Shown: positions 1 through 64,000 of the stretch, one piece after another
Layout of the letters: the number at the start of each line of letters is the position of its first letter
How positions within the stretch are numbered: the first letter of the stretch is position 1
Assembly (NCBI GenBank): GCA_949152475.1
Contig: OX424561.1
Span: forward strand, 4,402,001-4,466,000
Source of the DNA: Terebella lapidaria
Taxonomy: Eukaryota > Annelida > Polychaeta > Terebellida > Terebellidae
Length of the DNA stretch: 64,000 nt
Reading direction: 5' to 3'
Notes under the pieces: model-generated
Seen by the model: the letters and a program-made list of their open reading frames with translations, nothing else
The model's database searches: none
What the model was told of the DNA's origin: nothing
Position numbers and translations under genes: made by a program

Positions 1-1074
1 GCTGTATGGGTTCCTGTATAGATCGATAGATTATAGCGTAATATCTTGATCATGAGGAGATCACATTGCGTAAGATCCAGGGTAAATTAGCTGACTGAAC
101 AGCTATTAACATTGGTGTTTATTGGACACAAAGAGTGCATACTCCAGTTGCACAGTACCCCATGTATATTGGAGTATGTGTTCTTTTTCACCACATCTAA
201 CTTAATTTGTAATAGTAGTAATATGGGCTAGGGTCAGACATAGTTTCACCATGCCAGGATAATTGATACAGTGAGAGTGATAACTGGATTGTGATTGGTA
301 ACACGGGTAGTCGGGTCATCCACTGTGTGCAGTGTTTTATGGGGAGTGGAGCCCAAGCCGACCTTACCTACCCTTGCATGTTGTCTGGATCTCACTACCC
401 CTCCTTCTCCACTATATCCAGAAACTATATGACAGGTCTTCTCTCTATTGTGACTAGTGATGAGATCCTACTGTCCGCAGTGACTTGTAGATTCTCAATA
501 TATGTATGTAACTACTAACTTTTGTCTTCATAAATGTATATTATATGGACATTCTCTATGTGTAAATATTTTTTCACTTACTGATTCAGGTATTTTGAGT
601 TCTGCACAATTCATAGTTTTGGATTTTTGCAGTTTTGCATTTCATACTTGCAGTGACCCTTGTTAGTGTTAAATACTGGCACTCAAGGAATTTGGCATAG
701 TGCACAAAACTAGACTTGTACTTTGCTCCTTTTGATTCAATCATTATAAGGTTCATTAATTGCATGAGCTATGTGATCACTGTATTATTGTCAAGGTCAC
801 TCAAGGACACATCCTTCATGCTTTTGTGTCCTTGTATTTACACAGTTATTTCATTTCTCTCTTGTTTACAGCCATTTGAACGGTTCCGTTCGCTGGCACT
901 GAAGCCTTATATGTATATCCTAACATCAACAACGATTCCCTCTCAGCAGGCTGCTGTATTTGATGACCTTCATCTTTCAAGGTGCTCCGATGACACCTTC
1001 CAGGCCATTGACTAAACAATCTCCTTTTCCAGACACTGAGGATCCCGATCTTGTCGGCAGTAATATCTCAAGTG

Positions 1075-1220
1075 CATGACCTTGACCTTCAGTGCCTCCG
1101 TAAATGATGACCTTGACCTTGAGTGTATTCGTAAATGATGACCTTCACTTTCAAGGCTGTGGTCAAATTTAATAATGAACTTGATCTTCAGGGTAGCAGT
1201 GAATAATGACCTTGACCTTT
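1075..1220. repeat. Short degenerate tandem repeat built on TGACCTTGACCTT
   Basis: About four diverged copies of a 35-55 bp unit carrying (A)TGACCTTGACCTT and GTAAATGATGACC follow one another. The reverse complement contains AAGGTCA half-sites. The same core motif recurs in the 147-bp array at 33.6-35.6 kb, so this may be a relic of the same repeat class. Confidence 0.55.
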
Positions 1221-2310
1221 CAGACTGTAGAAGAGTTCAGGGAGGAAGGGGGCCAGGTAAGCTTCTGGTCACCATGGGAACTGTTGCTGCAATGTTATGT
1301 TGAAGCAGTTTTAAGCACTGGAAAAAGTCGCATGGCGTTCTTGTCGCTCTGTTCATTTTTATGTCCCAGTAATTTACCTGGACACTTTCAAGCATTTGTG
1401 AATGCGGACTAACAAAATATCACACAGTTCGAGAAATAAATTACCTCGGTGTTGATAATATTTCACTGAGCATAGCTTGTACAGTCTTCACTGAACAAGT
1501 GAATATACCAATACTTCACAAGTTTCAAAATTAATATGTTTGGGATGGCTGTTCTAGAGTTCGTGCGTTTAGTGACAGTTTTATGCTCCTCACTTTCTTC
1601 TCACGCAAATGCTTGTATTTTGCAAAAGTCGGTTCCATTTGCAGTGCTTTCTAAGCAGAACATTGTGTGCGAATGTCCAGTTTACACTTCGCTTCTGATG
1701 ACCTTTATACACCTTCCAGTGACCTTGAACTTTGACCTCTGCTGTGCTAGACTACACTGGTTTTGCTTACTGGAGTGCTGCATACAACACTTCGTGTTTT
1801 TTGCAGGAATCATGGTCAGTTACATGAATGAGAAATTGTTAAATGACCTAACAACTATGTGTATTCAATTAATAAAGAAGTTTTCAAAATTTTGTGTACT
1901 GTAACTATCTGTACTGTAAAAGTTCTTTGAGATATACAAATGTATACATGTCAATTATTGAGACAAATCTAGAGTAAACCTATACCAGCAAATTTGACAA
2001 CCATAAACTGCAGTAGATTCGATTATCAAGGTTGTAATATTACTGTATTTTGTCGAAAGATAATGTGCAGTTTAACGCAATCTTTCTTTATTTTGGATTC
2101 ACTTTCCACGTAGCGGAAAAAGTACATATCGTTCAAGTTTTTTGACAAGCTTCCCTTCTCGTCTGGGATCTGTGGGGGTCGTCTCAATCTGCCTGAAATC
2201 AGGTCTCAATTCTTCTCAGGACTGTTCCAGGTACAGGAGTTAGTTTGTACTCTACGTTTGCTTTCTTTGAACATCACATAATTTTGGGAATTTTGGGAAC
2301 ACAGCCTGTC

Positions 2311-2329
2311 GGGGGGGGGGGGGGGGGGG
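2311..2329 (+). repeat. Poly-G tract (19 nt)
   Basis: A pure run of 19 G. It is one of seven G or C homopolymers of 14-20 nt in the window. Confidence 0.9.
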
Positions 2330-2931
2330 ATTGGTTGCAAAATCTTAGGTCCTGGTATAAAATATATAAATTTGTGTGCTTTGTCAAGCTACAAATTTTG
2401 AAATTTGACTTAAATCACACATTAGGGCAAAGAACATCAACACAATGAAGAAGCCTGTGAAACGTCCATGAAACCTGTCGTAAGTAATAGCTCACAGCCA
2501 AGAATCAATTGTCTAGTCCAATTCGGCAGGATCGGCCATGCTCTCAGCTTATAAAGTGTATTATGATTGTTTCCACCTTTAGAAAGAAGACGTTGTCACT
2601 GCCATACGCTATGTGAGTTCTCTGAAAAGATTTCTGTCAAAGTCATTATTTTCACTGAAAAGGTCGTGTAGAGGTATGTGAGCTGCTTTGCCGTCTTGTT
2701 TCTCACAGAATTACCTGACCGGGGAGAGAGCGTTCATACCTGGGGTACGTTAGCATGGCAATTGTCAAATTGGCAGTGTCGCAAAGAAAACAAAACATCT
2801 AGCTGAGATGCTAGAATGAACCTGTATTTGAATGTAAATGAATCATACTGTACGAGAATAGGTCAATGATTTTCTTTTTCCTTACTGGAAAATTGTTTTT
2901 CCACCTATGGCCTGATGGCGTTTGGTTTCAG

Positions 2932-5900
2932 ATCACTCCAGATTATAAAGAACCCCCTCGAGCTGTAAGTTAGCTGCATGGTTTGTCCTGCTGAGGTTCA
3001 TTACCAGGCTTCTGTCACCATGGCAACACAAAATGCATGGCTTGGTTATCAACTTGGTTGTCGTGGAAACCTGGATGTTTCCTCCACAGATCCTGAATCT
3101 CCAATATTCAATCAAATGACACGTTTTCAACCAGTTATACACTATATTTGGTTTTGTTTCATGCGTGAGGTGTCTTCTTTTCAGGAGTTGAGTTTAATTA
3201 CATCACTATGTCCGTAACAATGATTGCTGATTCCCGTTTATATCTCTTTCAGTTTACCTTCCGTGGAACCAAATACGCATAAACAGTCATCATTTTTTTC
3301 CACCGTGTGCGCTAACAGCCAGAAATGAATATTCAATATCACTAAATATAAAAATAAATAAGTTTTTCAATTACTTGATCTGTGAATTTCTGATTTATTA
3401 CTGTTCAATGATGATTTGATATATATGACAAATTTGCCGTAAACTTGACTCATGTGTTCTAACTATTTTCCTGATTATTTTGGCACTGAGTATCGAGTGT
3501 TAATCGATGACATGACTATTTCTGTTCCCCTCTCCCCGTGTCCAGCCGAAGGTCGAGGTGACCGAGGTGGACGCCCGCGAGGAGCAGGCGATGCGGGACG
3601 CGTTCCGTCGCGTATCCGGGGGCGACATGGAGATTGATGCCTACGAGCTGCAGGAGATCCTCAACGCCGCATTCCTCAAAGGTTGGTACGGGGCGGGACA
3701 TATTGGAGTGTGGCGATTTATTTGGGGGACCAGTGTGTATTGATTGACATATGTTATCCTCTATAATAAACACCTTTGGGTATTCTTAGTTGCCTCTATG
3801 ATAAATATGGTGACCCAACCCCCCCCCCCCCCCCCCCCTTGCCTCCCCTGCCTAATTTGAGCATTAAAGTAATGGCGGAATAATGTCAGAACATCACAAC
3901 CTTGAATCTATTTCACATCAAATGTTATTATTGAATGATATCTGGAAGACCTAAAACAATTCCGAGTTTGAGAAAGATGTCTTTGGAATATCACAGAAAT
4001 CTCCCATGACAGATCTCCTTCTTATTTGAAAGCCAAGTAAGAAAACCCAAGCGTGTTTGTTATAGAGGTGAGTGTGTATATACTGCTTTTGCCAAAACAC
4101 AGGTCAAAAACATAATTTCAATGGTTTGATTTCGAATTATCATGTTTTTCAGTTATTATAAATCTGGTGGGGGTGTACATATTTACTTAAGAAAATGTTT
4201 GCAGTTCATTTTGAAATAAACCCACACACTAAGTTTGGTACCAGTGTGTTTCGTTCTTTAAGTTTTAGATCGATTGATCACTGCAGTAATTCATTGTAAA
4301 TATTTTTGGCACCATTTTGAGATCATTTTGTATTACAGATATTGATTATTATTGTATTGATGTGATTAAGTTACAATTGTTATCATGTTGTGTCTAACAA
4401 ACCCCAAGCAACCTATCGATGTGAATTAATGGTTAGGTGATATTTTTGTGACATTTCCATACATGGCAGATGTGTTAAAGTTTGTTGCTCCATACAAAGA
4501 ACATATGATTTGCTGTGACGTCACACTGGACGACAAAATCAATGTCTAGTGTTTGTTGGATATATCAATTGTGATTTCACTTTGAAGTTTGCCCTCCAGT
4601 ATGGCGTCGTAGATGTCAGTTACATTATGATGTCTGTCACCTGTCAATCATTCACACAAAACTCCAGCTGTTCAGCACATTACATGTACTAACATAATCT
4701 TGTATTATCCACCTAATGTTTATGAATATCAATCTATTTCATAGTGTATTGGTTCAGGATTTATGCACTCCATGATATCAATACAAATTATCGGAATTCA
4801 TGAAAATCGATATGAATTGAATAAGAAAATAACATACAAAGGACACTTAAAATATATTGAAAAATGATTGCATGCATGCTAACTATAGGTAACATTGGGA
4901 GTCGGACAAAATAGTTTGGAAGTTTCATATCTTTGTCTAGATCATCTGTTTAATCATCAATACACCTAAGTAACAAATAATCTTTACTGGGGTATAGTGG
5001 TGTTACCAAGTTTACCAGTGCGTAATCTCTGGTAACTATGGTAACCTATCTCTGTTGCACACACACACTGCCCTGGTGGTCCGTGCGTGCGTGTGTCGTC
5101 ATGGTAACCTCTATGTTTACCGTTGTTTCCAGGAGAGGAGGAGGGTAAGAGTTTTCCCCTGGTTCTGTCAGCGTCGCTAATGGATTCATGCAGCCGCTCG
5201 CTAACTCATACAGCTTATCGTCCGTGTGTCAGTCTCTAACACTAGCGTGTGTGCTCGCGGGTTAATGGCGCATTGAAGTCTCTCCCCTAGTGTACTGTAG
5301 AGTTGGAGGGACTGAATGTGCGGCTGTGTATGTCGTTCCTCGATGTTGTGTTTGTGGCTGTGTAGAGCTGTAAACAGCTGCTTGTGTACAGCTGAAGGCT
5401 TAGTGCCGTGTTATGTGCAGTCCACCCAACCTGAACCCTTGTATAACTCCAAGCTTTACCAACAGCAACCCAGCTCTCACAAATGATGCACGATGTAAAT
5501 TGTCATAGCTTTGGAGCAGGCTGGCCTGTAATTTTGCTTTTCCAGTCTGTTGCCTGCTTGCAGGGGAATGTTGGTGCCGGATTAGACAATGATATACTAC
5601 TCATTATACAACACAAATATTGTCCTTCCAGATACATGTGATAACAAAATGTTTCCTTTGTAGGCCTAATGAGTCGCATGCTTCATGTACTAACGAGCAT
5701 ACTGACAGTGTATATTATACGATGTACGTACACATGTATCAGTGCAAGAGATGCTGAGAGCACAAAATCCATAATATTTTGTTTTATATTTCCACCGTTC
5801 GCAGGCAGAGGTAACAAAGGACAAGATAGACTGTGTGCATAGAGCACTGGTTTTCTTTTCGTTTCTTCCTTTATTTTCATTTGGGTCAGCCATTATTAGA

Positions 5901-7143
5901 AGCTTTGAGTCCTTGTTGACAAAATACACGTATATATCATGTATTCTCTTGATATAACCTCAATAGCTATGGTCATATATGTGTACTCACTAACTGGTAG
6001 CCATGGTAACCATATCTATGCTGAGGGTGGTAGCCATGGTAACCATATCCATGCTGAGGGCATCTGTCACTACTCACTTGTAGAATAGAAATCTCTCACT
6101 GAATGTGACCTCTAAATGTATGAATTCACGAATTATGTCTGCATAGCAATTACTCAATATTATGTTCTTAATAATTTTTTTTTTGCATCATTGTAACTTT
6201 TTTGTAGTTTTGTACGTAGTCACAATTTTTTTTCAGGCTGTCACAAAATTAAATTGAATTATAAATTGCATTTGATTTTTCAAATTTGTATTTCAAATTA
6301 TTTTATTTCATCAGAAATCATATGTTATATCATGACATCTATCGATATGTTTTAATTTTGTGTATATAAAACACTTAACCTTGCTGTCTCCTCACTGAAC
6401 ATCTAATTGTGCAAGATGATGTGATATTATAATACATTTAGAATAATTTTTTAAAAGGCAGGAACCAAAATTGGGTTTTTCTCAGAATCATCGTAATTTT
6501 TCTGAAAAACTCAATTTTGATGACGCAAAGACATGAAGTTATGTGAATGAATAAATAATGGTTATATACAACTGTATTCGTCAAAATGAATACAGTGTGT
6601 ATGTGTTTTAGAAGTTTTTCATCCGTATAAATGATATGGAATAGATCTGTTCTGTATTAGTCTTGTAACTATTAGTATTAGGTAGACTGAGTACTGACAT
6701 GCATTAACATTTAACCTGGTGGTAGATTAGGTAACTATGGATCAGTGGGTTAATGACAATATACAACACTATGTGGCCGTGTACAGGGTCTACCTTAACT
6801 AAGTAACCAGTGTAAAATATTCCGATACTTATGGCAATAGATATAGGAATTTAATTAGTTTAGAATTAAACGTATCTAATCTAGAAAATTGAAAACTAAG
6901 TTTATGACTTTCAAACTGACTCTTGGTAAAGATGTTAATGTACAGTAATAATAAATCTAACCAGACAGGGACTGAGCAGGATTTTGGTATTTGCAGACTG
7001 AATGTTTTGTTCTGTTTGTAGCCCATTGTTCACTGTGTTTCAGAATTCAAGTTTGATGGATTCAGCAATGACACCTGCAGAAGTCTTGTGGCCATGATGG
7101 ATGTATCCTTGATTTAACACAAGTATCAATAGAAACGTCATTC

Positions 7144-7184
<41 letters not shown>

Positions 7185-10100
7185 TAGTTTAAAAAAGTGA
7201 ATGGTAAATGTATCGATATTTGATAAGTATTGGGCACTTGTGTGACCTTGACCTTTGACCCAGGAGGACTGTTCTGGTCGCCTTGGTTACGAGGAGTTCA
7301 AGAAGCTGTGGTCCAACATCAGGCTGTGGAAGGTTTGTACTGGAGGGCTTCATTACCCCCACAGCTTAGCGCGGGGATACTCCAATACTTCTGAATCAGA
7401 TGTCATATGTGTTTATTTTATACATCACCAATCTAAACTACTACATGCTCCTTTTCGATCCTTTGGATCGTTCTGGATAGAAATTCGCGTACTGAAAGCA
7501 AGGCACGATCGTCTGCCTGCATGACTCGAGCGCTCCTTTTGCCGCCAAAACCGCCGCGCATATGCGCGCGCAGCTGCGCAGAAGCTTCACTTTTCTGTCC
7601 ACCGCCATTTTTGCTTGGCAGCTTTGGATTTTGGTTCCCGGTGAATTCGTAGAATTTAGTCTGCAAACTAGACTTTTGCGATATATTCTTACGGAATTTC
7701 ACCTGCCACGTTCATAGACATCGTTTTGTGTCTATTTGGATAAGTATCGGTCGATAGTTTGTTACTTGCTAGATCGTCAGCGATTTGTTTAGCCAGTTCA
7801 CCCTATTATCGTCCATCCGTCGTACTTGATAGTGTACTTGTTGTTTACATCTATCAATAGTTCTACGTTAATTTTCTACTGTATATATTGTGTATACGTA
7901 TACATACTGTAGTTTATATATTCGTAGTCCTCTTAGGGTTCTTTTTTTCAGCGCGGTCTCAGGTTTGCATATTTTGCCCGCCCTGTTACTGTGTGTGGTT
8001 AGTTCCCTTGTGTGATGATGACTTCACAATCCTCCCTTGGTACCGGTGCCATGGACGAACGTCCATGCCCGAAGTGTCTGGTCAATACCCTCCGAGGAGG
8101 GGAGAAACACAGTGTGTGTTTCGACTGTTTAGACCATGGCCCGGTATCTATGGAGGATTTGAGGTGTGATCTGTGTCGTTTCTGGCGTCCCTCTTCCTTC
8201 GTGCAGGCGACTGCAAAGTATTCCGAAGCCTCGTTGGCTCGTCGGGATGCTTTGAGGCTTGCGGAAGCTTCGGCTCCGCAAGTCCGCCAGTCGCCCATGG
8301 AGGTGGAGACTCCGCCTGTGACGGCACAGATTGCGTCCGGTGTTAGCCAGCCCCTGGGGCTAACACAGGACATGGTCAACGCGGCTGTGCAATCTTTCTT
8401 TGCACAGTCGTTATCGTCCCTTCAGGGTCCCCTCCTGCCGGGTCTCTCTTCCCTGCTTGGACAGGGAGTCCCGGCCGGTTCTTCGGCTGCCCCTTCGTCG
8501 CAGGGAGAGCTTGCTCCCCCTGCTGGCAAGAAGTCGAAATCTTCTAAGAAGAAGGTTTCAGTTCTTGCCAAGGCGAAAGCAGCCAAGGAACCGCACTCCA
8601 CCTTCGTCGTCCCTCAGTCGGGGCCGATCGAGGTGGAGGGGTCCGTAGTCTCTTCCCCGGGGCCTTCCAAGAAGAGGAAGCGTGCTTCCTCTAAGCGCCG
8701 TGGTGCTGAGACCACATCGATTTTCGATGTGGCTCAGGCTTCGTCCGACCTCTCGGTGGGCGACGATCAGGCTTCGGGCTTCGATCGGCGGGGCAGCTTG
8801 GATGGCTCATTCGGGTCCTCGGTCTCGAGGTTCGAGGGGGGAGAGTTCCCTTTGTTTGGGGGTGAGGCTCTCGATCGTTCGTGCGATCGGGAGTCTTCAC
8901 TTGGCGGTCGTGCTCCTGGTCCTCGATCAGGGCACGATCGGGCGGGTGGTGCTGGGGTCGTTCCTCAGGGCCACTCAAGTCCTGTGTACGCGGATGTAAG
9001 TCGCCGGACGGGCGCGATCGCTGAGCAGGCATTCCCTCGCCCGTCCTTTGATGTACCCTTGGGGTCATCGAGGTCTTCGATCGGACCTGTGAGGTCCAAC
9101 GATCGGGGGGGTCGAGTGGAAGCTGATCAGGAGTCGTCCTCCTCGGAGGATGAGACTTCCGATCAGGCCGGGGGTTCTAACTTCCGGTGGGCTTTGGAGT
9201 CGGTCGCAAGGCGAATGGACTTGCCGATCGATGCTCCAGGGCCCTCACGGGGGACCGGTAGGTTCGCGTCGGCGCCAGTTCGTCGGCCGATCCGGCTCCC
9301 TGTGGCTCCCGCGTTGGTCAAGTCCTTCGACAAGATCAACAAGGGAGTTACGGCTAAGAAGGATGTGGCTCGTACGGAGTCGACATTCCCGACTAGCCGT
9401 GTTCGACCTGAGTCGATCGACACCTATCGGACTGTAGAGTCCGAGGGTGGACATCAGACTTCCGTCCCGGTCGAAGACCCTAACCTTCACCTGCTTTCCC
9501 GGAAGCAGGGTACGATCTGGTCAGCTTATGTGAAAAAGGCTCGCCTTTCTCACTGGCAGACGCTGTCTCATCAATTGATGGGGCAGCTCTCGTTGACAGA
9601 TCACCTGACCACTTTGGTTCAGGAGTTTGTGGACGAGGCGGATCTGGAGGAGGGGAGTCGCGCCAACATACATGCAGCACTCGGCGTCTTGGCCGGAGTG
9701 GTCCATGCTGCTGAGCGTGACAGTGCGCACCTGGGCGCACAATTGGATCTCACCATGCGTGATGCTGATCTCCGTCTGCTTGACGTGTCCGCTACGGACG
9801 TCGCTGAGCTACGTGGGAGGCCGCTTTTTTCAGGCTATACCTACGCCAACCTCTCTCGATCGGATATTTCCGTCATGCGGGAACATCTCCGGGATGAGGC
9901 TATGGCCAAGGCTTTGCTTGGGAAGTCGGCGGGGTCTGGGACAGGCAAGAAGACCAAGGGTCAGAAGCCTGCCCAACCTCAGGCACCACATGCACCCGCT
10001 TCTACGCAGCCGCCCTTTCGTGGGGCGCAGCCTCCCCCTCCCCAGGGGGATGGCAAGCGCGGAGGCAAAGGGGGTGGACGCTTCAAGGGCAAAGGGAAAG

Positions 10101-13100
10101 CTTCTGGTAAGAAGTGACTCGTTGCGGGAAAGCGTAGGCTCTGTGGAAGGTTCAGTTCTTTCGGAATTCGATCTTCCACAACCTGGTCCAGTCGGGGGAC
10201 GCCTGGCTCAGTTCGTCCAGAACTGGAGCGATCTGGCGTCGTCAGACAATTCAGTCGTGGCATGGGTGAAGTTCGGTCTCACCTTCAGATGGGAGGCTGG
10301 AAAACCACCGATCAGACCCAAAGCGTGGTTCTTCCCTGTGCCCGGCGATCGGGAAAAGTTTCAGCTTCTGCAGCACGAGGTGCAGCAGTTGCTAGAGAAA
10401 CGTGCGATCGAGGTGGTCAAGGACGAGAGAGGATTCTATTCTCTCATCTTCCTAGTGCCGAAAAAGACAGGCGGGTGGCGTCCCGTTTTCGATCTGTCAA
10501 ACCTCAACAAATTCCTGATCATACCCAGGTTCAAGATGGAGTCGGCGCTTTCCGTCCAGAAAGCTCTGTCCAAGGGGAAGTGGGCAGTCAGTATCGACGT
10601 CAAAGACGCGTACTTACATGTGCCAATACACCCAGCCGATCGGCGATACCTCAAGTTCGCCTTCGAAGGTTCGGTGTATCAGTTCAGGGTACTTCCTTTT
10701 GGAGTAGCCACCGCCCCTTACGTGTTCACCCGTATCGTAAGGACGATGGCAGCCAGGTTTCGATCGGTTGGAATTCAATTCCACCATTATATCGACGATT
10801 GGTTAATCATAGCCGACTCCCCGTCTCAGGCTATAGAGCAATCCGGGTTCGTCCTCAGGTTGGCGACCAGCCTCGGCTGGATCCCCAATTGGGCGAAGTC
10901 TCATCTGTCCCCGACACAGAGGTTCGAGTATGTCGGGGTAGATTACGATCTAGAGCGAGGAGTAGCTCTTCCTCCGCGGAAGAGAGTTCTCAAGGCGATT
11001 GCGGCGATGGAGGTCGCGCTGACGCAGTCGTCGATCACAGCTCGACAGTTTCTGTCCATCATCGGTCTGTTGGCGTCGATGGAGAAACAGGTGCCGTTCG
11101 GCAGGTGCTTCCTCAGACCCATTCAATGGTGTCTAGCGTTGCAATGGCGGATACTCACCGATCGACTAGACCAAGTCGTATCGGTGGACGATCGTGCTCG
11201 GGAAGCAATGCATTGGTGGCGGGACCATCGGAATCTTTTCCGAGGGATGCCACTCGCGGAGTATCTGCCCGATCGGACCTTCTTCACCGATGCGTCAGAA
11301 TTGGCTTGGGGAGCTCATATGGACGAGCACGAACTCTCTGCTGTGTGGAACACGAGCGAGAGGGCGTTGCACATCAATGCCCTAGAGCTGCGAGCGGTGA
11401 GACGTGCGTTCGAGATCTGGGGGCCTCAGAGTCCCCCAGGGACGAAGTGGTTGGTCTTCACAGACAACAGCACAGTAGTGGCGCACATAAACAAACAAGG
11501 TGGAACTCGGTCGAGTCAGCTTTGTTTGGAGGCCGAGTGTCTGATCAGGTTTGCCTTCAAGTACCGTCTGTTTATCAGGGCGAGGCACCTGCCGGGTCAC
11601 AGGAATGTCCTAGCGGACGCTCTGTCGAGACCGGACAAGATCATAGGCACGGAGTGGAGTCTGCATCCGGGGGTGTTTCGGCGCGTTTGTCAGGCGTTCG
11701 GGACACCGAACATAGACCTGTTCGCAACCTCTCGGAATCACAAGCTCCCGGTCTACTTCTCACCTCTGCCAGAGAGCGAGGCACTGGCTGTGGACGCGAT
11801 GTCTCAGTCGTGGGACGGGATGTTCGGGTATGCGTACCCGCCAACTCGATTCCTAACAGAAGTGCTGCACAAAGTAGCCAGGTCTCAGTGCGAGATTCTG
11901 TTGGTGGCGCCATGCTGGCCGATGCAGGCGTGGTTCCCCCTGCTACTGTCCCTCCTGATCGATGTACCACGGGTTCTCCCGATCGAGGACAGGTTGCTGA
12001 AGCAACCGGGGCGGGATATATTTCACGATTCCGTCCACGTGCTCAAATTACACGTCTGGAGGCTATCGAGCGATCCTTCCAGGAGGCAGGATTTTCTCAG
12101 CAGGTGTCCGTACATCTCGCGAGAAAGAATAGGAGATCCTCCTCTAAAACGTATGAGGCTAAATGGAGAGTATTCGTACGTTGGTGTAACGGAAGGCGCA
12201 TTGATCCGCTCTCTGCCCCTCTGAATGCAGTGCTAGACTTTCTCTGCTATCTCTTTGATAGGCTTAATTTGAAGCCTACTACGATCGAGGGATACAGGTC
12301 CATGCTGGGCCCTGTATTCCGTGCTAGGGGGATCGATTTAACTAATAATCGTATCCTTGCTGATCTCTTGGCGTCCTTTAGGACGCAAAGGCCACGTGGA
12401 GTTCCTACTCTACCGGATTGGGACATGGCTTTCGTGCTATATTGTCTTACTAAAGCACCTTGGGAGCCTCTCAAGGAAGTTTCCTTGCAGAGGTTAACTC
12501 TTAAGACTTTCCTGCTAGTTATGCTAGCAAGTGGTCGAAGACGCTCAGATGTCGCGGCGATCGACGTATCGCGAGTCGCATTTGGCGCGGATGGGTCCGT
12601 TTCCTTATACCCAGTACGTGATTTTATGCCTAAAACACGTGCTGCAGTTGAGGGCGGGAAAGCGTTCTCCCCTATCGTAATTCCGTCACTGGGCGGTTAC
12701 GTAGGACGGAATGAGCCGGACGCTCTATTGTGTCCGGTAAGAGCGCTGAAAATCTACATCGATCGTACCAGATCGATCAGGAAAGATCGCAAGCGATTAT
12801 TTATTTCCTATCAGCCTAACAGGGCTACGGATATCTCCACAGCTACACTATCCCGATGGGTGAAGGTTGTAGTGAGGACTGTCTATGCGGAATCAGGTGC
12901 TGACGATCGAGTCACTTACAAAATATCGTCCCACCAAATCCGACACATCTCGATGTCTTTGGCGGCCAGGTCGAATATTCCGTTGGAATATATCGTGAGG
13001 GCTGGAATGTGGACTAATTCTACGACATTCATCGGGTTCTATCTGTCCAATGCTGCCGAACTTCAGGACCAGTCGTCCAGATTTAGACTGGGTCCGCTGG

Positions 13101-14580
13101 TCGTAGCGCAAGCTGTTGTTTGAACCAGCTGGACAGAAAAGTCTTGGTTTTAACGTGCACGTGTATATAAGCAACACTTTGTGTTTGTGTTTGAATTCTT
13201 TATGTTACGGTCTCAAGTAGAGTTCCGTTTTCCACCGATGGGTGAAGAAGAAATTTGTGCATGTCGGAGGCAAGCGATCGCACCGCTAGGTGAGTATCTT
13301 TATTATATTACTAAAGATATATCGAAAATGTAGCATTTTAGCGATTCGCTTGAAATCAAGACTATCGTCTGTTTTCATGACTCTCTAGCACTACTGCTCC
13401 ACCGCCTATCCTTTGATTCTAAGGAGCATGTAGTAGTTTAGATTGGTGATGTATAAAATAAACTTCCCAAATTTTAATTGTAAATTTGCCGTTTATTGTT
13501 ATTACTCACCTCTAAACTACTACAGTAAAGGCCCTCCCATCCATCCCCGCCAGTTGTGTGCTAGGGGCTTCCTTTTGTCGTTTTTTTGGACAGAAAAGTG
13601 AAGCTTCTGCGCAGCTGCGCGCGCATATGCGCGGCGGTTTTGGCGGCAAAAGGAGCGCTCGAGTCATGCAGGCAGACGATCGTGCCTTGCTTTCAGTACG
13701 CGAATTTCTATCCAGAACGATCCAAAGGATCGAAAAGGAGCATGTAGTAGTTTAGAGGTGAGTAATAACAATAAACGGCAAATTTACAATTAAAATTTGG
13801 GAAATTTGTGGTTTACTGTGAATTACACTTGACATTGATTTATTACAGACCGTCTTCAAGCAGCACGACAAGGACAAAAGCGGCTACTTCAACAGCTACG
13901 AGCTGAGACAGGCCTTCCATGCTGCTGGCGAGTTCTTGTTTCAATATATTCACCAAGTTTCTGGAATGATGCAAGATTTCTATAGTGCATTTTAACACAT
14001 GATCAGTATAATGATAGCTAAAACTGATGAGCACTTATGGGTTCCTGATATTAGTCATATGATTATGAAGTGACATGTATTTGATGGAAGTTTTGGATTT
14101 GTGTTGCAGGTTTCACCATCAGCAATGGAACTTTCAATGCCTTGGTGCAGCGTTACAGCAATCGTAAAGGCAACATTCACTTTGACGACTTTATTCACGT
14201 CATCGCCCGGATGAGCACCATGTTCGGTAAGTAAAGTTTTAACATGTATGGTATCTCTATCATAGCTTTGACATATACATACATCTCTCACCTTGAGATC
14301 TGAGTCTGAGTGCATTTGTTGGAAACTGTGATCAACAATTTCACAACTTGATAATGTCACTTTGTGAGTTCTGTACCTTGCTTCAGGTGTGTTCAGGGAG
14401 ATGCAACAGAGGTCTGGGAAGGCAGAGTTCAGTCTGGACCAGGTAACCACGACAAACTTCTCACAGTCGAGCCGAGTGAACGAATCAGCACTGCTGCTGT
14501 ATGTGTAATTGGGTCGTTGTACTCATCATGTCATGCATTCTCATTTTTTCCAGTTCATCCAGACAACGATGTACTCCTAA
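2932..14580 (+). CDS. Calpain, C-terminal penta-EF-hand part (5' exons not in window)
   Basis: This is the calcium-regulated cysteine protease calpain; only the end of the large subunit is present. Eight exons keep phase: 2932-2964, 3546-3681, 7044-7102, 7264-7332, 13849-13927, 14110-14226, 14387-14442 and 14554-14580 (TAA), giving 191 residues. The product starts with a linker (ITPDYKEPPRA) after domain III. A five-EF-hand domain follows. EF1 is non-canonical (SGGDMEIDAYELQ). EF2 has loop DEDCSGRLGYEE and EF3 has DKDKSGYFNSYE, both with the expected Ca ligands. The protein ends in FIQTTMYS, a typical calpain C-terminus. The catalytic papain-like core must lie to the left of the window. The intron after 13927 begins GCGAGT (GC-AG). 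The intron at 7333-13848 holds a whole DIRS retrotransposon in the same orientation. The paralog cannot be assigned. A 3' UTR poly(A) signal is likely at 15365. Confidence 0.9.
3014..3027 (+). promoter_or_regulatory. Candidate RFX X-box palindrome (intronic)
   Basis: GTCACCATGGCAAC fits the X-box consensus GTNRCC-N2-RGYAAC bound by RFX winged-helix factors. It lies in a calpain intron and is a motif match only. Confidence 0.3.
3819..3838 (+). repeat. Poly-C tract (20 nt)
   Basis: A pure run of 20 C in a calpain intron. Confidence 0.9.
4516..4609. mobile_element. Short MITE copy, TGACGTCACACTGGACG family
   Basis: About 94 bp starting TGACGTCACACTGGACG and ending CCTCCAGTATGGCGTC, so the two ends are imperfect inverted repeats. 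A clearly homologous copy lies at 16888-16983, next to the P element. It has no coding capacity. Confidence 0.65.
5997..6043 (+). promoter_or_regulatory. Two candidate RFX X-boxes in a 33-bp direct duplication
   Basis: GTAGCCATGGTAAC occurs twice, at 5997-6010 and 6030-6043, inside a tandem duplication that includes ATGCTGAGGG. Each matches GTNRCC-N2-RGYAAC. The position is intronic in calpain and any function is untested. Confidence 0.3.
7145..7184 (+). repeat. (AATC)n microsatellite
   Basis: About ten uninterrupted AATC units in the calpain intron just before the EF2 exon. Confidence 0.9.
7432..7601 (+). repeat. DIRS left inverted terminal repeat
   Basis: 170 bp, nearly identical to the reverse complement of 13587-13756. 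It contains a GC-rich palindromic stretch (CATATGCGCGCGCAGCTGCG) and an internal GATCCTTTGGATC hairpin. The outermost 21 bp (7411-7431) are unique to the left end. Confidence 0.9.
8012..10117 (+). CDS. DIRS ORF1, Gag-like protein with N-terminal Cys-rich motif (701 aa)
   Basis: This is the first frame of the DIRS element. In DIRS elements this position holds a putative structural or nucleic-acid-binding protein. The N-terminus (residues about 14-52) has paired CxxC motifs (CPKC, then CFDC and CDLC) that look like a zinc-binding module. Residues about 165-240 are Lys/Ser-rich with KKSKSSKKK and KKRKR, which are nuclear-localisation-like. The middle is Ser/Gly/Arg-rich and of low complexity. 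A helical, more conserved-looking region (about 480-640) follows, and a Gly/Lys/Pro-rich basic tail ends the protein. The upstream in-frame ATG triplet gives MMMTSQ; a later Met could also start translation. It overlaps the next frame by 68 nt. Confidence 0.8.
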   Translation: MMMTSQSSLGTGAMDERPCPKCLVNTLRGGEKHSVCFDCLDHGPVSMEDLRCDLCRFWRPSSFVQATAKYSEASLARRDALRLAEASAPQVRQSPMEVETPPVTAQIASGVSQPLGLTQDMVNAAVQSFFAQSLSSLQGPLLPGLSSLLGQGVPAGSSAAPSSQGELAPPAGKKSKSSKKKVSVLAKAKAAKEPHSTFVVPQSGPIEVEGSVVSSPGPSKKRKRASSKRRGAETTSIFDVAQASSDLSVGDDQASGFDRRGSLDGSFGSSVSRFEGGEFPLFGGEALDRSCDRESSLGGRAPGPRSGHDRAGGAGVVPQGHSSPVYADVSRRTGAIAEQAFPRPSFDVPLGSSRSSIGPVRSNDRGGRVEADQESSSSEDETSDQAGGSNFRWALESVARRMDLPIDAPGPSRGTGRFASAPVRRPIRLPVAPALVKSFDKINKGVTAKKDVARTESTFPTSRVRPESIDTYRTVESEGGHQTSVPVEDPNLHLLSRKQGTIWSAYVKKARLSHWQTLSHQLMGQLSLTDHLTTLVQEFVDEADLEEGSRANIHAALGVLAGVVHAAERDSAHLGAQLDLTMRDADLRLLDVSATDVAELRGRPLFSGYTYANLSRSDISVMREHLRDEAMAKALLGKSAGSGTGKKTKGQKPAQPQAPHAPASTQPPFRGAQPPPPQGDGKRGGKGGGRFKGKGKASGKK
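10050..12224 (+). CDS. DIRS reverse transcriptase-RNase H polyprotein (about 724 aa)
   Basis: It copies element RNA into DNA and degrades the RNA strand. The RT domain shows FDLSNLNKFL, SIDVKDAYLHVPI, LPFGVATAPYVFT and the catalytic YIDDW box. RNase H follows with FTDASELAWGA (D), ALELRAV (E), FTDNSTVV (D) and a late ADALSR segment. After it comes a region with DLFATSRNHKLP and LLVAPCWPMQAWFP, which is shared by DIRS-group elements and sometimes called methyltransferase-like. The frame is open from 9627, but the ATG at 10050 is the last one before the conserved region and overlaps the ORF1 end by 68 nt, so I chose it. Frameshifting from ORF1 is an alternative. It overlaps the recombinase frame by about 313 nt. 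Confidence 0.88.
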   Translation: MASAEAKGVDASRAKGKLLVRSDSLRESVGSVEGSVLSEFDLPQPGPVGGRLAQFVQNWSDLASSDNSVVAWVKFGLTFRWEAGKPPIRPKAWFFPVPGDREKFQLLQHEVQQLLEKRAIEVVKDERGFYSLIFLVPKKTGGWRPVFDLSNLNKFLIIPRFKMESALSVQKALSKGKWAVSIDVKDAYLHVPIHPADRRYLKFAFEGSVYQFRVLPFGVATAPYVFTRIVRTMAARFRSVGIQFHHYIDDWLIIADSPSQAIEQSGFVLRLATSLGWIPNWAKSHLSPTQRFEYVGVDYDLERGVALPPRKRVLKAIAAMEVALTQSSITARQFLSIIGLLASMEKQVPFGRCFLRPIQWCLALQWRILTDRLDQVVSVDDRAREAMHWWRDHRNLFRGMPLAEYLPDRTFFTDASELAWGAHMDEHELSAVWNTSERALHINALELRAVRRAFEIWGPQSPPGTKWLVFTDNSTVVAHINKQGGTRSSQLCLEAECLIRFAFKYRLFIRARHLPGHRNVLADALSRPDKIIGTEWSLHPGVFRRVCQAFGTPNIDLFATSRNHKLPVYFSPLPESEALAVDAMSQSWDGMFGYAYPPTRFLTEVLHKVARSQCEILLVAPCWPMQAWFPLLLSLLIDVPRVLPIEDRLLKQPGRDIFHDSVHVLKLHVWRLSSDPSRRQDFLSRCPYISRERIGDPPLKRMRLNGEYSYVGVTEGALIRSLPL
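11912..13123 (+). CDS. DIRS tyrosine recombinase (about 403 aa)
   Basis: It integrates the circular cDNA by site-specific recombination. The core shows the family residues in order: an N-terminal core-binding-like helical part (SKTYEAKWRVFVRWC), the catalytic Arg in SGRRRSDVAAIDV, the HxxR box in SSHQIRHISMS, the Trp/His position in AGMWTNSTTF, and the nucleophile Tyr in FIGFYLSN. The frame is open from 10262 but overlaps RT until 12224. The ATG at 11912 (MLADAG) is the nearest start upstream of the conserved domain. The frame is the same register as ORF1 and shifted relative to RT. It ends shortly before the internal complementary region. Confidence 0.88.
   Translation: MLADAGVVPPATVPPDRCTTGSPDRGQVAEATGAGYISRFRPRAQITRLEAIERSFQEAGFSQQVSVHLARKNRRSSSKTYEAKWRVFVRWCNGRRIDPLSAPLNAVLDFLCYLFDRLNLKPTTIEGYRSMLGPVFRARGIDLTNNRILADLLASFRTQRPRGVPTLPDWDMAFVLYCLTKAPWEPLKEVSLQRLTLKTFLLVMLASGRRRSDVAAIDVSRVAFGADGSVSLYPVRDFMPKTRAAVEGGKAFSPIVIPSLGGYVGRNEPDALLCPVRALKIYIDRTRSIRKDRKRLFISYQPNRATDISTATLSRWVKVVVRTVYAESGADDRVTYKISSHQIRHISMSLAARSNIPLEYIVRAGMWTNSTTFIGFYLSNAAELQDQSSRFRLGPLVVAQAVV
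13421..13524 (+). repeat. DIRS internal complementary region
   Basis: 13421-13463 is the reverse complement of 7411-7453 (left end). 13464-13524 is the reverse complement of 13743-13803 (right end). The segment is therefore an inverted copy of the right-left circle junction, which in the DIRS model templates completion and circularisation of the element. Confidence 0.9.
13587..13756 (+). repeat. DIRS right inverted terminal repeat
   Basis: Inverted counterpart of 7432-7601. It continues into a unique right tail (13757-13803) that ends before the calpain intron resumes. Confidence 0.9.
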
Positions 14581-16861
14581 ATCAGGCCAAACACCACACA
14601 ATTCATGGAGCATTATGATCTTGGAGCATTATGATGAGGGGAACTGTTATGATCTGCCCTGCTACCTCGCAGTGTACTGGCCTCAATTACACTGGATACA
14701 ACCGCAATTGACCAGCTGACGGGTTACAGCAGCAAGCTCGAGTGTCGGCGAGCAAACGCCAGATACTTGGGGGATACTGCATCGATGTGCAACTTTGTAG
14801 ATGTTGTTTTAGATTCCATGTTAGTTAGAACTGTGTACTATAGCCAGCAGTTACAAATTCACAAAAAAAAATTACTTGTACATGATTTATACTGCTTCAT
14901 TTAACTGGTGCATGACACGTCTTTATGTGTACTCTTGGATGTTGTAAAATAGTTGGATGACAATAGTGTAAGTAAGTAGTGGAGCTTTGACAATGTAATC
15001 TAGTGTTTGTCGCATGCACGGATCTGTTATTGGCATCTCGTTATGTCTTCTTTGTTGGAAGGTCCTCCAGAAATGTGTGCAGTGATTCAAGTTTGTCAGG
15101 TCTCTTTCGATTTTAGTCACTTGAAAATCTTGCACATTTCCTATTGAAACTTGAAGTTATGTGTTGTCTCATATATTAAAACGTGTTACTTATAATGGCT
15201 AATTCACAGACTTTTTGCTACAGTACAGGGTGTCAGTCAGTCCCGAACATTAGCATGTATAAACATAGACCTTATAGACATTGTATGACTAACTTACAAT
15301 CATGTATTCTGATATATTTACATTTGTAGTTGTTTTTGTGCAAATAATTGTTATACAATGTGAGAATAAATCTCGTTTTGTATCTACTGTAAAGTTATGT
15401 TATGTTTTTGTTTACTTAGCCATGTATACATAGCCACTAACCTTGTTATGAAATGTGGATATCAGGTACATTTTAATATTGTTCATGAATTTATTATTTC
15501 TGTATATAAACTGTGAAGGTAAATCTGATGCCAGCATTGATGCATTGTTGAAAATTGATTTGTATGCTATATATTTTTATTTGTTTATTTGAGTATTTTG
15601 TTTTTGGACACAAAAAATAATCAGTATTTGATAATGTCTATTAGACACATATTTTTGGTGCAATATCACAGCATTGCATATTGTAATGTCTTGGTTACTA
15701 AATATAGTTCATGTTTTCAACTGTACCTTCAATACTACATTTAACATATAATGTATTAATGTCAGAAGTGTTTTGTCAGTAAAGTTTCTATAATCTGGAA
15801 GAAGTCAATTTCTTTCATATGAATTATGTGACTTGGTGCTTCAAGTCATCCACGCAATTTTTGCCCTCTCGTCTGTATTCTGTGGAACTTCATCTGACAT
15901 TTTCTGCCTGGCTTCAGATACTGTTGACACTGCTCCCATACTCACTATGAAGCCATCATTCTTGCTAGACCCCTCAGATGTAGCTGTGTTATGGATGTAG
16001 AATTTCATATGGATATAATGACAAGTTATTTTATTCAGTGTTTTGTTTTAATACTACAATATTCAGCACCACTGTACTGATGACTTTGTATTTGTATACC
16101 ATAGATTAAAGATTAATTGCTGTTTGCTGTTCAATATTTGACTGAATTCAGTAACTGACTTGTATTCATATCTGTGTATGTTTCTCTTGGTATTTTGAAC
16201 CAAAGAAGAAAAGTATTGAGCGGGACAATGTTCCCCTTCAATTTTAGCATCTATATTATTCAGGATATACATGTAGTATGATGTTTGGATTAGTCTTTGC
16301 TTGTTTTTCTCTGGTTTGAATTTTATTCTAATTTCTACATGTATTTTCTGTTACTACAGATGCCAATGAAATAAAGTGTACGAAAATGTAGATTGATGTG
16401 TTTGAAATCCATTACAAACCTTGAAATCAAATTCAGAACAATTGAAAGACTCATTAATATCACTTACCGTATTGGTCCTAACAGTAGCACGGCGAGCCAA
16501 AGCAAGACCTGCATCATCGTGTGCAAAAATGAGGTTAAACTTGAGGTCAAATTCATGAATAATATACCTATGACCTTCAATCAGCTTTATTGTGTTTCAT
16601 AAATGTGAACATAAATGGATGTGGTGGGTTGGAACACTCCAAGATATTATTGGAAAGATTTGAAATGAAATGCAAAACATTTTAGGGGAAAAGAGGGGGG
16701 CGCTTCCAATATTAGTGTTAGGGCACATGCCACTACTAGGACTAATTCGGTAGATATATATATATACAAAGTTTTTCACAATTTACGGATAGTGATTGGC
16801 ATTTTGTGGCGAATTTGTCCTGGTTCCTCAATATCATATACTGGGTACTTTATCATTGTAC
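14581..16861 (+). other. Calpain 3' UTR and gene-free spacer
   Basis: AT-rich sequence after the calpain stop codon. A canonical AATAAA lies at 15365-15370, a plausible calpain poly(A) signal, with another at about 16370. Open frames here are short and lack splice or family support. Confidence 0.6.
15365..15370 (+). terminator. Candidate poly(A) signal of calpain
   Basis: AATAAA about 785 nt after the calpain stop, the first strong hexamer I see on this strand. Confidence 0.45.
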
Positions 16862-16993
16862 CAACAATAGCTATAGATGCTTTGCTGTGACGTCACACTG
16901 GACGGCAAAATCATGTACAACGTCCAGTGTTTGTTGGTTCTATTGTGATTTCACTGGGAATTTTGCCGTCCAGTATGGCGTCATAAATAGAGA

Positions 16994-17001
16994 AGAAAAA
17001 C
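16994..17001 (+). repeat. 8-bp target-site duplication, left copy
   Basis: AGAAAAAC directly abuts the left terminal inverted repeat of the P element. The identical octamer follows the right end at 25832-25839. Confidence 0.85.
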
Positions 17002-17031
17002 CATAGACATATAACCCATGGACCGCCAACT
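17002..17031 (+). repeat. P element left terminal inverted repeat
   Basis: 30 bp, identical to the reverse complement of 25802-25831. Similarity stops just after ...GCCAACT. Confidence 0.92.
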
Positions 17032-17196
17032 CCAAAGTCTCGCACTGTTGTTCTTACCATGAAGCTTGTGTCCGCGAGACTTGAGCGAGAGGAGGTATGG
17101 TGAACTTCCGGTTTACTTGACCTTGTCAACAAGACTAGTTTCGAAATCGTTTTCACGCCAATGTTTTAAACCTGTGAACCTAATCAGATATTGGTG

Positions 17197-19371
17197 ATGG
17201 ATATCATCGAAGCATTAGAGGTAAATATGGATCCATGTTTATATGTTAAATAATGTGCACAGTATCATCGGCTCAGTCTCAACGCATTTCTATGTGTCGT
17301 GTGACCAGTCACTCAACTCACTAGTGTCAGTTTTATCTGGACTATACCGTGCTGTTTGTTTGCGAACCTGACAGTGACAGATATGACTGCGTAATCATTC
17401 ATATACCTGGTGAAGGTAGTTAATATGATGCTGGGTTTTTATTAAGTGATTAGGCCCTATTATTGGTGCATCATCATCATGACAATGACAATGTTGAAAC
17501 TTTCCAAATTTGACCTGGGTTATAATCGATATTTTGTCTTTCCAAATTAGACCTGCAGTACAGATTTGCTGGCCGAGTTCGAGGAAGTGGAAGTTCACCA
17601 TCTACCCGCCAAAACTGTCACTAAATCAGTGAGTTATAAAACACCCAATGTATTGAGACATATAACTTTAAAACAGGACCTTTTCCAACCGTTCACTGTT
17701 TATAAAGCTTTAGCATTGTTTACCTTTATGAACAGTCAACAGTCAGAAAATGACTGTATTTATTTAAGGCTAGAGCCATGTTACATAAAAATAAAATAGA
17801 TGAAATTGTTTATTGTTGTTTGTATTTTTCTATTCAGGTTCAGGAATGTGAAGAACAAGTGAAGAAGATTTTGATGGAGGTTGTAGATGGGTTCTGCTTC
17901 AAAGACCAGGCAAAGTTATTGTCTAGTGATCCAGCAAAGGGTATTTATAATTTTATGTACATATGTATATTTTGATGCAATAAGTGAAAATAAAATCAAT
18001 TTTATGAGAGCAGATGCTAGTACATTATAAAGGCCTAGCACATCCATTTTATTGATGATAATATCCAGAGAATACATGTGATATTGTGCTGTTGAGTTGA
18101 CAACAGAATACACTCACAAGAGCAACATTGAAGACTTGTAAACATGATATTTCAGTCACCTGGCAAACTTGTCGCCTCACACATCAAGAAATGTACTTCG
18201 AGTTAAAACTAATGATCTGCCTCATATTACACCAACATGTCAATGTGATGTGAATTTGTACACATGAGCTTATGACAGTACATGTGAAAATACCAATATG
18301 AGAGCTATCATGCCTTTCATTGAACAATTCAGAACTCGAAAATGTAGCACGCTGCAGTTATAGTTATCTACTAATTCACAATAAGTCCACATATCATAAT
18401 CCACAACATATATTTACACACACAAAAGCATAAATTGTTGATTACACTGCTATCGTTTTCTACCATTTTTGACAATAAGCAGACATACTCATTAATTATC
18501 ACTCTCATACAATGTACATACATACATTCACATTCCGACAGCCTAAATATATATTGTGTAAAACCATGAACATATTGACTACTATTTTTTAGTTTTGTAT
18601 ATTTTTTTATTTGCTTGACTTTCAGTTTCACAATTCAGCACTTTGCTGAAGGCCCAGCTGGAAAGCTGCGTGGTGATGAAGTCACAAGTGAAGGGGGTGA
18701 ACAGGGAGGCCTCACAGACCCAGTTCTGCAAGTTGATGGCAAGTGGTATTCCTGAACTGACTGCTGTGTCTGGAGATCACAGGCTCACGACATGGATCTC
18801 CATGAGTGTGTTCGAGGACTTTTGTCGCACACCATCTGACTCATCGCTCTCTCCCTCTCCACCTGACTCATCCAGTGTCACTCTCTCCACGGAGGAGGCA
18901 GATGTCTCACATTACATCGGAGGTTTCGTGTGCTGCAAATTGAAAAAGCGAAGTAAATGTCAAAGTTACACAGATGCTATACAGACATTGATCAGTGACC
19001 AGCAGCCAGATCCGGAAACTCTTATAGCCGCCAAGTCAAGGGGAAGATTGACAAATCTGACTAAGGATGGACAGTGTATTTTTGTTGAATTAGAAACTTT
19101 GTTTCAAGTCATATTTCCGCCGTCAGTGCACCATGTACAGGTTACAGAGTACAAAATTGCATGCATTAACAACATCATCGTTCAAGATTGTTTTCACAGT
19201 GCCACAGATCACATCAGCAGCGAATCCAAGGATGAAGTTCTATCTGATATCATTTTGCTATATTTCAAAGTCAGAGTCAACCAAAAATGCAAAAAAATAA
19301 TAGAGAATATAAGGAGCAAGAAGCGTACATCTAAACAGGAGAAGGCCTTGCGTAGCAAGTTGGCGAAATAA
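17197..19371 (+). CDS. Uncharacterised second protein of the P element (316 aa)
   Basis: Function unknown. Four exons keep phase: 17197-17220 (MDIIEALE), 17551-17628, 17838-17940 and 18626-19371 (TAA). The last, longest exon carries most of the protein. The N-terminal part is acidic and helical (FEEVEVHHLP; VQECEEQVKKIL), a Ser/Pro-rich linker follows (about residues 135-160), and then HYIGGFVCCKLKKRSKC ... LIAAKSRGRLTN. That last stretch resembles the 'YIAGYV...K..C' module often found near the end of THAP9/P-like transposases. The tail is Lys/Arg-rich. No THAP fingers or catalytic acidic triad are seen. The ATG lies 166 bp inside the left inverted repeat. The first exon is short, so the start is the least certain part. 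It may be an accessory factor, a regulator or a detached transposase domain. Confidence 0.72.
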
Positions 19372-19494
19372 ACAGTTGCCACTTTCAAATTGTTGTTTGT
19401 TTTGAAATTGTCATATCAATCATATTAAATATGTGTATGGATTGGTAAGTTATCGTGTACCAGTAAATATATTTGATTACACGTACTAGTAAAT

Positions 19495-19500
19495 TTTATT
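19495..19500 (-). terminator. Candidate poly(A) signal of the P transposase
   Basis: TTTATT on +, so AATAAA on -, about 76 nt beyond the transposase stop codon. Confidence 0.5.
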
Positions 19501-19562
19501 CTGTGGTAATTTGGTTTCTGGATTCTAAAAGATACATATATGCCAAACCAATTTTGATGCAC

Positions 19563-19568
19563 AATAAA
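19563..19568 (+). terminator. Candidate poly(A) signal of the P element + gene
   Basis: AATAAA about 190 nt after the + gene stop and only 8 nt short of the end of the opposite-strand transposase CDS. The two transcripts would therefore overlap at their 3' ends. Confidence 0.5.
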
Positions 19569-19575
19569 AATAAAT

Positions 19576-22500
19576 TCATACATATTTGACTACCTTCGAG
19601 TGTCGTCTGATCTTTGGCAAGGGTGTGTTATCGACTATGACCTTATTGGCAGAACGCTTGCCTCGTATATTGCCTTTGGGCATGATGGAAAGTGCCAAGG
19701 TCCTCTGTAGACGAAGTTTGTTTTCTTGATAGCTGTGGAATTATTTTATTTTGTTTCAAATACACGTGTTTATTGCAAAAACAACACATCTGATTCAAAC
19801 ATAAACCATCTGAATTTGTTTATTTCACGATAATATTCACCCGAAAGTCCACAAAGTTGGGTTTTCTGCACGAACGCCGAGACTGCGATGCCGACCAAAA
19901 TGTTCCTCCAGTGGATCCTGGCAGAACCGATTTGTGAGAACCACTTTCACTCCAGATTGAAGCAAGTACCGGGTCGCTTCAATAACTGATTTCACTGTTG
20001 AAAGACAAACATATATGTGAGAGGACATCTTCAAAGTTTGGATTTTGGACACATTTTTTTTCAAAACTAGAATACAGCTTACACAAATGCAAGTATTGAT
20101 CTCAATTCATAGGCTACAATTGCAAGTGCACAATGTTACCAAACATAACTCACATGCAATGTGTGTGTTTCTGGAAACTACAATATTTTACTGCTAGGTT
20201 TGTCGTTAAACTAGATGCTCTTCGGTTGCCGAAGACCGAGTGGGTGTATCCCTTTATTGCCCCATCATCTCTGTCACCCGAAATACGTTCATACAGACAA
20301 AATGTAAAGTCCAGTGCATCAATGTTATATACATATACTTTTCACCTGTAGTTTTCAGGCCTTCATAAGTCTGATCAGTTAGGAACATTTTCTTCCTTTC
20401 TGCTGAAGTGAATCCCTCTCTTGCGTCGGTAGCTGCCCTCCAGTTTTCCAGGTACCCCAGGAAGTCCTCGGCCAGAAACTACCACACAGACAATTACATG
20501 CATTACGCTTTTGGAGGAAATACATTTCCAGTGAATGATAGCAGCAAATACATCATAAACATTGATTTCAAGGTTCATCAAGTGCCTTTCTATGAATACT
20601 TACCCTGAACCTGTCGTCATCAGTACTGGTGTATGGAGCCAAATATTTATTGTTCTTCCTGGTTCCCTCTTGCATTGACCTGCAATTTCAGAAATTCATA
20701 CAATGTTCATGACAAAAAAACAGGCCAAAAACCATAATCCATGTCAAAGTTGACACTGAAACAAAAATCACCTTGTGTTGAGACAGTCAAAAAACTTGTC
20801 CATCAGCAAAATAAACTTTGAAGTTTCTTTGCAATCATCTCCTCCAAAGGTTCGCATCACTGATCCTACAGAATTGCTCAGGACCTTAAAGAAAATTCTC
20901 AATTGAGCAGTGTGTACTTGTGTATTTGATTGATTTTTTAAACAATAAATAACTGTCATCTATTTTAGTGACAGCTATATATATATATATATTCGTCAAT
21001 TAGGCCTACATAAAAAAGTTAATGAATATATTCACTAGGCTACCTGCGCAGCAAGGTATACCCTCATGACAGACTGTGGGGTTAGGTACACATGTTCTGC
21101 AGTCAATTTTGTCCGGGTTATCTCCCTTGCGGCGTCTTGTTGATAAAGACGAACAACATGGGTCCACAGGATGTCTTGGTCGTTGTTCTATAAATAAATA
21201 AAAACCATACATTCAATGATAAATCAGTAGAATTAGGCCGGTACCAAAGAATATGACCAAACAGACTGAATCTGTTAATATTGTATTTCAAAACTATTTT
21301 ACACACCCATAAGCGCTTAGTGTTTTTTCCGAAACCGGAACTGGACATATTGTTCCTCACTGTTTTCACCAAATGAGGAGCATCGCTGAAGAAGAAGATA
21401 TTTCTTTCAGGGTCGAACAAGTTTGGCGTCTTGTATCCACTGACTCCATGTAGACGAATCAGTCGCTGGTTACAGCTAGCCTTGTCACTTGTTGAGGCAA
21501 TGACCTAAATAATCAACAAAACAAATTTGGTGTATTATTTTAACTAAATAGTTAACATTTTCTTGACATAACATGAAGAACGCATAGATGTAGTCTGTTT
21601 ATTGCCAGGAAAACTAACCTTCAAATCACAGACGCATTCTAGCAATCCAATGGCCCGCCACAATAATGTGAACATCTCGTCCGCTGTTGCAGTCCTTGTG
21701 GGAAAGTATCCAAGACTAGATTTGATGTTGGACGTAATCCCAACTGCCATGAATACCAGTGCATGAGTTGCTAGGTGGCCATCATTGGAAGACTTGTCAT
21801 TCCAACAAGAACTGTCGATGAATCCCACAAGTTCGCCAGTTGTGCGATCGTAGACGAGGTCAGATTTTATGGAAATCTCGTCGTGCATCAAGCACACCCA
21901 TCGTTCCTCTGGATTAAGGTTCTCGGTCATCTTCTTCAACTCCAGGAAAACTTCAAGTTGGAAACCAGATGACGGGTGAAGGACATTGGTATAATCACGA
22001 AGGGTTGATTCAGTGGGCAGACGAATGACGCCTACTTGACGCAGAGATCTATAGGTGGACGGACTCTGGCTGTGCAGAAGGATGGCAAACCGCACCATCA
22101 TCGGATGCCATCTCATACCTCCCGCTTTTCTTGAGAAAGCCTTCTTCTGTTCACTCCAGAACATCTCGATGAAAGAGTCCTTTTCAGTTTCTTCCATGAT
22201 AGCACTTAATCTGTTGTGGGCAGTTTCAGATACTTCAACATGTTCCTGTTTCAGCTGAGAGCGAACCTCTTGGAGCTGCTTCACAGCACGTGCTTTCTCC
22301 AGCCTCTCAAGCTTCAAGGCATTAGCGATGCGAGTCCTCGACACCCTAGACAGCGGCGCATACGTCCTTAGGTCCTTCGCTTCTGAGGAAACACGTCGCA
22401 GATGTTTCTTCAAGACAAGTGTCTTACAGTAGGCACACTCAGAACAGAGTTCTCCAGTCTCTATACTCTCCAGACACGAGTGGGAGCGAATCGTGGTAGA

Positions 22501-25185
22501 GCACGTCATGCCGTTGGTACCTTTCTGATATGTGACATGAAGGAAGTACTTGGGCGAGTCAGCCTGACTGTTGTCCTCTGAACTGCTCCTCTGTGGTGGT
22601 GGTAGTTCTGCATACCGCTGCAGCTTGGGATCAGTGATTCCGGGACAGGGTATAAGCACAGGGACCTTCGGTTCATCGATGGTCTCCGGGACATGACGAT
22701 CAACCTGTGACGAAGTAGGAAGTAAAAAAAAAAACTCCGTTCAGAAAAAAATACAAAATTCATCATGTCATGTCACCAATGTGCTTTCGTTATTATCAAC
22801 TGCTGACGACACTGATGAGAAAATCCTCTTGGATTATACGCGCACATGTATTTTTGGAAAGATGAAAAAAATTGTGTAATGGCATTAAACAGCATTTGAT
22901 CAATCACCTAAATGGAAACAAAATCACTGAAAGATAAACATCAACAAATTTTGTGGAACCTGTAACTCTGTAACTGAAATAAGTTAGGCGTTCTATAAGT
23001 TTAAGGACAAATGAAGTCCCCAACATTTTGAAAATAAAACAAACTTATGCATAGCACTCTAGGTGCTGTAGCTAACTGGACACAACAGACCAATACATGT
23101 AAATTTCATATCAGTAGACAATAAGGTAAAATCATAGTCTTCATTTAACAAAGTTATATCCATGTGCACACGCAACTCCTACAAAGGTACTAGATACCAA
23201 GGCCTAAAGATGCCTTGGAGGCATTACGATGTAGAGACTAATCTATAACATTTATAATAATATCATGAATATGCTTGCCACGAACGGCATCCGTTTTTGA
23301 GATACCTAACAAACGAACAAACTCAAAACACAATTTCGGGTCCGAGAAATTCGGGACCGTTTCCGAGATATCAACAAAAACCAAAAAACTTCCAGGTCAA
23401 ATCCAAGTTCATCCTCAATACCCAGAAGACATGTTTGTCAAGGGCGACGAGTTCGAAAATAACGTCCGTTTCGCTGCACCATTTCCGAGATACTGGTATT
23501 GACGAAAATGAAAAATGCTGACTCAGCGAAAAAAATTATGCTGGGCTCACTCTAGCTGATCGCACTGTAGCATTTTGCTAATCAAAGGCACAAAATGCTA
23601 AACAGAAATAGCTTGCTATCGCACAATTTACTGAAGTGTAATTGGCATTGTCATAAAGAATTATACTTTTTCATAATAATTAATAATCTGAGTCTTGCAT
23701 TTCTTTCAATCATCATAATCATTGAATTACTTTCGTCAGTTATTGAATAGTTCTTCCTACGATGTGGTATATACATGCAGGAATTTTTGCTAAAAGAAAT
23801 TATAAAATGCTAAAAGAAATTTGAAGTCTTTAGCAGTTTTTGAGAAGCAAAATTTGTCACTAGAGTGAGCCCAGTTATGGTCAAGGTCAAAGGTCATCCA
23901 TAATACCCCTTAGACAAGTTTGTCTATAGCGACGAGTCTGAACATAAAGTTCATTTCGCTCTACGACGCACTGTTTATGAGATATGCAGGAAACATCAAA
24001 GATAACTTGGCGAAAACTCTCCCGACCTCTAGGTCGAAGGTCGTTTGATGGATTGATCTCAAAATCAATAGGGTTCTTTCCCAATATTCAATAGGGTTCT
24101 TCCCAGTTGGTATATGAACCTCCTCAAGCTCCATTTCATCCTCATGGACCTCACGAAGCTCGGACCCAGCCGAAGAACAATAGGGTCCTTCCACATAATA
24201 TGTAAACATTTGGCGAAGATACATGGAGGCAAACTAAAGTTATCGGTCGGAAACCAAAACGGCAGGAAAAAAAATTCTGCTAAAACCATAAAGGCATTTC
24301 TTCCGAATGCCTCAAAAAACTAAACTGACAATGAATCATCGGAACATAGATCGGGTAAACTGAAAACGTTCTGCCTATTTTTATCGTGCATGTCATGTAC
24401 ATGTCTTAAATGTACAGGGAAATTCACTGAACAGATTTTGAGCGACATTACTTTTGAACCAAAGTTCCATTAGGGTAAAAAAAGGAAGACACAGGGGCTT
24501 CGCAAACACAGACACATGTGTCAATCCATCCCAATAGCTCTAAAGTTTTCAGCAACATCAACCAACCAACAGCCAACATCAAACTTCCAATTCTTTATAT
24601 AGTCTCACAGGAGGCTTCCTGGGTGGTGGTTTTGGTGTTTCAATAGATTTCTTTTCCATAAATCTAGTTGGTAGGCTACCAACAATCAACTGCCTGCGTC
24701 CACTTGGTTCTATTTTTACATTTGAACATTTTTAGGTAAATATGTAGCTTCAAGTTCATGAGATATATCTTCAAAACGCAGTGAATTTTCAATGAGCGCC
24801 ATGCTTGAAATTTGATTCCACTATTTGGATACCCATACTGTCTGGCAGGATACTTACGAACAAGAAAACAAGAATCTTCAAAATGGCGTGAGCAAATGAA
24901 AGCTGATCCTGGCTTGAACCCTTTGTCACATCTCGCCACTTTCGCCACCATGGCAGTATGCCAGTCACGATCAGTCACTGTAGATGAAGAAAAAAATAAT
25001 ATAAAATAGGCATTTACAAGCATTACATCTTGGAACAAATTTTGATTTATGAATGAGTTCCACTTCACAGTTCATCTCAAACATTTGAAAATGTACTAAC
25101 GTTTGTTTGGAATGCGATGAAATGACAGTCCACGACATCGCTTTTGTGTTGCACTGCAGCCGACCATGCAACAAAACTTAGTCAT
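19576..25185 (-). CDS. THAP domain P-element transposase (796 aa, 11 exons)
   Basis: It binds the element ends and catalyses excision and insertion. Exons on -: 25101-25185, 24858-24977, 24585-24709, 21619-22704, 21307-21504, 21044-21187, 20772-20884, 20604-20679, 20346-20478, 19841-19994 and 19576-19732. They total 2391 nt with all phases compatible. The N-terminal C2CH THAP finger shows [24 protein letters not shown] and the SLPTRF box, and is followed by a Pro-rich linker. A coiled-coil-like basic stretch precedes the split RNase H-fold domain, with candidate acidic residues in [37 protein letters not shown] and [11 protein letters not shown]. The C-terminus has [11 protein letters not shown]. 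The exon 3 donor (GTTTGA) is weak and is the least certain junction. Domain order and length fit an intact P-type enzyme. GTP dependence is known for Drosophila P but not shown here. Confidence 0.9.
23190..24312 (-). mobile_element. Helitron-like non-autonomous repeat, family A, copy in P transposase intron
   Basis: Reading on -, it starts with GAGGCATTCGG...GAAATGCC, a terminal hairpin. It contains the CTCGGAAACGG and TGACC-type repeat motifs in low copy, and ends AAGGC-ATCTTTAG-GCCTT followed by CTAG. The same ends bound the longer copy at 31522-35620. It has no coding capacity. Confidence 0.65.
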
Positions 25186-25801
25186 GTCTCGGACTTGCAG
25201 AATCCCCACACCTTATGAGGAAAAGATATAGTTTTAAAGAATATTTGTCATTGGTTTTATACATTACACACTCATCACGATATTAACCCTCAATAAATAG
25301 GGACAAATGGTTCAACATCAAGTGTCAGCCCAAACCATGCTCAAGATCCACAACCAATTTAGGGGCAACCCTTGGGCTGATATTTATCTTTTATTCCAGC
25401 ATGTGAGCCTGAATTGACAATAATCATGAATCTAAGGTCATCAGCTGGTCATACATTTAATATATAGAGCCGATGTGAAATGCCGTGCCACTGAGGTACG
25501 ACCGTGCGACACTGCGAGTACTTACCATGAGTCTAGACCACACGATGATCTAGTCGGGCGAGTTGAATTGATTTAAAAAAAAAAAAGGTTACTAGTGTAT
25601 GAAGAAGTTTTCGAATATACGCTAGACTATTTTAGAATTTGTTATTCACTACTTACCAGGATCTTCTATCGTTTAAACTGAAGAAATCTCTGTACACTAC
25701 ACTGTGTTGTGTCCGTTGACAAACTGTCAAAACAAGCGGAAGTTAGCGATACCTCTTCCCCCTCGCGCATGCGCGCCGCAAGCTAACCCCGCGAAATTCA
25801 A

Positions 25802-25831
25802 AGTTGGCGGTCCATGGGTTATATGTCTATG
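25802..25831 (-). repeat. P element right terminal inverted repeat
   Basis: 30 bp, reverse complement of 17002-17031. It is followed by the target duplication AGAAAAAC. Confidence 0.92.
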
Positions 25832-25839
25832 AGAAAAAC
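25832..25839 (+). repeat. 8-bp target-site duplication, right copy
   Basis: AGAAAAAC, identical to 16994-17001. Confidence 0.85.
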
Positions 25840-26004
25840 GTTATGACATCACTTGCAAAGCATCTATACGATCGTTGATTGTACGGTAACCTAAAAAGTC
25901 CAAAAGGCGGTTCAGCAAAGAAGTGACGATGGTACAGTGGGATGCGTGTCCCATTACAATGGCTAACCAGACCGCTTTCTATGCGCGCGCGATAGCTGAG
26001 GGAT

Positions 26005-27175
26005 CATTCATTTTCGGGGACTGGACAACTCGGCTCAGGGACAACTCGGCCAGGACAGCTCGGCCCAGGCTGGACAACTCGGCCAGGACAAGTCGGCCCA
26101 GCTCGTCCCGCTGATTGGACAACTCGGCTCGCTGATTGTACGGCTGATCGGACACGGCTCAGGGGTCGCAGTGGGGGGCGGGCCATAAGTGTTCAGTGGA
26201 CTGGGCAATACGACTGAATTGCATATTATTTCAAGGCACCTATGAGACTACTGGAAATTACTGAATGACTTTGCTAGGCAATACGACTGAATTGCAATCA
26301 TGACTGCATCTGACAGATTATTTCAAAGCACTACTAGTATATACTTGAAATTACTGAATGACTTTTGACTTCTATGCTTATTGAAATTTAGTATTATGCT
26401 CCTATTTGTGCTGCTATGCTTTACAAGCCGAACGCAGGATATCTGACAGATTATTTCGAAGCACCTATATACTTGAAATTACTGAATGACTTTTGACTTC
26501 TATGCTTACTTGAAATTTAGTACTATGCTCCTATTTGTGCTGCTATGCTTTACAAGCCGAACGCAGGATATAGTTTTTTTTTACTCAAACATAATGAATA
26601 CACGACAATCAAGTCAATGCTTCATATGACATAATTTATTGAAGGCATTTACGTTATTTTTTTATAACCACACTAGACATTTATACACAATCTTTATGTT
26701 TGGTTTTTTTAAAACTTTTTGACAACGTATGCTGTTTGGCATGGAATCTGATTATGAAATTGATAGGTCGGTCCTTGTATTTATATGCACCGTTTTCTTT
26801 ACACAGACACGTCAGTATATTTGGGTTAGGAGGTGGCGAGTTGATTCCCATTGTGTTCAATAGAGTTCGTAAATTTGCTCATCCTATACAACATCTACTT
26901 GTCAATCGGTGTCAACCGGCAATGGAGACAATAGTCAGATTGCAGACTACTTGATTACTACCAGTGCGCACAAGTGTGTAAGCTCCACTGTTCACAGACT
27001 TCGCTGTGTAAGGTGAAATATGCGCGTAACATCGCGGTCCGAGCTTATGTTAGCGGCGGGCCGACTTGTCTCATCAGCCCGGGCCGAGTTGTCCAATGCA
27101 ATTGGCCGAGCTGTCTTTTCCGGGCCGACTTGTCCAGGTCCGAGTTGTCTTTGGGCCGAGCTCTCATGCAGTCTT
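26005..27175. repeat. Foldback-like pair of GGACAACTCGGCC arrays
   Basis: The left arm (about 26025-26160) holds several degenerate copies of GGACAACTCGGCC. The right arm (about 27055-27165) holds the inverted form GGCCGAGTTGTCC. The two arms surround about 0.9 kb of AT-rich sequence, which includes a two-copy direct repeat. This suggests a foldback or MITE-type element. I see no gene. Confidence 0.5.
26308..26575 (+). repeat. Two-copy direct repeat, about 134 bp
   Basis: The block starting ATCTGACAGATTATTTC and ending AAGCCGAACGCAGGATAT occurs twice with few differences. Partial related copies (GGCAATACGACTGAATTGCA) precede it at about 26203 and 26278. Confidence 0.7.
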
Positions 27176-27714
27176 CATTTTCTTAGAGTGATTGAACGCC
27201 TTGCTTCGGAGGACGAAGATTTTGCAGAAAATGACGAGAATAAACTGTAAATGTGAAACAACAAATGGTAATTACATACAGAAGAATTTAGACCATATAA
27301 AGGACAATAGAACATACTTTTCCGAACTAAGAGCCATGAATTAGAAAACATATGCGAAGATATGCGAGACATTATGAAGCGCTTAAAGGGCTTCGGCTTT
27401 GAAATCTCAACTTCGACTTCACAATCTTCGGCTTGGCCTTCGCATTCGCATACTTTTAACGGGACACTAGATTCGAAGCACGAGGCACGCGTCCCAAGGC
27501 AAGTTTATCAAATCGGCCTCAACATTCTACACCATAATTCAACATAACTCAATCAGCTTCAATAGGACGGGTCGTCGTCGCAGATGTTTGATAGACTAGT
27601 GAATAGAATCTAGACATATTTAGTGCTGTAAGGTGTAGACATTGCATGTATCTTTCATATTTTGGTACGTTTTGTTGTGCGCCACGTGCACTGTACTGGT
27701 TCCTATCATCATTT

Positions 27715-28520
27715 TGTGAGGCTGGTCCCACTAGGACCTGGCTCACTTTGTGAGGCTGGTCCCACGAGGACAAGGCGAACTTTGTGAGGCCAGTCCCACT
27801 AGGACAAGGCGAACTTTGTGAGGCCAGTCCCACTAGGACAACGCTAACTTTGTGAGGCTGGTCCCACAAGAACATTGCTCGTTCAGTGAGGCTGTTCCCA
27901 CTAGGACAAGCTCACTTTGTGAGGCCAGTCCGGCTAGGACAAGGCGAACTTTGTGAGGCTGATCCCACTAGGACATGCCTCTCTTTGTGATGCTGGTCCC
28001 ACTAGCACAAGCTCACTTTGTGAGGCTTATCCCACTAGGACACGGCTCACTTTGTGAGGCTGGTCTCACTATGCACAGCTCACTTTGAGAGTCCGGTCCC
28101 ATTGTACATGGCTCACTTCATGAGGACGACCCCACTATGACATGGCTCACTTTGTGAGGCTAGTCCCAGGACGGTCCCACTAGGACAAGACTCACTTTGT
28201 GAGGCCAGTCACACTGTACACTGCTCACTTTGTGAGGCTGATCCCACTAGGACACGGCTCACTGTGTTGAGGCTGGTCCAACTATGACAAGGCTCACTTT
28301 GTGAGGCCGGTCCCACTGTACACGGCTCACTGTGTGAGGCAGATCCCACTATGCAAGACTCACTTTGAGAGTCCGGTGCCACTGTACATAGCTCACTTTA
28401 TGAGGACGATCCCACTATTCCATGGCTCACCCATGGTACCACTAGCACAAGCTCACTTTGTGAGGCTGGCCCCACTAGGACAAGCTCCCTTTGTGAGGAT
28501 GGTTCTACTAGGACAATGCT
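27715..28520. repeat. Minisatellite, 38-40 bp unit (TTTGTGAGGCTGGTCCCACTAG)
   Basis: About twenty degenerate units each contain CTCACTTTGTGAGG, itself a short palindrome, and TCCCACTAGGACA. Long open frames on both strands here come from the repeat and are not genes. Confidence 0.8.
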
Positions 28521-28529
28521 CACACATCT

Positions 28530-29160
28530 GTGCTGGTCATCTTCAAGAGTGGTACTGGCACATAAGCAGATGGACCTGTTTCTACCAAAATACACCCACC
28601 ATGTGAGAGATAGTCAGGAGTCACGGAGGTGACATGACATGTCTTAAATACGTAGGGTGTCTCAAAACGGGGTTGTACACAGCGGAAACAAACTCCACAG
28701 TCGCAGTCATAGCTGGCGTGCCTGATGTAGGTCATCTTGCTGACTAAGAGGGTGCATGTAAGTCATGGTGGGCCGGATGGCATAGGCCTGTATACTCACA
28801 GCGTATACCCCACAGTCAGAGCCACAGGCAACTGCCCCGAAGCCAATACTTCGTGCTGGTCATCTCAAAGAGTGGTGCTGGCACATATATATAAGCAGAT
28901 GGGCCTGTTCCTACCAACGCACACCCACCTTGAGGGTCATAGTCGGGAGGCCCGTAGGTGAGGTACCTTGTGGTTGTTCATGTGGTGGGGTGTCCCAATA
29001 TGGGGCTGTACATACTGCGGGAACATAGAATCTACTCCACAGTCACAGTCATACGTGTAGCTGCCGTGCCAGACGCAGGCCATCTTGCTGGCCAAGAGGG
29101 TACATATAAGTCGTGGAGGGCTGGATGGCATAGACCTGTATACTGAGAGCATAGCCTACC
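28530..29160. repeat. Duplicated block of about 310 bp
   Basis: Sequence around 28540-28800 (GCTGGTCATCTTCAAGAGTG ... CATCTTGCTG) recurs with changes at about 28855-29150. It follows directly after the minisatellite. No coding signal. Confidence 0.6.
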
Positions 29161-30012
29161 TTACTAGTCAGAACCACAGCCAGCTGTCCCGAATGCAACG
29201 CAGCTGTACTACAGGCTGTAAAGATGCGTTACGTGAGCTGTGCTGATGGTGTCTTAGAGACCGGTTGAGGTGCAGGAGAGTGTTCTGCACTTTCCGATGC
29301 ACTCCGAGTGTTCCTCCAGACAAACACAAGTCCAGAGAAGGCCAAAGGGTTCCGGCTGGTTTGGTATAGAACTACACAGAGAGTTAAACTTTTCATTCCC
29401 TGGGTGGTCATCATCTGCCAGTCGTTCGTACCAGGACCGGTGACCTTCAAATGGGTCTGGGGTTACCCATGAACTGACCATCCGCTGCTTCCTGGAGGAA
29501 ACTGAAGGTAAATTGTAGGAGCTAGTTCTGGCTCAGTCGTGACTCACGAAAGTTTTCCCTGCTGGTCACCACACTCATCTGAGAACCAGTTGATCTTTGA
29601 TGTGTCTGAATAATACACATATAGAATCTACAGTTGTAAAATACACCTCCGCAATTATCTGAATTACTAGTGACAAAGCTTGAAACTTTCTCAGGGTCTT
29701 ATGGCACCCCCAACCCCTACGCCCTAGACGTGTACGCTTACTCGCGGTTGTCCATAATTTGTCCATACAGGTCCAAGCACCTGTATATGGAAAACATCAC
29801 TGACACTTGTACATGTATATATCGTGGAATGCCATTTTCAGGAATCAGAGAGCACCAGTCAATAAATGATCCCTCTTTAATGATCTATGGGTCGAACTGT
29901 CAGCGGAGCGTTCAAGTCAATCCTCCATATTTCGTTGCATTTGCAAACTCATTGTGAAGGAACTGTCAAACATTTTAAATATTCGACCATTCTCAACATA
30001 TATGCACAGAAT
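29161..30012 (+). other. Spacer upstream of the proteasome alpha-3 gene
   Basis: No gene is recognised between the duplicated blocks and the PSMA3 start codon. The PSMA3 promoter and 5' UTR should lie in the right part, but no TATA box or other landmark is convincing. Confidence 0.5.
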
Positions 30013-33000
30013 ATGAGTTCTATTGGAACAGGGGTATGTATCCATCCATTGTGTACATAATTTCATAACGATGCACAGGGGATAACGCAGATGGTAGAAA
30101 CATTTTTCAACAATTTGTCCTATTATCGCCCATGATCATGTCGGCATTTCCACAAGTTGTTCACTCATTGACTCACTCAGACCAAAATCAGAAGTATCTA
30201 GCAAATTCGCGACGTGTGCTTCTCAGATCAATGTGAATCTGTTATGTTTGAACCTGATTACCCTATTTTGTTGTTCTCGGCAGTATGATTTATCGGCCCA
30301 TCAGTTCTCACCAGATGGACGAGTTTTCCAAGTGGAGTATGCACAGAAAGCTGTAGAAAACAGCGGGTAACTCACTAACTGGTTGAACTTCATGAGAAAT
30401 AACTTTCCGTAATAAGTTTGTAATAAATGATGACATCGGCTTACATGTAGAATGATGTGGTCAAATTTTGTTCACTCGCGTTAGCGTTAGAGTACCTAAT
30501 CATCGACCCTCTCCCTAATCGTCGACCCCTGCAAACGGCTGGGCAAAACTTGAATAAACTAAAATGTGAAGTGGGCTGAAATGTGTATTAGAGATACTTT
30601 CAATGTGGTTTTTGTCAGATGTCTGTTTTGCACAGCTGTTGGGCAGTGTTTGCAGGGGTCGATGATTAAGGACAGGGTCGATGATTAGGTACCCTGACGA
30701 TAGATCAAACCTGTGTGCCTGATTGAGTACATTATGATTTGACTATTCTACAATATGGGAAGCCTTGCATCAGTGATTGCCAAAGTGGTCAGAATTTTAC
30801 TGGACCGTTGGGCAGGTGAACCCAAATTTTTTACCTGCCCAGCCTAACTTTCACTGGTCCAGCTTTTTTATCACTAACATTCAATACCCTAAAAATTCAG
30901 CGTTGATGAATATCCTGAGCCATGAAATAGGCTTAAATGGGTCAAGACATATTAGGATAATGATTTCATCTACTGTCATCTTCCAAATAATACTAGTAGT
31001 ACACGGTGGAATAAAAATGATATTAGTATGGATTGGACATTGGACAGCAAATTTAATAATAGAATAGGGGGTGGATATTTCTTGAAATCTAATCTTATCT
31101 AATCGTCTTATTCATTGTGGCACTCTTAGTTCAGCGCATTAACTTAACTATTTTTTTTCACTTTTGCTCCATCTGGCAAGCAAACTTTGCCATTCACTTC
31201 TCCTGACTGATTTGCCCTGATTTTCTGTTACATTGGTTGCTTATACCAATTTGACTGGGTGACTGGGTAACTATGTAATCACCACAGAAAGTGGACGACC
31301 AAAAGCCAATTTTGTTGCTTTTTCCAGTGCATGTCTTGTGCAGCCGCTCTATAATGCTTGATTATGTAAGGGGGGAGAGGGAGCTGACAGACAAACTTGC
31401 CCTGACCAGCAAGGCACTTTACCTGTCGGACAAATAACTTTTGTTACCTTTCAGGGAGATCCACCAGAGGTGGATTTAATGGGTAGAGTGTGTGGCTTGT
31501 TTGATTAAATGAATTCTTATTAAGGCATTTCGGCAGAAATGCCTTTATGGTTTTAGCAGAATTTTTTTTTTTTTTTTTTTTTTTTCTTCCGCCACTTTTG
31601 GTTTCCGGACGATAACTTTAGATTGCCTTGACGGATCCTTGTCAAATTTTCACCGCAAGTCAGAAATGATATGTGGAAGAACCCTATTCTTTTTGAGCCG
31701 GATCCGAGGTCCGTGAGGATGAAATCAAGGCTAATTTTAAAACTTGGTTTCCGGACGTTAACTGGAAAAATATTTATGCAATAGTTGCAGAACTCTGCAT
31801 GGAGGTTCATATGCCACCAGGGAAGAACCCTATTGATTTTGGGATCGATCCGTCAAACGACCTTTGACCTAGAGGTCAAAATAATTTTTTGCTGAATCAT
31901 CCTTGAGGCTTCCTGCATATCTCGGAAACCGTGCGTCGTAGAGCGAAACGGACGTTATTTTCGGACTCTTCGCCCTAGACAAACATCTCTAGGGTGTACT
32001 TTTTAGGTTACCGGACCTATGGTCCGATAACCTATTGGCATGGCGTTGCGTCCGTCGTCCGTCGTCCGTCGGCGTCCGTCGTCGTCCGTCGTCGTCCACA
32101 TTTTTATCTTTTTTGTTTACAGGCGAATATTTCTGAAATTTTGCACAAAAATACTTAAAAATAATTCAAGAAGGAGGTATTTTTTAGTTTTTTGATTTTC
32201 GAATTTTTTTCAAAATGGCGGCCGTTTTCGACGAAAAATGCCTGATTTTGGACTTTGGCGGCCATTTTCTCAAAATCTGTTCAGTAACTTTTTTTCTTTT
32301 TGATAAATAACACTCCTCATATGTACTCCTATGATGTCTATAAATTTCGTTGCGCTTGAATCGCTCGAAGTGGGCCATTTTGGCCCAAACTCGGCTCAAA
32401 TGGGACTTTCCCATGTTAAATTCTCCTATGCTTTATAATGGGACACATTATGCCTAATATCTCACTTGATATTGAGCTTAGAGACTAGGAGTCAATTGTG
32501 GACCTATAGGAAATGATATATGCTGAATATTCTCGTGACCTTGAATTTGACCTCTGACCTCACTTTCAAGGTCAGAGCACAAAATGGCTTATATCTCGCT
32601 TATTATCGACTCTACAGCTTAGGAATCAATTGTGGACATATAGGAAATGATATATTCTGAATATTCTCGTGACCTTGAATTTGACCTCTGACCTCAGTTT
32701 CAAGGTCAGAGCACAAAATGGCTTATATCTCGCTTATTATCGACTCTACAGCTTAGGAATCAATTGTGGACATATAGGAAATGATACATGCTGAATATTC
32801 TGATGACCTTGAATTTGACCTTCGACCTCATTTTCAAGGTCACAGGACAAAATGGCTAACATCTCGCTTGTTATCGACTTTACAGCTTAGCAATCAATTA
32901 TGAACATATAGGAAATGATATATGCAGATTATTGTCGTGACCTTGAATTTGACCTTTGACCTCATTTTCAAGGTCACAGGACAAAATGGCTAATATCTCA

Positions 33001-36000
33001 CTTATTATCGATTTTACAGCTTAGGAATCAATTGTGGACATATAGGAAATGATATATGCTGAATATTCTCGTGACCTTGAATTTGACCTCTGACCTCATT
33101 TCTAAGGTCCAAGGACAAACTGGCTCATATCTTGCTCCTCTATTGACTGTATGGCTTGGGAATCAATTGTGGACATGATATACATGATATAGAAAATGAT
33201 ATACACTGAATATTTTGATGACCTTGAATTTGACCTTTGCCCCTTCATTTTCAAGGCTACAGCATAAAATTGCTAATCTCTCTCTGATTATTGAACTTAC
33301 AGCTTAGCAATCAACTGTGGACATGATATATGCTTAATGTTATATATGCTGAATATTCTCTTGACCTTGAATTCAACCAGTGACCTGGCTAATACCTAAA
33401 ATATTAAACATTGTCCGGTAACCTATCTTTGGCCCTTGGCCTAATTTTTTTTTGATCCGGCTCCGAGGTCCGTGAGGTCCGTGAGGATGAAATCGAGGAA
33501 CTTGGTTTCCGGACGATAACTCAAAAAATATTCAGGCAATAGTTGCAGAATTTTGCACGGAGGTTTATATATCACCAGGGAAGAACCCTATTGATTTTGG
33601 GATCGATACCTCAAACGACCTTTGACCTAGAGGTCGAAATAATTTTTTGCTGAGTCATCCTTGAGGCATCATGCATATCTCAGAAACGGTACATCGTAGA
33701 GCGAAACGGACGTTATTTTCGGACTCGTCGCCCTAGACAAACATGTCTAAAGGGTATTATGGATGAACTTTGACCTTGACCTTGAATTTTTTTGCCGAGT
33801 CGGCATTTTTCGTTTTCGTCGATATCTCGGAAACGGTGCGTCGTAGAGCGAAACGGACGTTATTTTCGGACTCGTCGCCCTAGACAAACATGTCTAAGGG
33901 GTATTATGGATGAACTTTGACCTTGACCCGAAATTTTTTTGCCGAGTCGGCATTTTTCGTTTTCGTCGATATCTCGGAAACGGTGCGTCGTAGAGCGAAA
34001 CGGACGTTATTTTCGGACTCGTCGCCCTAGACAAACATGTTTAAGGGGTATTATTGATGAACTTTGACCTTGACCCGAAATTTTTTTGCCGAGTCGGCAT
34101 TTTTCGTTTTCGTCGATATCTCGGAAATGGTGCGTCGTAGAGCGAAATGGGCGTTATTTTCGGACTCGTCGCCCTAGACAAAAATGTCTAAGGGGTATTA
34201 TTGATGAACTTTGACCTTGACCCGAAAATTTTTTGCCGAGTCGGCATTTTTCGTTTTCGTCGATATCTCGGAAACGGTGCGTCGTAGAGCGAAACGGACG
34301 TTATTTTCGGACTCGTCGTCCTAGACAAACATGTCTAAGGGGTATTATGGATGAACTTTGACCTTGACCCGAAAATTTTTTGCCGAGTCGGCAACCAGGG
34401 AAGAACCCTATTGATTTTGGGATCGATACCTCAAACGACCTTTGACCTAGAGGTCGAAATAATTTTTTGCTGAGTCATGCATATCTCAGAAACGGTACAT
34501 CGTAGAGCGAAACGGACGTTATTTTCGGACTCGTCGCCCTAGACAAACATGTCTAAAGGGTATTATGGATGAACTTTGACCTTGACCTTGAATTTTTTTG
34601 CCGAGTCGGCATTTTTCGTTTTCGTCGATATCTCGGAAACGGTGCGTCGTAGAGCGAAACGGACGTTATTTTCGGACTCGTCGCCCTAGACAAACATGTC
34701 TAAGGGGTATTATGGATGAACTTTGACCTTGACCCGAAATTTTTTTGCCGAGTCGGCATTTTTCGTTTTCGTCGATATCTCGGAAACGGTGCGTCGTAGA
34801 GCCAAACGGACGTTATTTTCGGACTCGTCGCCCTAGACAAACATGTTTAAGGGGTATTATTGATGAACTTTGACCTTGACCCGAAATTTTTTTGCCGAGT
34901 CGGCATTTTTCGTTTTCGTCGATATCTCGGAAACGGTGCGTCGTAGAGCGAAACGGACGTTATTTTCGGACTCGTCGTCCTAGACAAACATGTCTAAGGG
35001 GTATTATGGATGAACTTTGACCTTGACCCGAAAATTTTTTGCCGAGTCGGCATTTTTCGTTTTCGTCGATATCTCGGAAACGGTGCGTCGTAGAGCGAAA
35101 CGGACGTTATTTTCGGAGTCGTCGTCCTAGACAAAAATGTCTAAGGGGTATTATTGATGAAGTTTGACCTTGACCCCAAATTTTTTTGCCGAGTCGGCAT
35201 TTTTCGTTTTCGTCGATATCTCGGAAACGATGAGTCGCAGAGCGAAACGGACGTCATTTTTGGACTCGGCGATCTAGACAAACATGTCTAAGGAGTATTA
35301 TGGATGAACTTTGACCTTGACCTTAAATTTTTTACCGAGTCTGCATTTTTCGTTTTCGTCGATATCTCAGAAACGGTGCATTGTACAGCGAAACGGACGT
35401 TGTTTTCGGAGTGGTGGCTCTAGACAAACATGTCTAAGGGGTATTACTGATGAACTTTGACCTTGACCTGAAACGTTTTTTTGCTGAGTCGACATTTTTC
35501 ATTTTCATCCATATCTAGGAAACGATGTGTCGTAGAGCCCATGGCAAACATGTTTTAAATATTACAAATTAGTCCTAACACCGAAATGCCTCCAAGGCAT
35601 CTTTAGGCCTTGACGTCTAGTTAAGTACTGCAGTATCTGATCCAAGCAGGTGCCCAGTTCACAGTTTTGTACTGGTTTGCAAAGTTTTCTGGCGGAGATT
35701 TCAATCCCGTCATGCCATCTCATTAATTATTCATCAGCACAAGCCGTTGTTGCAGACACGATTAGCCAATGAGCAGCCGAGTAATGGGCCCGGGTGCAAA
35801 AACATTTGCTGGACGTGCCACCCTTCTCCAAACAATCAGGAACGTGTGATTCAGCAATCAACATGATCAAAGGCAGTGTTAGGGGAAGGATGGTGGGGGG
35901 GGGGGGGGGGTTTAAGGATTGTTTTTTTTTTGTCAGTCTCTGATGGCTCTCAATTCGAGAAGCACATGGGTAATTTGCCGATTGCGATCAGATTGTTAGA

Positions 36001-38449
36001 TCGTTATTCATGGGGCAGAACCCATCGGACCGTTGGGCAGACAAGCTGGTATTTTTTTCCGGACCAGCCCTCTTTTTACCGGACTTGGGTCGTGGTTCGA
36101 CGTCTTTGGCAATCACTGTACTGCCTTGCATCCTACATGAGCTCCATAACATTAACTAATTAACTAGTTTTTTCTATGCTCTTTCTATTTCCAGTACTGC
36201 CGTTGGTATCCGGGGCAAGGACGGGATTGTTTTTGCTGTGGAGAAGCTTGTGGTGTCCAAGCTACATGAGAGAGGTTCCAGCAAACGGCTATTCCCCATC
36301 GACAAACACATCGGCATGGTAACCAAATATAAACTCGGTCGTAGGCATTATGGAAATCCCAGAACTCGCTTCACCTCAAAGAAGACGACCATTTTTTTTA
36401 ACTTTTTTTTTTTACCTGAAACATGATAAAGGTTGTTTTTGTTTTAGGCTGTGTCGGGTTTACTGGCCGACTCGAGACATGTTGTAGACGTTACACGTGA
36501 CGAGGCCTCAAACTATAGATCACAGTTTGGTAATTCCATTCCAGTCAAGGTAACTGACACAATTCTCTCACCGTTCTACAGTCTGCAATTTCATACAAAT
36601 TGATGATGAAGAAGAACCCAACGAATAATTATTTCAACAATATTGAAACCCAAAACTTAGAAATAACCCATAACTTATCTTCAGAAATACCATAACTTGT
36701 GTTCTGTTCATTTCTTTAAGTTCTGGAGATACATGTACGAGAATAATTTATGATTTTTCTTGAATGCAACTATTCACTACATGACATTTGTACCAGTAGT
36801 TGATGTATTTGTCTCGCTGACACTGATATTTTTGACACATATTTGTCCGACAGCACTTGGCTGACCGAGTATCGATGTACGTCCACGCTCACACCCTGTA
36901 CAGCGCCATTCGACCCTTCGGCAGCAGCGTTATGATGGGCAGTTATGACGACGACGGAGCACATCTCTACATGTTGGACCCCTCAGGGGTGGCCCTTGTG
37001 AGTTTCGTCTTTGACTTGCATTAACTGTAAATCAGGGTAATAGCGGTAATGACGTGCACACTCTACATGGCAGGGATGGAATGTTTGGATAATATCTACA
37101 AGCAAAGAGCCTAATTCATGTCTTGATCAGTATATGAACAGTGTCCCTGTGGATAGTTATAGATGCCGAACAACAGAATGTACATCATTTGCCGTGTTGG
37201 TTCCCCTTAGGAGTGAATCCAGACATGTGCACACATGATTGGACGTGAGATTTCACAAATTGATAACTGTCAAACAATCATATTTTTGTGTTGCAGGGTT
37301 ACTACGGATGTGCAGTGGGCAAAGCAAAACAGAATGCCAAAACAGAGATAGAAAAAATCAAGGTGAATTGTATAGGTAATAGGTATCACAAATCTACATG
37401 ATTAGTTAAAGTCATAATGTATCTCGAACTGTAAATTTGTCATTATGTTGGGTTTTTTTTCAGTTGAACAATAGTACCCTTGAAATCTGTATTGGGAATT
37501 TAGTTTGAATAACCAGTGGTTGACATTTTGTTATATCACGTAAATAAGCATAAATTACAATGGTATAACATATTATTACTCAACATGCTTTAGTGAAAGA
37601 ACTTGTTCACAATGACAGATGAAAGACATGTCGATACGAGAATTGATCAAGGAGGCAGCAAAAATGTAAGTATAAAAGTAAATATGTGTACATTTTGTGA
37701 TAAATAATAGTTTGGCAATACTTCCATACTTTTTTCTTTCAATTATGACTGTAGGCCATGCTCAAAATGGTATCTTATTTGTAACTGCATTGTATATTCT
37801 AAATATTGAAAAAAAATATGGGGCAATATATATATATATTAAATATATGGTCACACATGCATGTATCTACACATAAAATTGCTGTGCAAATATGTCCATT
37901 ATGTACGTTTTGTTTCAGCATATATGTGGTCCACGATGAAGTGAAAGACAAGTCATTCGAGTTAGAACTAGGCTGGGTGGGAGAATGTGAGTAACTATAG
38001 TAACAGTAAAGATTTGAGTTAAGATAATAGTTTTATGTACACATACATGCTTTCAACAATTACTGCTGGATTAATAGATGATGACTACGGTCACCCAGTC
38101 AATTTTTGCTTTGTTATAAAACTTGAATGTCAAGAGAAAACCCCACAATGATGTCACATGATGACACATGACTACCAGGTACATCTACTGGAATCATCAA
38201 TAAATAACTTGTGTTTTTACTTCAGTGACTGGAGGCAAGTTTGAACGTGTTCCAGCCGAGATTCATGCAGAGGCAGAGAAATATGCAAAGGTAATTTGGC
38301 TGCTCGTTTAGAAAACACATCAATGAAGCATTTACATTATATGTTTGGGTTGAATATAGCCATACATGTATTATCATATTATGCTACCCTTATTTCTGTT
38401 GCAGGATGCGATGGAGGAATCAGACGACTCTGATGATGAAGATCTCTGA
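30013..38449 (+). CDS. PSMA3: Proteasome subunit alpha type-3 (254 aa)
   Basis: This is a structural alpha-ring subunit (alpha7) of the 20S proteasome. It gates entry to the proteolytic chamber in cytosol and nucleus. Ten exons: 30013-30033, 30284-30366, 36195-36318, 36448-36549, 36854-36997, 37297-37362, 37619-37665, 37919-37986, 38226-38290 and 38405-38449, all in phase. The N-terminus [20 protein letters not shown] and [12 protein letters not shown] are the alpha-subunit signature. Further conserved blocks are [51 protein letters not shown] and [10 protein letters not shown]. The acidic tail [11 protein letters not shown] matches the family's acidic C-terminus. The length is close to the 255 aa of human PSMA3. 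Intron 2 (30367-36194) is swollen by repeats. A poly(A) signal lies at 38832. Convergent with ISCA2. Confidence 0.97.
30489..30695. mobile_element. Small MITE-like inverted repeat in PSMA3 intron 2
   Basis: The left arm AGTACCTAATCATCGACCCT...CCCCTGCAAAC is inverted at the right as GTTTGCAGGGGTCGATGATT...AGGTACCCT (arms of about 45 bp). Total length is about 205 bp and it is non-coding. Confidence 0.65.
32001..33444 (+). mobile_element. Helitron-like repeat, family B, nested in family A
   Basis: The 5' hairpin is AGGTTACCGGACC-TAT-GGTCCGATAACCT and a CGTCCGTCGTCCGTC run follows. The 3' end has TGTCCGGTAACCT (inverse of the 5' arm), a GGCC-CTT-GGCC hairpin and CTAA before T. An internal array of 134-bp units occupies about 32.5-33.4 kb. 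Other copies lie at 60568 and 61478-62539. Confidence 0.65.
32535..33370 (+). repeat. Tandem array, 134-bp unit
   Basis: The string (G/A)TGACCTTGAATTTGACC starts at 32535, 32669, 32803, 32937 and 33071, exactly 134 bp apart. More diverged copies follow near 33218 and 33361. Each unit also carries TTTCAAGGTCA and ATCAATTGTGGACATATAGG. Confidence 0.88.
33577..35560 (+). repeat. Tandem array, 147-bp unit, with a higher-order duplication
   Basis: GCCGAGTCGGCA recurs at 33794, 33941, 34088, 34235 and 34382, and again at 34600, 34747, 34894, 35041 and 35188, always 147 bp apart. Degenerate copies continue at 35334 and 35483. The two blocks are joined because a segment beginning ACCAGGGAAGAACCCTATTG (33577 and about 34394) was duplicated. 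Every unit carries CGGAAACGGTGCGTCGTAGA and TGAACTTTGACCTTGACC. Confidence 0.92.
35895..35910 (+). repeat. Poly-G tract (16 nt)
   Basis: A pure G run in PSMA3 intron 2, right of the family A element. Confidence 0.9.
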
Positions 38450-39104
38450 GAAAACCCGAACACGATTTGTTACATCATCAATGTTTTGTTTATAGGGATA
38501 CATTGTGTCCGACAGCAGGAATGATCACTGTACTGTATGGAGCAAAAACACTTTATGTCCAGGTCTTTGAGTACACATACTTATTTGAAAAATTAAATTT
38601 GCCACTGAAAAATTCATCTGAGGAAAATTATTGAGGAAGACCCTATTTATATACATAGTTGAAATGTTTATCAGGTGTAAGATTTCAGGGTTCTGCTTTG
38701 TGTTTGCCGTTGATTACGTCTTGGATGCACAAGAACCAATTCTCAGTTCTCAATTTGGGGTCGATACAGAATTTGTAGCTGAGAGGTTATCAAATTAAAA
38801 GTGTGTTGCAAGTGCTTATTTCATCTGTGTCAATAAAATATTTGTACAAAGATTGAAGAATTGTATGTGATTGCATATAGTGAAAATATGTTTGTGTATC
38901 GTGAGATTTTGTTGGTGTCGACAGTATGAATGGTCATATGAATGAGTTTTATATCAAGAATCAAAGAACACTGTGATCGAACAATACAAGTTTTATCATA
39001 TCAATTCAAAACAACTTCAAACATATCATTTTGTGAATACATGTGTGTCTGGCGCTGACATCAATACACACACACTCCCATTATCTGTCCATTATGTTTG
39101 TGTG
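38450..39104. other. Convergent 3' ends of PSMA3 and ISCA2
   Basis: 655 bp between the two stop codons. It must hold both 3' UTRs. AATAAA on + at 38832-38837 fits PSMA3. No clear signal for ISCA2 was found on -. Confidence 0.6.
38832..38837 (+). terminator. Candidate poly(A) signal of PSMA3
   Basis: AATAAA 382 nt after the PSMA3 stop, followed by GT-rich sequence. Confidence 0.55.
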
Positions 39105-41434
39105 CTATAGTTTAACATTGAAGGATGAACCACAAGAACATCCACTTTCCGCCTGTGGATTGTTTTTCACCGTAAATGATGACCGAATCAACTCCTGACT
39201 GAAATCTAATTGCGATCCTTTCATAAACTCCAGAGAATCTGCGTCGATCACCACTTTAGCTCCATCCTGCTCTATGATCCTGTTGTATACATAAAAGTAT
39301 TTTCAATATAAATCCTGCCAGATAGTCTCTGATAACAATACATGCTCAGCATGAATGAAAGTGAAAATTGTAACATTATACAGATGATTTCAAGATGGAT
39401 AACTAACTTCTAGTATACAATAAATTCAAGTGTTCAATTAAGGTAAAGGTATACCTAGAGCCGTGACACTTTAATAGCAACATGCATTAACTTACTAATG
39501 TGAAGAGAGTAATGCTGAACAAGACTATTGTTTACCTGTCGTCCTCGGATAGTTCCGAATCAAACTCAAACTTGTACTGGAAGCCAGAACACCCTCCTCC
39601 CTCGACAACCAGCCGTAGAAATGACCCCGGCTCACTTATCTTCTTCAGTTGCTGCAGGGGGCAAAATATGAAGATGTAGACTACCTGCGAATACTAGTAA
39701 ACTAGAAAACTAGAGATTTGCTTCAGAAATAACAAATTTTCATGTGGTATGAAGTTAATGTACACGATTGTTCAATATTCAAGAAAGAATGAAAAAGGTT
39801 GAGACAGATTGAATGGCATGTTTCCAGTGAATGATTTTAGAACTGTTAGGTGAAATTCGAACAATCAGAAACAAATTACATGTAAAGAGATGAATTACAC
39901 TTGCCTGAATACATTCCGGAGAGAGTGTGATCTGATCTGTTCTATTGGCTTCCTTGGTGCCGTCTCTGGCGGAGTCCGGCACTGTACACAAGTGAAAGGT
40001 TGGTACTCTGGTTGTGCAGGTCTGTGTCAGTATCCTGAACAGACGAATAGATACATGTGAAGGGTGTTCTTGTCATTACTTTGTAATTCAAGTTTTTTAA
40101 AACCCTACAACAGTATTGCCTAGACATCATATAGCCGCATAATATAGGCAATACATAATGAGAATAATTAGTTTTAACAGGGCACTGTAATGATTTATTA
40201 TATACATACCATCTTCCACTGATCATACCTATGCAGTATTTGATATTGACTTTCACGGAGGTCTATACTCCGTTTTTTGACGATAATTTTGCCATGCTGA
40301 ATGCTATCTTTCTATAACTTCGCATATTTCACCCATGAGTCAAACGGCAAATTTCTACTAAATTTCAGACTTCTATCGCAAAAATTGAAGAAGTTGGCAA
40401 TCTACCACAATGTTAAATTTCAGGCGAAAACGGGATCTTGAGAATATGAGCATTTTCGAGGATTTCGTCTTGTTTACATCCACCAGAATTAGAAGTATTT
40501 TTGTGATTTGGGACGAGAAGACACATTGGGATGTATTCTACACAAACATGTTTATTTTAAAAGTTTGTACCGCTACAAAACCGAGCAATTGCCCAAAATT
40601 GTGTGCGAACTCAGAAAATAAATGGCAGGGCTAAATTTAACATTGAGGTAGACTGCCAACTTTTTCAATTTTCGCGATAGAAATCTGAAATTTGGTGCAT
40701 AATTGCCGTTTGACTCCCAGATGAAGTATGCCAAATTATAGAATGATACCTATTAGCATCGCAAAAATATCAGCGAAAAACAGTGTAAACGAGTTAGAAA
40801 AATCAGAGTATAGTATTTTGTTTTACATACCCCAGAAATATCACAATGACCGAGGCGTATTATATAATACACATACTAGTATCTTTCACTGATCATACCC
40901 ACCGGTATGTATTATTACCACTGATTATTACATACATGTACATCCCTATGTATAGAAGGATTCAGAAACCCCCCTGTCTGAATTACGTGATACGGAATAC
41001 CCTAGCCCCAGCTTTGTATGGATCCGCCCCCGAAACAATCGCAGGCCATTGTACAACAGTCAACTGATGCACGAGCGGAAAACAAACGTCTCGTGCAGAA
41101 TGTCTATAAACTACGCGCGCGCTACCAGCTACATCTTAATGACCTTAACCCTTGTCATTAACCCTTTCGGCCTTGAAAAATCACTGAATATCCGTGTAAG
41201 GCTAACAACATTTGGGACTTTTTGGTCCCGATCTCTGAATCTTATGTAACACAGTACATTTAGTTAATATCACAATCCTTCAGATTACACAACTGCCACG
41301 ATTTCATGGTACGAAGTCTCATAATCCATTATTCACAATTTCCGAAGTATTTAATTCACAGTTACTCACCGATTTCCGTGTGCGAACAGGGAGCGAGATG
41401 TTGCAGACGCAACTCTACCTACGAGCCCCGCCAT
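39105..41434 (-). CDS. ISCA2: Iron-sulfur cluster assembly 2 protein, mitochondrial (161 aa)
   Basis: An A-type Fe-S carrier needed for late [4Fe-4S] cluster assembly in mitochondria, acting with ISCA1 and IBA57. Four exons on -: 41370-41434, 39905-40034, 39536-39651 and 39105-39279; the sum of 486 nt is in phase. The N-terminus [20 protein letters not shown] is basic, Ser/Ala-rich and lacks acids, as expected for a mitochondrial presequence. The A-type fold shows [29 protein letters not shown] (first cluster Cys) and the C-terminal CSCG pair in [12 protein letters not shown]. The length is close to the 154 aa of the human protein. The intron after exon 2 starts GCAAGT (GC-AG). Intron 1 contains a foldback element. 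The start codon is 427 bp from the divergent PKC start. Confidence 0.96.
40263..40813. mobile_element. MITE-like foldback element in ISCA2 intron 1 (551 bp)
   Basis: Long imperfect inverted arms of about 150 bp: the left starts CTATACTCCG and the right ends GAGTATAG. They share inner blocks such as GAGTCAAACGGCAA, TTTCAGACTTCTATCGC and AGTTGGCA. The central open frame (40410-40634) has no family match. Confidence 0.75.
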
Positions 41435-41861
41435 TTTGTAAGTTATTCGGCCGCTTAGAAAGCTGAGGAAATTCAAACCAAAACATACATGATGAAAATT
41501 ATGTCAACGTCAATTTGTACATTCTGGGTCCAGCAAAATATCAGAACAGCGAATTGCTCAAGATTCCAGCTTGGATAGCTACCAAGTAGATCTATGCTGT
41601 CGGACATATGTTATTGTTTATCAATGCTGGAGGTGGGATATTGATTCGCGCCTGCGTGCACCTGCTGCCTGTTGCATTGTGGGATACACTATTAGCTTGG
41701 AGCCTGTAATATTTTGATCAGATCAGGGGAAGGCAGACAGGGGACACGGAAATTATAGACAGACTGATACAGTGTTTGTCCACTTCTGGCAGGATTTTCA
41801 GCAGAATTGGAGCCGTGAATCTCTCAACCATGGTTTTGTGACTATAACGACGGCAGAAAAC
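41435..41861. promoter_or_regulatory. Divergent promoter region between ISCA2 and PKC
   Basis: 427 bp separate the two start codons, so transcription start sites for both genes probably lie here. Part of it may be PKC 5' UTR, and a spliced upstream UTR exon is possible. GCATTGTGGGATA at about 41675 resembles known bidirectional-promoter motifs only loosely. No TATA box is evident. Confidence 0.45.
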
Positions 41862-55388
<13,527 letters not shown>

Positions 55389-58300
55389 CAACAATCATTG
55401 GCATTCATGTAAGAAATTAAAAACTAAAAGTTCATCATCATCCATTCATTGTCTAGGTTTTACAAATTGTATTATTATTATTACTTATTATTACTATTAT
55501 TATAATTATTATGAGTAACCGATCAATAAAAAAATTACGATCTGTATGTATATATATACATGTGTATAAATATTACTGTAGTGTATTTTCACATGATGTA
55601 AAACTGTGTAGCAGTTGAGCTGAACAAGAAAAGTATGTTGAAAGTTTATCAGAGGAAAGTGTATATGTTTATAAGCAAATTCTCGTGTTGTCATTACGAA
55701 TAATGTGTACAAATGATACCACTGTCCACGCATTATGTGTACTTATACTATGATGACAACATGCGATGGTCTCGTTTTGAGTGTGAGTCTGAATGGCGAG
55801 TATGTTTTTGATGTTTTTTGTACATAGAGAATGAGCAAGCAGGTGTGTTTAAATGTGTTCAGTGTGTGAGTTATCATACAAATTGTTGCGTCATATGTGG
55901 GTTAGGAGACTGACGTTCTGGCTCTAGGTTATTAATCTCCATCAGCTCTGACCCCCGACATAATCACCATGAACTGTAATTTGTTGTCAGTCTTTTTCAT
56001 TGCCACATTCTTCTATTTCTCGTTTTTCCTCTGTCAGTGCCAAATACTGAGTGTGAAATCTCAATTGTCAACCAGTCAAGTATCCAAATACTCGTCATAC
56101 TTATCGAGTCATGTGTTGATCTGTGAATTGTAATCTCGCCTAACTGGATTGCCTCGCCTCAATTTCGTTTCATCAGAATTTATTACCTACTGTTCAAATA
56201 TGGCTATATTTTAGCTTTGTCTGACGGAGGAGTTGATATTTATGTCTTGATAGTGAGTCATGTTATCATTTCTTACTAAGTACTATGTAATTCACTGTTC
56301 TATTCCAGAGAAGAATCCTGCCATATTCAATATTTGACATGGTCATACGTTGTCATATTTGGGATAATTTTTACAGTTATTGAGATCTTTGACCGCATCG
56401 TGGAAAAAGTTAGGTCAATAGAATTTTTTTTTCAACGGGTATGGTCTAATTGGGTATGTAATATGTATTTATTTAGGAGTCCGCCTAGACATTATATTGT
56501 ATAGTTGTGTTCAATACATTATACATGTACAGTTTCAGGTGCATAAATTGTTTGTACAACGAGGTAGACAGGTAATGTGAGACTGAAGGTAGTTTGTCTT
56601 TAATCGGGAGCTGACTCTGACAAATATCATGAACATCTGAATGATAAGCAGTTGTATTCTGCCGAATTAGTTCAATATTTTTGTTGAAACGAGTATTAAA
56701 CATATTTTACAATATGAAGTGGTATTTGGGGTTTTGAAAATCCATGTCATGAACTTTCGATTTTCCAACAACAACGAAGCAGATGTGACTATTTACTTTG
56801 TGTATGAAAGACCAAATTGTTATTGTAAAATATGGACTGAGTGAGCAATTTGTGTGGAAGGAAAATTATCCTGCAGTCGAGTGATTGAGAATTGAACTGA
56901 AATGATATAACCTGGGTATTTTGTGGCAAGTTTTTTTCCCAAGACCTTTCCAAAGTCCAGCAGTTTGTTTCTTACCCTTCTTCACTTGCCAATATAATAT
57001 GCATCATTGTTCGGGATTTTGTGCAATACCATTCTGGTTACTTGATTATCGTAGAAAAGTTACTTCTAACCTTAATAAAAGGAGATATACTTGTATTATT
57101 CTGCTGAACTGCCTGCACATTTTGATTTTGATCATATTCCCTGGGCAAAATGTCTGCCATTTTTGTGTCTGTGACAAATCTTGCGTGTGTGACTGGTGCT
57201 TGAATATTTTGTTGAATTCTATGTGTACTGACTTTATATTTTTGTGAGAACTAAAATTGATGTTTTCTTTATTCAGCATGTTTTCAAATTTACCCAGAGT
57301 TTATATGATCTGTTCCATGGTGTAGAAATATTATTGATTCAAATGTTCTGTTCTAGGATATATGTAGTTTAAATCAGTCCACCAGGATAGAATAGAAATT
57401 TGCTAGAAATTTCAAGAAAAGGCAAGGAAATGTTATTTGTCCCTGTTTCATACGACCACGTCTTTGAAATATCTGGAGTCCGCCAGTGGAATTTTCTTGA
57501 ATTATTGGCAGACACGATGTTGGCTATTTTTCTGTTATTAATGTTTATATGGGAAATTATATTAATTTCTATCTGGTCAATGTGTGTGTGGCTGAGTGTC
57601 ATGGATGACTGACTTCAGTGACTGCTTGAAATGTTGATGTCTTTGATGTACATTTTCTGAAGAATTATGTGATGAAGTGACAGATGTGCACAAACTTTAC
57701 TTGAAAAGATGAAGCACATCTTGTTTATGGTATTTGTTGTGTATTTTTGTTATATTTCGGTTTTGTGTCCAACACAGCTTGTGGAAGTTCATATCATGTC
57801 AAATTTATCTGTTACCATGCTGTTGGATTACCTGCATAGTCCCAGTGTCACCTGCATAGTCCCAGTGTTAGCAAATTACGTTTTGTGGTTAATGTTTGAA
57901 GATCTGATGGGGTTCAATTTATTACGAGCAAAGCATTTTCTACACACATAAATCAAATTTTTGTATTAATGTTATGAATTTTATCTTTAAAGGTTGGGGG
58001 AATGTTTACATGATTAACAATGGCACTGTTTTCTGTTATATGAGAATATTGGAATATTACGGAACACTACCTGCTTGTGATACTCTGTGGCAATATTCCC
58101 ATATCCCTGTTCCTTACAAGTGTGTTATTCTGTTGGATAGGCAGACATCTGACTGTATCGTATACTGTGCTGAATTCACATACATGTATTGCTTTCTGAC
58201 GTCTATAGTTGGTGATACATTTATTGACTCATCAAGAACGAACCCTGGCTCCTATTCTAGTCATGTTGCCGCCAGGATATTTATGTCCAGTTTTATATAC

Positions 58301-58724
58301 ATACATCGTACATCGCATTGTTGACTGATTTTGGATGAACGACTGAAAATCAGACTGATCTAGTAATGTGTCATCAAAGTACATTGAAAAATTGAAGTAA
58401 AAAATGAGATGATGTTAATGTTGTGGTGTGAGAGATGGGGTCTTTTATGTTGTTTGAGAGGGAAATCACGCTGTTAATGTTTTACTTTGTGTGCAAGCGA
58501 CAAAAGTACGAACGGACGAACGAACAATTGGACAGCTGCGCAAGCACCCAGTCAGTCTTCTCTCTCAGTGTTTTGTATAGTGACCCTTGTTTGTTTATTC
58601 CTGCTGGATAACACTGTATGTGTTATGGTGTATCCACAAGTTATGGAGTACAGTGAAAATAAAATAATTATAAAAAAATCTGGTTACTGTGTGGTGTAAC
58701 TACTGTATGACTACATGCATTTTT
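55389..58724 (+). other. PKC 3' UTR and following spacer
   Basis: AT-rich sequence after the PKC stop. AATAAA at 55525-55530 is the nearest poly(A) signal, and further A-rich signals occur up to about 58670. Open frames of 70-116 codons here (for example 57974-58324) have no recognisable domain and no splice support, so I call no gene. Confidence 0.6.
55525..55530 (+). terminator. Candidate proximal poly(A) signal of PKC
   Basis: AATAAA 137 nt after the PKC stop. Confidence 0.45.
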
Positions 58725-59500
58725 AGCTCATCGGCTGAAATCCGTAGAGCTAATGGGATGGATTGACACGGTGTCTGTCGTGTCTGTTGCCCCATGGTTT
58801 CCTGACTCAAATCTGTCGGAAACTTCTCCGCTGAAAGTACTAATCCTATGATCCTATTTGCTCATACAGACTCAAGCTCTATCTACAGCCACATATGCAG
58901 AGTCCAATTGCAGAGTCCTTCAACACCATCAAAAGATCTGCCATATGACTTTCCAAATTCTCATAATATCAACCTAAGCTTTAGTTGCAGTCGTACCGTA
59001 TGCTAAAGTCTATCCACACATTTCAGGTTGGACGTGCCTTTGAGGTTCACCACTCGAGGTAATCGGAGGTCATCTTCAAGACTATATATATATGCTCATA
59101 ATACATTCTTGAGCTTTATCTACAAGCTATTGTCTGCAGAGCCCAATTTACACATTTCATGTCAGATGTGACCTTTGGATTTATCACTCAAGGTCATCTG
59201 AGGTCAAGCTCAAGCTTACCAGAAGATACACCATATATGACTTCGCTCATACATGTAATTAAAACCAGCTGTGTATGTATACAAATTTGTTATGTATGCA
59301 GAGTATATTTTACACAATTCGGCTCAAATGTGACCGTCGGATTTACCACACAAGGTCATGTGAGGCCAACTTGACTCATATCTGACCTGTGTGTAAATCG
59401 TGTAAATCGAAATCTGCATTCAAAGTGACTAGGTGGAGCTTATTTTGTATTATACACATATAGAAAGAAATATCACAGATCTTTTGGTCACCTTGAATTT
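58725..59500 (+). mobile_element. Hairpin-ended repeat, family D (5' part)
   Basis: Starts AGCTCATCGGCTG-AAA-TCCGTAGAGCT, an imperfect hairpin of the same design as families A-C. It contains degenerate repeats of GAGCTYTATCTACA, CAGAGYCCAATT and TGTGACCTTTGGATTT about 110-180 bp apart. The 3' end is not identified. Confidence 0.45.
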
Positions 59501-59559
59501 CAGAGAGCATGATGGTGAGCGCGATTCATGCGCTGCTCCTGTCTTTGATCTGGGGGAGT

Positions 59560-60300
59560 AGAAAGCCTTTGCATGGCTCCCAGATACAAAATTGTACGCA
59601 ACCTCGGTTGGAGGCCGTTTGGCTCGGCGTACGTGCTGGAGATTATGGTTCATCCCTGATGCGGTACGTACAGGCTCTGGCAATCCATCGGGCTAATTTG
59701 GGTTATACCATCGTTGGACCGCCGGCAGGTACGGCAACCACAGTGGGAGGCCATTTGGCTTGGCATACGCGCTTTAGACTATGACTGATCTCTGATCCGG
59801 TATGTACAGGCTCTGGCAATCCATCGGGCTAACTTGGGTTCTAAACCATCGTTGGACCGTCGGCAGGTACGGCATCCTCAATGACAGGCCGTTTGGCTCG
59901 GCGTACTATGGCTGATCACTGATGCGGTACGTACAGGCTCTGGCAATCCATCGTCTAATTTGGATTCTATCCCTCTCGTTGGACCGTCCACATGCAGGTC
60001 CGGCAACCTCAATGGGAGACCGTTTGGCTCGGCGTACTATGGCTGATCCCTGATCTGGTACGTACAGTCTTTGGCAATCCATCGGGCTAACGGGGGTTCT
60101 CTCTCTTGTTAGTCCTTCGGCAGGTCCGGCATCCTCAGGGGGAGGCCGTTTGGCTTGGCATACGTGCTTGAGACTATCGCTCATACCTGGGGCGTTTCAT
60201 ACAGGATCTTGCAGTCTGTCAGGCTAATTTGGCATCTATCCCCTCGCTGGACCATCGGCAAGTCCGACCAGCAACATGCCCACGTGCTCGTGTAATGGGA
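59560..60300. repeat. Tandem array, about 130-bp unit
   Basis: GGCAATCCATCG-type motifs lie at 59679, 59815, 59942 and 60073, with a degenerate copy near 60210 (spacing 127-137 bp). Units share GGTACGTACAGGCTCTGGCA, CGTTGGACCGTCGGCAGGT and AGGCCGTTTGGCTCGGCGTA. Confidence 0.8.
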
Positions 60301-60567
60301 GTCGCCTCTATGGCTCACGGTCTCTATTATACTGGGCTACATGACTCATGCCATGTATGAGTCGGACCTCGTCCAGCGGACTATCATCTCCGTCATGGGC
60401 GCCGGCAATGACGATGCTGCAACTCAGTTGGGCGCTCACACCCTGGAGAGTTGGTGCCACTTTCAACAGGTCAGAGCAGCAATTTTTACTGGAAGCATTT
60501 TTTTTTTGTCTAACAACGTACATTTCTCCGGGAGCCTATTATAGCCCTTGCACTAATTTTTTTTTTT

Positions 60568-60888
60568 AGGTTATTAGACGTTGGTCTGATAACCTGTTGG
60601 CATGGCGTTGCATTCGTCGTCCATCGTTCGTCGTCCACATCTTTATCTTCAAAGTTTAAGGTCAAGTTTTTCTGAAACACGAAAAACACTAAAAATTTCA
60701 AGAGGGAGGTATTTTTTTCTTTTCGAATTGTTTTTTTTCTTCAAAATGTTGGCATTTTCATCGAAAAACGCCCCATTTTGTGCTTAGCAATATTGAAACG
60801 TCTTTTCCTTCTAGACCACTTGATGGAATATTCCGAAACTATGGGATAGTTCCACAAACTGATCATTTTAGAATTTTGAATTTTTTAA
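60568..60888 (+). mobile_element. Family B repeat, truncated copy
   Basis: The 5' hairpin AGGTTATTAGACG-TTG-GTCTGATAACCT is a diverged form of the family B start. GGCATGGCGTTGC and GTCGTCC follow. The copy is cut off by the family C start at 60889. Confidence 0.55.
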
Positions 60889-61420
60889 TTGTATCCCCTA
60901 ACAATGTTGGCGGATACTATGGATTTGCGATCGTCCGCAGACACTTTCTTGTGAATGCGCTACAGGTTGCAAATCTGAACCGTTTCTAATAATATTCCAT
61001 GTGGACATGTCTTATGGTAAGATCACGACACCTATCGATTTTGTATGCCATAGCTACCAAAATGGCCGCTCGGCGACACTTTTTTTGTGACAAAATCAGC
61101 CATTTCGACACCCATTGCTTGTGAACGCTCTATGCATTGTAATTTTACAGGAATCACTACAATATTGAACAGGCATGTTGGGCAATGCTCAGGCACGAAA
61201 GCTATCGCTCTTCGGAAAGATTGAATAAATATTAATAAGTAAATGAGATAACTTATTTCAACATTGTGAAATATCCAGTTTGAGATCCATGATTCCATCT
61301 GGTTGATATCTGCAAACAAATCACACCGGACAAGTGTACAAGTTTACAGTTGATGGTTTTGTGCAAAGAGATTACTATTACTGAATAAGTTAACATAAAT
61401 TTCCACCTTGGATAATTTTT
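60889..61420 (+). mobile_element. Family C repeat, 3'-truncated copy
   Basis: Starts TTGTATCCCCTAACAATGTTGG...GGATAC and is collinear with the copy at 62540 through ACTGAATAAGTTAACAT, where it stops. It lacks the tandem array and 3' end. Confidence 0.6.
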
Positions 61421-61477
61421 TAAAAGAAATTTTGTTAGCTTTGAAAAACAAAATCCAATTTTTGAAAATTGTTTTTT

Positions 61478-62539
61478 AGGTTACCGGACCTTTGGTCCGA
61501 TAACTTATTGGCATGGCGTTGCGTCCGTCGTCCGTCCGGCATTAACATTTTTATCTTTAAAGTTTACGATCGAATTCTTCTGAAATTTTGCAAAAAAAAT
61601 GCATAAAATATTTTGAGGAGGTATTTTTTCGTTTTTTGATTTTTTTCAAAATGGCGGCCGTTTTTGTCGAAAAACACTCAATTTTGGACTTTGACGGCCA
61701 TTTTCTCAAAAACTGTCATATCAGTTTTGAGTTTTTGGTTTCAAAAGATTCCCCTCATTATATCTCTGTGATATGTATAAGTTTGGTTGCCCTAGATTCG
61801 CCGGTCTCCGTGTGGCGGCCATTTTGAATTTTTGAAGAGTCGGCGAAAAAACATTTTTTCGCCCTAAATCACATTACTATCCATTTTGGGCCATTTCTAG
61901 GCAAAAAATTTTTTTCACCCTTCGAGAAAAATTTTGGACTTAAAAAATTTTTGGCACTTCTTTCCTCCATAATGGGAGCTGTCAGGACTGTACTCATAAA
62001 ACACTTGAAGATACAGCTTAGAAATTGGCACTTTCAAATGGGAAGTCATATATATGGCGACTTGTGTGGTGACCTTGAATTTGACCTTCGATGACCTTGA
62101 AAGGTCAAAACAGCCATTTGCGGGTAAAAAATAAAAGCCCAGATTTGCCTCTTTAGATGAAATGCTTGCAGATAGAGCTCATGTTTGCATTATGAACATA
62201 TAGGAAGACATATATGGCACAACTCATGATGACCTTGAACTTGACGTCAGATGACCATGAGTGCCAAATGTCTGACTCGGAATGTGTAAATTGACCTGAC
62301 CGCCCTAAGCGATTCCACCCAGATATATCTTTGTATTATGAACATATAGAATATCAAATGCCGCATACATACATGTAACGGTGACATCGAAGTTCACACG
62401 GATGATCTTGATTGGTAAATCTCAAGGTCATATGTTCACACTGCGAACCTTGATTGGTGAATCTCAAGGTCTGTTACCTGCCAATGCTGCCATGGCCAAA
62501 CCAAAATTGTCCGGTAACCTATCTTAGCCTTTGGGCTAA
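61478..62539 (+). mobile_element. Family B repeat, complete copy
   Basis: The 5' hairpin AGGTTACCGGACC-TTT-GGTCCGATAACTT is followed by GGCATGGCGTTGCGTCCGTC. The 3' end is TGTCCGGTAACCT, the hairpin AGCC-TTTG-GGCT and CTAA before T. The body has only loosely repeated TGACCTTGAA units. Confidence 0.65.
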
Positions 62540-63057
62540 TTGTATCCCCCGAACAAAGTTCGGCGGATACTATGGATTTACGATCGTCGCGCCGCCGCGT
62601 CCGCGTCCGCAGACACTTTCTTGTGAATGCGCTGCAGCTTGCAAATATGAACCGATTTTTATAATATTTTATATGGACATGTCTTATGGTGAGATCTGGA
62701 CACCTATCGATTTTGGTTGCCATAGCAACCAAAATAGCCGATTGGCGTAACATTTTGTGCTCAAATTAGCCTGTTTAACACACATGGGTTGTGAACGCTC
62801 TACGGGCGGGAGTTTTCAATGAATGATGATGAAATCGCACAGGCTCAATGAGAAAGACCATCACACGAAACCTATTGTTTTTCAGAATGATCGAATAAAT
62901 ATTAATAAGTTTGAGAGGTTAACTTATTACGACAATTAAAATACCTACTTTGACATGTGTGATCATTCCAATAACCTGTACTATGAAAGCAAATTGCACT
63001 GGATTCTTGTTCAGAATACAGAACTGATGTTTTTGGTGAAAACAGAACAATATTACT

Positions 63058-63480
63058 GAATAAGTTAACATTGGTTTTACTAGTTAAGTCTATTATTGAC
63101 CACAATAAAAATAGTTAAGACGAGAAACATTTATTATTGAGCTCAACAAGGTAAAGGTTTTGTCCAGTAGAGATTTCACAGGTGTAACCGAATAAGTTAA
63201 CATTATTTTTACTAGTTAAGTCTATTATTTACCACAATAAAAATAGTTAAGACAAGAAACATTTATTATTGGGCTCAACAAGGTAAAGCTTCTGTGCAGT
63301 AGAGATTTCATGGCTGTAGCCGAATAAGTTAACATCATTTTTACTAGTTAAGTCTATTATTGACCTCAAGAAAAATAGTTAAGACAAGAAACATTTATTA
63401 TTGAGCTCAACAATTTAAAAGTTTTGTCCAGTAGAGATTTCATGGGTGTAACCGGATAAGTTAACATTATTTTTACCAGT
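63058..63480 (+). repeat. Tandem array, 132-bp unit, inside family C
   Basis: G(A/G)ATAAGTTAACAT starts at 63058, 63190, 63322 and 63454, exactly 132 bp apart. Units contain TTTTACTAGTTAAGTCTATT and AGAAACATTTATTATTG. Confidence 0.9.
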
Positions 63481-63499
63481 AAAGTCAATTTTTACTTCG

Positions 63500-63760
63500 A
63501 ATTTCAACTTGAAACCAAGTTTGGCACATATTGTGAATTAAAATATAATTTATGGTGAAAAGATCGATCTGGCTCCAATTTCGTCATCTTGAAATGCAGT
63601 TTTGGTAAACTTTTACTTGAATTTCAGCTTGAAACCAAGTTTGGCACATATTATGAATTAAAATTTAAATTATGGTGAAAAGTTGATCTGGCTCCAACTT
63701 AGTCATCTCGCAACTTGGAACCAAGTTTGTCAAATATTCTGAGTTGAAATATAGCTTTAG
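63500..63760 (+). repeat. Tandem repeat, about 120-bp unit, inside family C
   Basis: CTTGAAACCAAGTTTGGCAC occurs at about 63509 and 63629, with a shorter diverged copy near 63714. The unit includes TATGGTGAAAAG and GATCTGGCTCCAA. Confidence 0.75.
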
Positions 63761-64000
63761 GTGAAAACCTTTATCTGGCTGTAATTTCGTTATTTTTTTC
63801 GAACATATCGAAATGGAAATTCGAATGCAGTGATTTAGTGGTGATCTTGAATTCGACCTTCAATAAGCTTGAAAGGTTTCACACTCACAATGTACATCAG
63901 CGATGTACTATTTGTACTATTTTTCAGTACTATTTGGGGCAACAGGGATGATAGGGCTACGGGGGATACACCCAAGCGGTCGTAGGCGACCGGAAGCGTC

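Follow-up and report, generated by a model that had tools for sequence, protein, structure and literature searches.

Few eukaryotic transposons have been studied as much as P elements. What the C-terminal domain (CTD) of their transposase does is known mainly from one structure. The Drosophila P element has a single gene, in whose product (6p5a, 6pe2) a THAP domain, an HTH domain, a DDE RNase H domain with a GTP-binding insertion and the CTD are fused in one polypeptide, and it has terminal inverted repeats (TIRs) of ~30 bp and 8-bp target duplications. THAP9 and the zebrafish P-like elements have a P-type transposase with the same domains, and PMC10983969 describes their CTD within the same protein. 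The element reported here resembles Drosophila P in all these domains, in its termini and duplications and in the CTD fold, but unlike in these systems its CTD is encoded by a gene of its own on the other strand and has an additional N-terminal part. It lies in a window of 64,000 nucleotides from Terebella lapidaria (contig OX424561.1 of GCA_949152475.1, positions 4,402,001 to 4,466,000), which is the whole stretch of DNA that was analysed.

The second protein of PIF/Harbinger elements is Myb-like and unrelated to the transposase, whereas that of our element is a transposase domain; in RAG-like transposons, RAG1L belongs to another transposase lineage and RAG2L is not known to be a split-off transposase domain. 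As described in PMC7204232, RAG-like (RAG1L/RAG2L) transposons have two convergent genes for a two-part recombinase, a likeness to our element in layout only. PIF/Harbinger elements share with it that they are two-frame DNA transposons (PMC5543537). A search of open-access PMC found no two-gene P element, and we do not claim priority.

The P-type element spans positions 17002-25831 (8,830 bp). A sequence-only reading of the window had claimed perfect 30-bp inverted repeats, an 8-bp target duplication and an intact P-superfamily element with two convergent genes. All of this was borne out: the two ends (17002-17031 and 25802-25831) are complementary at 30/30 positions, both flanking octamers are AGAAAAAC, and TIRs, duplication and both gene models agree. 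The plus- and minus-strand genes converge tail to tail with 204 bp from stop to stop, and the AATAAA hexamers of both sit within this stretch. Their exon models were hand-built from splice sites and homology and are predictions from genomic sequence alone; in these models all 15 exons (4 plus, 11 minus) are bounded by GT-AG introns and keep phase, in line with the earlier reading.

16994..17001, no strand: left 8-bp target site duplication, AGAAAAAC (flanking octamer comparison)
17002..17031, plus: left terminal inverted repeat (30/30 with the right one)
19495..19500, minus: AATAAA hexamer 3' of the minus gene stop (sequence)
19563..19574, plus: two AATAAA hexamers 3' of the plus gene stop (sequence)
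25802..25831, minus: right terminal inverted repeat (30/30 with the left one)
25832..25839, no strand: right 8-bp target site duplication, AGAAAAAC (octamer identical to the left one)

The minus gene (25185-19576) has 11 exons, GT-AG and in phase, and a predicted product of 788 aa with its stop at 19576; with its THAP and P-type Pfam domains, it matches the unbroken 11-exon THAP/P transposase first described from the letters.

25101..25185, minus: transposase exon 1, start and THAP (hand model, Pfam)
24858..24977, minus: exon 2, THAP (hand model, Pfam)
24609..24709, minus: exon 3, end of THAP domain (hand model, Pfam)
21619..22704, minus: exon 4, HTH, RNaseH_N and first catalytic residue D377 (hand model, Pfam, alignment)
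21307..21504, minus: exon 5, second catalytic residue D471 (hand model, alignment)
21044..21187, minus: exon 6 (hand model)
20772..20884, minus: exon 7, GTP-contact residues F610, D611 and N614 (hand model, alignment)
20604..20679, minus: exon 8 (hand model)
20346..20478, minus: exon 9 (hand model)
19841..19994, minus: exon 10, third catalytic residue E715 (hand model, alignment)
19576..19732, minus: exon 11, stop (hand model)

Pfam places THAP (PF05485, 35.9 bits against a cut-off of 23.9), RNaseH_N (PF21787) and GBD (PF21788) above cut-off. HTH (PF12017) scores 21.8 bits on the whole protein (cut-off 23) and 23.1 on the exon alone, and RNaseH_C is weak (15.3 bits against a cut-off of 24). 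In alignment, the catalytic D, D and E of Drosophila P transposase correspond to D377, D471 and E715. Seven of the eight GTP-contact residues listed for the fly enzyme in PMC7776569 are identical, and the eighth is changed from K to R. A D/D/E RNase H with a GTP-binding insertion, THAP and HTH domains, ~30-bp TIRs and an 8-bp duplication place the element in the P superfamily. Kolobok and ISL2EU, other transposons bearing THAP, were set aside because the target duplication and Pfam domains indicate P.

The minus-strand product is a P transposase that is missing its C-terminal domain. It ends 73 residues past E715, against 220 more in the fly protein (to residue 751, i.e. the last modelled residue, 734, plus 17 unmodelled). 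Of 210 homologues found, 120 were listed, and in the 115 of these where the catalytic motif could be placed, the distance from motif to protein end is 14-94 residues (median 72). Two plus-protein profiles gave no convincing match to the 120 listed homologues (best E 0.55 and 0.99). Sources of these CTD-less proteins include Priapulus, Biomphalaria, Littorina, Batillaria, Holothuria, Stylophora and Hydra, among them cnidarians and one echinoderm. Invertebrate proteins annotated as "P transposases" or "THAP9" that have no CTD may be incomplete enzymes, their partner unannotated.

The plus gene (17197-19371) has four exons, GT-AG and in phase, with 317 codons including the stop, hence 316 aa in the hand-built model. 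Independent support comes from a 47%-identical place in the same genome, where four exons recur with the same phases and with lengths of 24/84/103/731 nt, compared with 24/78/103/746 nt in the window. This agrees with the earlier claim of an independent four-exon gene with its own start near the opposite end of the element.

17197..17220, plus: plus gene exon 1, start codon (hand model; equivalent exon in the 47%-identical relative)
17551..17628, plus: exon 2 (hand model; 47%-identical relative)
17838..17940, plus: exon 3 (hand model; 47%-identical relative)
18626..19371, plus: exon 4, stop at 19369-19371 (hand model; 26 database homologues)
18877..19320, plus: part of exon 4 aligned with the Drosophila P transposase CTD (model residues 87-234 on 6p5a_B 617-734)

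The predicted structure of the plus protein is all helical and matches 6p5a_B, the Drosophila P CTD. Its tail is basic, as expected of a CTD (14 K/R and 2 D/E among the last 36 residues), and it has an additional N-terminal part of ~150 residues without a clear fold match. Pfam names no family for it, and a viral fold library gave no convincing match; PF12596 (87kDa transposase) weakly matches protein P0018 (E 0.19) and the fused CTD of L040, described below (E 0.066), and PF22824 is precomputed on several homologues.

Helical folds match easily, and at the sequence level the plus protein matches the fly CTD directly only with low confidence (E 0.71 and 0.2), as would be expected if the protein were an unrelated accessory that resembles a CTD by chance between small helical folds. 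We regard this as very improbable. Two structure models of distant plus-family members select the same PDB chain, with a gap before the next entry, and a profile-profile comparison of the plus family with three fused CTDs gives E 2.2e-8 (probability 95%), collinear over 147 columns, which largely refutes a chance match. The controls are also clean: the best hit of the plus profile among 1,163 window frames without the element has E 1.2, and reversed L039, L040 and L041 sequences give no match at E up to 100.

These fused CTDs come from the same genome. Among places lacking a plus partner there are distant transposase matches with long frames, three of which were examined.

G000:C1:78280500-78286500: L039, single-gene P-like family with fused CTD
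G000:C1:22601500-22607500: L040, single-gene P-like family, CTD downstream on the same strand
G000:C7:9133000-9140000: L041, single-gene P-like family, CTD downstream on the same strand

All three share P-type RNase H and GTP domains and a CTD homologous to the plus protein, but unlike in the window element, the CTD lies downstream on the same strand. L039 is a single open frame of 761 aa with HTH, RNaseH_N, GBD and RNaseH_C above cut-off, and the plus profile matches the stretch after these domains in the same frame (E 5.9e-6); in L040 and L041 the match (E 4.9e-5 and 1e-7) likewise lies downstream on the transposase strand. Rescaled to 177,635 sequences, these values become 0.0088 (L039), 0.073 (L040) and 0.00014 (L041). 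The L039 transposase matches Drosophila P at 135 bits, versus 63 for the window transposase. Because a fused form in the same genome carries a matching CTD, the argument is closed: the plus protein is a homologue of the transposase C-terminal domain. The P subclade with an accessory protein proposed from the letters stands as to the second protein, which is not an unrelated accessory but a homologue of the transposase's own CTD. As a separate observation, L040 is flanked by inverted repeats of 47 bp (96%), separated by ~5.7 kb; by eye, a duplication of 7 bp (CTTGTAT) accompanies them.

For any single element, it is conceivable that the plus frame stems from a piece of a host gene taken up in a single event, which the sequence-only reading named as a refuting case, or that the two genes are chance neighbours. 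We therefore turn to the window's own assembly (761.6 Mb), the one genome for which pairing was established. A search with plus exon 4 returned 125 rows, nine of them full-length at 97-100% identity and others down to 23%. In the 30 best plus loci with 1.5 kb flanks, transposase C-terminal exons lie downstream on the opposite strand in 28 and on the same strand in none; the two misses are a partial match (L027) and a locus with an internal stop (L029). The main transposase exon search gave at least 122 rows (113 of 553 candidates scored), and at least 76 of 121 merged plus places lie less than 12 kb from a transposase place, in 76/76 cases downstream on the opposite strand. Across 200 random shifts, the mean was 0.12 such convergent pairs and ~0.1 of each other kind.

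When the transposase of the L034 element was added as a further query (150 of 337 candidates were scored, and 150 of the 158 matches entered the analysis), at least 105 of the 121 plus places have a convergent partner within 12 kb, versus 0.095 expected from random shifts. At four of the 105 there is a same-strand place as well; these four make up two pairs of adjacent inverted copies, on C2 and C8. Among the matches listed, 16 of the 121 have no partner within 12 kb (13 within 20 kb) and none has only a same-strand partner; two of the 16 (L025, L028) did show transposase tails in the flank check. Convergent pairing of the two genes is thus nearly general in this genome. The co-occurrence check suggested by the sequence-only reading, run within this genome, finds both genes together at many loci and in 10/10 copies of the window family. 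Those copies, the flank check and the genome-wide pairing, along with both genes being kept in five further families, rule out host-gene capture here, and we give it and chance adjacency next to no weight. Viral contig scans found no relatives; genome contig scans found nothing for the plus protein and, for the transposase, one contaminant contig (L038), which did not match the plus profile (best E 0.12).

The copies of the window family were identified by a left-end search of the whole genome, in which 25/25 candidates were scored and comprised 10 left ends, right ends and a related family. One of the 10 left ends is in two pieces, and the plus gene is present at the same 10 places; in the C6 copy it is broken in two, and the neighbouring transposase contains stops. 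The length is exactly 8,830 bp in five copies and 8,494 bp in C15; C8 and C6 are longer, and C382 is interrupted. On C13 (G000:C13:28786749-28804416), one element sits inside another in the same orientation at element position ~3783, and the inner stretch of 8,838 bp (8,830 + 8) agrees with an 8-bp duplication. Over 3,750 bp compared, L002-L004 are 100% identical to the window copy and L006 differs by one base. Because copies are equal in length and some are identical over this stretch, a living element is likely, and the family's sequences fit recent transposition. We do not count dN/dS as evidence: there were 15 usable pairs (0.41-0.96), eight of which are L010 against the identical copies, at 0.41. 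Drosophila P has short internally deleted derivatives, whereas the left-end search saw none in the window family.

Five other families examined in this genome have plus proteins 55, 47, 40, 27 and 29% identical to the window's (tblastn), and in 5/5 the transposase is on the opposite strand. TIRs starting CATAGAC, as in the window, were found in L032 (32/32, duplication ACATAAAC), L034 (30/30) and L037 (94% over 35). L031 and L033 have no clear TIR within the stretches read, although sequence matching the left end of the window element occurs 515 bp ahead of the L031 stretch. All four plus exons could be placed in the L032 element with the window's phases, and exons 2-4 in the L031 family. By eye, the duplications of L034 and L037 look 7 bp long (GTTTATG, CGTACAC), versus 8 bp in the window family and L032.

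An unrooted tree of 30 rows, including 20 of the listed CTD-less transposases, has a 100/100 branch that separates the split families and those 20 from Drosophila P and L039-L041; its fly branch is very long (4.81) and two fused rows are less than half filled. Transposases from Priapulus (P0027), Biomphalaria (P0030) and Littorina (P0054) group with the L034/L037 families (97/94) and not with the window's set. Because a priapulid and two snail transposases group with one split set rather than the other, and CTD-less forms extend to cnidarians and an echinoderm, the split form may be old. We give even odds to the broader proposal that P transposons come in two deeply separated architectures. 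One would be fused (Drosophila P, THAP9); the other, old and split, would have convergent genes for the catalytic and the CTD subunit of one transposon, whose products form an obligate recombinase of two proteins with a layout like that of RAG1/RAG2. The window element would join the RAG1/RAG2 ancestor as another animal transposon whose recombinase has two subunits encoded by convergent genes.

The window element departs from the Drosophila single-gene type, with its CTD outside the RNase H polypeptide and a second, conserved four-exon gene on the plus strand. This layout recurs in many different families of the genome, so the second gene has the look of a normal functional component. Our main reading, to which we assign a probability of about 0.8, is that this P-superfamily transposon was active recently and uses a transposase of two subunits. 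The minus gene would provide the catalytic subunit (THAP, HTH, DDE RNase H and GTP-binding insertion), ending where the Drosophila protein continues into the CTD, and the plus gene would provide the CTD as a separate protein with its ~150-residue N-terminal part and strongly basic tail. If the CTD is held by position rather than by a linker, it can be supplied in trans, and we therefore propose a hetero-oligomeric transpososome. In it, the plus protein would dock onto the catalytic subunit, perhaps through its N-terminal part as docking module, occupy the CTD position between one subunit's RNase H domain and another's GTP domain, grip transposon-end and target DNA, and probably be required for transposition.

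A short Drosophila P protein represses transposition, and the plus protein could likewise be a CTD relative with a regulatory role, repressing or activating the catalytic protein with a timing of its own. Its separate start near the other end and the convergent layout would permit independent timing and antisense control, and its N-terminal module has no clear fold match. We consider a regulator unlikely, however: the catalytic partner lacks a CTD with which the plus protein could compete, and near-general pairing is more in keeping with a required component than with a dispensable regulator. Under the two-subunit reading, a natural element with the CTD as a separate protein makes the role of this domain directly testable, by adding or omitting it.

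Several further features were seen in the window. Directly left of the element, 24-nt inverted repeats (92%) lie 48 nt apart at 16888-16983 and may mark a short non-autonomous element. The unit of a 147-bp tandem satellite at 33675-35538 resembles, judged by eye, sequence in the third intron of the transposase gene (~23300-24030, within the element) and in the plus gene intron of the L031 family. Three overlapping long frames at 8003-13120 (plus), with reverse transcriptase (PF00078) and weak tyrosine-recombinase (PF00589) matches, look like a DIRS-type retroelement. Frames at 41718-47080 carry C2 and C1 domains (protein kinase C like), together with a 33-bp tandem repeat array of 18 copies.
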